From: Amycolatopsis deserti
GTDB taxonomy: Bacteria; Actinomycetota; Actinomycetes; Mycobacteriales; Pseudonocardiaceae
Reading direction: 5' to 3'
DNA: 64,000 bases
NCBI RefSeq assembly: GCF_014653945.1
Contig: NZ_BNAU01000009.1
Coordinates: 124,001-188,000 of the forward strand
Positions 1-64,000 of this stretch are shown here, in pieces. Each line of letters opens with the position of its first letter. The first letter of the stretch is position 1. Made by a program: the position numbers and the translations under genes. The notes under the pieces are model-generated. The model worked only from the letters and a program-made list of their open reading frames with translations. It was not told where the DNA came from and made no database searches.

Positions 1-176
1 GGGAGGGCCTCGGCGCGGCGATGCTGCCGTCGGCCTACGTGCCGCAGCTCACCGGCGTGGTCACCATCGAGGTCACCGACGCACCGGCCCGCGTCGAGTA
101 CGTCATCTGGAGCCGGTCCGGTCCCACGCCCGCGGCGGCCGCTTTCCTCGCCCTCCTCGGGATTCCGGCGAGTTAG
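1..176 (+). CDS. LysR-family regulator, C-terminal fragment (5' end outside window)
   Basis: Only the last 57 codons are inside the window; the frame is open from base 3 and ends with TAG at 174-176. The peptide reads as the end of a LysR substrate-binding domain: a glycine-rich GLGAAMLPSAY stretch (the usual end of the effector-binding fold), then a beta strand with VEYVIWSR and a final helix. LysR proteins are DNA-binding regulators acting in the cytoplasm. The effector cannot be judged from this fragment. Its stop overlaps the stop of the convergent cobC-like gene, so no separate terminator lies between them. Confidence 0.65.
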   Translation, partial: EGLGAAMLPSAYVPQLTGVVTIEVTDAPARVEYVIWSRSGPTPAAAAFLALLGIPAS

Positions 177-1186
177 CGCACGCGCCGTAGCGCGTCGAGG
201 AATCCGTCGGTCACCGCCGGGTCGCGGACGGCGATGCGGAGCCAGTCGCCGTCCAGGCCGGGGAAAGTGTCTCCCCGGCGGACCGCGTAGCCGGCCTCCC
301 GCAGCCGCAGGCGCAACGCGGCCGCGCCGGGGATCCGGACCAGCACGAACGGGCCCCGCGGCTCTCCCGCCACCTCGACGCCCAGCGACCGCAGCCCGCT
401 GACCAGGTACTCCCGGTCCTGCTCCGCCCGCACCGCCAGCTTGTCGGCCTCGTCCAAGGCGGACGGCCGGCTGCAGGCCACCACCGCGCGCGCGGCCAGC
501 GTGGACACCGACCACGGCGGCTGCACGGCTCTCAATGCGTCCACAACGGACGGTTCGGCCAGCACGTATCCGGCGCGCAGGCCGGCGATCCCCCACGTCT
601 TGGTCAGGCTGCGGATCACCACGACGCCCGGAAGCTGTTCCCCGGCCAGGCTTTCCGGCTCACCTGGCACCGCGTCCAGGAAAGCCTCGTCCACCACCAG
701 GATCCGGCCCGGCCGCACCAGCGAACGCAACCCCGCCGCCGGGTGCAGCACGGAAGTCGGGTTGGTGGGGTTGCCGACGAACACCAGATCCGCGTCCGCG
801 GGCACCGACGCGAGAACGAAACCGTCCGAAGCGGACAGTACGACGCGGTCCACCTCATGCCCCGCCGCACGCAACGCCGCCTCCGGCTCGGTGAACTGGG
901 GATGCACGACCACCGGGTGCCGCGGCCGCAACGCCGTGGCCAGCAAGGTGAACGCCTCGGCCGCGCCCGCGGTGACCAGCACGTCCGATACCGCCCGGCC
1001 GTGCCGCTCGGCGACCGCCTCGGCAGCCGCCCGCGCGTCGGGATACGCGGCCAGGTCGTCCAGCGCCGCGGCCAGTTCCGCGCGCAACCACGCCGGTGGC
1101 GCCGGCAGCCGCACGTTCACCGCCAGGTCCACCAGGCCGTCGCCGACCTCGCGATCCCCGTGGTGGTGCAGGTCGTAGTCACTCAT
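173..1186 (-). CDS. cobC: CobC-like PLP-dependent aminotransferase / threonine-phosphate decarboxylase
   Basis: A 337-residue fold-type I PLP enzyme of the histidinol-phosphate aminotransferase/CobD group. Visible landmarks are the NPTNP motif near residue 139, the cofactor aspartate in VVDEAF near 166, and the Schiff-base lysine in SLTKTWG at 196. In cobalamin operons this family is annotated as L-threonine-O-3-phosphate decarboxylase, which supplies the aminopropanol arm of the nucleotide loop. It is the last gene of the riboswitch-led operon, and its start overlaps the end of cobB by 8 bases. Sequence alone does not fully separate it from a histidinol-phosphate aminotransferase; the neighbours favour the cobalamin role. 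Confidence 0.85.
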   Translation of the reverse strand: MSDYDLHHHGDREVGDGLVDLAVNVRLPAPPAWLRAELAAALDDLAAYPDARAAAEAVAERHGRAVSDVLVTAGAAEAFTLLATALRPRHPVVVHPQFTEPEAALRAAGHEVDRVVLSASDGFVLASVPADADLVFVGNPTNPTSVLHPAAGLRSLVRPGRILVVDEAFLDAVPGEPESLAGEQLPGVVVIRSLTKTWGIAGLRAGYVLAEPSVVDALRAVQPPWSVSTLAARAVVACSRPSALDEADKLAVRAEQDREYLVSGLRSLGVEVAGEPRGPFVLVRIPGAAALRLRLREAGYAVRRGDTFPGLDGDWLRIAVRDPAVTDGFLDALRRVR

Positions 1187-2513
1187 GCGCGTGCACCGCC
1201 GCCGCGAACCGCCGCGCCAGCGCGGGGTGCCCGGCCCAGTGGACGTGCAGGTAGGACGCGTGCAGCGTGGGCGAGGCGAAACCCTCCGCGGTGCCGTCCC
1301 ACTCCCACGCCGGCACCGCTCCCGCGCGGGGTGTCACCACCGTCCGGTGGAACTCGTGCCCGGTCACGCGCTGCCCGGCCGCCGCCAGCAGGTGGTCCAC
1401 CGGCGCGGAAGCGGTCCGGTATCCCAGCGCGCCCCGCTTGGTCATCACCGCCGTCGCGTCCAGCGCCCCGACCATCGGCAGCCCGTCCAGCTCCCGGCAC
1501 AGGTACAGCAACCCGGCGCACTCGGCCACCACCGGCATCCCGCGCCGGATCGCCGCGGCCAGCTCCTCGCGCAGCGGCACGTTCGCCGACAGGTCCTCGA
1601 CGTGCACCTCCGGGAACCCGCCCCCGAAGTACAACCCGGCGCACCCATCGGGCAACGCCTTGTCGTGCAACGGATCCAGGTCCACGACGTCCACACCGGA
1701 CGCCGCCAGCAGCTCCACCGTCTCGGTGTACCGGAACGTGAACGCGGGGCCCGCGGCCGCCGCCACCACCCGCCGCGGCCCCGAGTACGACCCGACCGGC
1801 TCCCAGGCGGGCGCGCTCAACGCCGGAGCCGACCGCGCCACCCGCACGATCGCCTCCAGGTCCACTCCGTCGGACACCCACGCGGCCAGCTTCGGCAGCA
1901 GCTCCCGCGACTCGGCGTCGCGCTCGGCCGTCGGCACCAGCCCGAGGTGACGGCTCGGCGCGTGGATGTCGTCGCTGCGCCGCAACGCGCCCAGCACGGG
2001 AATCCCGGTGCGCACCAGGGCCGCCCGGATCTCCTCCTCGTGCCGCGGCGACCCCAGCTTGTTGAGGATCACCCCCGCGATCTGCACGCCGGGCTCGAAC
2101 TGCGCGAACCCGAGCACCATCGCCGCGACGCTGCGGCTCGCCGCCGAGGCGTCCACCACGAGCACCACCGGCGCGCCCAGCAGCCGCGCGACGTGCGCGG
2201 TCGAGGCGTAGCCCTCGGTGCCGAGCTGCCCGTCGAACAGGCCCATCACGCCCTCGATCACCGCGATGTCCGCCCCGTCGGATCCGTGCCGCAGCAACGG
2301 CGCCAGCAGGGATTCGCCCTGCAGGAACGGATCCAGGTTGCGTGGCGGCCGCCCGGTGGCGAGCGAGTGGTAGCTGGGATCGATGAAATCCGGCCCGACC
2401 TTGTGCCCGGACACCGTCAGTCCACGCGCCCGCAACGCGGCCATCAGCCCGGTCGCGATCGTCGTCTTGCCGTGCCCGGACGCGGGCGCGGCGATGACGA
2501 CGCGGTTCACCAT
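1179..2513 (-). CDS. cobB: Hydrogenobyrinic acid a,c-diamide synthase (glutamine-hydrolysing)
   Basis: Catalyses ATP- and glutamine-dependent amidation of the a and c side chains of the corrin ring. The 444-residue protein has the two expected halves. The N-terminal dethiobiotin-synthetase-like domain carries a P-loop in PASGHGKTT (residues 10-18). The C-terminal class I glutamine amidotransferase has its nucleophile cysteine in VVAECAGLLYL near residue 332 and a late histidine in GHEFHRT. ATG at 2511-2513 overlaps the end of cobO by 7 bases, so translation is probably coupled. In the aerobic route the product goes to CobN for cobalt insertion; cobN lies elsewhere in this window. Confidence 0.95.
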   Translation of the reverse strand: MVNRVVIAAPASGHGKTTIATGLMAALRARGLTVSGHKVGPDFIDPSYHSLATGRPPRNLDPFLQGESLLAPLLRHGSDGADIAVIEGVMGLFDGQLGTEGYASTAHVARLLGAPVVLVVDASAASRSVAAMVLGFAQFEPGVQIAGVILNKLGSPRHEEEIRAALVRTGIPVLGALRRSDDIHAPSRHLGLVPTAERDAESRELLPKLAAWVSDGVDLEAIVRVARSAPALSAPAWEPVGSYSGPRRVVAAAAGPAFTFRYTETVELLAASGVDVVDLDPLHDKALPDGCAGLYFGGGFPEVHVEDLSANVPLREELAAAIRRGMPVVAECAGLLYLCRELDGLPMVGALDATAVMTKRGALGYRTASAPVDHLLAAAGQRVTGHEFHRTVVTPRAGAVPAWEWDGTAEGFASPTLHASYLHVHWAGHPALARRFAAAVHAHE

Positions 2514-3121
2514 TCGATGCCCCGCTGGCCCTTTTGCCCGGCGTCCATCGGGTGCTTGACCTTCGTCATGTGGGTGACCAGGTCCGCCGCCTCGATCAGC
2601 TCGTCCGGCGCGTTGCGGCCGGTGATCACGACGTGCTGGCGGCCCGGCCGGTCCCGCAGCGCGGCGACCACCTCGGCGGTGTCGATCCAGCCCCAGTGCA
2701 ACGGGTAGGTGAACTCGTCCAGCACGTAGAAGTCGTGGCGCTCCTCGGCGAGACGGCGCTTGATCTCCGCCCAGCCCTCGCGCGCGTTGGCGGCGTGGTC
2801 CTCATCGGACCCCGGCTTGCGCGACCAGCTCCAGCCCTCGCCCATCTTGTGCCACTCGACGGGCCCGCCCTGACCGCTGCTCTCGTGCAGGGCGCCCAGC
2901 GCGCGGAACGCGTTCTCCTCGCCCACCTTCCACTTCGCCGACTTGACGAACTGGAACACGCCGATCGACCAGCCCTGGTTCCACGCGCGCAGCGCCATCC
3001 CGAACGCGGCGGTCGACTTGCCCTTCATCTCGCCGGTGTGCACGGCGAGCAGCGGCCGGTTGCGGCGCTGGCGGGTGGTGAGCCCGTCGTCGGGCACGAC
3101 CAGCGGTTTTCCCTGCGGCAT
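2507..3121 (-). CDS. cobO: Cob(I)yrinic acid a,c-diamide adenosyltransferase
   Basis: CobA/CobO-type ATP:corrinoid adenosyltransferase (204 residues) that adds the upper 5'-deoxyadenosyl ligand. The modified P-loop TGEMKGKST lies at residues 29-37, and the typical WNQGWSIGVFQF and YPLHWGWID stretches are present. An open frame continues far upstream, but the family start MPQGKPL matches the ATG at 3119-3121. That ATG shares one base with the stop of the chelatase gene (TGATG), the usual coupled arrangement. It belongs to the operon led by the B12 riboswitch at about 5.1-5.2 kb. Confidence 0.95.
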   Translation of the reverse strand: MPQGKPLVVPDDGLTTRQRRNRPLLAVHTGEMKGKSTAAFGMALRAWNQGWSIGVFQFVKSAKWKVGEENAFRALGALHESSGQGGPVEWHKMGEGWSWSRKPGSDEDHAANAREGWAEIKRRLAEERHDFYVLDEFTYPLHWGWIDTAEVVAALRDRPGRQHVVITGRNAPDELIEAADLVTHMTKVKHPMDAGQKGQRGIEW

Positions 3122-5064
3122 CAGGCAGCCCTCCTGCGCACCTCGGTGGCCAGCGTGTCGGCGGCGACCTCGCCCAGCGGCACGTGCTCGCCGCCCAGCC
3201 GCGCAGCCAGTTCCGCGGCGAGACCCAGCCGCATGCGCCCGGCCTCGCAGTCCATCACCACGGACGCGATCCCAGCGCCTGCGAGCATCTCGGCGGCCCG
3301 CTGCGACCGCGCGACGGCGTCCGGGCCGCTGGTGGCGCGACCGTCGGTGACCACGACCAGCAGCGGACGGCGGCGTGGATCGCGCACCGCCTCGACCCGC
3401 AGCACCCGCGCGGCCTCCAGCAGCCCTTCCGCCAGCGGCGTGCGACCACCGGTGGGCAGCGCCTCCAGCCGCGCGGCGGCGGCCTCGACGCTGACGGTCG
3501 GCGGCAGCGCCAGGTCCGCGGTACCGGCGCGGAACGTCACCAGCCCGACCTTGTCCCGCCGCTGGTAGGCGTCCAGCAGCAGCGACAGAACGGCGGCCTT
3601 CACCTCGCGCATCCGGGCCCGGGCGCCCATCGAGCCGGACGCGTCGACGCAGAACAGCACGAGGTTGCCCTCGCGGCCCTCGCGCAGCGCGAACCGCAGG
3701 TCGCTGGGCCGCAGCACCAGGCCGGCGCCGTCGCGGCCGCGGGTTTTCTGGTGCGGCGCGGCTGCCCGCACGGTCGCGACCAGGTGCGGCCGCCCCGCAC
3801 GCGTGCCCGGCGGGCGGACGCCGATGGTCCGCCCGGCGTCGGTCACCGCGCGGGACCGCTTGCCGTGCGCCCCCTCGCCGAGACCGGCGACGCTGAACAT
3901 CCTGGCCCGGTAAGGCTTTCCGGCTCCGACGGACTGCTGTTCTCCCCCACCGCCGCCGGGTTCGCCGCCGCTGTCGTTCTGCTGCCCCTGCGGGGTTTCG
4001 GCTGGGGCGTCCGAACCCGAGCCGGGGCCGTCGTCGTCCGGCGGGCCCGGGTCCTCGGGCGGTTCGGCGTCGCGCAGGGCCTGCTCCAGCTGCTCCTCGT
4101 CGATGCCCGGCGCGTCGAACGGGTTGCGGCGGCGCCGGTGCGGCAACGCGAGCCGCGCCGCCACGCGGATGTCCTCTGTGGACACCTCGGTGCGCCCGCT
4201 CCACGCGGCGTGGGCGACCGCGGTGCGGGCGGTGACGATGTCCGCGCGCATCCCGTCCACCTCGAACGCCGCGCACACCTCGGCGATCTGCCGCAGCGCG
4301 TCGTCGGTCAGCTCGACCGACGGCAGGAGCTTCTGCGCCGCCGCGATCTCGGCGGCGAGCTGGGCGTCGTCGTCGGCGTAGCGGGCGGCGAAGGAGTCCG
4401 GATCGGCTTCGTAGGCCAGCCGGCGGCGGACCACCTCGGCGCGCTGCTCCGGATCACGGCTCGCGGCCACCTCGACGGTGAGCCCGAACCGGTCGAGCAG
4501 CTGCGGCCGCAGCTCGCCCTCCTCCGGGTTCATGGTGCCGATCAGCACGAACCGCGCCGCGTGCGACACCGACACACCCTCGCGCTCGACCGTCGCCCGG
4601 CCCATCGCCGCCGCGTCGAGCAGCGTGTCGACCAGGTGGTCGTGCAGCAGGTTGACCTCGTCGACGTAGAGCAGGCCGCGGTGCGCGGCGGCGAGCAGGC
4701 CGGGCTGGAAGTCGGTGACGCCCTCGGTGAGCGCGCGTTCCAGGTTGAGCGAGCCGATCACGCGGTCCTCGGCCGCGCCGACCGGCAGCTCGACCAGCCG
4801 GGCGGGACGGCGCACCGCGGCACCGTCGTGCGGCGCGTCCGGGCAGTTCGGGTCGGGTGCGGCGGGGTCGCAGGAGAACCGGCAGCCCTCGACGACGTCG
4901 ACCTCGGGCAGCAGGCTGGCCAGCGCACGCACCATCGTCGACTTCGCGGTGCCCTTCTCGCCGCGCACCAGCACGCCGCCGATGGCCGGGGAGATCGCCG
5001 AGAGCACCAGCCCGAGCCGGAGGTCCGGCATCCCGACGACGGCGGTGAACGGGTACGGCCTCAA
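3121..5064 (-). CDS. Fused ChlI/ChlD-type chelatase subunit (putative cobaltochelatase partner of CobN)
   Basis: A 647-residue AAA+ and von Willebrand A fusion. Walker A (GEKGTAKST) is near residues 35-43 and Walker B (LLYVDEVNLL) near 130. A glycine/glutamine-rich acidic linker covers about 330-380, and a VWA domain with the MIDAS motif DASGSMGA begins near 474. In actinobacteria lacking CobS and CobT, such a ChlID protein is taken to drive CobN-type cobalt insertion; that role is inferred from family and context. Start is TTG at 5062-5064, chosen because AAGGAG lies at 5070-5075 on the same strand and the family N-terminus (YPFTAVVG) follows at once. It is the first gene of the riboswitch operon. 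Confidence 0.9.
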   Translation of the reverse strand: MRPYPFTAVVGMPDLRLGLVLSAISPAIGGVLVRGEKGTAKSTMVRALASLLPEVDVVEGCRFSCDPAAPDPNCPDAPHDGAAVRRPARLVELPVGAAEDRVIGSLNLERALTEGVTDFQPGLLAAAHRGLLYVDEVNLLHDHLVDTLLDAAAMGRATVEREGVSVSHAARFVLIGTMNPEEGELRPQLLDRFGLTVEVAASRDPEQRAEVVRRRLAYEADPDSFAARYADDDAQLAAEIAAAQKLLPSVELTDDALRQIAEVCAAFEVDGMRADIVTARTAVAHAAWSGRTEVSTEDIRVAARLALPHRRRRNPFDAPGIDEEQLEQALRDAEPPEDPGPPDDDGPGSGSDAPAETPQGQQNDSGGEPGGGGGEQQSVGAGKPYRARMFSVAGLGEGAHGKRSRAVTDAGRTIGVRPPGTRAGRPHLVATVRAAAPHQKTRGRDGAGLVLRPSDLRFALREGREGNLVLFCVDASGSMGARARMREVKAAVLSLLLDAYQRRDKVGLVTFRAGTADLALPPTVSVEAAAARLEALPTGGRTPLAEGLLEAARVLRVEAVRDPRRRPLLVVVTDGRATSGPDAVARSQRAAEMLAGAGIASVVMDCEAGRMRLGLAAELAARLGGEHVPLGEVAADTLATEVRRRAA

Positions 5065-5094
5065 GCGAACTCCTTCGCCACGCGCGGGTGTCCT

Positions 5095-5240
5095 CGCCCG
5101 CCTGAACAGGGCACGCGCTCGGAGCGCGTAACGGCCGCCGAAGCTCTGGCTCCCGGCCGGGTGGGCCGGTCACAGTGGCGGGACCGCCCCGGATTCACAC
5201 CGGGTTCCTCGCGCGACCGTCTCCAGGATCATCGCATACG
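5095..5240 (-). promoter_or_regulatory. Cobalamin (AdoCbl) riboswitch
   Basis: On the minus strand the conserved core is readable: GGAACCCGGTGTGAATCC (5190-5207), then a C-rich stem strand, the B12 box GCCACTG (5173-5179), and a later GCCAGAGC element. The hallmark order GGTGxxAATCC, CCCGCCACTG, AGCCAGA is kept. It sits in the leader of the chelatase-cobO-cobB-cobC operon, just upstream of AAGGAG and the TTG start, and so probably lowers translation or elongation when coenzyme B12 is plentiful. The 5' boundary is approximate. The far end abuts the promoter of the divergent cobL. Confidence 0.9.
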
Positions 5241-5250
5241 GTCTCCCCCC

Positions 5251-6426
5251 GTGAGGATCGTCGTTGTGGGTGTACCGGCCGACGGGTGGGCCGGGCTGAC
5301 CGAGCCCGCGCGTGCCGAGATCATGGCGGCCGAGGTGCTGTTCGGCGGCCGCCGCCAGCTCGACCTGGTGCCGGTGGACGCGGACAAGGTGGCCTGGCCG
5401 AGCCCGCTGCTGCCCGCACTCGACGGCCTGTTCGCCGAGCACGCCGGCCGCCGGATCTGCGTGCTGGCCAGCGGCGATCCGCTGCTGTCCGGCATCGGGA
5501 CGACGCTGGTCAGGCGGTTCGGCGCGGAGAACGTGCGGATCGTGCCCGCGGTGTCGTCGGTGGCGCTGGCGCGGGCGCGGATGGGCTGGTCCGCGGAGGA
5601 GACCGAGGTGGTCAGCGTCGTCGGGCGCAGCGTGCACCGGGTGAGCCGCGCGCTCGCGCCGGGGGCGCGGCTGGTGGTGCTCAGCTCCGACGGGGACACG
5701 CCGGCGAAGCTGGCTTCGGTGCTGGTGGCAAGGGGTTACGGCGAGAGCAAGCTCACGGTGCTGGAGCAGCTCGGCGGTCCGGCCGAACGCCGCGTCGAGG
5801 GCTTCGCGCGAGACTGGTCACACCCGGTGGGTGATCCGTTGAACGTCGTGGCGGTCGAGTGCGCGGGGCCGGCGTTGCCGACGCTGCCCGGGCTGCCGGA
5901 CGAGGCCTTCGAACACGACGGGCAGATCACCAAGCGCGACCTGCGGGCGTCCGCGCTGGCCCGGCTCGCGCCGGTGGCCGGTGAACTGCTGTGGGACGTG
6001 GGCGCCGGGGCGGGCAGCGTCGGGATCGAGTGGTCGCGCGCGCACCCGGCGAACCGCGCGATCGCGGTCGAGCGCAGTCCCGAGCGGGCCGAGCGGATCC
6101 AGCGCAACGCGGACCGGCTGGGCGTGCCCGAACTGCGGGTGGTGACGGGTGCCGCGCCGGAGGTGCTGGCGGACCTGCCCACGCCGGACGCGGTGTTCGT
6201 CGGCGGCGGGCTGGCGTCGCTGGACGTGTGCCTGGACGCGCTGCGGCCCGGCGGGCGGCTCGTGGCGCACGCGGTGACGCTGGAATCGGAACAGGTCCTG
6301 GCCAACGCGTACCAGCGGCACGGCGGCGAGCTGATCCGGATCGCCGTCGAACACGCCGCCCCGCTCGGCGGATTCACCGGCTGGACCCCGGCCCGGACCG
6401 TGACCCAATGGAGTTTCCTGAAATGA
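5251..6426 (+). CDS. cobL: Precorrin-6Y C5,15-methyltransferase (decarboxylating)
   Basis: Bifunctional enzyme that methylates C5 and C15 and decarboxylates the acetate side chain at C12. The 391-residue protein has an N-terminal CbiE-type tetrapyrrole methylase domain (VLASGDPLLSGIG near residue 73; residues 1-200) and a C-terminal CbiT-type Rossmann domain (LLWDVGAGAGSVGIEWSR, about residues 246-263). GTG 5251 is chosen because MRIVVVGVPADG is the family N-terminus and TACGGT (5237-5242) stands 8 bases before it, so the message may be leaderless. The open frame extends upstream through the opposite-strand operon but is not coding there. It overlaps cobM by ATGA. Confidence 0.95.
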   Translation: MRIVVVGVPADGWAGLTEPARAEIMAAEVLFGGRRQLDLVPVDADKVAWPSPLLPALDGLFAEHAGRRICVLASGDPLLSGIGTTLVRRFGAENVRIVPAVSSVALARARMGWSAEETEVVSVVGRSVHRVSRALAPGARLVVLSSDGDTPAKLASVLVARGYGESKLTVLEQLGGPAERRVEGFARDWSHPVGDPLNVVAVECAGPALPTLPGLPDEAFEHDGQITKRDLRASALARLAPVAGELLWDVGAGAGSVGIEWSRAHPANRAIAVERSPERAERIQRNADRLGVPELRVVTGAAPEVLADLPTPDAVFVGGGLASLDVCLDALRPGGRLVAHAVTLESEQVLANAYQRHGGELIRIAVEHAAPLGGFTGWTPARTVTQWSFLK

Positions 6427-7184
6427 CCGTGTTCTTCATCGGCGCCGGACCCGGCGCGGCGGACCTCATCACCGTGCGCGGGCGTGACCTGCTGGCGCGC
6501 TGCGGCGTGTGCCTTTACCCCGGCAGCCTGACCCCGCCCGACCTGCTCGCCCACTGCCCGGCGGACGCGCGGCGGATCGACACCGCGGACCTGTCGCTGG
6601 ACCAGATCGTCGGCGAGCTGGTCGCGGCGGACCGCGCGGGCCACGACGTGGCGCGGCTGTGCTCGGGCGACCCGTCGATCTACAGCGCGGTGGCCGAGCA
6701 GATGCGCCGCCTCGACGCGGCGGGCGTGGCCTACCAGGTGGTGCCCGGGGTGCCGGCGTTCGCCGCGGCGGCCGCGGAACTGGGGCGCGAACTGACGGTG
6801 CCGACGATCGGCCAGAGCCTGGTCATCACGCGCGTCCAGGCCCGCTCGACGGCCATGCCGGCGGGCGAGACGCTGGCGAACTTCGCCGCGACCGGCACGA
6901 CGCTGGCCGTGCACCTGGCGATCAACCGGATCGAGCAGGTGGTCGAGGAGCTGCTGCCGCACTACGGCGGCGACTGCCCGGTGGCGGTGGTGCACTGCGC
7001 GAGCCAGCCGGGGCAGCGGATCCTGCGCGGGGTGCTGTCCGGAATCTCGCCGCAGGTGCGCGCAGCGGGAATCGACCGCGCGGCGGTGATCTTCGTGGGC
7101 CGCGTCCTGGCGGCGGAGAAGTTCCCGGACAGCTACCTGTACTCGGCGGCGCGGGACCGGTCGGAGAAGATCAGACCCCGCTGA
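6423..7184 (+). CDS. cobM: Precorrin-4 C11-methyltransferase
   Basis: SAM-dependent tetrapyrrole methylase that adds a methyl group at C11 of precorrin-4 (253 residues). Family landmarks: FIGAGPGAADLITVRG at residues 5-20, YPGSL, the GDPSIY motif, and VVPGVPAFAAAAAEL. The ATG overlaps the cobL stop by 4 bases, so the two form one unit. The 3' end overlaps the convergent cbiD by 14 bases with no room for a terminator, so read-through antisense RNA across cbiD is possible. Confidence 0.95.
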   Translation: MTVFFIGAGPGAADLITVRGRDLLARCGVCLYPGSLTPPDLLAHCPADARRIDTADLSLDQIVGELVAADRAGHDVARLCSGDPSIYSAVAEQMRRLDAAGVAYQVVPGVPAFAAAAAELGRELTVPTIGQSLVITRVQARSTAMPAGETLANFAATGTTLAVHLAINRIEQVVEELLPHYGGDCPVAVVHCASQPGQRILRGVLSGISPQVRAAGIDRAAVIFVGRVLAAEKFPDSYLYSAARDRSEKIRPR

Positions 7185-8220
7185 CCCCCACGACGTTCCC
7201 GGCGCGGTCGACCACCAGCACATCCACCGCGACCGGCGCCGGAGCCAGCACCGACGCCGCGAACGTACGCGCCCGATCGGCCACCGCCGCGCCGATCGGG
7301 AAACCCGCCTCCTGCGACAGCTGCAACGCGTGCAGCGCCGTGTTCGCGTCCAGGATCCGCGCCGCCAGCGGCTCGGGCGCCAGCGAGGCCAGCAGTGCCA
7401 GGTCCACCTGCGACCGCTTCGAGTGCAGGTCCAGGTGCCCGGCCGCGAGCTTCGACATCTTCGCGAACCCGCCCGCGATCGTCAGGCGCGGCACCGGGTG
7501 GCGCTTGACGTACTTCAGCACCGCCCCCGCGAAGTCGCCCATGTCCAGCAGCGCCGTCTCCGGCAGCCCGTACCGCTCCGCGACCACCCGCTCCGACGTG
7601 CTGCCCGTCGCCCCGGCCAGATGCGTGTGCCCCAGCGCCCGGGCCACATCGACCCCGCGCCGGATGCTGTCGATCCACGCCGAGCACGAATACGGCACCA
7701 CCACCCCCGTCGTGCCGAGGATCGACAGCCCGCCGATGATCCCCAGCCGCGGGTTCCACGTCTGCCGCGCCAGCTCCTCGCCCTCCGGCACGGAGATCTC
7801 CACCACGACGTCACCGGGGTCGCCGAAGGCAGCCGCGACGCGCCGCACCGCCTCGGTCATCAGCCGCCGCGGCACCGGGTTGATCGCCGGCTCGCCCACC
7901 GGAAGCGGCAGCCCCGGCAGGGTCACCGTGCCGACGCCGGCCCCGGCGCGGAACGTCACCCCGCTGCCCGGCTCGCCCCGGCGGACCGTCGACAGGATCA
8001 GCGCGCCGTGCGTCACGTCCGGGTCGTCGCCCGCGTCCTTGATCACCCCGGCCGTGGCCGAGTCCACGTCCAGGCGCTCGGTGGCCAGCGCGAACGCCGG
8101 GCGCCGCCCCTGCGGCAGCTCCACCTCGACCGGGTCCGGGAACTCGCCGGTGAGCAGCGCGGTGTACGCGGCCGTGGTGGCCGCGGTCGCACACGCTCCG
8201 GTGGTCCACCCGTACCTCAT
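7171..8220 (-). CDS. cbiD: Cobalt-precorrin-5B C1-methyltransferase
   Basis: CbiD-family enzyme (349 residues) with the typical N-terminus RYGWTTGACATAAT, the TNPVPRR-like segment INPVPRRL, and the ISVPEGEE and SILGTTGVV motifs. CbiD methylates C1 during ring contraction and deacylation in the cobalt-early (anaerobic) route. Here it stands among oxygen-dependent enzymes (CobG, CobN) and probably replaces CobF. ATG 8218-8220 is preferred; GTG one codon upstream (8221-8223) is equally possible. The gene is a single-gene unit divergent to cobK and overlaps cobM at its 3' end. Confidence 0.93.
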   Translation of the reverse strand: MRYGWTTGACATAATTAAYTALLTGEFPDPVEVELPQGRRPAFALATERLDVDSATAGVIKDAGDDPDVTHGALILSTVRRGEPGSGVTFRAGAGVGTVTLPGLPLPVGEPAINPVPRRLMTEAVRRVAAAFGDPGDVVVEISVPEGEELARQTWNPRLGIIGGLSILGTTGVVVPYSCSAWIDSIRRGVDVARALGHTHLAGATGSTSERVVAERYGLPETALLDMGDFAGAVLKYVKRHPVPRLTIAGGFAKMSKLAAGHLDLHSKRSQVDLALLASLAPEPLAARILDANTALHALQLSQEAGFPIGAAVADRARTFAASVLAPAPVAVDVLVVDRAGNVVGVSGV

Positions 8221-8231
8221 CACCAGGCAGT

Positions 8232-8981
8232 ATGGCTGGCGTGACGCAAGTACTCGTGCTCGGAGGCACCGGTGAGGCCCGCGCGCTGGCCGCCGGGCTC
8301 GTCGACCGCGGCGTCGCGGTCACGTCGTCGCTGGCCGGACGCGTCGCCAACCCGCGCCTGCCGGTCGGCGAAGTGCGCGTCGGCGGCTTCGGCGGACCGG
8401 ACGGCCTCGCGCGGTGGCTGACCGAGCACGGCACCGCCGCCGTGGTGGACGCCACACATCCGTTCGCCGAGCGGATCGGCGCCTCCGCGGTGGCAGCCAC
8501 CAGCAAGACGAACGTCCCCCTGCTGCGCCTGCAACGCCCCGGCTGGCAGCAGGGCCCTGGCGACGACTGGCACTGGGTCGACACCCTGGACGAGGCCACC
8601 GCGGTGGCCGAAACCCTCGGCGAGCGGATCTTCCTCACCAGCGGCCGCCAGGGCCTGTCCGCCTTCGCGCGCTGCACGCGGCCGTACTTCCTGGCCCGCT
8701 GCGTCGACCCGCCGGAACCGCCGCTGCCGCCGCGCCTGGAGGTCCTGCTCGACCGCGGCCCCTACACCGTGGAGGGCGAGACCGCGCTGCTGCGCGAGCA
8801 CCGCATCGACGTGCTGGTCACCAAGGACAGCGGCGGCGCCATGACCACCGCGAAGCTCGTCGCGGCCCGTCAGGAGGGCGTGCCGGTGGTCGTCGTGCGG
8901 CGCCCGCCGCGTCCGCCCGCGCACACCGTCGCGGACGTGGCCGCCGCCCTGGAGTGGGTGTCGGCGATCCTGGACGCATGA
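8232..8981 (+). CDS. cobK: Precorrin-6A reductase
   Basis: NADPH-dependent reductase (249 residues) converting precorrin-6A to precorrin-6B (dihydro). The N-terminus VLVLGGTGEARALAAGL is the typical nucleotide-binding start. VVDATHPFAERIG and the C-terminal VLVTKDSGGAMTTAKL are family signatures. ATG 8232 is used; GTG 8241 (MTQVLVLGG) is a good alternative, closer to the family start. Only about 10 bases separate it from divergent cbiD, so both promoters must lie inside the opposite genes or overlap. It ends with an ATGA overlap into bluB. Confidence 0.93.
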   Translation: MAGVTQVLVLGGTGEARALAAGLVDRGVAVTSSLAGRVANPRLPVGEVRVGGFGGPDGLARWLTEHGTAAVVDATHPFAERIGASAVAATSKTNVPLLRLQRPGWQQGPGDDWHWVDTLDEATAVAETLGERIFLTSGRQGLSAFARCTRPYFLARCVDPPEPPLPPRLEVLLDRGPYTVEGETALLREHRIDVLVTKDSGGAMTTAKLVAARQEGVPVVVVRRPPRPPAHTVADVAAALEWVSAILDA

Positions 8982-9640
8982 TCGAGGAGTTCTACGAGGT
9001 CCTGCGGCGACGGCGGGACGTGCGGGCGGAGTTCACCGGCGAGCCCATCGACGACGACGTCCTGGCCCGCATCCTGGAGGCCGCGCACTCCGCGCCCAGC
9101 GTCGGCCTCACCCAGCCGTGGGATTTCGTGCTCGTCGAGAGCACCCGGACGCGCACCGCGTTCCGCGACCACGTGCTCGCCGAGCGCGAGGTGTTCGCCG
9201 CGTCGCTGCCGCCGGAGCGCCGCGAGACGTTCGCCCCGATCAAGATCGAAGGCATCCTGTCCTCGAGCCTCGGCGTGGTCGTGACCTACGACGAAAGCCG
9301 CGGCGCACCGGACGTGCTCGGCCGCCACGCGATCGCCGACGCCGGCCTGTACTCGGTGTGCCTGGCGATCCAGAACCTCTGGCTGGCCGCCACCGCCGAG
9401 GGACTCGGCGTCGGCTGGGTCAGCTTCTACCGCGAAGATTTCCTGCGCGACCTGCTCGGCATCCCGGCGAACGTCCGGCCGGTCGCCTGGCTCTGCCTCG
9501 GCCCGGTGAGCGAACTCCAGGACATTCCGGACCTGGAGCGGCACGGCTGGCGCCGGCGCCGCCCGCTGTCGGCGGCGACGCACCGTGAGCGGTTCCGAAC
9601 ACCCCCATCCCGAAGCGAGCGCGAGGAAGCATCGCGATAG
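8978..9640 (+). CDS. bluB: 5,6-dimethylbenzimidazole synthase
   Basis: BluB is a flavin-destructase of the nitroreductase fold that consumes FMNH2 and oxygen to make the lower ligand of B12. The 220-residue protein has RRRDVRAEFTGEPID at the start, AHSAPSVGLTQPWDF near residue 35, and AIQNLWLAATAEGLGVGWVSFY in the C-terminal half, all typical. The ATG overlaps the cobK stop by 4 bases. Its presence indicates that the organism makes its own dimethylbenzimidazole under aerobic conditions. The 3' end carries the -10 element of the next gene. Confidence 0.92.
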   Translation: MIEEFYEVLRRRRDVRAEFTGEPIDDDVLARILEAAHSAPSVGLTQPWDFVLVESTRTRTAFRDHVLAEREVFAASLPPERRETFAPIKIEGILSSSLGVVVTYDESRGAPDVLGRHAIADAGLYSVCLAIQNLWLAATAEGLGVGWVSFYREDFLRDLLGIPANVRPVAWLCLGPVSELQDIPDLERHGWRRRRPLSAATHRERFRTPPSRSEREEASR

Positions 9641-9650
9641 CGTTCTCCCA

Positions 9651-12600
9651 ATGTGGATGGCCAGCAGGACACCTACTGTCGCACCGGATGAGGTGACCGA
9701 CCCGGACCAGCCGGGCGCGTCGGAGGGCACCTCACCCGAGCGACCTCGCACGTTCTTGTGGCGGCTGCTCGCCGTCGTACTGGGTCTGTTCGCCGCCGCC
9801 TGCGCGGTGGCCTACCCGTTGATGCCGGTCGTCCAGGACACGGCGAAGATCGTGTGGCCGGCGGGCAGCGACACCCGCCCGGTGAACGCCCCGCTCGTCG
9901 GCTACTGGGCGCAGGACCTGCAGGTGGCCCTGCCGTGCGCGACGATCCAGTCGCTCGACGGCCGCACCGCCGGCGCGGGGCTGCTGTTCTCCACCGTGCC
10001 GCCGGCCCGCGCGGGCAACGGCGCCGGGATGCAGCTGAACGTCCAGGACGGCGTGCTCACCGCCACCAGCCGCGGCCAGCAGGTCGCGCGCCAGCCGCTG
10101 CCCGCCACCGGGTGCGACGTGCGGGTGAGCTCGACCGCGACGCACACCACGCTGTCGGTGGCCGGCACCCCGGTCTACGACTCCGGCGGTGACGTCCGGC
10201 CGCGCGTGCTGGGCATCTACACCGACATCTCCGCGGCCCGGGACCCGATCGCGGGCCTGTCGGTCGGCATCACCCCGGACACCCGCTACCAGTCGTCCCC
10301 CACCGGGCTGAAGGTCGGCATCGGCGTGTTCGCCCTGCTGTCGCTGATCGGCTGCCTGATCGCGGTCAACCGGCTGGACTCGGGCACCGCGCGCCGCGCG
10401 CCGCGGTGGGCGCCGATCGGCTGGTGGAAGCTCACCAAGCGGGACGTGACCGTCTTCGGCGTGCTCGGCGCGTGGGTGTTCATCGGGCCGGTCACCTCCG
10501 ACGACGGCTACATCCTGACCATGGCCAGAGTCGCCGACCAGGTCGGCTACCTGACCAACTACCACCGCTGGTTCGGCGTCGCGGAGGCGCCGTTCGGGTG
10601 GAACGACCACATCTACGAGCTGATGGCGACGGTGTCCACGGTGCCGCCGTGGATCCGGCTGCCGTCGTTCCTGCTCGGCGTGCTGAGCTGGCTGCTGATC
10701 TCCCGTGAGGTGCTGCCGCGGCTGGGCAAGGAGGTCCGGATCAGCCCGGCGGCGGGCTGGGCCGCGGCCGTGGTGTTCCTGGTGTGGTGGCTGCCGTTCA
10801 ACAACGGTGTCCGCCCCGAGCCGTGGGCCGCGCTGGGCTCGCTGATCGCGCTGTGCGCGGTGGAGCGCGCGCTGGTCACGCGGCGCCTGCTGCCGCTGTG
10901 CCTCGGCCTGATCGGGGCCGCGTTCGCGCTGGCCGCGACGCCGACCGCGCTGATCGCGGTGGCGCCGTTCCTGGTCGCCGCGAAGCCGCTGTTCCACCTG
11001 CTGCGCAGCCGCGCCCGCGACTCCGGGTGGCTCGCGGTGCTGGCGCCGATCGCGGCGGCCGGGTTCATCGTGCTGGTCGTGGTCTTCGCCGACCAGACGT
11101 TCTCCACGGTGATGGAGGCGACCCGCCTGCGCGGCTCGGTCGGCCCCAACAAGTCCTGGTACGAGGAGCTCTCGCGTTACGAGCTGCTGTTCGAAAACAG
11201 CGCGGACGGCGCGCTGACCCGCCGGTTCCCGGTGCTGCTGCTGATCCTGTGCACCGGCACCTGCCTGGTGGTGCTGCTGCGCCGCGGCCGCATCCAGGGC
11301 GCGGCACTGGGCCCGGCCCGGCGGCTGATCGGCACCGTGGCGCTGTTCTTCCTGCTGCTGGCCCTGACCCCGACCAAGTGGACGCACCACTTCGGCGCGT
11401 TCGCCGGCGTCGGGGCGGCGATGGCGGCGCTGACCGCGCTGGCGACGAGTTCGACGGTGCTGCGTTCGCGGCGCAACCGCGCGGCGTTCACCGCCGGGTT
11501 GCTGGTGGTGTCCGCGCTGGCCGCCACGGGCCCGAACGCGTACTGGTTCGTGTCCAGCCTCGGCGTGCCGTGGTGGGACAAGGCGCCCTCGATCAAGGGC
11601 TGGCACCTGTCCACCGCGCTGCTGGCGGCCGCGGCGGTGGCGGCGGTGTTCGCGTTCGTGGAGAACGTGCGCATGCAGCGCCCGGGCGCGCCGCCGCCGG
11701 TGCAGGAGCGGCGCGGGCGCGCGCTGCGGCTGGGCGCGACGTCGCTGGTCGTGGTGTGCGGCGCGGTCGTGGTGTTCGAGGTCGCCAGCATGGCGAAGTC
11801 GATCCAGAAGCAGATGTCGACGGGCAGCTACAGCCTCGCCGCGGCGAACGTGGACCACCTGTTCGGCAAGAGCTGCAACCTGTCCGACCACGTGATGGTC
11901 GAGCAGGACCCGGTGTCCAGCATGCTCAAGCCGGTGTCCGCGGTGACCGTGCCGGCGGAGACGCCCGCGCAGGAGAACTCGACGCTGCCGCGTCCGGAAG
12001 ACGAGGGCAACGAGAAGACCTCGGCTGGCTTCCACACCAACGGCAACGGTGACGACGACCCGCTGAACGCGCCGCCGCACGGCTTCACCACGGCGACCGT
12101 GCCGATGTGGAGCAGCTACCACGAGGGCTCGGCGACCGGCCGGCTGCGCACCGACTGGTACGCGCTGCCGGACCAGCACGCCGGCGCGCAGGTGACGATC
12201 GCCGCCGCGGCGCCCCCGGGCAAGGCGACGAGCGTGGCGCTGGAGTTCGGCAAGGACACCCCGGCCGGGGTCGAGGTGGTCAAGTCGACGACCGTGCTGG
12301 CGCCCAACGTCGGCACCGGCGCGACGACGGACGAGACGAAGTGGGCCGACGAGCGGCTCGACATCGGCGACCTGCCCGCGGACGTCAACCGGGTGCGCGT
12401 GGTGGCCAAGGACGACGACATCACCGGCGACGGGTGGGTCGCGGTGAGCGCCCCGCGTGTGCCGACGTTCACCACGCTCACGCAGCGGGTCGGCAGCGCG
12501 CCGGTGTACATGGACTGGCCCGCGGCGTTCGTGTACCCGTGCATGAACCCGGTCGCCTCGCACGACGGCATCTCGCAGATCCCGGCGTACCGCATCACCG

Positions 12601-12866
12601 CGGGCGACCTGGCCGCGGAGGCCGGGGTGGCGGACAACATCGGCGGCGGGCCGAACGGGTGGATCGAGGAGCTGGCCGACCAGCCCGAGGTGCCGAGCTA
12701 CCTGGAGGGCGACCAGTCCGGCCGCTCGTGGGGACGCCTGCTGCAGATCGAGCCCTTCACCGACGGCGTGGCGCCCCAGGTCGAACACGGCACGGAGACG
12801 ATGTGGGGCTGGCAGAGCCCCGGCCCCGGCCCACAGCAACCAAACGGATCCACACCGACGCGGTGA
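9651..12866 (+). CDS. EmbA/B/C-family arabinosyltransferase (GT-C, polytopic membrane)
   Basis: Large membrane glycosyltransferase (1071 residues) that uses decaprenyl-phospho-arabinose to build cell-wall arabinan. An N-terminal transmembrane helix is followed by an extracytoplasmic jelly-roll domain. The GT-C catalytic motif VTSDDGYILTMAR lies near residues 281-293, then a series of hydrophobic segments, then a C-terminal carbohydrate-binding domain (about residues 700-1060) containing RTDWYALPD and SWGRLLQIEP. Start ATG 9651 is preferred because TAGCGT at 9638-9643 stands 7 bases upstream (leaderless pattern); GTG 9585 inside bluB is in frame but less likely. Emb A, B and C cannot be told apart. 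A strong hairpin terminates it. Confidence 0.92.
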   Translation: MWMASRTPTVAPDEVTDPDQPGASEGTSPERPRTFLWRLLAVVLGLFAAACAVAYPLMPVVQDTAKIVWPAGSDTRPVNAPLVGYWAQDLQVALPCATIQSLDGRTAGAGLLFSTVPPARAGNGAGMQLNVQDGVLTATSRGQQVARQPLPATGCDVRVSSTATHTTLSVAGTPVYDSGGDVRPRVLGIYTDISAARDPIAGLSVGITPDTRYQSSPTGLKVGIGVFALLSLIGCLIAVNRLDSGTARRAPRWAPIGWWKLTKRDVTVFGVLGAWVFIGPVTSDDGYILTMARVADQVGYLTNYHRWFGVAEAPFGWNDHIYELMATVSTVPPWIRLPSFLLGVLSWLLISREVLPRLGKEVRISPAAGWAAAVVFLVWWLPFNNGVRPEPWAALGSLIALCAVERALVTRRLLPLCLGLIGAAFALAATPTALIAVAPFLVAAKPLFHLLRSRARDSGWLAVLAPIAAAGFIVLVVVFADQTFSTVMEATRLRGSVGPNKSWYEELSRYELLFENSADGALTRRFPVLLLILCTGTCLVVLLRRGRIQGAALGPARRLIGTVALFFLLLALTPTKWTHHFGAFAGVGAAMAALTALATSSTVLRSRRNRAAFTAGLLVVSALAATGPNAYWFVSSLGVPWWDKAPSIKGWHLSTALLAAAAVAAVFAFVENVRMQRPGAPPPVQERRGRALRLGATSLVVVCGAVVVFEVASMAKSIQKQMSTGSYSLAAANVDHLFGKSCNLSDHVMVEQDPVSSMLKPVSAVTVPAETPAQENSTLPRPEDEGNEKTSAGFHTNGNGDDDPLNAPPHGFTTATVPMWSSYHEGSATGRLRTDWYALPDQHAGAQVTIAAAAPPGKATSVALEFGKDTPAGVEVVKSTTVLAPNVGTGATTDETKWADERLDIGDLPADVNRVRVVAKDDDITGDGWVAVSAPRVPTFTTLTQRVGSAPVYMDWPAAFVYPCMNPVASHDGISQIPAYRITAGDLAAEAGVADNIGGGPNGWIEELADQPEVPSYLEGDQSGRSWGRLLQIEPFTDGVAPQVEHGTETMWGWQSPGPGPQQPNGSTPTR

Positions 12867-12870
12867 CGAG

Positions 12871-12896
12871 AAGGCCCCTCCAGCCGGAGGGGCCTT
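12871..12896. terminator. Bidirectional intrinsic-type hairpin
   Basis: Perfect 11-bp inverted repeat AAGGCCCCTCC / GGAGGGGCCTT with a 4-base loop. It lies between the convergent ends of the arabinosyltransferase (stop 12866) and cobIJ (stop 12903). A short T-rich stretch (TTCTTG) follows on the plus strand and the reversed AA stands at the other end, so it can serve both genes. Confidence 0.9.
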
Positions 12897-12902
12897 CTTG
12901 CG

Positions 12903-14393
12903 TCAGTAAGACCGCGGAGTCCAAACAAACCCGTGATCAACACGCGTCCGCGACGACCCGACGATCACCAAACACCGCATATCCACCACCGCGGGATCGA
13001 ACTCCCCCAAGGACGTCACGGTCACCGACTCCTCGGCACCCCCGACATCCCTCGCCACGACAACGGGCGTCGAAACGGACCGATGCCGCAGCAGCACCTC
13101 CCGCGCCCGCACCAGCTGCTCGGTCCGCGTCCGCGAAGCCGGGTTGTACAGAGCCACCACCAGATCCGCGACCCCCGCAGCCTCCAGCCGCCGCTCGATG
13201 ATCTCCCAAGGCTTCAACCGATCCGACAGCGACAGCACGCAGTAGTCGTGCCCCAGCGGCGCCCCAACCCGAGCCGCCGCCGCGGAAGCAGCCGTCACGC
13301 CCGGAATCACCCGCACCCGCACCGGCTCTTCCCACGAAGCCGCCTGCTCCAGCACCGCGGAAGCCATCGCGAACACCCCAGGATCACCCGAGGACACCAC
13401 AGCCACCCGAGCACCCGAGGCGGCCAAGGAAAGCGCATGACGCGCCCGATCCGCCTCGACCCGGTTCCCCGACGCGTGCCGCACCTGCCCGGCCCGCTGC
13501 GGCACCTTCGCCACGTACGGCCCGTACCCGACGATGTGCTCAGCCTCGGCCAGCGCCTCCGAAGCCTCCGGCGTCAGCCACTCCGGCCCGGCCGGCCCCA
13601 GCCCGACGACCACGACCTCGCCGCCGTCCACCTGGGCCACCGGCGGAGCAGCGGCCGGCTCCTTCCGCGACGCGTAAGCCGGGCTCGGCACCAGCGCCAG
13701 CGAGAAGTACGGCACGGTCGACGGATCAACCGAGGCGAACGGCTCGACGCGCTGGTTGTCCCACGTCGCCCGCTCCACGTAGTACGCCTCGTCCAGCCGC
13801 CCCGACTCCGCCAGCGCCTCGCGCACCGACGAGAACGTGCGGCCCAGCTTCATCACCGCCGCGGCCTGGGTGTCCGCCAGCCGCCGCGCCAGCTCCGGCG
13901 CGGGCAGCGTCCCGGGCAGCACCGTCAGCACCTCGTCGCGCTGCACCAGCGGCTTGCCCAGCACCGCCGAGGCCGCCGAAACCGACGTCACGCCGGGCAC
14001 CGCCTCGGCCTCGTACCGGTCGCACAGCCGCTCGTGCATGTACATGTACGAGCCGAAGAAGAACGGGTCTCCCTCGCACAGCACCACCACGTCCCGCCCG
14101 GCGTCCAGGTGCTCGGCCAGCCGTTTCGCGCTCAGCTCGTAGAACTCGGCGATCGCGCCCTCGTACCCGCCCGGGTGGTCGGTGCCCTCGGTCGTCACCG
14201 GGTACATCAGCCGTTCCTCGATCTGCCCCTCGCGCAGGTACGGCTCGGCCACCGAGCGCGCGATGCTGCGCCCGTGCCGCGCGCAGTGGTAGGCGATCAC
14301 GTCGGCCTCGCCGATCAGCCGCGCCGCCTTGACCGTCATCAGCTCCGGGTCGCCCGGGCCGAGCCCGACGCCCCACAGCTTGCCCGTCTTCAT
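12903..14393 (-). CDS. cobIJ: Fused precorrin-2 C20- / precorrin-3B C17-methyltransferase
   Basis: A 496-residue fusion of two tetrapyrrole methylases. The CobI half (residues 1 to about 240) has LWGVGLGPGDPELMTVKA, VVVLCEGDPFFFGSY and AVPGVTSVSAASA. The CobJ half (about 250-496) has VVVVGLGPAGPEWLTPEA, VVSSGDPGVFAMA and VIPGVTAASAAAARVG. It performs the C20 methylation of precorrin-2 and the ring-contracting C17 methylation after CobG. The CobI-CobJ fusion is usual in actinobacteria. The ATG overlaps the cobH stop by 4 bases, making it the last gene of the cobG-cobH-cobIJ unit, which ends at the 12.87-kb hairpin. Confidence 0.95.
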   Translation of the reverse strand: MKTGKLWGVGLGPGDPELMTVKAARLIGEADVIAYHCARHGRSIARSVAEPYLREGQIEERLMYPVTTEGTDHPGGYEGAIAEFYELSAKRLAEHLDAGRDVVVLCEGDPFFFGSYMYMHERLCDRYEAEAVPGVTSVSAASAVLGKPLVQRDEVLTVLPGTLPAPELARRLADTQAAAVMKLGRTFSSVREALAESGRLDEAYYVERATWDNQRVEPFASVDPSTVPYFSLALVPSPAYASRKEPAAAPPVAQVDGGEVVVVGLGPAGPEWLTPEASEALAEAEHIVGYGPYVAKVPQRAGQVRHASGNRVEADRARHALSLAASGARVAVVSSGDPGVFAMASAVLEQAASWEEPVRVRVIPGVTAASAAAARVGAPLGHDYCVLSLSDRLKPWEIIERRLEAAGVADLVVALYNPASRTRTEQLVRAREVLLRHRSVSTPVVVARDVGGAEESVTVTSLGEFDPAVVDMRCLVIVGSSRTRVDHGFVWTPRSY

Positions 14394-15013
14394 TCGACCT
14401 CGCTCGCGAGCGCGTTGATCGCCGACACGGCCATGGCGCTGCCGCCGCGGCGCCCGTGCACCACCAGGTACGGCGCGGGCGCGCGCTTGACCAGCTCCTC
14501 CTTGGACTCGGCGGCGCCGACGAACCCGACCGGCACGCCGATGATCGCGGCCGGCACCCCGGCGCCTTCCTCGATCATCTCCAGCAGCCGGAACAACGCC
14601 GTCGGCGCGTTGCCGATCGCCACCACCGAGCCGGCCAGCTCGTCCCGCCACAGCTCGAGCGCGGCCGCGGACCGGGTGGTGCCCATCCGCTCGGCCAGCG
14701 CGGGCACCCGCTCGTCGGACAGCGTGCACACGATCTCGTTCGACGCGGGCAAGCGCTTGCGGGTCACGCCGCTGGCGATCATCTGCGCGTCGCACAGCAC
14801 CGGCGCGCCACCGCGCAGCGCGGCGCGGGCCGATTCGACCAGGTCGAGCGAGTAGGCGAGGTCGTCGACCAGGTCGACCATCCCGCACGAGTGGATCATG
14901 CGGACCGCGACCGGCTCCAGGTCCTCCGGCAGGATCGCGAGGTCGGCCTCCTCGCGGATCGTGGCGAACGAGTGGCGGTAGATCTCCGCCCCGTCGCGGA
15001 TGTAGTCGATCAC
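14390..15013 (-). CDS. cobH: Precorrin-8X methylmutase
   Basis: CobH/CbiC moves a methyl group from C11 to C12 to give hydrogenobyrinic acid. The 207-residue protein shows the family N-terminus YIRDGAEIYRHSFATIREEADL with the catalytic histidine in MIHSCGMVDL near residue 44, then VLCDAQMIASGVTR and a PAAIIGVPVGFVGAAESKE segment. GTG 15011-15013 is chosen because it gives the family start MIDYIRDG and is preceded by AAGGGAA. It overlaps both neighbours by 4 bases. Confidence 0.94.
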   Translation of the reverse strand: MIDYIRDGAEIYRHSFATIREEADLAILPEDLEPVAVRMIHSCGMVDLVDDLAYSLDLVESARAALRGGAPVLCDAQMIASGVTRKRLPASNEIVCTLSDERVPALAERMGTTRSAAALELWRDELAGSVVAIGNAPTALFRLLEMIEEGAGVPAAIIGVPVGFVGAAESKEELVKRAPAPYLVVHGRRGGSAMAVSAINALASEVE

Positions 15014-16059
15014 GCTGTTCCCTTCTGGTATCCCTCGCTGCCCGCGAGCATGTCGACGTGCGGCTCGTGCGGTCGCCCGCACCGCCGTTCGCATCCGGAG
15101 AAGTGCATCCGCACCCCGGCGGGGACGCGGGGCATCATCGCCCGCGCGTCCGCCCGCACATCGGCACGTGACTTCGCGCAGCCCGGCCGTCCGATGCACG
15201 CGCTGATCCCCAGGCCCGGCGCATCCGGATCGGTCACCAGGCCCGGCGCGTCCAGGCCGCGCGGCACCACGACCGACCGCCACGGCGTCACCACGATCTC
15301 CCCCAGCGCCCGCAGGTCCGCGGCCGCGAGCTGCCCCAGCACCGGGGCGCCCACCACCCCGGCGAGCCCGTCGTCGCGGGTGAACGGCCCGATCGGCACC
15401 CCCGGCGACGACGGCGGCCGCTCACCCGCGGGCAACGCCGGAAGCTCCCGCACCCGCCACGCGCTGCCCCGGACCTCCAGGAACCACAACGCCTTCCGCA
15501 CGAGCGCGTCGACCGCCCCGGTGAACGGCACCCGCTCACCGGTGTCCCGGCCCGCGAGCAGCACCGCGCCGGTCGACGAGTCCAGCGCCCGCCAGCACAC
15601 GTCCGCGTCCTCGCCGGACACGTCGCCGCGGCCGTCGTCGAGGGCGAACAGGAACCGGCCCGGCAGGGCGGCCAGCTCGGGCCGCGCGCACACCGCCCGG
15701 TCCAGTTCGAACACCGTGGCCCGGACATCCACCAGCCCGCCGGCGAGCCCGCTCAGCGGCGAGGCCAGGTAGTTGCGCACCCGCTCGTGCGCGGGCGCGG
15801 GCAGCAGCCCGGCGGCCGACAGGCGGGCGGCCAGCTCCCCGGTGTCCCGCGACAGGCCGCGCAGCTGGATGTTGCCGCGCGAGGTCAGGTGCACCGACCC
15901 GTCGCCGAGGTCTTCGGCGCAGGAGGCCAGCACGCGCGCCTGCTCCGCGCTCACCCGCCCGCCGGGCAGCCGGATCCTGGCGAGGGCGCCGTCGGCGGCG
16001 TCGTGCGTGGCGAAGACACCCGGGCACGCGTCGGGGCGGACACGTCCGGGAGGGGCCAT
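15010..16059 (-). CDS. cobG: Precorrin-3B synthase (CobG, ferredoxin-nitrite/sulfite reductase-like)
   Basis: Oxygen-dependent enzyme that hydroxylates C20 and forms the gamma-lactone before ring contraction. The 349-residue protein has the two ferredoxin-like halves of the nitrite/sulfite reductase fold. Four cysteines (about 288, 294, 323 and 327, spaced C-x5-C-x28-C-x3-C) can hold the [4Fe-4S] cluster. ATG 16057-16059 (MAPPGRVRPDACPG) is preferred over an upstream GTG because TACAGT (16066-16071 on this strand) stands 6 bases before it, a leaderless arrangement. It heads the cobG-cobH-cobIJ unit and marks the route as the aerobic one. Confidence 0.92.
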   Translation of the reverse strand: MAPPGRVRPDACPGVFATHDAADGALARIRLPGGRVSAEQARVLASCAEDLGDGSVHLTSRGNIQLRGLSRDTGELAARLSAAGLLPAPAHERVRNYLASPLSGLAGGLVDVRATVFELDRAVCARPELAALPGRFLFALDDGRGDVSGEDADVCWRALDSSTGAVLLAGRDTGERVPFTGAVDALVRKALWFLEVRGSAWRVRELPALPAGERPPSSPGVPIGPFTRDDGLAGVVGAPVLGQLAAADLRALGEIVVTPWRSVVVPRGLDAPGLVTDPDAPGLGISACIGRPGCAKSRADVRADARAMMPRVPAGVRMHFSGCERRCGRPHEPHVDMLAGSEGYQKGTA

Positions 16060-16108
16060 GCGCTCACTGTAAACGGCGGCCGGAGCGCGAAGTATTACCT
16101 GGATCATA

Positions 16109-16126
16109 TGTAGTAGATCTGCTACA
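16109..16126. promoter_or_regulatory. Near-perfect dyad upstream of the ABC-XRE operon
   Basis: TGTAGTAGATCTGCTACA is an 18-bp inverted repeat with one mismatched pair, 37 bases before the ABC ATPase start and 50 bases upstream of cobG. It has the look of a repressor operator. The small XRE protein encoded third in the operon is the obvious candidate ligand (inference), but a TetR- or GntR-type protein from elsewhere could also bind it. Confidence 0.6.
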
Positions 16127-16162
16127 TTTCATCGCACGGGCGTAGCACTGGGGAGAAGATCT

Positions 16163-17077
16163 ATGACAGCGGTGAGCCAGGTCGCGACGCGTCCACCCGA
16201 GCCGCCGGGCGAGGAGCCCGCGCTCGACGTCCGCGGCCTCCGCATGCGGTACGGCGCCAACGACGTGCTCAAGGGCGTGACCTTCCAGGCCACCCGGGGC
16301 GAGGTGCTGGCGCTGCTCGGCCCGAACGGCGCGGGCAAGACGACCACCATCGAGATCCTGGAAGGCTTCCGGATGCGTTCGGCCGGCGAGGTGCGGGTGC
16401 TCGGCGTCGACCCGGCCCGGGGCACCGAAGCCTGGCGCGCGCGGCTGGGCATCGTGCTGCAGTCGTGGCGGGACCACGGCAAGTGGCGCGTGCGGGAGCT
16501 GCTGGCCCACCTCGGCTCGTACTACGTCGACCACCGGCGGCCGTGGGATGTCGACGAGCTGGTCGAGACCGTCGGCCTCACCCCGCACGCGGACAAGCGG
16601 GTCGGCCGGCTCTCCGGCGGGCAGCGGCGGCGGCTGGACGTCGCGATCGGCATCGTCGGCCGCCCCGACCTGCTGTTCCTGGACGAGCCGACCGCCGGGT
16701 TCGACCCGGAGGCGCGCCGCGAGTTCCACGACCTGGTGCACCGGCTGGCCGACGAGTCGGACACCACGATCCTGCTCACCACGCACGACCTGGACGAGGC
16801 CGAGAAACTCGCCGACCGGATCCTCATCCTGGCCGGCGGCACGATCATCGCGAACGGCTCGGCCGAGCAGCTCAGCCGCGAGATGTCCACCGACGCCGAG
16901 GTCCGCTGGACCCGCGACGGGCAGCGGTACGTGCACTCGACCACCGACGCGACGAAGTACGTGCGCGAGCTGTTCGCCCAGTACGGCGAGGAGATCGAGG
17001 ACCTGGAGGTGCGCCGGGCGAGCCTGGAGGACACCTACATGGCGCTGCTGCGCAAGTTCGAGGGAGGCGCGCGATGA
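16163..17077 (+). CDS. ABC transporter ATP-binding protein (ABC-2 exporter type)
   Basis: Nucleotide-binding subunit (304 residues) of a DrrA/CcmA-like exporter. It has Walker A GPNGAGKTT (about residues 53-61), a Q-loop in GIVLQSWRDH, signature LSGGQRRR, Walker B LLFLDEP followed by TAGFDPEARR, and the H-loop in LLTTHDLDE. The C-terminal 80 residues form an extra domain seen in daunorubicin-resistance-type exporters. ATG 16163 follows GGGGAGAAG at 16150-16158. It overlaps the permease by ATGA. The substrate is unknown; the location between cobG and cobN does not by itself mean corrinoid transport. Confidence 0.9.
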   Translation: MTAVSQVATRPPEPPGEEPALDVRGLRMRYGANDVLKGVTFQATRGEVLALLGPNGAGKTTTIEILEGFRMRSAGEVRVLGVDPARGTEAWRARLGIVLQSWRDHGKWRVRELLAHLGSYYVDHRRPWDVDELVETVGLTPHADKRVGRLSGGQRRRLDVAIGIVGRPDLLFLDEPTAGFDPEARREFHDLVHRLADESDTTILLTTHDLDEAEKLADRILILAGGTIIANGSAEQLSREMSTDAEVRWTRDGQRYVHSTTDATKYVRELFAQYGEEIEDLEVRRASLEDTYMALLRKFEGGAR

Positions 17078-17919
17078 CCGCGACCGCTGTGCGTGCCGGG
17101 TTCCAGCGCGGCCTGATCGAGCTGCGGCAGAGCTTCACCACGGTCCAGGACCTGTGGGGGTACTTCTTCCCGACGGTGGTGTTCCTGGTGGTGATGACGC
17201 TGATGAAGGGCTCGGTCATCCCCGGCACCACGTTCTCCCGCGGCTCGATGACCCTGCCCAGCCTGATCGGCGCGAGCGTCGGGTTCAACGCGATGATCAA
17301 CACGATGCAGCAGCTCACGGTCGAGCGCGAAGACGGCACCCTGCTGCGCGCCAAGGCCCTGCCGCACGGCATGACCGGCTACCTGATCGGCAAGATCGTG
17401 CTGGTCTCGGGCATGACGCTGGTGGGCATCGCGCTGCTGATCGTGCCCGGCCTGTTCATGTTCGACGGTCTCCAGGTCGACGCCATGACCTGGGTGACCA
17501 TGGCGTGGGTGCTGGTGGTCGGCCTGGTCGCGACGCTGCCGATCGGCGCGGTGTTCGGGTCGCTGTTCGAGAACCCGCGCACGATGGGCGTGGTCATGCT
17601 GCCGGTGATGGCGCTGGTCGGCACGTCGGGCATCTTCTACCCGATCGGCGAGCTGCCCACCTGGGTCCAGGGCATCGCCCAGGTGTTCCCGCTGTACTGG
17701 CTGGGGCTGGGCATGCGCTCGGCGTTCCTGCCGGAGGGCATGGTGGCCGTGGAGATCGGGCAGTCGTGGCGGACGTGGGAGACGCTCGGGGTGCTCGGCG
17801 CGTGGGCGGTCGCGGGCCTGGTCCTGGCGCCGATCGTGCTGCGTAGGATGGCGCGGCGCGAGTCCGGGTCGACCGTGGCCGCACGGCGGGAGAAGGCACT
17901 ACAGCGGATGCCGGGATGA
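17074..17919 (+). CDS. ABC-2 type transporter permease
   Basis: Membrane subunit (281 residues) with about six hydrophobic segments. These include one near residues 24-42 and strong ones in the LVSGMTLVGIALLIVPGLF, WVLVVGLVATLPIGAVFGSL and VMLPVMALVGTSGIFYPI stretches. The last contains the FYPIGELPTWVQGIAQVFPLYW segment typical of ABC-2 permeases. It is translationally coupled at both ends (ATGA overlaps) to the ATPase and to the XRE regulator, so the three products probably work together in drug, lipid or metabolite export. Confidence 0.88.
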   Translation: MTATAVRAGFQRGLIELRQSFTTVQDLWGYFFPTVVFLVVMTLMKGSVIPGTTFSRGSMTLPSLIGASVGFNAMINTMQQLTVEREDGTLLRAKALPHGMTGYLIGKIVLVSGMTLVGIALLIVPGLFMFDGLQVDAMTWVTMAWVLVVGLVATLPIGAVFGSLFENPRTMGVVMLPVMALVGTSGIFYPIGELPTWVQGIAQVFPLYWLGLGMRSAFLPEGMVAVEIGQSWRTWETLGVLGAWAVAGLVLAPIVLRRMARRESGSTVAARREKALQRMPG

Positions 17920-18155
17920 GTGAGTCGATCTACAACCGCATCGCGATGCTGCGCGCCGAGCGCGGCATCTCACGGCGGCAGCTGGCCGAGGCGGTCGGGG
18001 TGCACTACCAGACGATCGGCTACCTCGAGCGCGGCGAGTACAGCCCGAGCCTGTACCTCGCGCTGCGCATCGCGGAGTACTTCGAGGTGCCCGTCGAGGT
18101 GATCTTCTCCACGCGACCCTTCCCCCGCCTCGGCCGCGAGGAACGGACGGCTTGA
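17916..18155 (+). CDS. Small XRE-family DNA-binding protein
   Basis: A 79-residue protein that is almost entirely a Cro/CI-type helix-turn-helix: RIAMLRAERGISRRQLAEAV, then GVHYQTIGYLERGEYSPS and LALRIAEYFEVPVEVIF. It resembles the short YozG-like regulators often found next to ABC-2 exporters and transmembrane proteins. The ATG overlaps the permease stop by 4 bases. It could bind the dyad at 16109-16126 to control its own operon; that is inference from position. Confidence 0.88.
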   Translation: MSESIYNRIAMLRAERGISRRQLAEAVGVHYQTIGYLERGEYSPSLYLALRIAEYFEVPVEVIFSTRPFPRLGREERTA

Positions 18156-18205
18156 CTCCGGGCCCGCCCAGCGGACAGTGTTGGGGAGACCTAGGAGGGA
18201 ACCGC

Positions 18206-21200
18206 GTGATCCTGCTGCTGTCCACTTCGGACACCGACCTGCTCAGCGCCCGGACCAGTGAGGCCGGTTACACCCTGGCCAACCCGGCCCGGCTCGACCT
18301 GGCCGAGCTGCCCGCGCTGCTGGAAGGCGCGGACATCGTCGTGGTCCGCATCCTGGGATCGGCGCGGACCTGGCAGGAGGGCTTGGACACCGTCCGGGCC
18401 AGCGGCAAGCACGTGGTGGTCCTGGGCGGTGAGCAGACACCGGACGCGGAGCTGATGGCGTTGTCCACCGTTCCGGCCGGCATCGCCACCGAGGCGCACG
18501 CCTACCTCGCGCAGGGCGGCCCGGCCAACCTCACCCAGCTGCACCGGTTCCTCACCGACACGCTGCTGCTCACCGGCGACGGCTTCGAGCCGCCCGCCGA
18601 GCAGCCCGCGTGGGGTGTGCTGGATCGACACGGACGCCGCGCTGTGAACTCCCGCGGTCCCGTCGTGGCGATCCTCTACTACCGCGCGCACCACCTGTCC
18701 GGGAACACGCGGTTCGTCGAGGCGCTGGCCGAGGCGGTCGAGGACGCGGGCGGGCAGGCCCTGCCGATCTACTGCGCGTCGCTGCGCTCGCGTGAGCCGG
18801 AGATGATGGCCGAGCTGCGCAAGGCCGACGCGCTGCTGGTCACCGTGCTCGCCGCGGGCGGCACCCGGCCGTCGGAGGCCGGCGCCGGCGGGGACGACGA
18901 GGCGTGGGACGTCGCCGAGCTGGCCGCGCTCGACGTGCCGACGCTGCAGGCGCTGTGCCTGACCAGCGACCGCGCGACCTGGGAGGCCAACGACGACGGC
19001 CTGTCGCCGCTGGACGCGGGCAACCAGATGGCGGTGCCGGAGTTCGACGGCCGCCTGATCACCGTGCCGTTCTCGTTCAAGGAGATCGACGACGACGGCC
19101 TGCCGCACTATGTCCCGGACCCCGAGCGGGCCGCGCGGGTCGCGGGCATCGCCCTCGCGCATGCCCGGCTGCGGCACACCCCGCCGCCGGAGCGCAAGAT
19201 CGTGCTGATGCTGTCGGCGTACCCCACGAAGCACTCCCGCGTGGGCAACGCGGTGGGCCTGGACACCCCGGCCTCGGCCGTCGAGCTGCTGCGGCGCATG
19301 CGGGAGCAGGGCTACGACCTGGGCGACGAGCCCTTCCCGGGCGTCGAGCCCACCGGCACCGACCAGCCGGACGGCGACGCGCTCATCCACGCGCTGATCG
19401 CCGCGGGCGGCCAGGACCCGGAGTGGCTGACCGAGGAGCAGCTGTCCGGCAACCCGATCCGCGTGCCCGCCGCGCGTTACCGCGAGTGGTTCGCCGCGCT
19501 TCCCGAAGACCTGCGTGCGGAGATCGAGGAGCACTGGGGCCCGCCGCCCGGCGACCTGTACGTGGACCGGTCGTCCAATCCGGACGGTGACATCGTGCTG
19601 GCCTCGCTGCGGGCCGGGAACGTCGTGCTGATGATCCAGCCGCCACGCGGGTTCGGCGAGAACCCGGTGGCGATCTACCACAACCCGGACCTGCCGCCGA
19701 GCCACCACTACCTCGCCTGCTACCGCTGGATCGAGGAGGAGTTCGGCGCGCACGCGGTGGTCCACCTCGGCAAGCACGGCTCGCTGGAGTGGCTGCCGGG
19801 CAAGAACGCCGGGCTGTCGCCGTCCTGCGGGCCGGACGCGGTGCTGGGCAACCTGCCGCTGATCTACCCGTTCCTGATCAACGACCCGGGCGAGGGCGCG
19901 CAGGCCAAGCGGCGCGCGCACGCCACGATCGTCGACCACCTGATCCCGCCGATGGCGCGGGCGGAGAGCTACGGCGACCTGGCCCGGCTGGAGCAGCTGC
20001 TCGACGAGCACGCGAACATCGCGGCGATGGACCCGGCGAAGCTGCCCGCGATCCGGCAGCAGATCTGGACGCTGATCCAGGCCGCCAAGCTGGACCACGA
20101 CCTGGGGATTTCCGAGCGCCCGCACGACGCCGAGTTCGACGACTTCCTCCTGCACATCGACGGCTGGCTGTGCGAGGTGAAGGACGCGCAGATCCGCGAC
20201 GGCCTGCACGTCCTCGGCGCCGCGCCGGCCGGTGAGGCGCGGGTCAACCTGGTGCTGGCGATGCTGCGGGCCCAGCAGATGTGGGGCGGCAAGGCCGGTG
20301 CGGTGCCGGGGCTGCGGTCCGTGCTTGGCCTGCGCGACGGCGCGCCGACGTCCGAAGTGGACGCGATCGAGGCGTCGGCGCGGGCGCTGGTCGAGGCGAT
20401 GGAGAAACGGGACTGGGCACCGGAGGCGGTCGCGGAGGTGGCTCCCGATCCGGAGGTCGCGCGGGTGCTGACGTTCGCGGCCACCGAGATCGTGCCCCGG
20501 CTGGCCGGCACGGCCGGCGAGATCGACGCGGTGCTGCACGCCCTGGACGGCGGGTACATCGCGGCCGGGCCGAGCGGATCGCCGCTGCGCGGGCTGGTCA
20601 ACGTGCTGCCGACCGGCCGCAACTTCTACACCGTGGACCCGAAGGCGATCCCGAGCCGCCTGGCGTGGGAGACCGGGCAGGCGCTGGCGGAGTCGCTGCT
20701 GCGGCGCTACCGCGAGGACACCGGCGAGTGGCCGAAGTCGGTCGGCCTGTCGGTGTGGGGCACCTCGGCGATGCGCACCTCCGGTGACGACGCGGCGGAA
20801 GTGCTGGCGCTGCTGGGTGTCCAGCCGGTGTGGGACGACGCGTCCCGCCGGGTGACCGGGCTGGAGCCGATCCCGCTCGCCGAACTGGGCCGTCCGCGCA
20901 TCGACGTGACCGTGCGGATCAGCGGGTTCTTCCGGGACGCGTTCCCGCACGTGGTGGACCTGCTCGACGACGCGGTGCGGCTGGCGGCGTCGCTGGACGA
21001 GCCCGCGTCCGACAACTTCGTGCGCGCGCACGTGCAGGCGGATCTGGCCGAGCACGGTGACGAACGCCGGGCCACCACGCGGATCTTCGGCTCGAAGCCG
21101 GGCGCGTACGGGGCGGGGATCCTGCCCCTGCTGGATTCCGGCAACTGGCGCGACGACGCCGACCTGGCCGAGGTCTACGCGACCTGGGGCGGGTACGCCT

Positions 21201-21796
21201 ACGGGCGCGGTCTGGACGGCGTCGAGGCGCGGCCGGACATGGAGAGCGCGTACCGGCGCATCGAGGTCGCGGCGAAGAACACCGACACGCGTGAGCACGA
21301 CATCGCCGACTCGGATGATTATTTCCAGTACCACGGCGGGATGATCGCGTTCACCCGGGCGTTGACCGGCCAGGCGCCGGCGTCCTATGTGGGCGATTCG
21401 ACGAGCCCGGACGCGGTGCGGACGCGGTCGCTGTCGGAGGAGACGGCCCGCGTGTTCCGCGCGCGGGTGGTGAACCCGCGCTGGATCGCGGCGATGCGCA
21501 AGCACGGTTACAAGGGCGCCTTCGAGCTGGCGGCCACTGTGGACTACCTGTTCGGCTTCGACGCCACCGCCGGGGTCGTGCAGGATTGGATGTACGAGAA
21601 GCTGTCCCAGTCGTACGTCCTCGATCAGCAGAACCAGGAGTTCCTCGCGAAGGCCAACCCGTGGGCGTTGCGCGGCATCATCGAGCGGCTGACCGAGGCC
21701 GCCGACCGCGGCCTGTGGGCGGAGCCGGACCCGGAGCTGCTGGGGGAGTTGCGCGAGGTGTACCTGCGGACCGAGGGCGAGCTGGAGGGCGAGTGA
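18206..21796 (+). CDS. cobN: Cobaltochelatase large subunit CobN
   Basis: The 1196-residue large subunit inserts Co(II) into hydrogenobyrinic acid a,c-diamide. It belongs to the CobN/BchH magnesium-chelatase superfamily. Visible family segments are [59 protein letters not shown] and [16 protein letters not shown] 18206 is chosen because TAGGAGGGA lies at 18192-18200 and the protein then starts [13 protein letters not shown], the usual CobN N-terminus; longer in-frame starts overlap the XRE gene. The partner is probably the ChlID-type protein at 3.1-5.1 kb. The last 4 bases overlap the GTG of pxpA. Confidence 0.95.
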
Positions 21797-22569
21797 CCGG
21801 GGTGGACCTGAACGCGGATCTCGGCGAGGGATTCGGGGTCTGGCGCCTCACGGAGGACGACGCGCTGCTGGAGATCGTCTCCAGCGCCAACGTGGCGTGC
21901 GGTTTCCACGCGGGAGACCCGAGCGTGCTGCGACGCGTGACGGCGGCGGCCGCCGAGCGGGGTGTCGCGGTCGGCGCGCAGGTGGCGTACCGGGACCTGG
22001 CCGGCTTCGGGCGGCGGTTCTTGGACGTGTCCCCTGCCGAGTTGACCGATGACGTGCTGTACCAGATCGGGGCGCTGGACGCGTTCGCCCGGGTGGCGGG
22101 AACGCGGGTGGCGTACGTGAAGCCGCACGGCGCGCTCTACAACGCGATCGTGCACCACGCGGAACAGGCCACGGCGGTGGTCGAGGCGGTGCGGTTGTTC
22201 GACCCGTCGTTGCCGGTGCTGGGGTTGCCCGGTTCGGAGTTCCTGCGCCAGGCGGAGACGGCCGGTCTGCGCCCGGTGCGCGAGGCGTTCGCCGACCGGG
22301 CCTACACGCCGTCCGGAACGCTGGTCTCGCGCCGAGAGCCCGGAGCGGTGATCCACGACGCCGACGAGGTGGTCCGCCGATGCGTGCGGATGGCTGTCGA
22401 GGGCGTTGTGGTGGCTGTGGACGGTTCCGAGGTGAAGGTGGAGCCGGAGTCGATCTGCCTGCACGGGGACACCCCCGGCGCGGTGGAGATCGGCCGCCGC
22501 GTGCGGGCGGCGCTGGTGGAGGCTGGGGTTTCGGTGCGGCCGTTCACCAGCGCAGCGGCAGGTGCGTGA
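21793..22569 (+). CDS. pxpA: LamB/YcsF family protein (5-oxoprolinase subunit A)
   Basis: A 258-residue LamB/YcsF protein: [13 protein letters not shown] at the start, [15 protein letters not shown]-like [38 protein letters not shown] and [12 protein letters not shown]. Family members act with PxpB and PxpC to hydrolyse 5-oxoproline (pyroglutamate) with ATP. No pxpB or pxpC lies next to it. Its GTG overlaps the cobN stop, so it is co-translated with cobN, an odd partner. The 3' end overlaps the convergent P450 gene by 26 bases. Confidence 0.9.
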
Positions 22570-23779
22570 TCCCGTTGATGAAGTTCGACGTCAACCGCCG
22601 CACCTCGCCATCCAAACGCACCTCGGGCAGCATCGTCAGGAACTCCCGGAAGAACACCCGCATCTGCAACCGCCCGAAGTGCGCCCCCAGACACAGATGC
22701 GGCCCCTGCCCGAACGCCAAGTGATCGTTCGGCGCCCGCGAGACGTCGAACCGATAGGGATCCGGGAACTGCCGCTCGTCGAAATGCGCCGAAGCGAAAT
22801 ACACCACGACCTTGTCCCCCGCGGCGATCCGCTTCCCTCCCAACGAGGTGTCGACGGCAGCCGTCCGCCGGAAGGTCAGCACCGGCGGATGCCACCGCAG
22901 CATCTCCTCCACCGCGCTCGGCACCAGCGACGGATCGGCCCGCAACCGCCGGTACTCGCCGGGGTTCTGCACCAGCGCCAGCACCCCGCCCGGAAGCGCG
23001 CTGCGCACCGTGTCGTTCCCGGCGATCACCATGAGGAAGAAGAACATCCGCAGCTCGGCGTCGTCCAGGGAGCGTCCGTCCACAGTGGCCTGGACCAGCG
23101 CGGTCATCAGGTCGTCGGCCGGATCGCGGCGCTTGGCCTCGGCCAGTTCCTGCGCGTAGCCGAACATGTCGGCCAGCATCGCCGGGGACCGCGGGTTGAT
23201 CGGCTTCCCGTCGGGGCCGCGCACGATCTCGGCGTGCTCCGGGTCCTGGTAGCCGATGACGCGGTTGGTCCACTTCAGCAGCAAGCCGCGGTCCTGCGGC
23301 GGCACCCCGATCAGGTCGGCGAGGTTGAGCAGCGGGAAATCGTCGGTCACCTCGACCGACAGATCACACCGCCCGCGCGGCACCACCGCCCCGATCAGAG
23401 CCCGCGCCCGCTCGGCGATCTGGTCGGCCGAGCGCTCCAGCCGCCGCCGGGTGAACACCGCGGACACGATGCGGCGCAACCGGTTGTGCTCCGGCGGGTC
23501 CATGTTCAGGATCATCCGCCGGATGAACGTGAGGTCGTCCGGCTCGGGGTCCCGGATCTGCGTCGCCCCCAGCCAGGACGAGAACACCTCCGGCGTGCGC
23601 AGCACGTGCTTCACGTCGGCGTACCGGGTCACCGCCCAGTAGCCGGGCCCGGACGGCCAGTCGAGCACCTCGTGTTCGTCCTGCCACGCGACCGGTTCGG
23701 TGTCGCGCAGGCGGCGCAGCTCGTCGTGCGGCACACCGCGGGCGAACACCCTCGGGTCGAAGACGTCCACATCGGACAT
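22544..23779 (-). CDS. Cytochrome P450
   Basis: Soluble bacterial P450 (411 residues). The oxygen-activation helix reads AGNDTVRSA (D-T in place of the usual acid-threonine pair), the ExxR pair lies in EEMLRWHPP, and the heme loop [10 protein letters not shown] puts the axial cysteine near 363. [19 protein letters not shown] resembles the CYP125/CYP142/CYP124 group, which hydroxylates sterol or branched side chains; this assignment is tentative. The ATG at 23777-23779 shares a base with the stop of the upstream hydrolase gene, so the two are one operon. No ferredoxin gene is adjacent. Confidence 0.92.
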
Positions 23780-24525
23780 CAGTGCTCGTCCAGGAACACT
23801 TCGATCATGTTCGCCACCGTCACCGGCACCTCGTCGGCCGCGTAGTGCCCGGCGTCGGGCAGCACCTCCAGCTCGAGCTTCGGGTACCACTGCCCGAAGG
23901 TCCCGAGCATGACGTCCTCGCTGAGCGCGGGATCGTGTTCGCCGACGACGACCTTGATCGGCACTTCGTTGCCGGCGATGCGCTCGGAGAAGTCGGTCTT
24001 CGCCCAAGCCTCCAGGTACTCGGCGAACGCGGTCTTGTCGGAGTTCTCCAGCGAGTGCATGACCATGCCGTCGAGCCACGAGTCGGGGTGCCGGCCGCCG
24101 GTGGTGAAGTCGATGATCGCGCGCCGGCTGGCCGGGTCGTCGGCGGCGCTGCTGAACAGGCCCCAGGTGTCCTCGTCCATCGGCACGCCGCTCGCGGGCA
24201 CCGGGGAGATCCCGAACAGGGACCGGACGCGGCCGGGCGCCTCGGCGAGGACGTACTGCATGACGCTGCCGCCCATCGAGTGCCCGACGAGGGAGAACCG
24301 GTCGACGCCGAGTTCGTCGGCGAGCAGCAGCACGTCCCCGGCCGCCTCGGCGATGGTGTGCGCGCCCGCCTCGTCCTTGCGCGTGCCGTAGCCGCGGTAG
24401 TCGGGGAAGAGGTAGCTGAACCGCTCGGTGTCGAGGTGCGGGGTGAGTTCCTGCCACGCCTTCGACGACCCGAACCAGCCGTGCAGCACGAACACGACGT
24501 GCTCACCGGTGCCGACCCGCTCCAT
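23779..24525 (-). CDS. Alpha/beta-fold hydrolase
   Basis: A 248-residue alpha/beta hydrolase. The nucleophile elbow GHSMGG places Ser at 83, with Asp 198 in GEHDPA and His 227 in DAGHYAA completing the triad; the oxyanion-hole segment is LHGWFGSS. ATG 24523-24525 is chosen over a longer frame because GGAGG lies 7 bases upstream and the N-terminus MERVGTGEHVVFVLHG is typical. It is coupled to the P450 gene (TGATG). An esterase, lactonase or C-C hydrolase role on the P450 product is plausible but not shown. Confidence 0.88.
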   Translation of the reverse strand: MERVGTGEHVVFVLHGWFGSSKAWQELTPHLDTERFSYLFPDYRGYGTRKDEAGAHTIAEAAGDVLLLADELGVDRFSLVGHSMGGSVMQYVLAEAPGRVRSLFGISPVPASGVPMDEDTWGLFSSAADDPASRRAIIDFTTGGRHPDSWLDGMVMHSLENSDKTAFAEYLEAWAKTDFSERIAGNEVPIKVVVGEHDPALSEDVMLGTFGQWYPKLELEVLPDAGHYAADEVPVTVANMIEVFLDEH

Positions 24526-24611
24526 GTGCGCCCTCCAAGTCCTCGCTGACCCGTGCAGTGGCGAGCTTGGCACACTCGCGGCACGTTGGCACGGACACGC
24601 AGAATGATCTT

Positions 24612-24850
24612 GTGGACTCCCTGCTCACCCGGCTGCCCACGGTGACCGAGCCGGCGCCGCTGGACCTGGCCTTGTTCAACCACACCGCCGACCCGTTCGG
24701 CGCGCACGTGGGCGTCTGGACCGACGACGACCGTGTGCTGCACCTGTGCGCGGAGGTCGGCAGACCGCGGTGTGGACACTGGCGTAGTTCGCGGCCCGCG
24801 AGCGCTACCGGACGCTGATCGGCTTCAAACGCTGCCACCGAGCGGCGTGA
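24612..24850 (+). pseudogene. Hydrolase-like remnant (NlpC/P60-like end), frameshift plus nonsense
   Basis: From GTG 24612 the frame reads DLALFNHTADPFGAHVGVW and RVLHLCAEVGRP, resembling the central part of an NlpC/P60-like hydrolase (the HVGVW strand). Near 24768-24770 one base appears to be missing. Continuing in the +1 frame restores AVWTLA, then a TAG (24785-24787), then FAARERYRTLIGFKR and a stop at 24848-24850. The end is thus readable only across a frameshift and a nonsense codon. The segment with a catalytic cysteine is absent, so the 5' end is also lost. Family assignment is from memory of the motif order and is tentative. Confidence 0.6.
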
Positions 24851-24865
24851 CCGTAAGGGGTGCGC

Positions 24866-25366
24866 GTGACCGCCGCCCGCCTCGTCGCCACCGTCCCCGC
24901 TCCGCTCGCTCCGGCGAACGCCGACGCCCCGGAAGTGGTGCACCGGATGCTCGTGCAGCGGGGTGACACCGAACTGGTGGCTCTCGATCCCGGCTCGCGG
25001 CGCGAGGTCCGGTTCCCGGCGCCTTGGCCGCGCCGCTTCGGCACTGCGACCGTGTCACCGCGGGGTGATTTCGCCGTGTTCGCCGGTCTGCACGCGGTCC
25101 GCGCGGTGGATCCGGCCGGAAGCACCCGCTGGGAGGTGCGGCACGCCTGCTGGCGTGCCTGCGACGCGATGCACGCGTCGCCGGCCGAGTACGCCGACGC
25201 CGGGCACCACCCGGCCCGCCACTGGCTCCTGCACGACCTGACGCTACGCGGCGAGATCACCTACCCGTTCCCGGTCACAGGCCCGCCGCGCCCCGCGGGC
25301 GAGGGCACCTGGTACACGCTGGCGGAAGACGGCACCGCGGTGCGCTTCTGGACGCTCTCGCGCTAG
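24866..25366 (+). CDS. Hypothetical propeller-like protein, probably internally shortened
   Basis: A 166-residue protein with WD/PQQ-propeller-like strands: HRMLVQRGDTELVALDP, FGTATVSPRGDFAVFAGLHAVRAVDPAGS, and a final GEGTWYTLAEDGTAVRFWTL. The N-terminal and C-terminal parts both resemble a larger actinobacterial hypothetical family of roughly twice this length or more, with the middle blades absent, as if deleted in frame near residue 110. This is recalled from general knowledge and not tested. GTG 24866 is preferred, with AAGGGG a few bases upstream; GTG 24860 is also in frame. It lies between two damaged genes. Confidence 0.5.
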   Translation: MTAARLVATVPAPLAPANADAPEVVHRMLVQRGDTELVALDPGSRREVRFPAPWPRRFGTATVSPRGDFAVFAGLHAVRAVDPAGSTRWEVRHACWRACDAMHASPAEYADAGHHPARHWLLHDLTLRGEITYPFPVTGPPRPAGEGTWYTLAEDGTAVRFWTLSR

Positions 25367-25623
25367 CCGACACGGGCGGCAGGTGACACCGACGCGAACA
25401 ATGCGCTCACGTCCGGCGACGGAGAACCGCCCAGCACCACCCGCACCACGAGCCCGACCGGCAGGCCGAGCGCGATCGGGGCCGGCAGCCCCGTCGCGAT
25501 CCAGATCGGCCCCAGCACCAGCACCCGCGGCAACCCCGCTGGGTCAGCGCGAGCACGAGCGCGGTGGTCAACAGATCGCCAGCCGGACCGGTCCCGCACA
25601 TCCTGGCCCACCATCGGCACCAC
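25363..25623 (-). pseudogene. Frameshifted small membrane protein remnant
   Basis: Read on the minus strand, one frame gives [21 protein letters not shown] shift near 25530 then gives [19 protein letters not shown] and [18 protein letters not shown] in another frame, ending with a stop at 25363-25365. Each part alone is meaningless on the other side of the junction. Together they form two or three hydrophobic helices of a plausible membrane protein. The intact N-terminus is not visible. This looks like a decayed gene; a sequencing indel is the alternative. Confidence 0.5.
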
Positions 25624-25635
25624 GTTCCCCCCAGT

Positions 25636-25881
25636 TCAGGGGCACTCCTCCGCGTGGTTCTGCCACAGCATCGCCGCGTGCAGGGCGTCGATCAGCACCT
25701 CGTCGTCGGCCACGCTCGGTTCGCCGCCCAGCGGGATCCAGCGCTCGCACACCTTGCAGCCGTCCTCGTACCCGGTCAGCAGCATCCCCGGGTACGACAA
25801 CGTCACGGGCTCCCCGTCCGGCCCGTCCACGTCGACGCGCCGGAGGTGCATCGCCACGCGCACCTGCCGCTTCCCGCCCAT
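25636..25881 (-). CDS. Small hypothetical protein with a CxxC motif
   Basis: An 81-residue acidic protein from ATG 25879-25881. It contains [21 protein letters not shown], a CKVCERW pair that could bind metal, and the C-terminal half [19 protein letters not shown]. Codon use (GC-rich third positions) fits coding. The function is not recognised. The longer open frame upstream crosses the tex promoter region and is not used. It is divergent to tex, with about 170 bases between them. Confidence 0.55.
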
Positions 25882-26050
25882 CCGCACCTGCCTGCCTCGA
25901 CCCCGGTACCCCGACGTCGCGGCCCGGCGCGCGTTGGTTACCGCGCCGATCCTCCCGATTCGGCAACGGCGGGCACCCCTTGCGTGTCCCGCCGCGGGCG
26001 GCGCAGGCAGAATTGGCCCCCGCAACCGCGAGCAGGGAGTGATCAGCATC

Positions 26051-28390
26051 GTGACAGTGGCCGTGCAGTCGATCGAGCAGAAGATCGCCGAGGAGCTCGG
26101 CGTCCGCGAAGGGCAGGTCAAGGCCGCCGTGGACCTGCTCGACGGCGGGGCGACCGTGCCGTTCATCGCGCGGTACCGCAAGGAGGTGACCGGTGCCCTC
26201 GACGACGCCCAGCTGCGCACGCTCGAGGACCGGCTGCGTTACCTGCGGGAGCTCGACGAGCGCCGGGCCGCGATCCTCGAGTCGATCGACAGCCAGGGCA
26301 AGCTCACCGAGGAGCTGGCCGAGGCGATCCGCGCCGCGGACACCAAGGCCCGGCTGGAGGACATCTACCTCCCCTACAAGCCCAAGCGCCGCACCAAGGC
26401 CCAGATCGCCCGCGAGGCCGGCCTCGAACCGCTGGCCGACGGCCTGCTGAACGACCCGGACACCGACCCGCAGGCCGCCGCGGCCGTGTTCGTCGACCCG
26501 GAGAAGGGCGTCGCGGACGCCCAGGCCGCCCTCGACGGCGCCCGCGCGATCCTGGTCGAGCGCTTCGGCGAGGACGCCGACCTGATCGGCGAGCTGCGCG
26601 AGAAGATGTGGACCGAAGGCTACTTCTCCTCGAAGGTCCGCCAGGGCAAGGAGACCGAGGGCGCGAAGTTCGCCGACTACTTCGACTTCGCCGAACCGTT
26701 CACCAAGATGCCCTCGCACCGGGTGCTGGCGATGCTGCGCGGTGAGAAGGAGGAGGTCCTCGACCTCACCGTCGAACCCGAGGAACCCAGCGACGAGCCG
26801 AAGGTCGGTCCCTCGGACTACGAGCGCCGCATCGCGCAGCGGTTCGGCATCAAGAACGAGGGCCGCCCGGCCGACAAGTGGCTGCAGGACACGGTGCGCT
26901 GGGCGTGGCGCACGAAGATCCTCCTGCACCTGGGCATCGACCTGCGGATGCGGCTGCGGCAGAAGGCCGAGGAGGACGCGGTGAACGTGTTCGCCGCGAA
27001 CCTGCGCGACCTGCTGCTGGCCGCGCCCGCCGGCACGCGCGCCACGATGGGCCTGGACCCGGGCTTCCGCACCGGCGTGAAGGTCGCCGTCGTGGACGCC
27101 ACCGGCAAGGTCGTCAACACCCACACGATCTACCCGCACCAGCCGCAGAACCGCTGGGACCAGTCCATCGACGAGCTGGCGAAGCTCTGCGCCGCCCATT
27201 CGGTGGACCTGATCGCGATCGGCAACGGCACCGCGTCCCGGGAGACCGACAAGCTGGCGATCGAGCTGATCAAGCGGCACCCCGAGCTGAAGCTGACCAA
27301 GGCCGTCGTCTCGGAGGCGGGCGCGTCGGTGTACTCGGCGTCGGCGTTCGCCTCGCAGGAGCTGCCCGAGCTGGACGTCTCGCTGCGCGGCGCGGTCTCG
27401 ATCGCGCGGCGCCTGCAGGACCCGCTGGCCGAGCTGGTGAAGATCGACCCGAAGTCGATCGGCGTCGGGCAGTACCAGCACGACGTGTCCGAGGTCGCGC
27501 TGTCCCGCTCGCTGGACGCGGTGGTCGAGGACTGCGTGAACGCCGTCGGCGTGGACGTCAACACCGCCTCCACCCCACTGCTGACCAGGGTTTCCGGCAT
27601 CACTGCGGGCCTGGCCGAGAACATCGTCAACCACCGCGACACGCACGGCCCGTTCCGGTCGCGCTCGGCGCTGAAGGAGGTCCCGCGACTGGGCCCGAAG
27701 GCGTTCGAGCAGTGCGCGGGCTTCCTGCGGATCCGCGGCGGCGACGACCCGCTGGACTCCTCCAGCGTGCACCCAGAGGCCTACCCGGTGGTGCGGCGGA
27801 TCCTGTCCAAGACCGGCGTCGAGCTGCGTGAGCTGATCGGCAACGAGCGGGTGCTGCGCAAGCTGCGCCCGGAGGACTTCGTGGACGAGACCTTCGGCCT
27901 GCCGACGGTCACCGACATCCTCGCCGAGCTGGAGAAACCCGGCCGCGACCCGCGCCCGGCGTTCAAGACCGCGACCTTCGCCGAGGGCGTGGAGAAGATC
28001 GGCGACCTCAAGCCGGGCATGCGGCTGGAGGGCGTGGTGACCAACGTGGCCGCGTTCGGCGCGTTCGTCGACATCGGCGTGCACCAGGACGGCCTGGTCC
28101 ACGTGTCGGCGATGTCGAAGAACTTCGTCAAGGACCCGCGTGAGGTGGTCAAGCCGGGTGACATCGTCAAGGTGAAGGTGCTCGAGGTGGACATCGCCCG
28201 CAAGCGGATCTCGCTGACCCTGCGCCTGGACGACGAGATCGGCGGCGGCCGCGCCAAACCCGCTGGTGGCGGCGGTGGCGAGCGCCGTGGCGGACAGCCG
28301 CGCAAGGGCGGTCAGCCGAAGCGCCGCGAGCCGGCCGGCGGCGGTGGCGCGCTGGCCGATGCCCTCCGAAAGGCTGGCTACGGTCGCTAA
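26051..28390 (+). CDS. tex: Tex family RNA-binding transcription accessory protein
   Basis: A 779-residue Tex/Spt6-like protein with the expected order. The N-terminal Tex helical region ([21 protein letters not shown]) comes first. A YqgF/RNase H-like domain ([18 protein letters not shown], near residue 334) follows, then helix-hairpin-helix motifs ([21 protein letters not shown]). Near residue 660 a C-terminal S1 RNA-binding domain ([21 protein letters not shown]) ends in a Lys/Arg/Gly-rich tail. It binds RNA and affects transcription. GTG 26051 is used, with GGGAG 11 bases upstream; GTG 26039 is in frame and possible. Confidence 0.94.
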
Positions 28391-28418
28391 AACGCCGTTC
28401 GGGGTTCATCATCGAAGG

Positions 28419-28862
28419 GTGCGGTGGGCCGACTCCCTGGCAGATCGATCCGCGCGGCGGTGGCTGCGCGGAATCGCCGGACGGCTCGACTCCGGCTGGC
28501 GGGCGCTGGCCGGAGACCCTTCGTTGTGGCGGGCGTTCGACCGCCACCTGACCGCGGTCGCCGACGCGGTGCGCTGCGAGGCGGACATGGTCGCCCGCCA
28601 GGAGCCGGTGTCGCGGCTCGTCCTGCTGGCCGGTCACGCCCACGACGTGTGGACCGAGGCCGCGGAGCTGGACTGGCAGCCACCGGCGGACCCCGGCGGC
28701 TGGACCGAGCGGGAGTGGACGGGGCTGCGCCTGCTGGCCTGCCTCCTGCTGGCGGCCGACGAGCCACGCGGCCCGAGGCTGCCCGCCGAGGCGGAGTTCG
28801 CCCGCACCCGGCCGGTCGAAACCGGTGAACAAGTGAACAATCGGCGCGAATACTTCCGCTGA
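28419..28862 (+). CDS. Hypothetical protein, DUF6401-like
   Basis: A 147-residue mainly helical protein beginning MRWADSLADRSARRWLRG. The pattern SARRWL, then HLTAVADAVR, then VLLAGHAHDVWTEA resembles the DUF6401 family of actinobacterial proteins found near natural-product loci. That assignment is tentative. GTG 28419 is chosen because AAGG stands just before it and upstream frames run through the tex stop. It lies 28 bases after tex and may be co-transcribed. No signal peptide or membrane helix is visible. Confidence 0.6.
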   Translation: MRWADSLADRSARRWLRGIAGRLDSGWRALAGDPSLWRAFDRHLTAVADAVRCEADMVARQEPVSRLVLLAGHAHDVWTEAAELDWQPPADPGGWTEREWTGLRLLACLLLAADEPRGPRLPAEAEFARTRPVETGEQVNNRREYFR

Positions 28863-28948
28863 ATTCCGGGCGAAAGCCGCCGAACGGCACTGGTGAATCG
28901 TTGACGGGTTTGCCTACGATCGGCATTCCTTTTTTCCGGTCGGGGGCG

Positions 28949-31777
28949 ATGCCGTTGGTGTTCTTCCGCATCCTGGGGCCGCTCGAGGTGGCGGTGGGGG
29001 GTCGTCCCGCGCCGCTGGGCGGCCCGAAACCGCGCCTGCTGCTGGCCGCGCTGCTGCTCCAGCCCGGCGTCGTGGTGTCCGCCGACGCGCTGACCGACGT
29101 GCTGTGGCCGGGGCGGGCGCCGCGGTCGGCGGCCGCGAACCTGCGCACCTACGTGCACGGCCTGCGGCGCGTGCTGGGTGACCGGATCGAGGGCCGCGCG
29201 GGCGGCTACCTGCTGCATGCGGCGCCGGAGGAGCTGGACGCGACGCTGGCCGAGCGGCTGGTGGCGCGGGCGCACACCGAGCGGACGCCGGAGCTGCTCG
29301 ACCGGGCCGCGGCACTGTGGCGCGGTGAGGTGCTGGAAGACCTGCCGCACCACCACACCTGGTCGTCGGCCGTCGCGCGGCTGAGCGAGCTGCGTTTGTC
29401 AGTGCAGGAGGAGCGCCTGCGGTTCCACGTGGCGGCCGGGCGGCACGCCGACGCCATCGTCGAGTTGCGTGGCCTGCTGGCCGAGCAGCCGCTGCGCGAG
29501 GAGCTGTGGCGGCTGCTCGTCGTCGCGCTGGGTGCGAGCGGACGGCAGGGCGAGGCGCTGGCCGCCTACGCCGAGGCCGCGCGCGTGCTCCGGGCGGAGC
29601 TGGACGCGGAGCCGGGAGTGGGGTTGCGGCAGGCGGTGGCCGAACTGGACGCCCCGGCGCCGGTGTGCCAGCTGCCGCTGGACCTGCCGGACTTCACCGG
29701 GCGCGCGAGCCGGCTCGCGGACCTGACGGGCCTGCTCGACGGCGAGCATCCGGCGGTCGTGGTGCTGTCCGGCCCGCCCGGCGCGGGGAAGTCCGCGCTG
29801 GCCGTGCACGCCGCCCACACCGCGCGCGACCGCTACCCGGACGGCCAGCTGTACGTGGACCTGCGCGGCACCTCCGACTCCCCGCGACGGCCGCTGGAGG
29901 TGCTGGCCGAGCTACTGCACGCGCTCGGCGTGCCCGATCCGGGGATTCCGCGCGGGCTCGACGAACGGTCGGCGCTGCTGCGGTCGCGGCTGGCCGGGCG
30001 GCGGGTGTGCGTGGTGCTCGACGACGCGGGCAGCGCCGGGCAGGTGCGGCCGCTGCTTCCCGGCGCGGGCGCGTGCGCGGTGCTGGTCACCAGCCGCGCG
30101 CGGTTGCCGGATCTGACCGTGGCCCGGCACGTGGACGTCGGTGTGCTGACCGAGGCGGAGGCCGCCGAGCTGCTGGCCCGGATCGCCGGGGCCGGCCGGG
30201 TGGCGGCCGAACCCGAGGCGGCGGCCGCGATCGTCGAGGCGTGCGGACGGCTGCCGCTGGCGATTCGCATTGCCGGGGCACGGCTTTCGCACCGGCGCGA
30301 GTGGACACTTCGCACGCTCGCCGTCCGGTTGACGGACGAGCGGCGGCGCCTGGACGAGCTGCGCGTCGGCGATCTCGCGGTGCGCGCGAGCCTGGCGTTG
30401 AGCTACGACCAGCTGCCGGGCAGCTGCGCCCGGGCGTTCCGCGCGCTCGGCGCCTTCGGGCCGTTCCCCGGCTGGGTGGTCGGGGCGCTGCTCGGCCGGG
30501 AACACGCGGACGACGTGCTGGACGTGCTGGTCGACGCGCACCTGGTGGACCTGGTGGGCGAGCCGCCCCGGTACCGGCTGCACGACCTGGTCCGCTGCTA
30601 CGCGCGGGAACTCGGCGAGCCGGACCCGGACGGCATCCGCCGCGTCGTCGAGGGGTACCTCTCGCTCGCCACCGACGCGACGGAGCGGATGCCGGTGCGC
30701 TTCTTCGGCGCGGCGCCGGAGCCGAGATCGGCGGACCTGTGGCGTCCGGACCGGGTCGGCGATCCGGTGGCGTGGTTCGCGGGCGAGCGACCGGTCCCTC
30801 TCGTCGAGCTGGCGGTGGAGCACGGCTTCGACGCGCTGGCGTGGCGGCTGGCGGCGGCGTTCACCCCGTACTTCGACCTGCGCGGGCACCACGAGGACTG
30901 GCGCCGCACGCACGAGCTGGCACTGGGCGCGGCCGAGCGCGCCGGCGATCCGCGCGGGCAGGCGGTGGTGCTGCGCAACCTCGGTCAGCTCGAGGTCTAC
31001 CAGGACGACTACACCGCCGCGCGCGAGGCGTTCGAGCGGTCGCTGGCGTTGTTCCGCGGCATCGGCGACGACCAGGGCGCGGCGGTCGCGCTGGCCGGGC
31101 TGAGCACGATCCGGCGCGTGTCGGGCGAGTACGAAATGGCTCTCTCGCACTGCCACGACGCGCTGGCGTTGTTCACCCGCAGCGGCGACCGGCACGGCGA
31201 GGCCGTGGTCCGGATCGCGATCGGGTCGGTGTGGCTCGCGCGCGGCTGTCACGCGACCGCCGAGCGCTGGTTCACCGACGCGCGCGAGGCGTGCGTGGAG
31301 ATCGGCGACCGGCACCGCGAGGCGCACGCGCGGCACCGGATGGCGTTGCTGCACCAGCAGCGCGGCAACCTCGGGCGGGCCCGCGAGGAACTGGACCGGG
31401 CGATCGCGATCTTCGGCGAGTTGGGCGACGACCACTGCGTCGGCTACGCGCACCAGAGCCTCGGCGAGCTGTGCTTGCGCAGCGGCGACCTCGCGCACGC
31501 GAAGCTGCTCCTGGTGAACTCGCTGTCGGTGCACCGGCGCGACGGCGACCGGCGGTCCGAGGCCGAAGCCGGGCAGCTGCTGGGCGAGGTGCACGAGCGG
31601 CTCGGGCAGGTCCGCGAGGCCCGCGGCCTGTTCCGGCGATCGCTGGAGATCTGGTCGGAGCTGGGCGCCGAAGAAGCGGCGGCCGCGCTGCGGGAACGGT
31701 TGAGTCACCACCCATTGACCATGATCGCCGGCGGGTCCATCCTGGTGCCCTCCGAGAGAGCCGGGAGAAAGCCATGA
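28949..31777 (+). CDS. AfsR/SARP-like regulator: wHTH-BTAD-NB-ARC-TPR
   Basis: A 942-residue multidomain regulator. The OmpR-type winged helix covers residues 1-90 (FRILGPLEVAVGG, LTDVLWPGRAPRSAAANLRTYV). A bacterial transcriptional activator domain follows at about 95-245 (LRLSVQEERLRFHVAAGRH, EPLREELWRLLV-like). An NB-ARC ATPase starts with P-loop SGPPGAGKS near 274-282, with VCVVLDDAG and a sensor in CAVLVTSRAR. C-terminal TPR repeats start near 640. Such proteins switch on secondary-metabolite or stress genes after ATP-driven activation. ATG 28949 is preferred (MPLVFFRILGPLEV) over an upstream GTG. It is coupled by ATGA to the next gene. Confidence 0.92.
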   Translation: MPLVFFRILGPLEVAVGGRPAPLGGPKPRLLLAALLLQPGVVVSADALTDVLWPGRAPRSAAANLRTYVHGLRRVLGDRIEGRAGGYLLHAAPEELDATLAERLVARAHTERTPELLDRAAALWRGEVLEDLPHHHTWSSAVARLSELRLSVQEERLRFHVAAGRHADAIVELRGLLAEQPLREELWRLLVVALGASGRQGEALAAYAEAARVLRAELDAEPGVGLRQAVAELDAPAPVCQLPLDLPDFTGRASRLADLTGLLDGEHPAVVVLSGPPGAGKSALAVHAAHTARDRYPDGQLYVDLRGTSDSPRRPLEVLAELLHALGVPDPGIPRGLDERSALLRSRLAGRRVCVVLDDAGSAGQVRPLLPGAGACAVLVTSRARLPDLTVARHVDVGVLTEAEAAELLARIAGAGRVAAEPEAAAAIVEACGRLPLAIRIAGARLSHRREWTLRTLAVRLTDERRRLDELRVGDLAVRASLALSYDQLPGSCARAFRALGAFGPFPGWVVGALLGREHADDVLDVLVDAHLVDLVGEPPRYRLHDLVRCYARELGEPDPDGIRRVVEGYLSLATDATERMPVRFFGAAPEPRSADLWRPDRVGDPVAWFAGERPVPLVELAVEHGFDALAWRLAAAFTPYFDLRGHHEDWRRTHELALGAAERAGDPRGQAVVLRNLGQLEVYQDDYTAAREAFERSLALFRGIGDDQGAAVALAGLSTIRRVSGEYEMALSHCHDALALFTRSGDRHGEAVVRIAIGSVWLARGCHATAERWFTDAREACVEIGDRHREAHARHRMALLHQQRGNLGRAREELDRAIAIFGELGDDHCVGYAHQSLGELCLRSGDLAHAKLLLVNSLSVHRRDGDRRSEAEAGQLLGEVHERLGQVREARGLFRRSLEIWSELGAEEAAAALRERLSHHPLTMIAGGSILVPSERAGRKP

Positions 31778-32388
31778 GCACCTTCGTCGTGGTCGGCGGC
31801 ACCGGGCGGACCGGGCGCCGGATCGCGGAACGGCTCGCCGGCGGCGGTCACCGGGTCGTGGTCGCCAGCCGCGGAACGGAGCCCCCGCTGGACCTGACGG
31901 CGAAACCCGATCCGGCGATCTTCGCCGGCTCCGAGGGGGTCGTCATCGTCGCCGAACCGCCGAAAGAGCCGGAAGCGGCGGAGGCCGCGATGCACGGCGG
32001 TGTCGCGGCGATCGCGGAGATCGCGGCGCGCGAGGACATCCCGGTGGTGCTGGTGTCCCAGATCTACCTGACGCGGCCGGCCGAGCACCCGGAGATGAGC
32101 GCCCGCATCGAGGCCCGCGCGCGGGGTGAGCGGGCGCTGCGCGAGAGCGGCGTGCAGTACACGATCATCCGGCCGAGCTGGCTGCACGACGTGCCGTCCA
32201 CCGGGGTGCGCGTCGAGCAGGGCGACACCGGCGAGGGCCGGGTCAGCCGGGACGCGGTGGCCGACGCCGTGGTCGCGGCGCTGTTCGACCCGGCGGCCTC
32301 GGGCAAGACGTTCGAGCTGTACGACGACGAGGACTCACCGCGCCCGGAGTGGCCGTCGGTGTTCGCCGCGCTGCACCCCGATCAGTGA
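31774..32388 (+). CDS. NAD(P)-binding protein, NmrA/SDR-like
   Basis: A 204-residue Rossmann protein with the dinucleotide motif VVGGTGRTGRRIA (residues 6-18), the strand GVVIVAEPP, a VVLVSQIYL strand and YTIIRPSWLHDVP, typical of atypical SDRs of the NmrA/HSCARG type. These act as NAD(P)H-dependent reductases or redox sensors. The ATG overlaps the BTAD regulator stop by 4 bases, so the regulator and this protein are made together, which suggests a sensing or modulating role (inference). The 3' end overlaps the convergent Lrp gene by 7 bases. Confidence 0.85.
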   Translation: MSTFVVVGGTGRTGRRIAERLAGGGHRVVVASRGTEPPLDLTAKPDPAIFAGSEGVVIVAEPPKEPEAAEAAMHGGVAAIAEIAAREDIPVVLVSQIYLTRPAEHPEMSARIEARARGERALRESGVQYTIIRPSWLHDVPSTGVRVEQGDTGEGRVSRDAVADAVVAALFDPAASGKTFELYDDEDSPRPEWPSVFAALHPDQ

Positions 32389-32849
32389 CGCACCTCCGGT
32401 AGCGGGTCCAGCACCTGCTTGCTGTGGTGCTGGTAGATGATCGACGTCCGGAAGGTGACCATCTCCCGGCGGCTGGTGAACCGTTCCAGCAGGAACGCGT
32501 GCAGGTGGTCGATGTCCTGCGCGGTGACGTGCACGAGGAAGTCGTCGCTGCCCGCGATCGTGAACACCGAGATGACCTCGGGCAGCTGCGCCAGCGAGCG
32601 TTCGAACGCGTCCACCACGTCCCGGGTGAGCGGCCGGATCTGCGCCGCGACGATCGCCTGCACGCCGCGGTTGAGCGCGTTCAGGTCGATGTCGGCGTGG
32701 TAGCCGCGGATCACGCCGCGCTTGCGCAGCAGGCGGATCCGTTCCAGGCAGGTCGACGGCGCGATGCCGACCTTGCGGGCGATGTCCCGGTTCGACTGCC
32801 GCGCATCCTCCTGCAGAAGCCGCACGATCGCCGAATCAAGTTCGTCCAT
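32382..32849 (-). CDS. Lrp/AsnC family transcriptional regulator
   Basis: A 155-residue feast/famine regulator. The N-terminal helix-turn-helix (LDSAIVRLLQEDARQSNRDI, VGIAPSTCLERIRLLRKRG) is followed by the ligand-binding RAM domain (FTIAGSDDFLVHVTAQDIDHL). Start ATG 32847-32849 with GGAG about 9 bases upstream. It is divergent to a leucine/valine-dehydrogenase gene, with a 6-bp-arm dyad in between. In actinobacteria such pairs couple branched-chain amino-acid level to their breakdown, so this protein very likely controls the dehydrogenase gene. Confidence 0.93.
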   Translation of the reverse strand: MDELDSAIVRLLQEDARQSNRDIARKVGIAPSTCLERIRLLRKRGVIRGYHADIDLNALNRGVQAIVAAQIRPLTRDVVDAFERSLAQLPEVISVFTIAGSDDFLVHVTAQDIDHLHAFLLERFTSRREMVTFRTSIIYQHHSKQVLDPLPEVRH

Positions 32850-32870
32850 GTTCGTAGCTCCGATGGTCGT

Positions 32871-32887
32871 GCCGAATATCGTTCGGC
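32871..32887. promoter_or_regulatory. Lrp-type dyad between lrp and leucine dehydrogenase
   Basis: GCCGAA-TATCG-TTCGGC, 6-bp perfect arms with an A/T-leaning 5-base centre, in the 79-base divergent spacer. It lies 22 bases from the lrp start and 42 from the dehydrogenase start, fitting an autoregulatory and target operator. A TAGCTT element (32916-32921) 7 bases before the dehydrogenase ATG would be its -10. Confidence 0.6.
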
Positions 32888-32928
32888 GGCGGCGCTTCGT
32901 GGTTGGGCATCAGCCTAGCTTTTCGCGC

Positions 32929-33957
32929 ATGGAGCATGAAGAGGTGAAGGTCCGCCGCGGTCCCCGCTCGGGGCTGCCGGTCGTCGTCGCGATCCACTCC
33001 CGCGCCCTCGGCCCCGCGGCCGGGGGCATCCGGCTGCGCCGCTACCCGGACTGGCGCGACGGCCTGGCCGACGCGCTGCGCCTGTCCGAGGCGATGACGG
33101 CCAAGAACGCCGCCGCCGGGCTGGACTTCGGCGGCGGGAAGAGCGTGATCGCCGTGGAGCCGGGCGTGGAACTGACGCCGTCGCTGCGGGAGGCGGCGCT
33201 GCTGGACGTGGGTGAGCTGATCGAGTCGTTCGGGGGAACGTATTTCGGCGGTCCGGACGTCGGGACGGGGCCGGACGACATGGTGGTGGTGCGGCGCTCG
33301 ACGTCGCGGGTGTTCTGCCTGCCGCCGGAGCACGGCGGGACGGGTTCGTCGAGCATCCCGACGGCGCTGGGGGTGTTCGCCGCGGTGCGGGCCGGGGCGC
33401 GGCACGTGTTCGGCAGTCCGGACCTGGCCGGCCGCACGGTGGTGATCAGCGGGCTGGGCTCGGTCGGCGCGCTGGTGGCCCGGCACGTGGCGTCGGCGGG
33501 GGCACGCGTGGTCGTGTCCGATGTGGACTCTTCGAAACGCGATTCGGGTTACGAGTGGGTGGATCCGGAGAAGGCGTTGCGGACACCGGCGGACATCGTG
33601 GTGCCGGCCGCGGTGGGTGGGGTGCTGTCGCCGGAGCTGGTGCCCGAGCTGGCCGCGCCGCTGGTCGTCGGGCCGGCGAACAACCAGCTCACGGCCGATG
33701 CGGTGGCGGACGAGCTGGCCGCGCGGGGAATCGTGTGGGTGCCGGACTTCATCGCCAGCGCGGGTGGCGCGGTCTACACGCTGCTGCGCGAGGTGGAAGG
33801 ACTGGACGAGGCGGCGGCGAACGCCCGCGTGGAGGCGATCGGCGCCACGGTGTCCGCGGTGCTGGATGGCGCGCGGGACAACGGAACCACGCCGTTGCGG
33901 GAAGCGCGCCGGCTGGTCGAAGCGCGGTTGGCGAGTCAGCGCGCCTTCGAGTCGTAG
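32929..33957 (+). CDS. Leucine/valine/phenylalanine dehydrogenase (Glu/Leu/Phe/Val DH family)
   Basis: NAD-dependent oxidative deaminase of branched-chain or aromatic amino acids (342 residues). The glycine-rich substrate loop LGPAAGGIRLRRY, the catalytic lysines in MTAKNAAAGLDFGGGKS (residues 59 and 71) and the dinucleotide motif ISGLGSVGALVARH are present, as is the VPAAVGGVL-NNQLT region. Start ATG 32929 is supported by TAGCTT seven bases upstream (leaderless pattern). Lrp divergent to it suggests a catabolic role feeding branched-chain keto-acid breakdown. Specificity (Leu, Val or Phe) is not resolved. The 3' end overlaps the HxlR gene by 22 bases. Confidence 0.92.
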   Translation: MEHEEVKVRRGPRSGLPVVVAIHSRALGPAAGGIRLRRYPDWRDGLADALRLSEAMTAKNAAAGLDFGGGKSVIAVEPGVELTPSLREAALLDVGELIESFGGTYFGGPDVGTGPDDMVVVRRSTSRVFCLPPEHGGTGSSSIPTALGVFAAVRAGARHVFGSPDLAGRTVVISGLGSVGALVARHVASAGARVVVSDVDSSKRDSGYEWVDPEKALRTPADIVVPAAVGGVLSPELVPELAAPLVVGPANNQLTADAVADELAARGIVWVPDFIASAGGAVYTLLREVEGLDEAAANARVEAIGATVSAVLDGARDNGTTPLREARRLVEARLASQRAFES

Positions 33958-34307
33958 GCTTCGCGGGCGTCGAGCAGTTCCTCCCAGTGCTCGCCGACCC
34001 AGGCGAATGCCACCTTCATCGGCTCGAGCATGCTGCGGCCCAGCGGCGTGAGCTCGTACTCGACGCCGGGTGGCGTGCCGGGCAGGCTGGTGCGACGGAC
34101 GAGGCCGTGGCGTTCGAGGCCGCGCAGGGATTTGGTGAGGGCCTTCGGGGTGACGCGCCGCAGGGGCACGCGGAGTTCCGAGAAGCGCCGCGGCCCGTCC
34201 TCCAGGCAGGCGATCACCAGTGCCGCCCATTTGTCGCCGAAGCGGATCGGCGTCAGGCCCGAGGGGCAGAGCTCGTCGAACATGTCCGGCGGCAGGGGTT
34301 CGCGCAT
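33936..34307 (-). CDS. HxlR-family winged-helix regulator
   Basis: A 123-residue HxlR protein: CPSGLTPIRFGDKWAALVIACLEDGPRRFSEL, the recognition helix in VTPKALTKSLRGLERHGLV, and the wing RRTSLPGTPPGVEYELTPLG. Unlike most HxlR proteins it lacks a clear redox cysteine pair; one cysteine lies near 14 and one near 34. ATG 34305-34307 is supported by a TACCGT element 6 bases upstream. It is divergent to an NAD(P)-binding oxidoreductase whose promoter is a mirror image of its own, so it probably regulates that gene. Confidence 0.88.
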   Translation of the reverse strand: MREPLPPDMFDELCPSGLTPIRFGDKWAALVIACLEDGPRRFSELRVPLRRVTPKALTKSLRGLERHGLVRRTSLPGTPPGVEYELTPLGRSMLEPMKVAFAWVGEHWEELLDAREAYDSKAR

Positions 34308-34313
34308 GCTTCC

Positions 34314-34357
34314 ACGGTAGCCGGTATCCGGGTGGAAACCGGGGTGCTGGCTACCGT
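34314..34357. promoter_or_regulatory. Mirrored -10 elements / 9-bp dyad between HxlR and oxidoreductase genes
   Basis: ACGGTAGCC (34314-34322) and GGCTACCGT (34349-34357) form a perfect 9-bp inverted repeat separated by 26 bases. Read outward, each half offers a TACCGT -10 element 6 or 7 bases before a start codon (34307 minus, 34365 plus). The repeat may be two identical leaderless promoters, an HxlR operator, or both. Confidence 0.65.
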
Positions 34358-34364
34358 CGCCGCC

Positions 34365-34985
34365 ATGAGCAGAATCGTGGTTTTCGGCGCCGGCGGGCGC
34401 GCGGGACAGCAGGCGGTCGCGGAGGCCGCGGGGCGTGGTCACGAGGTGACGGCGGTGGTCCGTGACCCCGCGAAGCACCAGGCAGTCGCGGGGGTCGAGC
34501 TGGTGGCGGGCGACGTGACGGACGCGTCGTCGGTGGCGGCGTTGGTGAAGGACCAGGACGCGGTGATCTCGACGGCCGCGGTGTACGGGGAGGGCACCGA
34601 CCCGCACGGTTTCTTCACGTCGTCGGCACGCGCACTGGTCGAGGCGCAGCCCGCGCGGCTGATCGTGGCCGGCCTGTCCGCACTGGCGCCCGACGCGACC
34701 GGTCAGCGCACCATGGACGGCCCCGGTTTCCCACCCGAGTTCCGCCCGTTCTGCGAAGCACACGCCGCGGGGTTGGAGATACTGCGCGAAAGCACCCTGG
34801 ACTGGCTGTACGCAAGCCCAGCGGGCGACTTCGACCACGAGGGCCCCCGCACGGGCGGCTACGTCGTGGCGGCGGCGGCTGACCTCACGAAGCGCGTGTC
34901 CTACGCGGACTTCGCGATAGCCCTGATCGACGAGGCGACGAAGCCCGCGCACCGAGGCCAGCACCTGCTGGTGACAACCCCCTGA
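34365..34985 (+). CDS. NAD(P)H-binding oxidoreductase, NmrA/YwnB-like
   Basis: A 206-residue Rossmann protein: IVVFGAGGRAGQQAVAEAAGRGH (dinucleotide motif near residues 4-13), VELVAGDVTDASSVAALV and LIVAGLSAL, ending in an SDR-like YADFAIALIDE segment. Proteins of this type reduce quinones, flavins or aldehydes, or bind NAD(P)H as a sensor. The divergent HxlR regulator, commonly tuned to electrophiles or quinones, supports a detoxification role (inference). ATG 34365 has TACCGT 7 bases upstream. The C-rich repeat region begins directly after the stop. Confidence 0.88.
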   Translation: MSRIVVFGAGGRAGQQAVAEAAGRGHEVTAVVRDPAKHQAVAGVELVAGDVTDASSVAALVKDQDAVISTAAVYGEGTDPHGFFTSSARALVEAQPARLIVAGLSALAPDATGQRTMDGPGFPPEFRPFCEAHAAGLEILRESTLDWLYASPAGDFDHEGPRTGGYVVAAAADLTKRVSYADFAIALIDEATKPAHRGQHLLVTTP

Positions 34986-35597
34986 CAGGCGACGTGCCGC
35001 GGGTGTTCACCGACCGCTTGACGGCGCCGGTGACACCCGCCGGCCGGCGCCAGCCGAACCCACCGCCGCTGGGTGCGAGTGACGCTCCGGCGCCCACCAC
35101 CATGCAACCAGCACCACTGGTCTAGGAGCTCCCCCACCCCCGACTCGCCCCAATCACCCGCAACCGACGCCCCCCCCAGGCAACCGTCACCCCCTACGCG
35201 ACCGCGCCCACACACAAGACGGGCGCCCCACGCGCTCCAACGCCCGCGACCCATCACCACTCACCTGGAACCCACGCGGCACCACCCCCAAGCACCCGCC
35301 CCATCGCCCCACCCCACAAGCCCCCAGCGCCCCCCAACACTCAACCCACCGGGACTAGCCCGAAACCCACGCGGCAGTACCCGCACCACGGCCCCATCGC
35401 CATCCACCCGTGCGGCACCTCGGCCGGCACCCCGGCACCACCAGCCCCATCACCATCCACCCGAGCCACACCCCGGCCGGCACCACGAGCCCCATCGCCC
35501 CACCCCGGCGCCACCAGCCCCACCACCACCCGCCCGAGCCACACCCCGGGCGGTCCCACCCGAGCGGCACCACCCGACCACCCCATCATCACCATTC

Positions 35598-35638
35598 GCC
35601 CCAGCGGATCCCACGCGGCCCCAGCGGATCCGCACGCG
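35598..35638. repeat. Two-unit tandem repeat
   Basis: Two head-to-tail copies of a 20-21 base unit beginning GCCCCAGCGGATCC and ending CACGCG, differing by one inserted G, inside the C-rich stretch. Confidence 0.8.
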
Positions 35639-35671
35639 GCATCCCTCGCCGGCCAGAATCTCCCGACCGCG

Positions 35672-35820
35672 GAGACCTCCCCCACGTGACACCGCCTGCA
35701 AGATCCGCCGGTCAGCGCCCGTTGATCCCCACCCGGCACCACACGCCCCAGATCTCCCAATGAGACCTCCCCCGCGCGGCACCGCGGCAAGATCCGCTGG
35801 TCAGCACCCTCGATCGCCCC
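35672..35820. repeat. 59-base imperfect direct repeat (two copies, 90 bases apart)
   Basis: Copy one at 35672-35730 and copy two at 35762-35820. Both start GAGACCTCCCCC and share GCAAGATCCGC and GGTCAGC in the middle, with roughly 80 percent identity allowing one gap. They lie just upstream of the FMN reductase promoter. Confidence 0.7.
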
Positions 35821-35859
35821 CGATGCACACAGGTCACAGTATTTCCTGCTCAGCGCCTC

Positions 35860-35890
35860 TTGACCTCAAGTAATATGGAGGTTCGATGCT
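35860..35890 (+). promoter_or_regulatory. SoxR/MerR-type promoter with SoxR-like box
   Basis: TTGACC (35860-35865) and GATGCT (35885-35890) are separated by 19 bases, the long spacer typical of MerR-family promoters. The spacer carries CCTCAAGTAATATGGAGG (35864-35881). From memory, the Streptomyces SoxR box is CCTCAAGTTAACTTGAGG; this site matches it at 14 of 18 positions, with the left half complete. The -10 stands 7 bases before ATG 35898. Confidence 0.65.
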
Positions 35891-35897
35891 GAGGCGC

Positions 35898-36464
35898 ATG
35901 GAACCTCTTGATGTTGCGGTGATCATCGGAAGCACCCGAGACGGCCGGTTCGGCCCGGTGGTGGCGAAGTGGTTCGCCGAGCAGGCGACCGGGCACGGCG
36001 AGTTCCGGGTCGACGTGATCGACCTGGCCGATGCGAATCTCCCGGCCGCCCTGTCCGGCCGGCCGACCCCCGAGGTGGCGGCGGTGAGCGAGCGCTTGGA
36101 GAAGGCGGACGCGTTCGTCGTGGTCACTCCGGAGTACAACCACAGCTACCCGGCATCGCTGAAGACGCTGCTGGACTGGCACGGCTGGCAGTGGCAGGCG
36201 AAGCCGGTGGCGTTCGTGTCGTACGGCGGGTTGTCCGGCGGCTTGCGCGCGGTGGAGCACCTGCGCCCGGTCTTCGCCGAGCTGCATGCGGTGACCATCC
36301 GGGAAACGGTGAGCTTCCACAGCGCCTGGAGCCAGTTCGACGACCGGGGTGAGCTGGTGAACCCCGACGGCCCGACGGCAGCGGCCAAGGCACTCCTCGA
36401 CCAGCTGGCGTGGTGGGCCCACACCCTGCGCGACGCACGACGCACCCGCCCCTACGCGAGCTGA
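35898..36464 (+). CDS. NAD(P)H-dependent FMN reductase / quinone reductase
   Basis: A flavodoxin-like fold protein (188 residues): VAVIIGSTRDGRFGPVVAKWF (FMN phosphate loop), VVTPEYNHSYPASLKTLLDW (flavin-binding family signature) and VSYGGLSGGLRAVEHL. It reduces FMN, quinones or dyes with NAD(P)H. ATG 35898 (MEPLDVAVIIGS) is preferred over ATG 35886 because the putative -10 sits 7 bases upstream; ATG 35886 has GGAGG before it and remains possible. A SoxR-like box in the promoter suggests induction by redox-cycling compounds, as reported for an FMN reductase in the Streptomyces SoxR regulon (recalled knowledge). Confidence 0.9.
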   Translation: MEPLDVAVIIGSTRDGRFGPVVAKWFAEQATGHGEFRVDVIDLADANLPAALSGRPTPEVAAVSERLEKADAFVVVTPEYNHSYPASLKTLLDWHGWQWQAKPVAFVSYGGLSGGLRAVEHLRPVFAELHAVTIRETVSFHSAWSQFDDRGELVNPDGPTAAAKALLDQLAWWAHTLRDARRTRPYAS

Positions 36465-36740
36465 CAACCTCACCATGAAGCCGTCGACGGGGGTGACTGG
36501 GGGTCGCCCCCGTCGACGCTCGCGGGAACCGTCGCAAGTGGACAGCTACCTCGCGGCCGCGCAACCGCCAGAGCATCAGCCAGCGTCGTTTCAGGCACCC
36601 ACCAAAATGGGTTTGGTTCTGGCGCCGATCATCGACGCGGGATCGATCAGCCCAGCCGGAACCACGCACCGACGACCACCGCCAGTCCGGACCACCCACG
36701 CGCCGTCAGCGCCAGTCGCCTCACGCGGCGCCGACTGGGA
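36465..36740. other. Intergenic region with one hairpin
   Basis: After the FMN reductase stop a hairpin lies at 36483-36517. The remaining 220 bases before the convergent aminotransferase stop contain no gene that can be supported. Confidence 0.6.
36483..36517. terminator. Hairpin between convergent genes
   Basis: Perfect 11-bp stem GTCGACGGGGG / CCCCCGTCGAC with a 13-base loop, just after the FMN reductase stop (36464). It has no T-run, as is common in high-GC actinobacteria. Confidence 0.7.
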
Positions 36741-38000
36741 TCACCCGGCCTTCAGCGCCAGTTCGTCGAGCCCGGCGGCGAACGCCCCGGCGATCTCGTC
36801 GATCTCCGGGCGCTGGATGGTCAGCGGCGGCGACACAGCCAGCGCCTTGGCCAAGGTGCGGGTCAGCACGCCTCGCTGACGGATGAGCAGGCTGAGATCG
36901 GCCACGGCCGAAGGCAGGCGCTCGAACAGGTCCGGCTGCAGCTCGACGGCGGCCAGCAGACCGACGCCCGCCCGGACCTCGCGGACGAGAGGGTGCGCGG
37001 CCAGCGGCTGCAGTGCGGCGGCCAGCTCACCCTCGAGGAGCCGGCCCCGCTGAACCAGGTTGCCACGCTCGAGGATGTCGATGTTCGCCAGCGCCGCGGC
37101 ACAGCACGCCGGGTGACCGGAGTAGGTGGCGCCGTGCCGCAGCGTGGTGCCGGACCGGCCCCAGAACGGCTCGGCGACCCGGCCGTGCACCACGACACCA
37201 CCCAGCGGCAGATATCCACTGGTCACCCCCTTGGCGAAGGTGATCAGGTCGGGCTCCACGTCCCACCGTTCGACCCCGAACCACGTGCCGAGCCGGCCGA
37301 ACCCGCAGATCACCGCGTCCGCGATGACCAGCACCCCGTACTCCCGGCACAGGTCCACCACGCCCTGCACGTAGCCCTCCGGCGGCGCGAGCACGCCGCC
37401 CGCGCCGATGACGGGCTCGAACAGGAACGCCGCCACTCGCTCCGGGCCGATCCGCCGGATCTCGTCGCGCAACGCGTCCACCGAGTCGTAGGCGACGCGC
37501 GACGAGGACGGCAGGATTTCGCCGAACCCGGTTCGGTTCGCCTCGATCCCGGCGACTCCGGTGCCGATGCCGTTGGTGCCGTGGTAGGAGTTCGTCCGGC
37601 TGATGACGTGCACGCGCTCGGGCTGCCCCTGCACCACGTGGTAGCGGCGCGCGATCTTGACGGCGCTGTCGATCGCCTCGCCACCGCCGGTGGTGAGGAA
37701 GACCTTGGCGTCCGGCATCGGCGCGAGCCCCGCGAGCCGCCCCGCGAGGGCGCGGGCCGGTTCGTTGGTGAAGTCGCCGAAGATCGAGTAGCCGGCGAGC
37801 TTGCGCATCTGCTCGGCGGCCGCCTCGGCGATCTCCGCCCGGCCGTGCCCCACGTTGGCGTACCAGAGGCTCGCTGTGGCATCCAGGTAGCGGTTGCCGG
37901 TCGTGTCGTAGACCCACACGTCCTCGCCGCGCTCGAGGACGAACTCGTCATCCCGGACGACCGCCATGTCCGAGAACGGATGCCACAGTGCTGTGTCCAT
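36741..38000 (-). CDS. Class III (omega) aminotransferase
   Basis: A 419-residue PLP-dependent class III aminotransferase. FLTTGGGEAIDSAVKIARRYH is the cofactor-phosphate region, SRTNSYHG carries the ring-stacking tyrosine, VLVIADAV places the cofactor aspartate at 228, and DLITFAKGVTSGY places the Schiff-base lysine at 257. Likely donors are omega-amino acids, polyamines or taurine-like amines; the acceptor is probably pyruvate or 2-oxoglutarate. It starts 5 bases after the FAD-oxidase gene stop, so the two form an operon, perhaps for an amine or hydroxy/amino acid pathway (inference). Confidence 0.92.
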   Translation of the reverse strand: MDTALWHPFSDMAVVRDDEFVLERGEDVWVYDTTGNRYLDATASLWYANVGHGRAEIAEAAAEQMRKLAGYSIFGDFTNEPARALAGRLAGLAPMPDAKVFLTTGGGEAIDSAVKIARRYHVVQGQPERVHVISRTNSYHGTNGIGTGVAGIEANRTGFGEILPSSSRVAYDSVDALRDEIRRIGPERVAAFLFEPVIGAGGVLAPPEGYVQGVVDLCREYGVLVIADAVICGFGRLGTWFGVERWDVEPDLITFAKGVTSGYLPLGGVVVHGRVAEPFWGRSGTTLRHGATYSGHPACCAAALANIDILERGNLVQRGRLLEGELAAALQPLAAHPLVREVRAGVGLLAAVELQPDLFERLPSAVADLSLLIRQRGVLTRTLAKALAVSPPLTIQRPEIDEIAGAFAAGLDELALKAG

Positions 38001-38005
38001 GCCCC

Positions 38006-39370
38006 TCACGGTAGCGGGCGGACGACCTTGCCGGGGTTGAGAATTCCCAGCGGGTCGAACGCCTGCTTGACCGCTTGGTGGACGGACACGCCCACCTCGC
38101 CCAGCTCCCTCTCCAGCCAGTCCCGTTTCAGCATGCCCACGCCGTGCTCGCCGGTGATCGTGCCGCCCAGCCGGAGACCGAGCGCCATGATCGCGTCGAA
38201 CGCGGCCTGCCCACGTCGCACCGAGTCGGGGTCCGCGGCGTCGAAGACCACGTTCGGGTGCATGTTGCCATCGCCCGCGTGCCCGCACGTCGGGATCAGC
38301 ACGTCGTGCTCGCGGGAGATGGCGGTGACTCCTTCGAAGAACTCCGCCAGCCGTGAACGAGGCACGCACACGTCGTCGACGAGCCGGTCGCCGAGCTGCT
38401 CCATCGCGACCCCGGCCAGCCGTCGCGCCGCGATGAGCAGGTCCGCTTCGGCGCGGTCGCTCGCCACGAGCACTTCGGTCGCCCCGCAGGACCGCGCGAC
38501 CTCCGCGAACGCCTCGAGGTCGTGCGGCGCCGCGGGCCCGCGATCGGACTGGGCGATCAACACGGCCTCGACGTCGTCCGGGAAACCCAGGTCCCGGTAC
38601 GCCGCGACCGCGTCGATCGTGGGCTTGTCCATCAACTCGAGCACCGACGGACGCTGCCCGCTGCTCAGGTACTCCGTGACCGTCCGACACGCCGCCGGCG
38701 GCGCCGCGAAAAACGCGACCGCCGTCAACGGCGCCTCCGCCACCGGCCGCAGCGCCACGGTCACCTCGGTGATCACCCCGAGCGTTCCCTCCGAGCCGGT
38801 GAACAGCCGCACCAGGTCGTACCCGGCCACGCCCTTGGCGGTGCGGCGGCCAGTCCGCAACACCCGCCCGTCGGCGAGCACCACTTCCAGTTCACGGACG
38901 AAGTCGCTGGTGACGCCGTACTTCACGCAGCACAGCCCACCGGCGTTGGTGGCTACGTTGCCACCGATCGTCGACGACTCCCAGGAGCCGGGGTCGGGCG
39001 GGTAGAACAGGCCCTTGTCCTCGACCGCGTGGGACAGGACCGCGTTCACGACCCCCGGCTGCACAGTTGCCGTGTGGTTGATTTCGTCGATGTCCAGGAT
39101 GCGGGTCATCCGCTCCAGCGAGAGCAGGATCGCCCCGTCGACCGCGTTCGCTCCACCTGACAGTCCCGTCCGGGCACCCTGTGGGACGACAGGGATCCGG
39201 TGCCGGGAAGCGACACGCAGAATTCTTACGACCTCTTCGGTCTCGGTCGGCCGCGCCAGTGCCACCGGCACGCCGGCGGTGCCGAAACCGGCTTGGTCGA
39301 ATCGGTAACCGGACAGCACGTCCGGGTCGGTCGTGACGAAATCAGCCTCGAGCTCGGCGATGAGTCCCAC
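38006..39370 (-). CDS. FAD-linked oxidase, GlcD/D-lactate dehydrogenase type
   Basis: A 454-residue VAO-family flavoprotein. The FAD-binding motif PVVPQGARTGLSGGANAVDG is near residue 60, with SSTIGGNVATNAGG and SEGTLGVITEVTVAL further on. The C-terminal cap has CGHAGDGNMHPN, which supplies metal and substrate ligands. Such enzymes oxidise 2-hydroxy acids (glycolate, D-lactate, D-2-hydroxyglutarate). GTG 39368-39370 is supported by TACGGT (39377-39382) 6 bases upstream. It is first in an operon with a class III aminotransferase: together they could convert a hydroxy acid to a keto acid and then to an amino acid, or the reverse. Confidence 0.92.
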   Translation of the reverse strand: MGLIAELEADFVTTDPDVLSGYRFDQAGFGTAGVPVALARPTETEEVVRILRVASRHRIPVVPQGARTGLSGGANAVDGAILLSLERMTRILDIDEINHTATVQPGVVNAVLSHAVEDKGLFYPPDPGSWESSTIGGNVATNAGGLCCVKYGVTSDFVRELEVVLADGRVLRTGRRTAKGVAGYDLVRLFTGSEGTLGVITEVTVALRPVAEAPLTAVAFFAAPPAACRTVTEYLSSGQRPSVLELMDKPTIDAVAAYRDLGFPDDVEAVLIAQSDRGPAAPHDLEAFAEVARSCGATEVLVASDRAEADLLIAARRLAGVAMEQLGDRLVDDVCVPRSRLAEFFEGVTAISREHDVLIPTCGHAGDGNMHPNVVFDAADPDSVRRGQAAFDAIMALGLRLGGTITGEHGVGMLKRDWLERELGEVGVSVHQAVKQAFDPLGILNPGKVVRPLP

Positions 39371-39410
39371 GAACTCACCGTATCGGGCGAAGGTCGGCGA
39401 GAGAACCGGG

Positions 39411-39448
39411 TGATGCCCGGGCGCTCGCCCGTGTGCATCCGGGCATCA
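39411..39448 (-). terminator. Terminator hairpin after hsp20
   Basis: Perfect 10-bp stem TGATGCCCGG / CCGGGCATCA with an 18-base GC-rich loop, 18 bases beyond the hsp20 stop and before the FAD-oxidase promoter. Confidence 0.75.
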
Positions 39449-39466
39449 CCCCCTTCTGGAGTGGTT

Positions 39467-39904
39467 TCAGGCGGTGATCTCCTTGCGGTTCTCACCACTC
39501 TCGATAGCGATCTTGCGCGGCTTGGCGGCTTCGGCGACCGGGATCCTCAACGTCAGCACCCCGGCCTCGTAGCTCGCCTTGATGTTGTCGGTGTCGAGCG
39601 TGTCGCCCAGGAAGAGCTGCCGGGAGAACACCCCGAGCGGCCGCTCGGCCACCTGCATCTCGACGTTGTCACCGGTGGCGGAGGGGCGCCGCTCCGCCTT
39701 GACGGTCAGTACGTTGCGTTCGACGTCCAGGTCGATCGCGTCCGGTTCCACACCGGGCAGGTCGAACACGACGACGAACTCGTCACCCGCGCGATAAGCG
39801 TCCATCGGCATCACCGCGGGGCGCGACCACGTTCCGGGCCCCTGGCCGAACACCTGCTGGGTCAGGCGGTCCAGTTCACGGAAGGGATCGGTGCGCATCA
39901 ACAT
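39467..39904 (-). CDS. Hsp20/alpha-crystallin small heat-shock protein
   Basis: A 145-residue Hsp18/Hsp20 chaperone that holds unfolding proteins in the cytoplasm. The alpha-crystallin domain spans about residues 35-130: [48 protein letters not shown] and [14 protein letters not shown]. The short N-terminus [20 protein letters not shown] is the actinobacterial Hsp18 type. ATG 39902-39904 follows AGGAGG. A good promoter (TTGTCA-17-TATAAC) gives a leader of about 49 bases. The divergent gene encodes a probable regulator, and a perfect dyad lies between them. Confidence 0.93.
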
Positions 39905-39959
39905 CTGGTCACACCTCCTCTGGTCTCCATCACCTGGGACGTTGACGTCGCACACCACA

Positions 39960-40017
39960 GTTATAGCGCGTCGTCGTTCCGTTGACAAGTCCTGATGTCA
40001 TCGGCATGATGACATTG
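39960..40017. promoter_or_regulatory. Overlapping divergent promoters and 8-bp dyad (hsp20 / regulator)
   Basis: Minus strand: TTGTCA (39983-39988), 17-base spacer, TATAAC (39960-39965), driving hsp20. Plus strand: TTGACA (39982-39987), 17-base spacer, CATGAT (40005-40010), 6 bases before GTG 40017. The two -35 boxes are the same bases on opposite strands. A perfect inverted repeat ATGTCATC-N5-GATGACAT (39995-40015) covers the plus-strand -10 and lies just upstream of the hsp20 -35, well placed for repression of both genes. Confidence 0.75.
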
Positions 40018-40622
40018 TGCCGCCCTACGAGAACATGCATGACGCGCTGGAACTGGTGGAGGGTGTACTCGGCGAAGCCACCGCCGGGGACGACCCGAGG
40101 AAGGTGCTCGCCGCGCTCGAGGTGCTGCGGGCTCTACGGGACGAGCTGACGGCCTGGGAACCGCAGCTCATCGAGGCCGCACGCGAGGCGGGGGTCAGCT
40201 GGGCGGAGCTGGCGCCGGCGCTCGGTGTGGCCAGCAGACAGGCGGCCGAGCGTCGCTACCTGCGGCTCCGGGATGCCGCGGGCAGCGCCAACACGGCCGA
40301 CGAGCGAGTACAGGAGACCCGGGACCGCCGAGCGGAAGAGAAGGCGGTCACCCAGTGGGCGCGCGAGAACTCCGCCTCGTTGCGCCGGCTGGCCGGGCAG
40401 ATCAGCGCGCTGAAGGGAGTGCCGGGAGTCGGCAAGGTGCGGCGAGCATTGGCCGAGGATGACGCCGCGGCACTGCTGAGGCCGTTGACGGGGGTGAGCC
40501 AATACCTCGACCACGCGTACCCCCAATTGGCGGTCGAGATCTCGGCCGTCAGCGAGCACATGGACCGGGTTCGTCGGGAGACCCAGGAGAGGAGGCAATC
40601 GTCCCGGGCGGGCAGTTCCTGA
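40017..40622 (+). CDS. HSP18-type transcriptional regulator (HTH protein)
   Basis: A 201-residue, largely helical protein divergent to hsp20. Residues 48-85 form a helix-turn-helix: LIEAAREAGVSWAELAPAL, then GVASRQAAERRYLRLRD, in which the serine-rich turn resembles sigma-like or DUF-type HTHs. The C-terminal half (about 100-200) is amphipathic, with RRLAGQISALKG and AVSEHMDRVRRETQ. Proteins in this position are annotated as HSP18 transcriptional regulators in related genomes (recalled). GTG 40017 lies 6 bases after a CATGAT -10, so the message is probably leaderless and autoregulated through the overlapping dyad. Confidence 0.75.
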   Translation: MPPYENMHDALELVEGVLGEATAGDDPRKVLAALEVLRALRDELTAWEPQLIEAAREAGVSWAELAPALGVASRQAAERRYLRLRDAAGSANTADERVQETRDRRAEEKAVTQWARENSASLRRLAGQISALKGVPGVGKVRRALAEDDAAALLRPLTGVSQYLDHAYPQLAVEISAVSEHMDRVRRETQERRQSSRAGSS

Positions 40623-41199
40623 CCCACGGCGAGAGGAGACGGACAGAACGGACTCAGGCCGACAAGGTGGGGTCGGCCGCGGAGCCCGGGAGGCCCGCCT
40701 GGCCGGAGAAGGTGGGCCGGGGTGCTTCGCCGCTGACCAGCGGTCCACTAGGTGGAGCCGAACGGGTCGCGCGTGAGTGGCGTGGGAGCCAAACCAGGTC
40801 GCGGTGGAGGAGCGAGCGAAACGGGCCGGCTTCGACGAGGCATTGGCCGCGGCGCGCACGGTGGGCCTGGACCACCAGTCGAACCGTGTGGGTGAGAGCC
40901 GAACGGATCGCGCTCTGGCGAGGCGCCTCGCTGCCCTGACGTGCAAGGCTCCTGCCCCCGGGGGGAGAGAGACGCGCGTGGCCCTGTGCCCTTGCCAGCC
41001 GACGTACGTGGCTCCTACAGGCCCTGCGCTCCGATGTTCGGGGCTCCTGCATCCCTGAGAGCTGCAGGTGGCGCGCGGCCTCGAATCGCAACCCCCAGAA
41101 CGCAGCCTCCGCGGGGACCCATCACAGCGCGCACGAGAAGGTGGGATTACACCTTGGCTGGCTAGATCTCGCCCCGCTCAGGGCGGCTTCACCACAGCC
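40623..41199. other. 577-base gap with short direct repeats, no gene seen
   Basis: No frame shows a recognised domain or a clear start. Two 17-base near-copies of GAGCCGAACGGRTCGCG occur about 150 bases apart (40756 and 40892 regions). GGCTCCTGC or GGCTCCTAC recurs three times at 40948-41050. A frame near 40780-40945 has some coding-like codons and may be a gene remnant, but the evidence is weak. Confidence 0.5.
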
Positions 41200-43254
41200 T
41201 CAGGGCACGACCTCCGCTGGGGACTTCTCCGGGGCGGAGGCTTGCTCCGGGACCGAGATCTCGACCCGCGGAACCGCAGCTGCAGGCGCCTTGCCCGCCG
41301 AGGCGACAGCCTCATCGGGCTGGTCAGCATGTCCTCCAGTGGTGGGAGCCGTGTTTGCTGAGGCTGGGGTGGGGTCGGTGGTGGCTTGCGGCTCGGCTGA
41401 TGTTGTGCGGATTTCGCTCAACGGTGAGGTCTTCGCCGGCCGTGGGCTCGCCTCGTTTCGGTGTGGCGTTGTCCCGTCCCGGCGTGCGGTCTCCGTCGGG
41501 TGTGGGGCTGTCTTCGCCTGCCGAGGGGTCGCCCCGTCTCGGTGTGACGCCTCCGTTGGGTGTGAGGTCGCCTCGGTCAGGAGTGGAGTTGCCTGGGTCA
41601 GGAGGGTGTTGACCGCGCGGAGGCGCTCGGCTGTGTCCTCGCGGAGCTTGTTCAGCTCAGTGACCTTCGCGGTGGCCTCGTCGGTGCGTCGGCGCGCTTC
41701 GGCGGTTGCTTCGGCCAGCAGTTTTTCGGCTTGAGCGCTGGCACGGGTGACCTTGTCCTCGGCGCGGGCGGTCGCCGCTGCGACCAGGGAACTCGCCCGG
41801 TCGGTGGCCTCCGCGACCATCGTGTCGGCGCGCCGCGTGGCGTCGGCCAGGAGGGAGTCGGCGCGGGTGGTCGCCTCGGCGAGCTTCGCGTCGGCGCGAG
41901 CGGTGGCCTCGGCGACGAGCGACTCGGCTCGGGACTGGGCGTCGGCGGTGAGCTTCTCCGCCTGCGCGGTGGCCTGGGTGACCAGCTCGTCGGCCTTCGC
42001 GCGGGCATCGGCCTCCTGCGTGGTGGCCTTGACCTGCAGGGCTTTGGCTTCCGCACGCGCCGACGACAGCGTCTGTTCGGCCTCCGCGCGGGCAGAGGCC
42101 AACGTCTCTTCGGCTTCGTTTCGGGCAGAGGTGAGCAGGTCGTCAGCGCGCGTGCGGGCCGAAGTCACCGTGGTCTCGGCTTCGGCGCGGGCAGAGGTCA
42201 GCAGGTCATCGGCGCGGGTGCGGGCCGAGGTCGTGGTGGCTTCGGCTTCGGCGCGGGCAGCACGGAGCAAGTCGTCAGCGCGGGTGCGGGCGGCGGTCAG
42301 CAGGAGATCGGCCTCCGCGCGGGCCGAGGTGAGCGCCTCCTCGGCCTGGGTGCGGGCGGCGGTCAGCGTTTCCTCGGCCTCCGCGCGAGCCGACGTCAGT
42401 GTCTCGTCCGCCTCGGCGCGGGCCGAGGTCAACGTCTCCTCCGCCTCGGCTCGGGCCGATGTAAGAGTTTCGTCCGATTCTGCGCGGGCCGACGTCAGCA
42501 GGCGGTCGGCTTCGGTGCGGGCGGACGTCAGCGTCTCGTCCGCCTCGGCTCGGGCGGAATGGAGCAGGTCATCGGCCTTGGCCTGGGCGGTTGAGACCAG
42601 TTCGTCGGCCTTCGCGCGGGCTTCGGCTTCGCGTTCGGCGATCACCCGCAGCGACGTGGCGCGGCGGACGGCCATCGCCTCTTCGAAATCCCTCTCGATG
42701 TCGGCGCGGCGGCGCGCGGCCTGCTCGTCGAGCTTGTGCCTGCTCTGCGCGGCCTGACGCGTCATCAGGTCCACCTCGGCCTGGGTGCGGCGCATCAAGT
42801 CGGCCTGTTCCTCGGCCATCTCCCGGCGCCGGGCGTCCACCTCGGCGATCAGGCGCTCGTGCCGTTCGCGCAGGCGACCGGCCGCCTGCTCAGCCGCGGC
42901 CCAGCTGCGCTCGGCCGCGAGCCGGGCCCGCTCGGTGACCTCGGCGGCCTCGTCCTCGGCCAGCTCCACCATCCGCAGCAACCGCTCGGTCAGCCCCTCC
43001 GCCTCGATCGGCGTCCGGCTGATCCGGTCGATCTTCGCGCGCAGGGCGTCGTTCTCCGAGCGCAGTTCCTCCATGTGCGCGGCGAGACGCTCGACGGCGG
43101 CCGCGGCCGCATCGCGATCGGCGATCACCATCCGCAGGTCAGCCTCGACGGCGCGGACGTACGCCTGCACCTGGCGAGCATCGTAACCACGCCACGAGCG
43201 GTCGAAATCCGTCCGCAGTGGCACCAGATCCTCGCGAGCGTCCACGGCCGTCAT
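41200..43254 (-). CDS. Scy/DivIVA-like cytoskeletal coiled-coil protein with hendecad repeats
   Basis: A 684-residue protein almost wholly coiled coil. The N-terminal 60 residues (VPLRTDFDRSWRGYDARQVQAYVRAVE) are the DivIVA-like head found in Scy/FilP and Wag31 relatives. Residues about 60-215 form a heptad coil. Residues about 216-405 hold 17 near-identical 11-residue units of the type LTSARAEADET, and about 423-520 hold nine more divergent units. A Pro/Thr/Ala-rich unstructured tail follows. Such proteins organise polar growth and hyphal branching at the membrane. ATG 43252-43254 is preferred, with GGGAG about 6 bases upstream; GTG 43260 is in frame. Confidence 0.85.
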   Translation of the reverse strand: MTAVDAREDLVPLRTDFDRSWRGYDARQVQAYVRAVEADLRMVIADRDAAAAAVERLAAHMEELRSENDALRAKIDRISRTPIEAEGLTERLLRMVELAEDEAAEVTERARLAAERSWAAAEQAAGRLRERHERLIAEVDARRREMAEEQADLMRRTQAEVDLMTRQAAQSRHKLDEQAARRRADIERDFEEAMAVRRATSLRVIAEREAEARAKADELVSTAQAKADDLLHSARAEADETLTSARTEADRLLTSARAESDETLTSARAEAEETLTSARAEADETLTSARAEAEETLTAARTQAEEALTSARAEADLLLTAARTRADDLLRAARAEAEATTTSARTRADDLLTSARAEAETTVTSARTRADDLLTSARNEAEETLASARAEAEQTLSSARAEAKALQVKATTQEADARAKADELVTQATAQAEKLTADAQSRAESLVAEATARADAKLAEATTRADSLLADATRRADTMVAEATDRASSLVAAATARAEDKVTRASAQAEKLLAEATAEARRRTDEATAKVTELNKLREDTAERLRAVNTLLTQATPLLTEATSHPTEASHRDGATPRQAKTAPHPTETARRDGTTPHRNEASPRPAKTSPLSEIRTTSAEPQATTDPTPASANTAPTTGGHADQPDEAVASAGKAPAAAVPRVEISVPEQASAPEKSPAEVVP
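42045..42606 (-). repeat. 33-base coding repeat array (17 hendecads)
   Basis: Seventeen consecutive 33-base units encode 11-residue repeats with the consensus L-T-S-A-R-A-E-A-D/E-x-x. The DNA copies are similar enough for slippage or recombination to change copy number. An 18-residue break follows, and then a weaker array of nine units down to about 41694. Confidence 0.85.
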
Positions 43255-44237
43255 CCGCACCTCCCGAAGAGACTGTCCTGAATGGACAAAGCTGCTGAAA
43301 GCCTGCCACTGCCCAGCATCCTCTCATCCGTGCCCGCCGTCCACCCGCGGGGCCCGGCAAATCGAATTTCCCCTGTGACGTCTCCGGATCGCCTACTCCG
43401 GACCACCCGGAGGCCGGCATTCCGAACCGGATGGCGGCACTCGTGCCCGGCGGAACTCATGCACGGCAACGGACATTCGTTTCCGGTTCACCTGCACGTG
43501 GACACCTCCCGTTCGGGCCAGTGATCACCCTGCGCAATCGGCGGTTCGCGGGCCACCATTTCGCGGAGCCGGGGACGAACTTTCAACTCCCGATCGAGGC
43601 AACGTTGGGCACGGCTTCGGAGCCACGCAGCCGAGGGCGGGGGGTCACTCGGGGACGTCGGCGGTGGCAGCGCGGGCGGCCCCGGGCGGAATGGCCGCGG
43701 CCCCCGTGGCGCTGGGTAGCTCGGCTCGGGGGTCCCGCGTGCCGGGGGTATCGATTCCAGTGGGAAGGAGACAGCCGGTCATGCGATCGCGGGTCGTGGA
43801 GCGGCCAAGCGGCCACGCCGCCCGGTTCGCAGAGCGGACAGCCAACCTCGCCGCGCGGGGCGCGGAGCCGAGAGGCGGCCACGCCGCCCGGCGCGGAATG
43901 GGCAGTTGGTCCAGCAGTGCAGGTTGCGGGAGTGGGTGTTGGTGTTGCGGTGCGGGTCGCGCGAGCGGGTAGCTGGTCCAGCAATGCACGTCACGCGAGT
44001 GGGCGGTGCGGGCCACGGGAGTAAACAGTCACGCCGAGGGGCTGGCTCGACTCGCCAGGTCCGGGCTGTCCGCCGGCCGGCTCGAAGCATTCCGGCGCCT
44101 CCGGGCCGTGGTGGCTCGACCCGGAGGCTCGGCTGCCTCAACGCCTACTTGAGCCTTTCCGGACCGTGAAGCGTGGCTGGTACCGGCTGCTCGGCGGTTT
44201 CGCGGTGTTTGCCGCGCGGCACGATCAGCCCACACCG
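43255..44237. other. 983-base gap without a supported gene
   Basis: Between the divergent Scy-like gene and the kinase gene no frame has a recognisable domain. The first 250 bases are less GC-rich and probably hold the Scy-like promoter. From 43640 on, the sequence is G-rich on the plus strand with imperfect repeats: the 17-base GCGGCCACGCCGCCCGG occurs at about 43809 and 43875, and a 35-base repeat follows. The kinase -10 (TAGCCT, 44238-44243) closes the region. Confidence 0.6.
43904..44005. repeat. 35-base imperfect direct repeat
   Basis: Copies at 43904-43938 and 43971-44005 share the words TGGTCCAGCA, TGCA and GAGTGGG, with 28 of 35 positions identical. Their role is unknown. Confidence 0.65.
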
Positions 44238-44249
44238 TAGCCTTGCCGG

Positions 44250-45641
44250 GTGACGGAGACCGAGGGGCAGGACAACGCGCGCACGATCGCCGGCCGTTAC
44301 CGGCTGCAGCGTCACATCGGCGGGGGCGCGATGGGCGTCGTCTGGGAGGCGACCGATCAACTACTCGACCGAACCGTTGCGGTGAAACAACTCCTGCTAC
44401 CGCCGCGGCTCACCCCGGAAGAGGCCGACCAGGCCCGCAAACGCTCCTTCCGCGAGGCCCGCCTGGCCGCCCGCCTCCAGCACCCCCACGCCATCACCGT
44501 GTTCGACGTGGCCGACGACGACGGCAAACCCGTCCTCGTCATGGAATACCTCCCCTCGCACAGCCTGGCCGAGGTCCTCGCCGAGCGGGGCAGCCTCCCG
44601 CCGGGCGAGGTGGCCCGCATCGGCGCCCACGCGGCCTCCGCGCTGGCCGCCGCCCACGCCGCCGGCATCGTCCACCGCGACGTCAAACCGGGAAACATCC
44701 TGCTCGGCGAGGACGGCACCGCGAAGATCACCGACTTCGGCATCTCCAAGGCCGCCGACGACGGCACCCTCACCGGCAGCGGCCGCTTCGCCGGCACGCC
44801 CGCCTTCCTCTCCCCCGAGGCCGCCCGCGGCGAGCAGCCCGGCCCGGAGTCCGACGTCTACTCCCTCGGCGCGACGCTCTACACCGCGGTCGAGGGCCGC
44901 ATGCCCTACGGCGACACCGACAACCAGATGGCGCTGCTCTACGCGGCCGCCGCCGGCCGGATCGCCCCGCCGGAACAGGCCGGGCCGCTCACCGGCGTGC
45001 TCACCCGCATGCTCCAGGTCGACCCCAGCGCCCGCCCCACGATGGCCGAACTGGCCGCTGAGCTGGGCAAACTCGCCCTGATGACGGCCACCACGAAGGT
45101 GGATCCGGTCCCGCCGCGCAGACCGTCCAGACGAAGACTCGCCTACGCCGGCGCCGCGCTGGCCGTGGTCGCCGCCGTGGTCGTGGCACTCGTCGTCCTG
45201 CTCCCCTCCTCGACCGGGGACACCGCCGCGCCCGCCGACACGTCCTCGGCCGCGCCCTCCCCCTCGCCGAGCACCCCGGCCCCGCCGTCGACCAGCGTCA
45301 CCACCGTCACCAAGACCGCGACCAGCAGCCCCGCCCCGCCAACAGCCTCACCGGTGCAGGCGGTCAGCGACTACTACGCCCTGATGCCGGGCAACACCGA
45401 CGCCGGCTGGACGCGCCTCGGCCCGGCGCTGCAGGCCCAGGGCAAGGCGAGCTACGTCAGGTTCTGGTCCACCATCACCTCGGTCAGCATCGTCGGCGGA
45501 CCACGCCAGATCGACGCCGACACCGTCGAGGTCACGGTCGACTTCGTGAAGGGCAGCTCGCACTCCCGCGAACGCCACCACCTGGGCATGGTCCAGCGCG
45601 ACGGCACCTGGCTGATCAACACCGACACCCTCGTCCGGTAG
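44250..45641 (+). CDS. PknB-like Ser/Thr protein kinase with extracytoplasmic domain
   Basis: A 463-residue membrane kinase. The glycine loop is IGGGAMGVVWEA, the ATP lysine 46 (VAVKQ), the catalytic HRDVKPGN puts Asp at 144, DFG at 162-164, and the activation loop ends GTPAFLSPE. A transmembrane helix spans about residues 297-319, then a Ser/Pro/Thr linker, then an outer domain of about 110 residues resembling the SnoaL/NTF2-like fold rather than PASTA repeats. It probably senses a wall or envelope signal. GTG 44250 has TAGCCT 6 bases upstream (leaderless). The thrC gene follows 10 bases after its stop. Confidence 0.93.
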   Translation: MTETEGQDNARTIAGRYRLQRHIGGGAMGVVWEATDQLLDRTVAVKQLLLPPRLTPEEADQARKRSFREARLAARLQHPHAITVFDVADDDGKPVLVMEYLPSHSLAEVLAERGSLPPGEVARIGAHAASALAAAHAAGIVHRDVKPGNILLGEDGTAKITDFGISKAADDGTLTGSGRFAGTPAFLSPEAARGEQPGPESDVYSLGATLYTAVEGRMPYGDTDNQMALLYAAAAGRIAPPEQAGPLTGVLTRMLQVDPSARPTMAELAAELGKLALMTATTKVDPVPPRRPSRRRLAYAGAALAVVAAVVVALVVLLPSSTGDTAAPADTSSAAPSPSPSTPAPPSTSVTTVTKTATSSPAPPTASPVQAVSDYYALMPGNTDAGWTRLGPALQAQGKASYVRFWSTITSVSIVGGPRQIDADTVEVTVDFVKGSSHSRERHHLGMVQRDGTWLINTDTLVR

Positions 45642-45651
45642 AACGGAAGGC

Positions 45652-46872
45652 GTGGCCTACTCCGCGCTCTCCCACCTGGACTGCCCCCGCTGCCACCTGA
45701 CCCACGACGCGGACCGCGTGCAGGGCCTCTGCTCCTGCGGCTCACCGCTGCTCGCCCGCTACGACCTGGCCGGCATCACGGTCACCAGGGACGAGATCGC
45801 CACCCGCGAGCCGAACCTCTGGCGCTACCACGAGGTCCTGCCGGTCCGGTCGGCCGCGCGCGTGGTCACCCTCGGCGAGGGCATGACGCCGCTGCTGCCG
45901 CTGCCTACTTACGGCGAGCAGGTCGGCGTGCCCGGGCTGCTGATGAAAGACGAGGGCCTGGTCCCGACCGGCTCGTTCAAGGCACGCGGCGCCGCGGTCG
46001 GCGTGTCGAAGGCCGCCGAGCTGGGCGTCACCGGCATCGCGATGCCCACCAACGGCAACGCCGGCGCCGCCTGGGCCCTGTACGCGGCGCGTGCCGGCCT
46101 GCGCAGCCTGATCGCGATGCCGGTCGACGCCCCGGCGATCACCAGGGCGGAGTGCCAGGTCAGCGGCGCCGAGCTGTACCTGGTCGACGGCCTGATCTCC
46201 GACGCGGGCAAGCTGATCCGCGAGGCCGTCGCCGAGCGCGGCGGCTACCAGGACGTCTCCACGCTCAAGGAGCCGTACCGCATCGAGGGCAAGAAGACGA
46301 TGGGGTACGAGATCGCCGAGCAGCTCGGCTGGCGGGTGCCGGACGTGATCGTCTACCCGACCGGCGGCGGGGTCGGCATCATCGGCATCCACAAGGCCCT
46401 GCTGGAGATGCGTGAGCTGGGCTGGATCCCGGACGGCAAGCTGCCGCGGCTGGTCGCGGTCCAGGCCACCGGCTGCGCGCCGATCGTGGACGCGTTCGAG
46501 CGCGGCGCCACCGAGTCGGAGCCGGCCGTGGACGCGCACACGATCGCGTTCGGCATCACGGTGCCCAAGGCGCTGGGCGACTTCCTGGTGCTGGACGCGG
46601 TCTACTCCACCGGTGGCACCGCGATCGCCGTCAGCGACGAAGAACTGCTGGCCGAGCAGGGCAACCTCGCGCGCGCCGAAGGCGCCTTCGTCTGCCCCGA
46701 GGGCGCCGCCTGCTTCGCCGCGGTGCGGAAACTTCGCGGATCGGGCTGGCTCGCCGCGGACGACGAGGTCGTCGTCCTCAACACCGGCGCGGGCATCAAG
46801 TACCCGGAGACGGTCCAGGTGTCCGTGCCGGTGCTGGCCAAGGACGGCGCGATCTCGCCTCAGGGCAGGTAG
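45652..46872 (+). CDS. thrC: Threonine synthase
   Basis: PLP enzyme converting O-phospho-L-homoserine to L-threonine (406 residues). The cofactor lysine is 110 in PTGSFKARGA, with the phosphate loop in TNGNAGAAWALYA and the glycine-rich loop in YPTGGGVGIIG. An N-terminal CPRC ... CSC cluster (cysteines 11, 14, 27 and 29) may bind zinc, as in plant-like and actinobacterial forms. GTG 45652 follows GGAAGG. It is probably co-transcribed with the kinase gene. The 3' end overlaps the convergent acid phosphatase gene by 13 bases. Confidence 0.93.
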   Translation: MAYSALSHLDCPRCHLTHDADRVQGLCSCGSPLLARYDLAGITVTRDEIATREPNLWRYHEVLPVRSAARVVTLGEGMTPLLPLPTYGEQVGVPGLLMKDEGLVPTGSFKARGAAVGVSKAAELGVTGIAMPTNGNAGAAWALYAARAGLRSLIAMPVDAPAITRAECQVSGAELYLVDGLISDAGKLIREAVAERGGYQDVSTLKEPYRIEGKKTMGYEIAEQLGWRVPDVIVYPTGGGVGIIGIHKALLEMRELGWIPDGKLPRLVAVQATGCAPIVDAFERGATESEPAVDAHTIAFGITVPKALGDFLVLDAVYSTGGTAIAVSDEELLAEQGNLARAEGAFVCPEGAACFAAVRKLRGSGWLAADDEVVVLNTGAGIKYPETVQVSVPVLAKDGAISPQGR

Positions 46873-47615
46873 TACATCGGGTTGGGCAGCTTGACCGGCC
46901 GCTCGGCGTGGCCGCCGTCGAGGTCGCTGTACTGGTCGCCGAGGTTGAGCACGATGGTCGCACCGGTCGACTCGATGTGCGCCCGCGTGCCGGACTTGTA
47001 CTGCACCGTGGTGCAGGTCAGGCCACACGGCAGGTAATCCGGCGCGGTGGTCTCCGGCTTGAAGAACGCCGCGGCCGGCGCCGGGTAGCCCTCGTTGGCG
47101 AGGTTCTTCAGCGACGCCGGGCCCTGGTGCTCCTTGCGCCCGGTCAGGAAGTACACGTCCACCCCGTGCTGCGCCGCCCAGTTCGCCAGCTCGCGCGTGG
47201 GCCGGATCGCCGGGAACGCGCCGTCGTTGATGGCCTTCTCCTGCTTGACCGGGTCGAAGCCGAAGTCGTTGTCGGCCTCCCAGCCGTAGGTGACCTCGGA
47301 GGTGTCGTCGATGTCGAGCACGATCGCCGGATCGCGCACGCCCTGCTGCAGGCGGATCGCGAGGTACTGCTGGGCCCGCTCGACCTGGCGGCGGACGTCG
47401 GCGGCCCACTGGCTGTCGGCGGACTCGTGGTGTTTGCCCGCGGCGTCGACCTGGTCGCCGTAGTAGGCCTTGACGTCCAGCTTGACCTGGCCGAGGTTGT
47501 CCGGTTCGTGGGTGCCACCCGAGGTGGCGAGCGCGGTGGTGCCACCGGCGACGGTGGCGCCGATCGCGGCCGCGGCGGCCAATTTGACCAAACCGGACAT
47601 TTTCTCACGCAACAT
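46860..47615 (-). CDS. Secreted HAD-family acid phosphatase
   Basis: A 251-residue class B/C acid phosphatase of the HAD superfamily. A signal peptide covers about residues 1-30 (LVKLAAAAAIGATVAGGTTA). The catalytic motif is LDIDDTSEVTYG, with nucleophile Asp 101 and acid Asp 103, followed by YFLTGRKE (motif II) and LNLGDQYSDL (motif IV). It hydrolyses phosphomonoesters outside the cell. ATG 47613-47615 follows GGGGAGA; ATG 47600 is an alternative start that shortens the n-region. Its 3' end overlaps thrC. Confidence 0.9.
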   Translation of the reverse strand: MLREKMSGLVKLAAAAAIGATVAGGTTALATSGGTHEPDNLGQVKLDVKAYYGDQVDAAGKHHESADSQWAADVRRQVERAQQYLAIRLQQGVRDPAIVLDIDDTSEVTYGWEADNDFGFDPVKQEKAINDGAFPAIRPTRELANWAAQHGVDVYFLTGRKEHQGPASLKNLANEGYPAPAAAFFKPETTAPDYLPCGLTCTTVQYKSGTRAHIESTGATIVLNLGDQYSDLDGGHAERPVKLPNPMYYLP

Positions 47616-47650
47616 GATCTCTCCCCGTGGACGACGAACGGGACGAGAAC

Positions 47651-48796
47651 TTACTCCGGGATCCGCTCCGCGCGACAGAGGAAGAAGTGCGGTGTGCGGC
47701 CGATGCGGGTGAGCACCACGGTGGCGTCCTCGGCGCCCTTGAGCTTGAGCCGCTTGCGCAGCGCGTCCGGGTCGACGTCCAGGCCGCGGACCAGGATCTC
47801 CAGCCGTCCGACCTCGCGAGCGCGCAGCAGCGTCCGCAGGGATTTCTCCTGGTAGGGCCCGTGCTCGCGGACGCGGAACGCCCGCACGCCCGGCGGCGGC
47901 ACGTCGCCGGTCAGGTAGGCGATGCGCTCGTCGAGCTGCCACAACCCGTGCCGGGCCGCGTAGTGCTTGACCAGGCCGGCCCGCACCACCGCGCCGTCCG
48001 GGTCGATGATCCACTCACCGGGCTCGGCCGCTCCGACGTCGGACGGGCCGCGGTCGGTGACCGTCCACTGTGTACCGTCCGAGCGCAGCACCGTGGCCCG
48101 TCGCGAGGCGGTGGCCAGACCCGCGCTCCACACGCAGGCCTCCCGCACCTGGCCGTCGAGCGACACCAGCTCGATCTCGCCCGCCCACGGCACCACCGCC
48201 GGGTCCAGGCCGGGCGCGCACTTCACCGCCAGGTCCCGGCCCGCGTAGACCTCCGCCAGCTCGTCGAGCGGCGGCGCGAAGTCGGACGGCCGCCAGGTCC
48301 GGCGGCCGGAGGAATCACGGCGGGCCGGGTCGGCGACGACCACCGCGTCCCGGCTCGCCGGCCGCAGGGCGTCGGCGCGAACCAGCGGCACGCCCGGGCA
48401 GTTGTGCCGCGCCATCGCCAGCCGCACCGGGTCCAGGTCGGAGCCGACGCAACAGCGCGCGACGCGGGCCAGCTCGGCCAGGTCGGCGCCGATCGAACAG
48501 GTCACGTCGTGCACATCGCGCCCGGCCAGCCGTTCGGCGCGGTGCCGGGCCACCGCCGGCACGCTCGCCTGCTGCAGCGCGTCACCGGTGTAGAGCCAGG
48601 ACGGGTCGAGCTTGCCCTTGCGCCGCAGCAGCACGGTCTCCAGCACCGCCGCGAACCGCTCGCCCACCAGCTTGCGCACGGCCGCCACGTCCGCGACCCG
48701 GTCGGTCAGCGGCAGCGCGTCACAGGCGGCCAACGCACGCGCGCCTTCCTCCGAGCGGAGGAAGGCGACGTCGTCTAGGGTGAACGCGTAGGGCAC
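47651..48796 (-). CDS. Class I SAM methyltransferase with THUMP-like domain
   Basis: A 381-residue protein with a Rossmann methyltransferase core (VHDVTCSIGADLAELARVA and CCVGSDLDPVRLAMARHN, near residues 94-130; VVVADPARRDSSGRRTW as motif IV with DPAR). The C-terminal THUMP-like domain (FRVREHGPYQEKSLRTLLRAREVGRLEILVRG) points to an RNA substrate. Actinobacterial homologues are uncharacterised; a tRNA or rRNA base methylation role is inferred. GTG 48796 directly follows the stop of the next upstream gene (TAA-GTG), so the two are coupled. Confidence 0.85.
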   Translation of the reverse strand: MPYAFTLDDVAFLRSEEGARALAACDALPLTDRVADVAAVRKLVGERFAAVLETVLLRRKGKLDPSWLYTGDALQQASVPAVARHRAERLAGRDVHDVTCSIGADLAELARVARCCVGSDLDPVRLAMARHNCPGVPLVRADALRPASRDAVVVADPARRDSSGRRTWRPSDFAPPLDELAEVYAGRDLAVKCAPGLDPAVVPWAGEIELVSLDGQVREACVWSAGLATASRRATVLRSDGTQWTVTDRGPSDVGAAEPGEWIIDPDGAVVRAGLVKHYAARHGLWQLDERIAYLTGDVPPPGVRAFRVREHGPYQEKSLRTLLRAREVGRLEILVRGLDVDPDALRKRLKLKGAEDATVVLTRIGRTPHFFLCRAERIPE

Positions 48797-49750
48797 TTAC
48801 GGTTTGGTGCCGATGATCATCACGTTGTAGAACAGCTCGCGCGGCAGGACCTTGGACAGCACCTTCTTGTCCAGCGCGGACAGCCGCAGCCACAGGTGGT
48901 AGGCGAACATCCGCCACCGCACGGTCAGCTTCTCCTGCGGCACCGCCGCCTCGAACGTGCGGATCGGCCAGCCGGCCAGGGCCGCGCTGAACTCGTCGGT
49001 GACCGCGCGGACGTCGACCGCCCCGGCGCCCAGCGCCATGCGCTCCAGCTCCGACGGGTCGAAGGTGTGCAGGTCGACCACGGCCTCCAGCGCCGCCGCA
49101 CGCGAGGACTCGTCCAGCTCCTCCTGCGGACGACGCCAGCCGCTCAGCGCCGGGACCTTGGTGACGTTGGTGGTCAGCCACCAGGTCAGCTGGCCCAGCT
49201 TGCGCGCGTAGAAGTTGCCGATCTTGGTCGGCTCACCGGCGAAGACGAACCGGCCGCCCGGCTTGAGCACCCGCAGCACCTCGCGCAGCGCGCCCGGCAC
49301 GTCCGGGATGTGGTGCAGCACCGCGTGCCCGACCACCAGGTCGAAGCTGTCGTCCGGGTACGGGATGCGCTCGGCGTCGGCGACCCGGCCATCCACGTCC
49401 AGGCCCAGGTTGCGGGCGTTGCGCAGCGCGACCTGCACCATGCCCGGCGAGAGGTCGGTGACGAACCCCTTCTTGATCACGCCGCCCTGCATCAGGTTGA
49501 GCAGGAAGAACCCGGTGCCGCTGCCCAGCTCCATCGCGGTCGGATAGGGCTGGCCCTCCTCACCGGCGACGGCGTTGAACACGTCGGTGGCGTAGGAGAT
49601 GCACCGCTCGTCGTAGGAGATCGACCACTTCTCGTCGTAGGTGCCGGCCTCCCAGTCGTGGTAGAGGATGTTGGCCAGCTTCGGATCCGAGAACGCCGCC
49701 TGGACCTCTTCCTCGGTCGCGTGCGGGTTCGGCGCGGGGTCCGTGGTCAC
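48797..49750 (-). CDS. Class I SAM-dependent methyltransferase
   Basis: A 317-residue methyltransferase: motif I AMELGSGTGFFLLNLMQGG near residue 72, GFVTDLSPGMVQVALRNA (motif post I), FDLVVGHAVLHHIPDV (motif IV/post II) and LKPGGRFVFAGEP (motif III). The C-terminal third is family-specific (KVLPRELFYNVMIIGTKP). The substrate may be a lipid or quinone-like molecule; it is unknown. GTG at 49748-49750. It lies one base after the enoyl-CoA hydratase stop and immediately before the THUMP-like methyltransferase, making a three-gene unit. Confidence 0.88.
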   Translation of the reverse strand: MTTDPAPNPHATEEEVQAAFSDPKLANILYHDWEAGTYDEKWSISYDERCISYATDVFNAVAGEEGQPYPTAMELGSGTGFFLLNLMQGGVIKKGFVTDLSPGMVQVALRNARNLGLDVDGRVADAERIPYPDDSFDLVVGHAVLHHIPDVPGALREVLRVLKPGGRFVFAGEPTKIGNFYARKLGQLTWWLTTNVTKVPALSGWRRPQEELDESSRAAALEAVVDLHTFDPSELERMALGAGAVDVRAVTDEFSAALAGWPIRTFEAAVPQEKLTVRWRMFAYHLWLRLSALDKKVLSKVLPRELFYNVMIIGTKP

Positions 49751-49751
49751 G

Positions 49752-50531
49752 TCACTTCCCTTCGAAGGTGGCCTTGCCGGGGCCGTTCTCCACGAAGGAG
49801 GTCATACCCGCGGCCTGGTCCTCGGTCGCCCACAGCGCCGTGAACAGTTGCGTCTCCAGCTTCAGCGCGCTGGCCAGGTCCATGTCCAGACCGCCGTCGA
49901 TCGCGGCCTTGGCCTGCGCGAGCGCGACCGCCGGGCCGCCCACGAACTGGCCGGCCCACTTCTGCGCGGCCGAGTAGACGTCGTCCGGCGCCACCAGCTG
50001 GTCCACGATGCCCAGCGACAGGGCCTCCTCGGCCTTGGCGAAGCGGCCGGTGAACACCAGGTCCTTGGCCTTGCTCGGGCCGATCAGCCGGGACAGCCGC
50101 TGAGTGCCACCCGCGCCGGGGATGATGCCGAGCAGGATCTCCGGCTGGCCGACCTTCACGTTGTCCCCGGCGATCCGGTAGTCCGCGCCCAGCGCCAGCT
50201 CGAGCCCGCCGCCCAGGGCGTACCCGGTGATCGCGGCCACGACCGGCTTCGGGATCGCGGCGACCGCGGCGACGGTGTTCTGCAGCTTGGCCCCGAAGGA
50301 CCGCATCTCGACGTAGGAGCGGGTGACCATCTCCTTGACGTCGGCGCCGCCGCAGAACGTCTTCTCGCCGCCGTAGAGGATCACCGCGCGCACGTCGGAC
50401 CGCTCGGCCGCCTCCTGCGCGGCCACCGCCAGCTCGGCCGTGACCTGGCCGTTGATCGCGTTGACCGGGGGCCGCTCCAGCCGGATCGTGCCGATCCCGC
50501 CGTCCACCTCGAGCCGTACGAACTCGCCCAC
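49752..50531 (-). CDS. Enoyl-CoA hydratase/isomerase (crotonase family)
   Basis: A 259-residue crotonase-fold enzyme: RPPVNAINGQVTAEL at the start, the oxyanion-hole loop KTFCGGADVKEM, AAITGYALGGGLELALGADYRIA (first catalytic Glu region), and GAGGTQRLSRLIG (second). It hydrates trans-2-enoyl-CoA in fatty-acid or amino-acid breakdown. GTG 50529-50531 follows AAGGAGGAT. It is the first gene of a unit with two methyltransferases. A short hairpin/dyad at 50559-50578 sits in its upstream region. Confidence 0.92.
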   Translation of the reverse strand: MGEFVRLEVDGGIGTIRLERPPVNAINGQVTAELAVAAQEAAERSDVRAVILYGGEKTFCGGADVKEMVTRSYVEMRSFGAKLQNTVAAVAAIPKPVVAAITGYALGGGLELALGADYRIAGDNVKVGQPEILLGIIPGAGGTQRLSRLIGPSKAKDLVFTGRFAKAEEALSLGIVDQLVAPDDVYSAAQKWAGQFVGGPAVALAQAKAAIDGGLDMDLASALKLETQLFTALWATEDQAAGMTSFVENGPGKATFEGK

Positions 50532-50558
50532 GCTGGCATCCTCCTTGATCTTGCGGTG

Positions 50559-50578
50559 CCCCTACCGGCTAGTAGGGG
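50559..50578. terminator. Short hairpin or operator dyad upstream of the enoyl-CoA hydratase
   Basis: CCCCTAC-CGGCTA-GTAGGGG, a perfect 7-bp inverted repeat between the ABC ATPase stop (50584) and the hydratase start (50531). It could terminate the ATPase message or be an operator of a fatty-acid regulator; the short arms leave both open. Confidence 0.5.
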
Positions 50579-50583
50579 TGACC

Positions 50584-51387
50584 TTACCGGCGACGCGCGA
50601 AGAAGCGGTCACCCGAGCGTTCGAGGAGCAGGTCCTGGTCGAACGTCTTGGACAGGTTCTCGGCGGTGAGCACGTCATCGATCAGGCCCGCGACCACGGC
50701 CCGGCCTTCCCGCAGCAGCAGCGCGTGGGTGAAGCCTGGCGGAATTTCCTCGACGTGGTGTGTGACGAGCACCATGGCCGGCGCGTCCGGGTCGAGTGCC
50801 AGCTCGGACAGCCGGGCCACCAGGTCCTCGCGGCCGCCCAGGTCGAGGCCCGCGGCGGGCTCGTCGAGCAGCAGCAGCTCCGGGTCGGTCATCAGGGACC
50901 GGGCGATGAGGGTGCGCTTGCGCTCGCCCTCGGACAGGGTGCCGTACTCGCGGTCGGCCAGGTGCCGGATGCCCAGCGCGCCCAGCAGCTCCTCGGCGCG
51001 GCCGGTGTCCATCGTGTCGTACTGCTCGCGCCAGCGGCCGATCACCGCGTAGCCGGCGCTGACCACGACGTCGACGACCTTCTCGTCCCCGGGCACGCGC
51101 GCGGCGATCGCCGCGGAGGTGAAGCCGATGCGCGGGCGCAGGTCGAAGATGTTGGTGCGGCCGATCTGCTCGCCCAGCAGGTGGACCGATCCGGTGGTGG
51201 GGTGCAGCTCGGCGGCCGCGAGCCGGAGCAGGGTGGTCTTGCCGGCGCCGTTGGGACCCAGCACCACCCAGCGCTCGTCCAGCTCCACCGTCCAGTCGAG
51301 GCCGGCCAGGAGGTCGTTGCGCCCGCGGCGGACCCCCACCCCGGCCATCCGCACCACGAGATCGTCAAGGTCGTTCGGCTCGCTCAC
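50584..51387 (-). CDS. ABC transporter ATP-binding protein, YlmA/ModF-like
   Basis: A 267-residue ABC ATPase without a partner permease nearby. It has Walker A GPNGAGKTT near residues 42-50, signature LSEGERKR, Walker B LLLLDEPAAGLDLGGRE and an H-loop in LVTHHVEEIPPGF. The form LSEGE and the C-terminal IPPGFTHALLLREG match the YlmA/molybdenum-type single ATPases of actinobacteria. GTG 51385-51387 (MSEPNDLDDLV) is preferred; CACAAT 6 bases upstream may be its -10. The transported substrate is unknown. Confidence 0.88.
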   Translation of the reverse strand: MSEPNDLDDLVVRMAGVGVRRGRNDLLAGLDWTVELDERWVVLGPNGAGKTTLLRLAAAELHPTTGSVHLLGEQIGRTNIFDLRPRIGFTSAAIAARVPGDEKVVDVVVSAGYAVIGRWREQYDTMDTGRAEELLGALGIRHLADREYGTLSEGERKRTLIARSLMTDPELLLLDEPAAGLDLGGREDLVARLSELALDPDAPAMVLVTHHVEEIPPGFTHALLLREGRAVVAGLIDDVLTAENLSKTFDQDLLLERSGDRFFARRR

Positions 51388-51480
51388 GGGCCCATTGTGG
51401 CCGCCGGGCGCCACCGGAGTCCCGCCGCCCCCGTACCACTAAGTGAGACGTCACAGCGGGTAGCCGGATCTCGTGGCACG

Positions 51481-51594
51481 ATGCGCTTCGTGAGCACCTC
51501 CCGGTACCCGCGGCGCCGCTTCTGGCGCAACCGTGCCGTGGACCTGGTGCTGGTCGCGTCGTGCGGGTGTAGCCCGACGCGGCACGGTCGCTGA
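51481..51594 (+). CDS. Cysteine-containing leader peptide upstream of cysteine dioxygenase
   Basis: A 37-codon reading frame starting ATG 51481 and ending TGA 51592-51594, 54 bases before the cysteine dioxygenase start. The peptide is basic at first (RYPRRRFWRNR) and ends VDLVLVASCGCSPTRHGR. The VDL...VASxxCS ending with clustered cysteine codons matches short leader peptides known upstream of actinobacterial sulfur genes. Ribosome stalling at the TGC-GGG-TGT codons when cysteinyl-tRNA is low could alter expression of the next genes. The mechanism is inferred. Confidence 0.75.
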   Translation: MRFVSTSRYPRRRFWRNRAVDLVLVASCGCSPTRHGR

Positions 51595-51648
51595 GCCGTG
51601 TCGCGTCCTGCCGCGCCCCCGTAACCGCGACCACTCCTGGGAGTTTTC

Positions 51649-52185
51649 GTGACCTCCGTTCTGCGTTCTTCCGAGATCCACCCCCGGCTGATCGGCACCG
51701 CGCTCGAGGAGCTGCTGCACCCCGAGCGGCTGCTGTGGACGCCGACCCAGCTCGCCGGCCTGACCCGCACCGTCACGCTCGAACTGGGCGCGGCGATCGG
51801 CGAGTTCCTGCACTTCGACGCCGACCAGCGGTGGTGGGCCCGGCTCGCCCTGACCGAAGGCATCGAGCTGTGGGTGCTGACCTGGCTGCCCGGGCAGGGC
51901 ACCAAGCCGCACGACCACGGCGGCGCGGCCGGCTCGTTCACCGTGCTGCGCGGCGAGCTGTCCGAGGAGTACCGCTACCCGGGCGGCCCGATCCGGCAGC
52001 GCACGCACGTCGCGGGCGACGGAATCGGATTCGGTGCCGGGCGGGCGCACCAGGTGACCGGCGCGGGCTCGGCGCCGTCGGCGAGCATCCACGCGTACTC
52101 ACCGCCGCTGGTGCCGACCCGCGAATACGCCAGCCTGGCCGACGTGCCCGCCGAGATCCCGCCGCTGCCCGGCATAGTCGCCTGA
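51649..52185 (+). CDS. Cysteine dioxygenase (type I)
   Basis: Iron-dependent cupin that oxidises L-cysteine to cysteine sulfinate (178 residues). The metal ligands are His 88 and His 90 (KPHDHGG) and His 134 (GRAHQVTG). The ISIHAYSPPL-like SIHAYSPPL segment is typical of bacterial Cdo. GTG 51649 follows TGGGAG. A leader peptide with cysteine codons precedes it, and a rhodanese-like gene overlaps its stop by one base (TGATG). Together they form a cysteine/sulfur catabolic unit. Confidence 0.93.
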   Translation: MTSVLRSSEIHPRLIGTALEELLHPERLLWTPTQLAGLTRTVTLELGAAIGEFLHFDADQRWWARLALTEGIELWVLTWLPGQGTKPHDHGGAAGSFTVLRGELSEEYRYPGGPIRQRTHVAGDGIGFGAGRAHQVTGAGSAPSASIHAYSPPLVPTREYASLADVPAEIPPLPGIVA

Positions 52186-52577
52186 TGGACATCGAGCAGA
52201 TGCTGGCCTCGGCCCGGTCCGCGCTGGACCGGGCCGAGCCGGCCGACGCGTGGCGGCTGCAGGCCGAGGGCGCGCTGATCGTGGACATCCGGCCGATCGC
52301 CTACCGCGAGGCCGAGGGCGAGATCCCGGGCGCGGTGCCGGTGGAGCGGATCCACCTGGAGTGGCGGCTCGCCCCGGCCAGCGACCACCGGCTGCCCGGG
52401 GTGCACGCGGACCTGCCGGTGGTCGTGGTCTGCAACGAGGGGTACGCGTCCAGCCTGGCGGCCGCCGACCTGCGCCGGCTCGGGCTGACCCGCGCGACGG
52501 ATCTCGTGGGCGGGTTCCGGGCCTGGCGCGCCGCGGGGCTGCCGGTGCAGCCGGGCGGCACGCCGGCGGTGCCCTGA
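52185..52577 (+). CDS. Rhodanese-like sulfurtransferase
   Basis: A 130-residue single-domain rhodanese: LIVDIRPIAYREAEGEIPGAV (CH2A-like motif) and the active-site loop VVVVCNEGYASSLAA with catalytic Cys 83. It ends LVGGFRAWRAAGLPV, the usual C-terminal signature. It carries a persulfide and probably handles sulfane sulfur from cysteine breakdown. Its ATG shares one base with the cysteine dioxygenase stop, so the two are translated together. Confidence 0.9.
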   Translation: MDIEQMLASARSALDRAEPADAWRLQAEGALIVDIRPIAYREAEGEIPGAVPVERIHLEWRLAPASDHRLPGVHADLPVVVVCNEGYASSLAAADLRRLGLTRATDLVGGFRAWRAAGLPVQPGGTPAVP

Positions 52578-52672
52578 GCCGACCTCAGGCCGTGTGATCG
52601 GCGCTGACCGTGCTCGTCACTCCGTTGTGGACCACCGCGACCGCGAACCTTCCACGCGCGTGAGTTCCGCGC

Positions 52673-55213
52673 TCAGGCGAGCACCACCTTGCCCAGTTCG
52701 GCCGGGGTCGCCAGGAGGTCGTGCCGCGGGAGGATCCGCACGGTGTACCCGAGCGAGCCCGCCCGGGGCAGGCGCAGCGTCGCGGTGTACTCGCCCTCCG
52801 GGGACGGCTCCATCGGCACCGTCATGGGCTCCGCCAGCTCGTCGGTGTCACCCACCCGGCCGACCACCGTCTGGACCTCCACTTCGGACGGTGCCAGCCC
52901 GGCCAGGTCCACCTTCGCCCGTACCCGGACCTCGTCGCCGACCACCAGGCGTTCCTGCGCCTCCACGGTCAGCTCGGTGTCCAGCACCCGCACCTGTCGC
53001 CACACCGCGTCGACCCGCCGCCGGTACTCGGCCAGCGACCGGGCGCCCAGGTAGCCGTCCGCGGCCGCCGACGCACTGGTGACCGCCGCCGGGTGGTAGG
53101 CCGTCTCCACGTACTCGCGCACCATCCGCGACGCCTGCACCCGGGGCCCGAGCACGTCGAGCGTGTGCCACACCATCGACATCCACCCGCGCGGCACACC
53201 CGAGTCGTCCCGCTCGTAGAACAGCGGCGCCACCTGCTGCCCCAGCAGGTCGTACAGGGCGGCCGACTCCAGCTCGTCCCGGCGCAGCGGGTCGGTCACC
53301 CCGTCCGCGGTCGGGATGGCCCATCCGTTGCTGCCGTCGTAGCACTCGTCCCACCAACCGTCCTTGATGGACAGGTTGAGCCCGCCGTTGAGCGCCGACT
53401 TCATGCCCGACGTGCCGCACGCCTCCAGCGGCCGCGTCGGGTTGTTCAGCCACACGTCACAACCGCGGTAGAGGTAACGCGCCATCGACATGTCGTAGTC
53501 GGGCAGGAACACCATCCGCCGCCGCACCGCGGGGTCGTCGACGAACCGCACGACCTGCTGGATCAGCGCCTTGCCGCCCTCGTCGGCCGGGTGCGACTTG
53601 CCCGCGACGACGATCTGCATCGGCCGCTCCTCGTCGAGCAGCAGCGCCCGCAGCCGTTCCGGATCGCGCAGCATCAGCGTCAGCCGCTTGTAGGTGGGCA
53701 CGCGGCGGGCGAACCCGACGGTCAGCACGTCCGGGTCGAACACCTGGTTCACCCAGCCCAGCTCGAGCGCCGACGCGCCCCGCTGCAGCCACGCGTTGCG
53801 CACCCGCCGCCGCACCTCGAGCACCAGCTTCTGCCGCAGGTCCCGCCGCAGCGCCCACAGCTCCTCGTCGGACACGCCCATCTGGCTGGGCAGCTTGCCG
53901 TCGTGCCCCCACGCCTTGTGCTTGCCGCCGAGCAGAGCGGTCAGCTCCCGCGCCACCCAGGTCGGGCCGTGCACGCCGTTGGTGACCGACGAGATCGGCA
54001 CCTCGGCGTCGTCGAACCCGGGCCACAGCCGCGCGAACATGCGCCGCGACACGCGCCCGTGCAGCTGGGACACGCCGTTGGACCGCTGCGCCAGCCGCAA
54101 GCCCATGTGCGCCATGTTGAACATGCCCGGGTTGTCCTCGGCTCCGAGCGCCAGAATGCGCTGCAGCTCCAGCCCGGGCAGCAGACGGCCGTCGCCGAAG
54201 TAGTGCTGCACCAGGTCCACCGGGAACCGGTCGATGCCGGCCGGCACCGGGGTGTGCGTGGTGAACACCGTGCCAGCGCGCACCGCGGACAGCGCCTCGT
54301 CGAAGGCGAGACCGTGCTCGTCGATCACCTCTCGCGCCCGCTCCAGGCCGAGGAACCCGGCGTGCCCCTCGTTGGTGTGGAACACCTCCGGCTGCGGGTG
54401 GCCCGTCAGCTCGCAGTAGCGGCGCACCGCGCGCATGCCGCCGATGCCGGCCAGGATCTCCTGGCGGATGCGGTGGTCGGCGTCGCCGCCGTAGAGCCGG
54501 TCGGTGACGCGGCGCAGGTCCTCGTCGTTGGCCTCGACGTCGGTGTCCAGCAACAGCAACGGCACGCGCCCGACCTGCGCCTGCCACACCTGCGCGTACA
54601 GGTCGCGCCCGCCGGGCATCGCGACGTGCACCAGCGCCGGCTCGGAGTCCTCGCCGGTGAGCAGTTCCAGCGGCAGCGCGCTCGGCTCGATCACCGGGTA
54701 GTGCTCGACCTGCCAGCCGTCCAGCGACAGCGACTGGCGGAAGTACCCCGACCGGTACAGCGGGCCGACGCCGATCAGCGGCACGCCCAGGTCGGAGGCG
54801 GCCTTGAGGTGGTCACCGGCGAGCACGCCGAGACCGCCCGAGTAGTTCGGCAGCGCCTCGTGCACGCCGAACTCCATCGAGAAGTAGGCGATCGCGTCCG
54901 GCGACTGCTCCCCCTGCGGCCGCTGCTGGTACCACCGGTCCTCGGTGAGGTAGCGCTCCAGGTCCTCGCTCATCGCGCGGACGCGGGTGAGGAAGTCCTC
55001 GTCCCCGGCCAGCTCCTCCAGCCGCGCGGGCGGCACCGCGGTGAGCATCCGGAGCGGGTCCCGCACGCGCCGGAACAGGTCGTCGTCCATGGACGCGAAC
55101 AGGTCACGGGTCGGCGGGTGCCACGTCCAGCGCAGGTTGGTGGCCAGCGCGCGCAACCCGGCCAGCGGCTCGGGCAGGCTCGCGCGGACGGTGAACCGGC
55201 GGATTGCTCTCAT
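52673..55213 (-). CDS. glgP: Alpha-glucan (glycogen/maltodextrin) phosphorylase, GT35
   Basis: Releases glucose 1-phosphate from alpha-1,4-glucans (846 residues). The N-terminal DUF3417 module (LPEPLAGLRALATNLRWTWHP) marks the shorter actinobacterial GlgP class. The PLP lysine lies in EACGTSGMKSALNGG near residue 603, with YSGGLGVLAGDHLKAASDLG and HTNEGHAGF further upstream. ATG 55211-55213 (MRAIRRFTVRASLPEP) is supported by TATCGT 8 bases upstream, so earlier in-frame starts are not used. It is divergent to a lipoprotein metallopeptidase with a shared promoter region of about 40-60 bases. Confidence 0.94.
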   Translation of the reverse strand: MRAIRRFTVRASLPEPLAGLRALATNLRWTWHPPTRDLFASMDDDLFRRVRDPLRMLTAVPPARLEELAGDEDFLTRVRAMSEDLERYLTEDRWYQQRPQGEQSPDAIAYFSMEFGVHEALPNYSGGLGVLAGDHLKAASDLGVPLIGVGPLYRSGYFRQSLSLDGWQVEHYPVIEPSALPLELLTGEDSEPALVHVAMPGGRDLYAQVWQAQVGRVPLLLLDTDVEANDEDLRRVTDRLYGGDADHRIRQEILAGIGGMRAVRRYCELTGHPQPEVFHTNEGHAGFLGLERAREVIDEHGLAFDEALSAVRAGTVFTTHTPVPAGIDRFPVDLVQHYFGDGRLLPGLELQRILALGAEDNPGMFNMAHMGLRLAQRSNGVSQLHGRVSRRMFARLWPGFDDAEVPISSVTNGVHGPTWVARELTALLGGKHKAWGHDGKLPSQMGVSDEELWALRRDLRQKLVLEVRRRVRNAWLQRGASALELGWVNQVFDPDVLTVGFARRVPTYKRLTLMLRDPERLRALLLDEERPMQIVVAGKSHPADEGGKALIQQVVRFVDDPAVRRRMVFLPDYDMSMARYLYRGCDVWLNNPTRPLEACGTSGMKSALNGGLNLSIKDGWWDECYDGSNGWAIPTADGVTDPLRRDELESAALYDLLGQQVAPLFYERDDSGVPRGWMSMVWHTLDVLGPRVQASRMVREYVETAYHPAAVTSASAAADGYLGARSLAEYRRRVDAVWRQVRVLDTELTVEAQERLVVGDEVRVRAKVDLAGLAPSEVEVQTVVGRVGDTDELAEPMTVPMEPSPEGEYTATLRLPRAGSLGYTVRILPRHDLLATPAELGKVVLA

Positions 55214-55275
55214 GAGGATCGACGATATCGGTAAGGTGCGCTGCGACAAGCGTGACGAACATCGAGGGGGCCGGG

Positions 55276-56688
55276 GTGCGGCGATCGCTGGTGGCGCTGA
55301 CCGGGGTGGTGGCGCTGGGGCTGGCCGGTTGCAGCGACGGCAAGAGCGCCTCGGTGTCCGAGGGTGACGTCGCCGGCCTGCCGATCACCCACTTCGAGAG
55401 CGGGCTCAAGCCGACCGCGCCCGATCCGGACCTCGAGGTGACCAACGTCAGCAGCGACGAGGCGGACCGGGTGGCCGTCGCCACCATCGCCGACGTCGAG
55501 GACTACTGGGCCGACACCCTCCCGGCGAGCTTCGACATGCCGTTCGAGCCGGTGAAGTCACTGCTGTCCTACGACTCCGAGGGCGAGAACCAGGAGAACG
55601 GCTGCGGCGACACCAGGGGCAACGCGAACGCCTTCTACTGCAGCGTGGACGACTCGGTGGCCTGGGACCGCGGCGTGCTGCTGCCCACGATGATGGACCA
55701 GTTCGGGCCGCTGTCGGTGGTCACCGTGCTGGCGCACGAGTTCGGCCACGCGGTGCAGTACCGGCTCGGTGACAAGGCCGGCATCAGCCGCAACACCCCC
55801 ACGATCGTCAAGGAGCAGCAGGCCGACTGCTTCGCCGGCGGCTACTACCGCTGGGTCGTCGAGGGCAAGAGCAAGTACTTCGCGGTGTCCACCTCCGACG
55901 GGCTGAACTCCGCCCTGTCGTCGCTGTTCCTGGTGCGCGACAGCGCGGGCACGTCGGCGACCGACCGGTCCGCGCACGGCACCGGGTTCGACCGGACCTA
56001 CGCCTTCCAGATCGGCTTCGAGCAGGGGCCCAAGGAGTGCGCGGGGATGACGCTGGACAACATCCAGCCGCGGCTGACCGAGCGGCCCTTCGACACCGGT
56101 GACCGGGACGGCGACATCGAGGTCGACCAGGACGCGATCGACCTGCTGGCCGACAGCCTCGACCAGGCGTTCGCGGGCGCCAAGGTGCAGGCGCCGGAGA
56201 TCGTCGACGGCGGCGCGTCCTGCCCCAACGGCGCGTCCACCCCGCCCGCCACGTACTGCACGAGCGACAACACGGTGCGGATCGACCTGCCCGCGCTGGC
56301 CGAGCTGGGGCAGCCGGTGGACCAGGAGGGCGAGTTCACCGGGTCCAGCAGCGGCGGGCACGGCGACTTCGCGGCGTTCTCCGAGGTCGCGTCCCGGTAC
56401 GCGATGGGCATCCAGAAGGGCGTCGGCGCTTCGCTGGACAACGCCAACGCCGGGCTGCGCACCGCGTGCCTGGTCGGGGCGTGGGCCGCGGTGGCCGCGC
56501 AGGAGGGTCAGCAGATGCGGCTGTCGGCGGGCGACCTGGACGAGGCGATCTCGGACCTGCTGCGGCCGGATTCGCTGGTCGCGGCCGACGTCGAGGGCAA
56601 GCCGGCGGCCAGCGGGTTCAACCGGGTCGAGGCCATGCGCACCGGCTACCTGCAGGGCTCGGGGCCGTGCAGCACCCAATACGGCTGA
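55276..56688 (+). CDS. Lipoprotein zinc metallopeptidase (YpfJ family)
   Basis: A neutral zinc metallopeptidase (470 residues) anchored by a lipobox. The N-terminus MRRSLVALTGVVALGLAGC ends in the acylated cysteine, followed by an acidic spacer. The zinc motif HEFGH (His 154, Glu 155, His 158) lies in VLAHEFGHAVQYR, with a downstream EQQADCFAGGYY glutamate region. Family members resemble putative neutral zinc metallopeptidases of the bacterial envelope; the substrate is unknown. GTG 55276 is preferred, with GAGGGGG just upstream and a clean signal peptide; GTG 55252 is in frame and adds 8 residues. Confidence 0.87.
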   Translation: MRRSLVALTGVVALGLAGCSDGKSASVSEGDVAGLPITHFESGLKPTAPDPDLEVTNVSSDEADRVAVATIADVEDYWADTLPASFDMPFEPVKSLLSYDSEGENQENGCGDTRGNANAFYCSVDDSVAWDRGVLLPTMMDQFGPLSVVTVLAHEFGHAVQYRLGDKAGISRNTPTIVKEQQADCFAGGYYRWVVEGKSKYFAVSTSDGLNSALSSLFLVRDSAGTSATDRSAHGTGFDRTYAFQIGFEQGPKECAGMTLDNIQPRLTERPFDTGDRDGDIEVDQDAIDLLADSLDQAFAGAKVQAPEIVDGGASCPNGASTPPATYCTSDNTVRIDLPALAELGQPVDQEGEFTGSSSGGHGDFAAFSEVASRYAMGIQKGVGASLDNANAGLRTACLVGAWAAVAAQEGQQMRLSAGDLDEAISDLLRPDSLVAADVEGKPAASGFNRVEAMRTGYLQGSGPCSTQYG

Positions 56689-56710
56689 GTCAGCCAGTAC
56701 GGCTGAGCCG

Positions 56711-57211
56711 TCAGCCGATGAAGTCGCCGGTGGCCTTGCGTACCTTGGTGAGCAGGTCGGACAGCTGCTCGGTCTGCTTCGGCGTGAGGCCGACGAGCCC
56801 GAAGTCGATCGCGGTGACCGCCTTCGTCGCCTCCTCCAGCCGGGCGTGACCGTCGTCGGTGATCTCCACCAGCGTGGTGCGCCGGTCGGTCGGGTGCGGC
56901 ACCCGCTTGACCAGCCCGTCCTTCTCCAGCCGGTCCACGATGTTGGTGACGCTGGTGGGGTGCAGCTGCAGCCGCTCGCCCATCACCCGCATCGGCAGCG
57001 CGCCGCGGCGGGCGAAGGACAGCAGCACGAGCGCCTCGTAGCGGGCGAAGGTCAGGCCGTGGGGCTTGAGCGCGCCGTCGACGGCCGACTGGACGATCTG
57101 CTGCACCCGCATCACGCCGGTGACCGCCGCCATCGTCGCGGACGGCCCGATCCGGTCCTCCCACAGCTGCGCGGCGCGGGCGATCGGGTCGAAAGGCAGC
57201 GGGCGGTTCAT
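56711..57211 (-). CDS. MarR-family regulator
   Basis: A 166-residue winged-helix regulator: LTFARYEALVLLSFARRGALP, MRVMGERLQLHPTSVTNIVDRLEKDG (recognition helix) and VKRVPHPTDRRTTLVEITDDG (wing). ATG 57209-57211 is supported by TAGCTT (57219-57224) 7 bases upstream. It lies back to back with a thiamine-binding protein gene and convergent to the metallopeptidase gene. Its ligand and targets are unknown. Confidence 0.92.
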   Translation of the reverse strand: MNRPLPFDPIARAAQLWEDRIGPSATMAAVTGVMRVQQIVQSAVDGALKPHGLTFARYEALVLLSFARRGALPMRVMGERLQLHPTSVTNIVDRLEKDGLVKRVPHPTDRRTTLVEITDDGHARLEEATKAVTAIDFGLVGLTPKQTEQLSDLLTKVRKATGDFIG

Positions 57212-57288
57212 GGCAGGGAAGCTACCAGCGGGTTCTTGACCGAGGGGGCAGGGTAGTGCGCAAAGTGTCGCAAGTGTGAGGAGAGCCG

Positions 57289-57588
57289 ATGATCGTCGCG
57301 TTCAGCGTGAGCCCGTCCGGCGGTGACCCGGACGGCGGGGTCAGCGAAGCGGTCGCCAGGGCGGTGAAGGTCGTCCGCGATTCGGGCCTGCCGAACTCGA
57401 CCAACGCGATGTTCACCAACGTCGAGGGGTCCTGGGACGAGGTCATGGACGTGGTGAAGCGGGCGGTGGAGGCGGCCGGCGAGGGCGCGGCCCGGGTGTC
57501 GCTCGTGCTCAAGGCCGACATCCGGCCGGGCTTCGACAGCGGTCAGCTGGAAGCGAAAGTGGAGCGGCTGGAAGAGCACCTCCGGTGA
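57289..57588 (+). CDS. MTH1187/YkoF-type thiamine-binding protein
   Basis: A 99-residue ferredoxin-like protein: [51 protein letters not shown] and [14 protein letters not shown]. It matches the MTH1187 family, whose members bind thiamine or related ligands and form tetramers. Full length is kept. ATG 57289 follows GAGGAGA. It precedes a thioredoxin-TPR gene by 31 bases on the same strand and may be co-transcribed. Confidence 0.88.
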
Positions 57589-57619
57589 AACGCCGGACAG
57601 TACATGCCAGGATGGAAGC

Positions 57620-58573
57620 GTGACAAATCCACGCGCATCAGCAGCGAAGTCAGCCGCCATGTCCGCCGCGCTGTCCGGCGCGGTGGATCTGTCCGCGCTC
57701 AAGGCCAGGGCCGAGGCCCAGCGCAACGCCCCGCCGCCGTCGAGCGGCGCCCCGGCCGGGGGTGGCGGCGCCGGTGCCGCGGTCATCGACGTCACCGAGG
57801 CCACGTTCCAGGCCGAGGTCGTCGAGCGGTCGCTGCAGCAGCTCGTCGTGGTGGACCTGTGGGCCGAGTGGTGCGGGCCGTGCAAGCAGCTGAGCCCGGT
57901 GCTGGAGCGGCTGGCCGAGCAGTCCGGCGGGGCCTGGGTGCTGGCGAAGGTCGACGTGGACGCCAACCCGCGGATCGCGCAGGTGTTCGGGGTCCAGTCG
58001 ATCCCGACGGTGGTGGCGATCGCCGGCGGGCAGCCGGTCAACGCGTTCTCCGGCGCGCTGCCGGAGAACGAGATCCGGCAGTGGCTGGACCAGCTGCTGG
58101 AGGCGCTGAAGGGCAAGCTGCCGGGCATCCCGCCGTCGGGTGCCGGTGGCGCCGAGGAGCCCGAGGACCCGCGTTTCACCGAAGCCGAGGCCGCGTTCGA
58201 GCGCGGTGACTTCGCCGCCGCCGAGGCCGCCTACCAGCGGATCCTGGACGTCGAGCCGGCCAACGAGCTGGCGAAGGCCGGTCTGGCGCAGGTGCGGTTC
58301 GCCGCCCGCGCCGCCGAGGCCGACCCGACGGCCGTCGCCCGCGCCGACGCCGCCCCCGACGACCTGGAGGCCCAGTTCGCGGCGGCCGACTACGAGGTGG
58401 CGACGGGCAAGGTCGAGGACGGTTTCGCGCGGCTCATCGAGGCGGTGCGCCGCACGGCTGGCCCGGAGCGCAACCGCGTGCGCGAGCACCTGGTGAGCCT
58501 GTTCGAACTGTTCGACCCCGCGGACGACCGAGTGGCGGCGGCGCGCCGGAACCTGGCGTCGGCCCTGTTCTGA
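57620..58573 (+). CDS. Thioredoxin-TPR protein (CnoX/YbbN-like co-chaperone)
   Basis: A 317-residue protein. A low-complexity N-terminal stretch (residues 1-55, Ala/Gly/Pro-rich) precedes a thioredoxin domain (about 55-165) with the active site WCGPC (Cys 85 and Cys 88). C-terminal TPR-like helices follow ([21 protein letters not shown] and later repeats). It resembles CnoX/YbbN, which protects proteins under oxidative stress and hands them to chaperones. GTG 57620 is used. A strong terminator hairpin follows the stop. Confidence 0.88.
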
Positions 58574-58597
58574 ATCAGCGCTGTTCTGAGGCAGCGT

Positions 58598-58626
58598 TCC
58601 CCGCGCCGTGGAGTGCGGCGCGGGGA
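58598..58626. terminator. Bidirectional terminator hairpin
   Basis: Perfect 11-bp inverted repeat TCCCCGCGCCG / CGGCGCGGGGA with a 7-base loop, between the convergent stops of the thioredoxin-TPR gene (58573) and the SDR gene (58634). Confidence 0.85.
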
Positions 58627-58633
58627 GTGCGCC

Positions 58634-59359
58634 TCACCAGGGGATGACGCCCTCGTCGTCGAAGAAGCCACCGCGCGGCCCGTCGTCGGGCAGGGTGGCG
58701 AGCCGGATAGCGATGGCCGCGCCCTGTTCGGGAGTCCGGGGCGCGGTGAAGCCGGTGAAGTCGGTCGCGACGTAACCGGGGCACGCGGCGTTGACGATGA
58801 CGTTCGTGTCGGCGAGCGCGCGGGCGTACTGCACGGTGATGCTGTTGAGCATCGACTTCGACGGCGCGTACGCGGCCATCACCGGGCCGGTCCGCAGTGC
58901 CAGCGAGCCCATGTTGCTGGACATGTTGACGATGCGCGGCGAGCCGGCGCGCCGCAGCAGCGGGAGCATCGCGTTCGTCACCCGGACGACGCCGAACACG
59001 TTGGTGTCGAGGACGGTCCGGACGACGTCGAGGTCCAGTGTGGTCGGATCCTGCGCGCCGCCGTCGGTCCGGCCGCCGATGCCCGCGTTGTTGACCAGGA
59101 CGTCGAGCCGTCCCGCTCTGCGCTCGATCGCCGCCGCGGCCGCCGCGACGCTGTCGTCGGAGGTGACGTCGAGGGCCACCCCGAACGTGTCGGCGCCCGC
59201 GGCACGCAGCCGTTCGACAGCCTCCTCGCGGCGGGCGTCGTCGCGAGCCCCCACGGCGACCGTGTAGCCGATCGCGCCGAGCCCCTGCGCGATCGCGTAA
59301 CCGATTCCCTTGTTCGCGCCGGTGACCAGCGCGATCTTCGTGTCGTTCACGCGGCCCAT
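58634..59359 (-). CDS. Short-chain dehydrogenase/reductase
   Basis: A classical SDR (241 residues). The cofactor motif is TGANKGIGYAIA (residues 13-24), with NNAG at 90-93, the catalytic serine near 147-148 in IVNMSSNMGS, and Tyr 164 with Lys 168 in YAPSK. The closest textbook relatives are NAD(P)-dependent alcohol/carbonyl reductases. ATG 59357-59359 is used; GTG 59350 is another possible start. It is divergent to a LysR gene, a common regulator-target pair. Confidence 0.91.
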   Translation of the reverse strand: MGRVNDTKIALVTGANKGIGYAIAQGLGAIGYTVAVGARDDARREEAVERLRAAGADTFGVALDVTSDDSVAAAAAAIERRAGRLDVLVNNAGIGGRTDGGAQDPTTLDLDVVRTVLDTNVFGVVRVTNAMLPLLRRAGSPRIVNMSSNMGSLALRTGPVMAAYAPSKSMLNSITVQYARALADTNVIVNAACPGYVATDFTGFTAPRTPEQGAAIAIRLATLPDDGPRGGFFDDEGVIPW

Positions 59360-59444
59360 GCTCGGCGCGCGGGGACGCGCTGTCCAAGATCAGCTCGCAA
59401 TCCTGTGATACTCGGCAGGTATCAGCGCGCGTAGGCTCGAAACC

Positions 59445-60305
59445 GTGCGTGATCTGGAAACCCGCGAGCTCCGGTACTTCGTCACCGTCGCGGAGGAGCT
59501 GCACTTCGGCCGCGCCGCGGAGCGGCTCGGGATCGCGCAGCCGCCGCTCTCCCGCGCCATCCGGCAGCTGGAACAGCGGCTCGGCGCCCGGCTGCTCGAC
59601 CGCGACCGCCGCGGGGTGGCGCTGACCGACGCCGGGCGGGTGCTTCTCCGCGAAGCCAGGGTGGCCCTCGACGCGGTCACGGCCGCCGCGCACCGCACAC
59701 GCCGCGCCGCCGACCCGAACCGGCCGCTGGTGCTCGTGACGAAAGCCGGGGCGTCACACGAACTCTTGCAGCGGCTTCTGGACGCCGTCGCGGCCGAACC
59801 GGACGTGCCGCGGGTCGAGGTCCTCCTGTGCGAAGTGGGCGAGCAGGCCGGGTTGCTGCGCGACGGGCAGGCCGACGTGGCGATCATGCACCGCCCGTTC
59901 GACGACCTCACCGGCTTCGACACCGAAGACCTCGTCGTCGAAGGGCAGGTCGCGATCCTGCCCGCGGCGCACCCGCTCGCGGCCCGCTCGCAGCTCACCC
60001 TCGCCGACGTCAGCGACGTCCCGGACCTGCCGATCGCGCGGTGGCCCCGACTCGACGGCACCTACCCGGCCGGCCCTGGCCCGGAGGTGCGCACGCAGTC
60101 GCAGCTGGCCCAGCTCGTGGCGCTGGGGCGGACGCTGCTCGTCATCCCCGCGTCCAGCCGGGCCTGGCAGTGGCCGGAGCACGTGGCGGTGCCCGTCGTC
60201 GACGCGCCGGAGGTCACGACCGTGCTCGCCTGGCCGGCGAGCAGCCGCTCCCCCGCGGTCGCCGCGCTCATCCGCTCGGCGGCCGATCTCTACGCAGCTC
60301 CGTGA
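59445..60305 (+). CDS. LysR-family transcriptional regulator
   Basis: A 286-residue LysR protein with the N-terminal winged HTH (LRYFVTVAEELHFGRAAERLGIAQPPLSRAIRQLEQRLGARLLDR) and a C-terminal substrate-binding domain. GTG 59445 is supported by TAGGCT (59432-59437) 7 bases upstream. It probably regulates the divergent SDR gene. A perfect 12-bp hairpin terminates it. Confidence 0.93.
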   Translation: MRDLETRELRYFVTVAEELHFGRAAERLGIAQPPLSRAIRQLEQRLGARLLDRDRRGVALTDAGRVLLREARVALDAVTAAAHRTRRAADPNRPLVLVTKAGASHELLQRLLDAVAAEPDVPRVEVLLCEVGEQAGLLRDGQADVAIMHRPFDDLTGFDTEDLVVEGQVAILPAAHPLAARSQLTLADVSDVPDLPIARWPRLDGTYPAGPGPEVRTQSQLAQLVALGRTLLVIPASSRAWQWPEHVAVPVVDAPEVTTVLAWPASSRSPAVAALIRSAADLYAAP

Positions 60306-60310
60306 CAGCA

Positions 60311-60349
60311 CGAAGCGCCGCAACCACCCGGCGTGGCTGCGGCGCTTCG
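60311..60349. terminator. Bidirectional terminator hairpin
   Basis: Perfect 12-bp inverted repeat CGAAGCGCCGCA / TGCGGCGCTTCG with a 15-base loop that can itself pair CCAC with GTGG. It lies between the LysR stop and the convergent DUF3817 gene stop (60358). Confidence 0.88.
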
Positions 60350-60357
60350 CGGGAAGA

Positions 60358-60720
60358 TCAGGCGGAGACGGTGTCCCGGACGATGAGGCCCGTGCCGCCG
60401 TAGGTGAGGCGCTCCGGGCCGTCCAGCTTGCCCGTGCGCAGCGCCCACGTCTCGAACCACCAGGTGAACAGCGGCGGGATGCTGGCGAGCAGCGCGGTGA
60501 TCACCACGCGCGGGCGCCAGCCCAGCGGCTTGAACACGGCCAGCGTGACGATCAGGTACACGACGAAGACGACGCCGTGGACCATGCCGAGCACCGGCAC
60601 GCCGCCCTCGTTCGGGGCGTCGACGACGTACTTCAGGAACATCCCGATCAGCAAACCCGCCCAGGACAGCGCCTCGGCGACGGCGGCCACGCGGAACACG
60701 AGAGCGGCCTTGCTGGTCAC
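60358..60720 (-). CDS. DUF3817 membrane protein
   Basis: A 120-residue protein with three hydrophobic segments: near residues 7-33 (ALVFRVAAVAEALSWAGLLIG), 47-67 (VLGMVHGVVFVVYLIVTLAVF) and 75-95. The pattern VAEALSWAGLLIGMFLKY with GMVHGVVF is that of the DUF3817 family of actinobacterial integral membrane proteins; its role is unknown. GTG 60718-60720 is chosen because AAGGAGG stands just upstream and the product then starts MTSKAALVFRV. Confidence 0.82.
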   Translation of the reverse strand: MTSKAALVFRVAAVAEALSWAGLLIGMFLKYVVDAPNEGGVPVLGMVHGVVFVVYLIVTLAVFKPLGWRPRVVITALLASIPPLFTWWFETWALRTGKLDGPERLTYGGTGLIVRDTVSA

Positions 60721-60851
60721 TGCTTTCCTCCTTGTGAGAAGCACATGAGAAAACGTCCGACTCCGGTTACGTCAACCACGCTGTCGGACGCTTCGGTACC
60801 CAGTGTGAGGCGTGATGGTCCTCACTGGAACTCCGGGGGTCGTGATCATCA

Positions 60852-61988
60852 TCACGAGCCGCTGTCCACAGAGGATTCCGGTAGCCACACGGTCACGTGG
60901 AGTCCACCGGACGGCCGGGCTTCCACGCTCACCCCTCCGCCGTGGGCGGTGGCGACCGCGTGCACGATCGACAACCCGAGCCCGGCGCCGGATTCGGTGC
61001 GCAGCCGCGCGCCCGCCCCGCGCACGAACGGTTCCAGCAACCGCTCGGCGTCGTCCGGCACCACGCTGCCGGTGTTCGAGACGCACAACACAACCTGCCC
61101 GTCGGCCCTGCCGGTCGTCACCTCGATGCGGCCGCCGGGGTGGTTGTAGCGGACGGCGTTGTCGACCAGGTTGCCCACCATTCGTTCCAGCAGCACGGGT
61201 TCGCCGTCGGTGAGCGCGGGCGCCAGCTCGGACCGCACCTGCAACGAGTGCGTGGCCGAACCGTCGAGCGCCGCCGCGGCCAGAGCGGCCAGGTCGACCC
61301 GCTCCCGCGGATGGGACACGGTCTGGCTGCGGGCCAGCACCAGCAGGCCGTCGAGCGTGCGCCGGCTGTGCTCGACCGCGGTGGCGATGTCGCCGGTCAT
61401 CGCCAGCAGCTCGGCCCGGCTGGGGTCGCCGTCGAGTGTGACGTCGATTGCGGTGCGCACCGTGGTCAGCGGGGTGCGCAGCTCGTGCGCGGCGTTCGCG
61501 GTGAACATCCGCTGGCTGTGCAGCACCCGCTCGCGCTCGGCGATGCCTTGCTGGATGCGGTCGAGCATCCCGTTGATCGTGGCGGCCAGGGTGACCAGCT
61601 CGTCCGCGGGCGCGGAGACCGGGACGCGCTCGGCGAGGTTCTCCGCGGACAGGCGCCGCGCGGTCGCCGAAATCGCCCGGATCGGGCGCAGCACCCGGCC
61701 GGCCACCAGCCAGCCCAGGACCGCGGCCAGCACGGCGACCACGGCGAGCGCGATCGCGGCCTGGCCGAGGAACTCCGAAAGCGCGGCGTCGCGCACCTGG
61801 TCGGCGGTTCCGGCCAGTTCGGGCGGGGCGGGCGCGGGATCTGCGGGCGTGCGGATGATGAGCAGCGAGATCCGCCGCTCCAGCTTCGACCGCAGCAGCA
61901 GGTAGGTCAGCGCCGTCAGCACGACACCCGCGACCAGGACCAGCCCGGTGTAGAGCAGCGTGAGGCGGCCGCGCGCGCTCAGGTGCAC
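60852..61988 (-). CDS. Sensor histidine kinase (two-component system)
   Basis: A 378-residue membrane sensor. Transmembrane helices lie at about residues 9-31 and 76-98, with a short outer loop of some 40 residues. A HAMP linker follows (RPIRAISATARRLSAENL), then the H-box AHELRTPLTTVR with His 168, and the ATPase motifs LVDNAVRYNHPGG (N), GAGLGLSIVH (G2). GTG 61986-61988 overlaps the response-regulator stop by 10 bases, a tight translational coupling. The short outer loop suggests that it senses the membrane or a small molecule. Confidence 0.93.
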   Translation of the reverse strand: MHLSARGRLTLLYTGLVLVAGVVLTALTYLLLRSKLERRISLLIIRTPADPAPAPPELAGTADQVRDAALSEFLGQAAIALAVVAVLAAVLGWLVAGRVLRPIRAISATARRLSAENLAERVPVSAPADELVTLAATINGMLDRIQQGIAERERVLHSQRMFTANAAHELRTPLTTVRTAIDVTLDGDPSRAELLAMTGDIATAVEHSRRTLDGLLVLARSQTVSHPRERVDLAALAAAALDGSATHSLQVRSELAPALTDGEPVLLERMVGNLVDNAVRYNHPGGRIEVTTGRADGQVVLCVSNTGSVVPDDAERLLEPFVRGAGARLRTESGAGLGLSIVHAVATAHGGGVSVEARPSGGLHVTVWLPESSVDSGS

Positions 61989-62641
61989 CGGCTGATCCGG
62001 TAGCCGGCGCCGGTGACGGTCTCCACGACCGGCGGTTCGCCGAGCTTGCGGCGCAACGTGCCCACGGTGATGCGCACGGCGTTGGTGAACGGGTCGGCGT
62101 GCTCGTCCCACACCTTGTCCAGCAACGTCTCCGCGCTCACCACGTCCCCGCGCGCGGCCAAGAGCTGTTCGAGCACGCCGAACTCCTTGGGCGTGAGCTG
62201 CAACAGCAGGCCGCCGCGTTCCGCGGTGCGGCGCGCGGGGTCGAGGACGACGTCGGCGGCCCGCAGCACCGGCGGGCGGGCCGGGGCGGTGCGCCGGGCC
62301 AGTGCCTGGACGCGGGCGACCAGCTCGGAGAACGCGAACGGCTTGCCCAGGTAGTCGTCGGCGCCGAGGCCGAGCCCCTCGACCCGGTCGGCGACCGACC
62401 CGGAGGCGGTGAGCATCAGGATCCGGGCCGTGCCGTCCTCGGCCAGGCGGCGGCACACCGTGTCGCCGTGCACCACCGGCAGGTCGCGGTCCAGCACGAC
62501 CACGTCGTAGGGCGTGACCGCGCACTTCTCCAGCGCGGCGGCGCCGTCGGCGGCGACGTCCACCGCGAAGCCGTGCCGGCGCAGGCCGGCGACGAGGTAC
62601 TTGACCAGGGCCGCCTCGTCCTCGACCACCAGAACCCGCAC
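61979..62641 (-). CDS. OmpR-family response regulator
   Basis: A 220-residue response regulator: receiver domain with phospho-acceptor Asp 51 (VVLDRDLP), Lys 100 (LGKPF) and Thr near 78, then an OmpR winged helix (LLLQLTPKEFGVLEQLLAARGDVVS and DPFTNAVRITVGTLRRKL). GTG 62639-62641 (MRVLVVEDEA) is the family start; longer in-frame starts would run through the promoter. Three 11-base-spaced TATGG/TATCGG repeats lie upstream (62666-62693), possibly its own binding sites. It is the first gene of the pair. Confidence 0.93.
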   Translation of the reverse strand: MRVLVVEDEAALVKYLVAGLRRHGFAVDVAADGAAALEKCAVTPYDVVVLDRDLPVVHGDTVCRRLAEDGTARILMLTASGSVADRVEGLGLGADDYLGKPFAFSELVARVQALARRTAPARPPVLRAADVVLDPARRTAERGGLLLQLTPKEFGVLEQLLAARGDVVSAETLLDKVWDEHADPFTNAVRITVGTLRRKLGEPPVVETVTGAGYRISRCT

Positions 62642-62665
62642 CCGGCCATCTTGGCGGCGCGCGGA

Positions 62666-62693
62666 TATGGATCGCGTATGGACCGGGTATCGG
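62666..62693. repeat. Three direct repeats with 11-bp period upstream of the response regulator
   Basis: TATGG (62666), TATGG (62677) and TATCGG (62688) recur every 11 bases, about 25-52 bases upstream of the GTG at 62641. Tandem half-sites with an 11-bp step are typical of OmpR-type response-regulator binding sites, so autoregulation is plausible. Confidence 0.55.
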
Positions 62694-62717
62694 ATGACCA
62701 TCGGTGCCGCTCGGTAG

Positions 62718-63107
62718 GTGTCGATGGGCAGCCTGAACGACTACGGGCCCAAGATCGTCACGCTGGACACCGGCGGCATCGCCCACGGCCTGGACACCAC
62801 GGTCGAGATCGCCGAGCGCGCGGGCATCGCGGTGGACTACGCCAACCCCGGCGAGATCAACGGCAGGCCGGTCTACCCCGTCGTCGCCGACCGGGTCTCG
62901 ATGGGCCGTGCCGTCGGTCACGACGTGCGCGGGTCGGCGAGCGCCGGTCCCGTCGAGGGCGCGCCAGGGCCCGGGCAGTCGGCGATGGTTGACACACCGC
63001 CGCCCGGTGGTGTGAAATCCACCCGCTATGACAACGTTGTCGTCGGGTCCGGGCAAGGCGTCGCGGCGCGCCACGATGAACGATGTCGCCCGCCTGGCCG
63101 GCGTTAG
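62718..63107 (+). CDS. Unrecognised gene or gene fragment
   Basis: From GTG 62718 (or ATG 62724) the first 60 codons are strongly coding by their GC-rich third positions and give SLNDYGPKIVTLDTGGIAHG, AERAGIAVDYANPGEING and YPVVADR. After about 62905 the codon quality falls, and the frame runs across the promoter and the start of the LacI gene to a stop at 63107. The first part may be the N-terminal remnant of a real gene whose rest has been lost. No family is recognised. Confidence 0.4.
   Translation: MSMGSLNDYGPKIVTLDTGGIAHGLDTTVEIAERAGIAVDYANPGEINGRPVYPVVADRVSMGRAVGHDVRGSASAGPVEGAPGPGQSAMVDTPPPGGVKSTRYDNVVVGSGQGVAARHDERCRPPGRR
62989..63041 (+). promoter_or_regulatory. LacI-gene promoter and palindromic operator
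   Basis: TTGACA (62989-62994), 18-base spacer and TGAAAT (63013-63018) precede ATG 63028 by 9 bases. The perfect palindrome GACAACGTTGTC (63030-63041), with the central CG typical of LacI/PurR operators, covers codons 1-5. This fits negative autoregulation. Confidence 0.6.
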
Positions 63108-64000
63108 CATCAAGACGGTCTCGCGGGTCGTCAACGACGAGCCCGCGGTGCACCCGGAGACCGCCGAGCGGGTCCTGGCGGCCATCGACGAGCTGGGCTT
63201 CCGGCGCAACCTCGGCGCCCGCAACCTGCGCCGCGGCTCGACCACCGGCACGATCGGCCTGGTCGTGGAGGACGTCGGCAACCCGTTCTACTCCGAGCTC
63301 ACCCGCGCGGCCGAGAAGGTCGCCACCGCGTTCGGCCGGCACGTGCTGTCCGGCTCGTCGGAGGAGGACTCCGACCGGGAACGCGAGCTGGCTCTGGAGT
63401 TCTGCTCCCGTCGCGTCGACGGCCTGCTCATCGTCCCGGCCGGCACCCAGCACGGCTACCTGCTGCCGGAGATGCGCGCCGGCACCCCGGTGGTGTTCGT
63501 GGACCGCCCGGCCGGGGACATCGCGGCCGACACCGTCCTGGTCGACAACCGGGGCGGCACCGTCGAGGCGGTCGCCCACCTGGCCCGGCACGGGCACCGG
63601 CGGATCGCCTTCGTCGGGGACCGGCCGGACATCTACACCGCCGCCGAGCGCCTGCGCGGCTACCGCGAGGGGTGCGTCCGCGCCGGGCTGCGCTTCGACG
63701 AGCGGCTGGCCATCCTGCGCCCGCCGACCAGGCAGAGCGTCGCCGACGCGGTCGCGCGCCTGCTCGCCGACCCCGACCCGGCCACCGCGATCATCGCCGG
63801 CAACAACCGCGTCACCGTCCACCTGCTGCGGGCGCTGGCCCACGTCACGCCGCGCCCGGCCGTCGTCGGTTTCGACGACTTCGAACTCGCCGACCTGCTC
63901 GACCCGCCGGTGACCGTCGTCGCGCACGACGTGAGCCGTCTCGGGTCGGCGGCGGCCGAGCTGTTGTTCGCCCGCATCAACGGCGATGCCTCCGCACCGA
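63028..64000 (+). CDS. LacI-family transcriptional regulator (3' end outside window)
   Basis: The visible 324 codons start MTTLSSGPGKASRRATM, followed by the LacI headpiece NDVARLAGVSIKTVSRVVND (helix-turn-helix and hinge helix). The periplasmic-binding-like sensor domain comes next: TIGLVVEDVGNPFYSELTRA, SRRVDGLLIVPAG, TPVVFVDRP, HGHRRIAFVGD and VVGFDDFELADLL. It is nearly complete (usual length about 335-345). ATG 63028 is preferred; ATG 63076 (MNDVARLAG) is possible. Sugar or nucleoside control is typical, but the target lies outside the window. Confidence 0.92.
   Translation, partial: MTTLSSGPGKASRRATMNDVARLAGVSIKTVSRVVNDEPAVHPETAERVLAAIDELGFRRNLGARNLRRGSTTGTIGLVVEDVGNPFYSELTRAAEKVATAFGRHVLSGSSEEDSDRERELALEFCSRRVDGLLIVPAGTQHGYLLPEMRAGTPVVFVDRPAGDIAADTVLVDNRGGTVEAVAHLARHGHRRIAFVGDRPDIYTAAERLRGYREGCVRAGLRFDERLAILRPPTRQSVADAVARLLADPDPATAIIAGNNRVTVHLLRALAHVTPRPAVVGFDDFELADLLDPPVTVVAHDVSRLGSAAAELLFARINGDASAP

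What the first reader, a model, noticed from the sequence alone, without database searches (positions are those of the whole stretch)
39960..40017. Divergent hsp20 and regulator promoters share the -35 bases and are covered by a perfect 8-bp dyad
TTGTCA-17-TATAAC (hsp20) and TTGACA-17-CATGAT (regulator) use the same -35 bases on opposite strands. ATGTCATC-N5-GATGACAT overlaps the regulator -10 and abuts the hsp20 -35. No HAIR or CIRCE heat-shock element is seen. The adjacent HTH protein is the natural repressor, which would make a two-gene heat-shock module separate from HspR and HrcA.
Basis: partly seen in the sequence, partly recalled or inferred. Interest (0 to 1): 0.72.

Follow-up and report, generated by a model that had tools for sequence, protein, structure and literature searches.

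The report
RheA-type heat-shock repressor and operators
A small heat-shock gene and its neighbouring repressor in an Amycolatopsis-like bacterium share a DNA switch of a kind already known from Streptomyces (RheA/HSP18), and comparison with relatives suggests that the switch has two repressor sites, not one, and that the start of the heat-shock message can pair with its own start codon.

Summary
In detail: promoters, shared -35 bases and dyad are where stated. [quoted passage not shown] The operator core occurs exactly once in the 7.74 Mb genome, beside its only detected Hsp20 gene; all 33 loci fetched by operator sequence carry both genes. The window's second, degenerate copy (39970-39986) lies in the hsp20 promoter. 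Unexpected extra: the 5' end of the predicted hsp20 mRNA can pair with its start codon region (complete 11-nt match in 68 of 100 distinct loci, 0 of 100 with the start region read backwards), and codon 2 is the rare TTG in 95 of 106. This suggests a translational layer. A 1996 paper title already names post-transcriptional regulation of hsp18; its text was not available.

The parts
39467..39904 (-). hsp20 (HSP18-like small heat-shock protein), 145 aa, ATG at 39904-39902, Shine-Dalgarno AGGAGG at 39919-39914
   Evidence: Pfam HSP20 3.4e-20; the only HSP20 match found in the genome
40017..40622 (+). RheA-type repressor, 201 aa, GTG start; HTH-like helices at residues 62-69 and 74-89
   Evidence: 51% identity over 182 aa to a protein annotated 'HSP18 transcriptional regulator'; all-helical model, pLDDT 85.1, pTM 0.50
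39995..40015 (.). operator O2: perfect 8-bp dyad over the rheA -10 and predicted start site
   Evidence: a site at the matching place scores 8-12 of 12 arm bases in 109 distinct divergent loci
   Evidence: O1 scores 10-12 of 12 in all 109 loci
39983..39988 (-). hsp20 -35, TTGTCA (overlaps the right arm of O1)
   Evidence: TTGTCA in 102 of 109 loci
39960..39965 (-). hsp20 -10, TATAAC
   Evidence: TANNNN at 17 bp in 104 of 109 loci
39982..39987 (+). rheA -35, TTGACA (also overlaps the O1 right arm)
   Evidence: TTGACA in 21 of 109 loci, ATGACA in 80
40005..40010 (+). rheA -10, CATGAT (O2 spacer and right arm)
39938..39953 (-). 5' end of the predicted hsp20 mRNA, anti-start element GUGCGACGUCAACGUC
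   Evidence: pairs with 39905-39891 in the minimum-energy fold; start site inferred from the -10, not mapped
39891..39905 (-). partner strand of the helix: start codon region GAUGUUGAUGCGCAC
39402..39457 (-). 19-nt inverted repeat (89%) between hsp20 and the downstream FAD-linked oxidase gene, possible transcript end

Best explanation
This is a RheA/HSP18 heat-shock module. At normal temperature a RheA-type repressor, presumably as dimers, binds two neighbouring inverted-repeat operators: O1 (39970-39986) inside the hsp20 core promoter and O2 (39995-40015) over the -10 and start site of its own gene. It thereby shuts off hsp20 and limits itself. On heating, the repressor changes shape and leaves, and RNA polymerase can use the -35 bases that both promoters share. 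Shown here: the anatomy, the conservation of both operators, the operator being tied to this gene pair, and protein homology to annotated HSP18 regulators. Inferred from Streptomyces RheA: binding, repression and temperature sensing. A second layer is proposed (about 0.45; not part of the confidence below): the first nucleotides of the hsp20 mRNA pair with the start codon region and hold back translation until the helix opens or is bypassed. Shown: conserved complementarity. Inferred: any effect on translation.
For: Divergent hsp20/rheA neighbours and 51% identity to an annotated 'HSP18 transcriptional regulator'. PMC11754652, passages and section 22: RheA's region covers the rheA -10 and start site, hsp18 is divergent, a gel shift is reported. 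The best pair of operator-like sites in each of 109 distinct loci lies 26 (66), 27 (36), 28 (6) or 29 (1) bp apart with 20-24 of 24 arm bases (spacings 25-30 allowed). Without that limit, two sites of at least 10/12 in 104 of 109, mean 0.0 in shuffles. Searching by the operator alone found it in 4 of 19 genomes of the window's genus and 60 of 121 of the genus of G075 (a genome already known to carry the gene), reversed-pattern control 0; 33 of 33 loci fetched from these carry both genes (some are also among the 109). In L019 and L038, where hsp20 is not divergent, an operator pair sits in front of hsp20. Helix: 68 of 100 fully paired, controls 0 of 100 and 1 of 100; 18 of 22 in leaders not used before, control 0 of 22; co-loss with the TTG codon.
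Against: No binding or heat data for this organism. Window O1 is only a 10/12 match, so repression of hsp20 here may rest mainly on O2 or be weaker. The module is patchy: strong matches to the repressor in 13 of 19 genomes of the genus and 22 of 61 genomes searched, 29 of 393 in the class sample. Of 18 non-divergent rheA-like loci, 4 (L109, partly masked; L113, L143, L147) show no operator pair. For the helix: one two-sided pair change in 42 aligned sequences and none in the 8 pairs of RNAalifold; shuffling partners among rows barely changes the result (94.6% against 94.4%) because the gene side hardly varies; energy shuffles reach p <= 0.05 in only 63 of 101; the modelled start codon of the window clade hardly opens between 20 and 70 C (mean unpaired 0.14 to 0.20). 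The hsp20 transcription start is predicted, not mapped.
Confidence: 0.92

Rival explanations
1. Only O2 is a real site: the protein represses itself, and hsp20 is controlled by something else or by steric spill-over from O2.
For: Window O1 has only 10 of 12 arm bases while O2 is perfect; O2 is the better site in 24 of 109 loci.
Against: O1 is the better site in 49 of 109 loci and equal in 36, and in L019 and L038 the operators stay with hsp20 away from a divergent rheA start.
Confidence: 0.07
2. hsp20 is under HspR, HrcA or a general sigma factor and the dyad serves another, non-heat purpose.
For: HrcA and CIRCE sites exist elsewhere in the genome.
Against: No CIRCE or HAIR match here; the exact operator was found beside the rheA-hsp20 pair in 33 of 33 fetched loci.
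Confidence: 0.03
3. The conserved 5' leader element is not an RNA pairing element but a DNA site, for example a third half-operator or an initial-transcription signal.
For: In many Pseudonocardiales it contains GTTGACA, close to an operator half-site.
Against: In many Streptomyces loci it is GCGCATTGGCA, in Kibdelosporangium it contains GTGCGTRACAAC and in the window clade GTGCGACGTCAAC, different sequences that can all pair with the start. Reading the start region backwards or reversing the leader removes the match. Of 122 distinct loci all 108 with the rare TTG codon keep the pairing, and the 6 without pairing all lack TTG.
Confidence: 0.2
4. The leader-start helix is real but works as an mRNA stabiliser or constant translation damper, not a heat switch.
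For: Predicted opening is small in the window clade.
Against: Other hand-picked groups soften more (Streptomyces group, start unpaired 0.33 to 0.71 from 20 to 70 C), and hsp18 is reported as post-transcriptionally regulated (title of Servant and Mazodier 1996, seen in a reference list).
Confidence: 0.35

Closest known systems
RheA/rheO/hsp18 of Streptomyces albus and S. albidoflavus
   Same: Divergent small heat-shock gene and repressor, binding region over the rheA -10 and start site, homology to annotated HSP18 regulators; operator core TGTCATC-N5-GATGACA (published sequence recalled, seen in no paper here)
   Different: Amycolatopsis-like host; hsp20-side operator degenerate and rheA-side operator perfect; consensus TTGACA for rheA shared with the hsp20 -35; protein 51% identical to the Streptomyces member compared
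HspR/HAIR and HrcA/CIRCE heat-shock control
   Same: Repressor-based heat-shock control in actinobacteria (PMC2687793 passage)
   Different: Neither element was found here; the repressor matches no Pfam family above its cut-off
RNA thermometers of small heat-shock genes (ROSE, fourU, Synechocystis hsp17; recalled)
   Same: 5' leader pairs with the translation start of an sHSP mRNA
   Different: The 5' end of the transcript pairs with the start codon and next codons and leaves the Shine-Dalgarno in the loop; Rfam gave one chance-level hit elsewhere in the stretch

Membership tests
RheA/hsp18 module | repressor gene divergent from an Hsp20-family gene | tested here: met
RheA/hsp18 module | repressor homologous to RheA / 'HSP18 transcriptional regulator' | tested here: met
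   51% over 182 aa to L145. Compared with an annotated Streptomyces protein, not with the S. albus or S. albidoflavus RheA sequence itself
RheA/hsp18 module | operator over the rheA -10 and start site | tested here: met
   start site predicted, not mapped
RheA/hsp18 module | repressor binds the operator and represses hsp18 and itself | not testable with these tools
   needs gel shift, footprint or deletion
RheA/hsp18 module | DNA binding reversibly lost on heating | not testable with these tools
   reported for S. albus RheA according to PMC11754652
HspR/HAIR | HAIR inverted repeat at the promoter | tested here: not met
   6 genome sites with 2 mismatches, control 12, none here
HrcA/CIRCE | CIRCE inverted repeat at the promoter | tested here: not met
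   6 genome sites with up to 3 mismatches, control 0, none here
RNA thermometer | conserved pairing of the leader with the translation start | tested here: met
   94.6% of cells paired against 19.0-48.5% in slid versions, but 94.4% in row shuffles, which cannot discriminate here; directional controls
RNA thermometer | helix opens over the physiological temperature range | tested here: inconclusive
   model: window clade hardly opens, Streptomyces group opens partly
RNA thermometer | temperature-dependent translation | not testable with these tools
   needs a reporter

The most novel reading that the evidence does not exclude
hsp20/hsp18 of RheA-bearing actinobacteria is controlled twice by heat. 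A protein thermometer (RheA) releases two tandem operators whose spacing is tied to the sigma-70 promoter spacing, and an undescribed family of RNA thermometers, in which the very 5' end of the mRNA pairs with the start codon and the next codons, gates translation and keeps a rare TTG leucine codon at position 2.
Probability: 0.45. Interest if true: 0.66.

Novelty: new member of a known kind. Interest (0 to 1): 0.45.

Why it matters
In the passages read here RheA is treated in Streptomyces only; the loci found extend the module to Amycolatopsis, other Pseudonocardiales, Kribbella and a Catenulispora MAG and suggest that the tandem operator is the rule. The conserved leader-start helix offers a concrete, testable mechanism for the post-transcriptional control of hsp18 named in a 1996 title. 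It also matters for users of RheA-based temperature switches, because a native hsp18 leader may carry its own control.

Tried and rejected
Pfam and NCBIfam give no family for the repressor above cut-off. Foldseek against PDB found nothing with E <= 0.001. A profile search of PDB sequences gave, under E 0.001, only a short match to RelI (3.5e-4, profile positions 28-72). Rfam gave one chance-level hit (E 4.8). The RheA papers of 1999 and 2000, the 2001 review and the 1996 hsp18 paper are not held, so whether they describe tandem operators or a leader helix could not be checked. Opened: PMC11754652 (abstract, section 22, passages) and passages only of PMC2687793, PMC9696931, PMC6032397, PMC10434288, PMC3890552 and PMC8079986; the rest were seen as listings.

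Rows dropped: one search left out 11 of 148 loci with repressor scores under 70 bits or no match (L002-L004, L027-L034). Of the 137 kept, 18 had no divergent hsp20 and 10 were duplicates, leaving 109. Of those 109, 3 (L015, L022, L130) had no start matching the pattern used and were left out of the leader tests (106 left; 101 or 100 after removing identical ones). In one search one of 32 loci (L191) gave no leader, and 9 of the 31 found were already in the first set. Less favourable tests: energy shuffles reach p <= 0.05 in 63 of 101; whole-leader folding against mononucleotide shuffles gives z below -2 in only 17 of 109; row shuffles do not discriminate. The shuffles were mononucleotide, and its register was chosen for best pairing in data and shuffles alike. 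One search printed its list of variants wrongly; that list is not used.

Full report
The observation. The sequence at 39960-40017 is as described: a - strand promoter TTGTCA-17-TATAAC for hsp20, a + strand promoter TTGACA-17-CATGAT for the 201-aa protein, -35 boxes sharing five bases, and a perfect 8-bp dyad ATGTCATC-N5-GATGACAT at 39995-40015. The core TGTCATC-N5-GATGACA occurs once in the window (0.12 expected with up to two mismatches) and once exactly in the 7.74 Mb genome. The seven other genome sites, all with two mismatches, are inside reading frames of 100 aa or more, which were not shown to be genes. The dyad starts 6 bp beyond the hsp20 -35, so it does not abut it.

What it is. The window is from an Amycolatopsis-like genome: the closest named protein is 98% identical, from A. 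thermalba. The - strand gene is the only HSP20-family match in the genome. The + strand protein has no Pfam or NCBIfam family above cut-off. Of the 30 plasmid records listed of 44 with a match, 7 annotate the relative as 'HSP18 transcriptional regulator', 16 as 'type III effector protein', 3 as hypothetical and 4 give nothing. In L145 the first kind lies divergent from an Hsp20 gene and is 51% identical over 182 aa. PMC11754652 (abstract, section 22 and passages read) describes this layout for RheA/hsp18 of Streptomyces: divergent genes, RheA binding over the -10 and start site of rheA, operator rheO in the intergenic region, reversible loss of binding with heat. I recall the published operator as TGTCATC-N5-GATGACA (Servant et al. 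1999), but that paper was not held. The window protein was not compared with the S. albus or S. albidoflavus RheA sequence itself.

Spread. The gene is patchy: strong matches in 13 of 19 genomes of the genus and 22 of 61 genomes searched in all, and in 29 of 393 genomes of the class sample.

Two operators, not one. Of 137 rheA-like loci, 119 have a divergent hsp20 and 109 of these are distinct. In each of the 109 the best pair of sites lies 26 (66 loci), 27 (36), 28 (6) or 29 (1) bp apart, with 20-24 of 24 arm bases matching (spacings of 25-30 were allowed). Without any spacing limit, 104 of 109 hold two sites of at least 10/12, against a mean of 0.0 in dinucleotide shuffles. The hsp20-side site scores 10-12 in all 109, the rheA-side site 8-12; the former is better in 49, equal in 36, worse in 24. 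In the window it is worse: GTCGTC-GTTCC-GTTGAC, 39970-39986. Its right arm overlaps the -35 of both promoters. The hsp20 -35 is TTGTCA in 102 of 109 loci and its -10 is TANNNN at 17 bp in 104. The consensus rheA -35 TTGACA appears in 21 of 109, and 20 of those 21 have the 27-bp operator spacing, which gives a 17-bp promoter spacer. I infer that operator and promoter spacing are tied, and that the window clade traded operator symmetry in O1 for a better shared -35.

Specificity. Searching genomes by the operator sequence alone gave exact hits in 4 of 19 genomes of the window's genus (its own included) and 60 of 121 of the genus of G075, a genome already known to carry the gene, with none for the reversed pattern. 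All 33 loci fetched, out of a larger number of places, hold both a rheA-like gene and hsp20. Of the 18 rheA-like loci without a divergent hsp20, 12 keep an operator pair, 2 (L073, L082) are cut by a contig end and show one site, and 4 (L109, partly masked; L113, L143, L147) have none. In L019 and L038 the pair precedes a co-oriented hsp20. No CIRCE or HAIR match is near, although the genome has HrcA.

How it works. Most likely RheA binds O1 and O2 at normal temperature, blocks both promoters, and leaves on heating. Anatomy and conservation are shown; binding, repression and temperature sensing are inferred from Streptomyces. The model of the protein is all helical with an HTH-like pair at residues 62-69 and 74-89 (pLDDT 85.1, pTM 0.50).

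A second layer. Folding the predicted hsp20 leader showed its 5' end pairing with the start region: in the window GUGCGACGUCAACGUC with GAUGUUGAUGCGCAC (-29.8 kcal/mol, z -2.1). Across 100 distinct leader/start pairs, an ungapped 11-nt leader stretch pairs fully (G-U allowed) with the start region in 68 and at 9 or more positions in 97; mononucleotide-shuffled leaders average 7.95. Controls: start region read backwards 0 of 100 full, leader reversed 1 of 100, downstream windows 0 of 1060. In leaders not used before, 18 of 22 pair fully, control 0 of 22. On a sequence-only alignment of 42 hand-picked loci RNAalifold finds an 8-pair version of the helix by itself, with no two-sided change; for the 11-pair version 94.6% of cells pair against 19.0-48.5% when slid. 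Codon 2 is TTG in 95 of 106 genes, while TTG is 25 of 1149 leucine codons from codon 5 on. Of 122 distinct loci, all 108 with TTG keep the pairing (9 or more of 11), and the 6 without pairing all lack TTG (Fisher 7e-7, not corrected for kinship).

Limits of the second layer. The gene side hardly varies, so two-sided changes are rare (one cell) and row shuffles do not discriminate (94.4%). Energy shuffles are moderate (63 of 101 at p <= 0.05), although the start region binds the leader better than the next stretch of the gene in 96 of 101. The start site is not mapped. The window clade's start codon is predicted to stay mostly paired even at 70 C, so there it may be a damper, or opened by ribosomes or other factors. 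The title of Servant and Mazodier 1996 names post-transcriptional regulation of hsp18 (reference list); I could not see whether they proposed this helix.

Verdict. The general tandem operator and the leader-start helix were not seen described in the ten paper searches made (last), whose library lacks the original RheA papers.

Noticed in passing
window 39402-39457: 19-nt imperfect inverted repeat between hsp20 and the downstream FAD-linked oxidase gene (38006-39370), possibly ending the hsp20 transcript.
   Followed up: partly
L041 about 784-2414: In Prauserella cavernicola the operator pair is kept but no hsp20 was detected, and a frame that looks like an FAD-linked oxidase (domain not searched there) lies beside it; L018, L056, L058, L059, L069, L086, L097, L116 and L123 also keep the operators without a detected hsp20.
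   Followed up: partly
G000, G013, G012 and others: Short frames, several of about 72 aa, match the helix-turn-helix-like part of RheA weakly; a PDB profile hit to RelI may cover the same stretch.
   Followed up: no
hsp20 leaders, 31 of 109 loci: The leader holds a GGCAG-loop-CTGCC hairpin that could compete with the leader-start helix.
   Followed up: no
L103: A record titled Rhodococcus rhodnii carries a leader and operators very like those of Kibdelosporangium (L106, L107); possibly mislabelled or contaminated.
   Followed up: no
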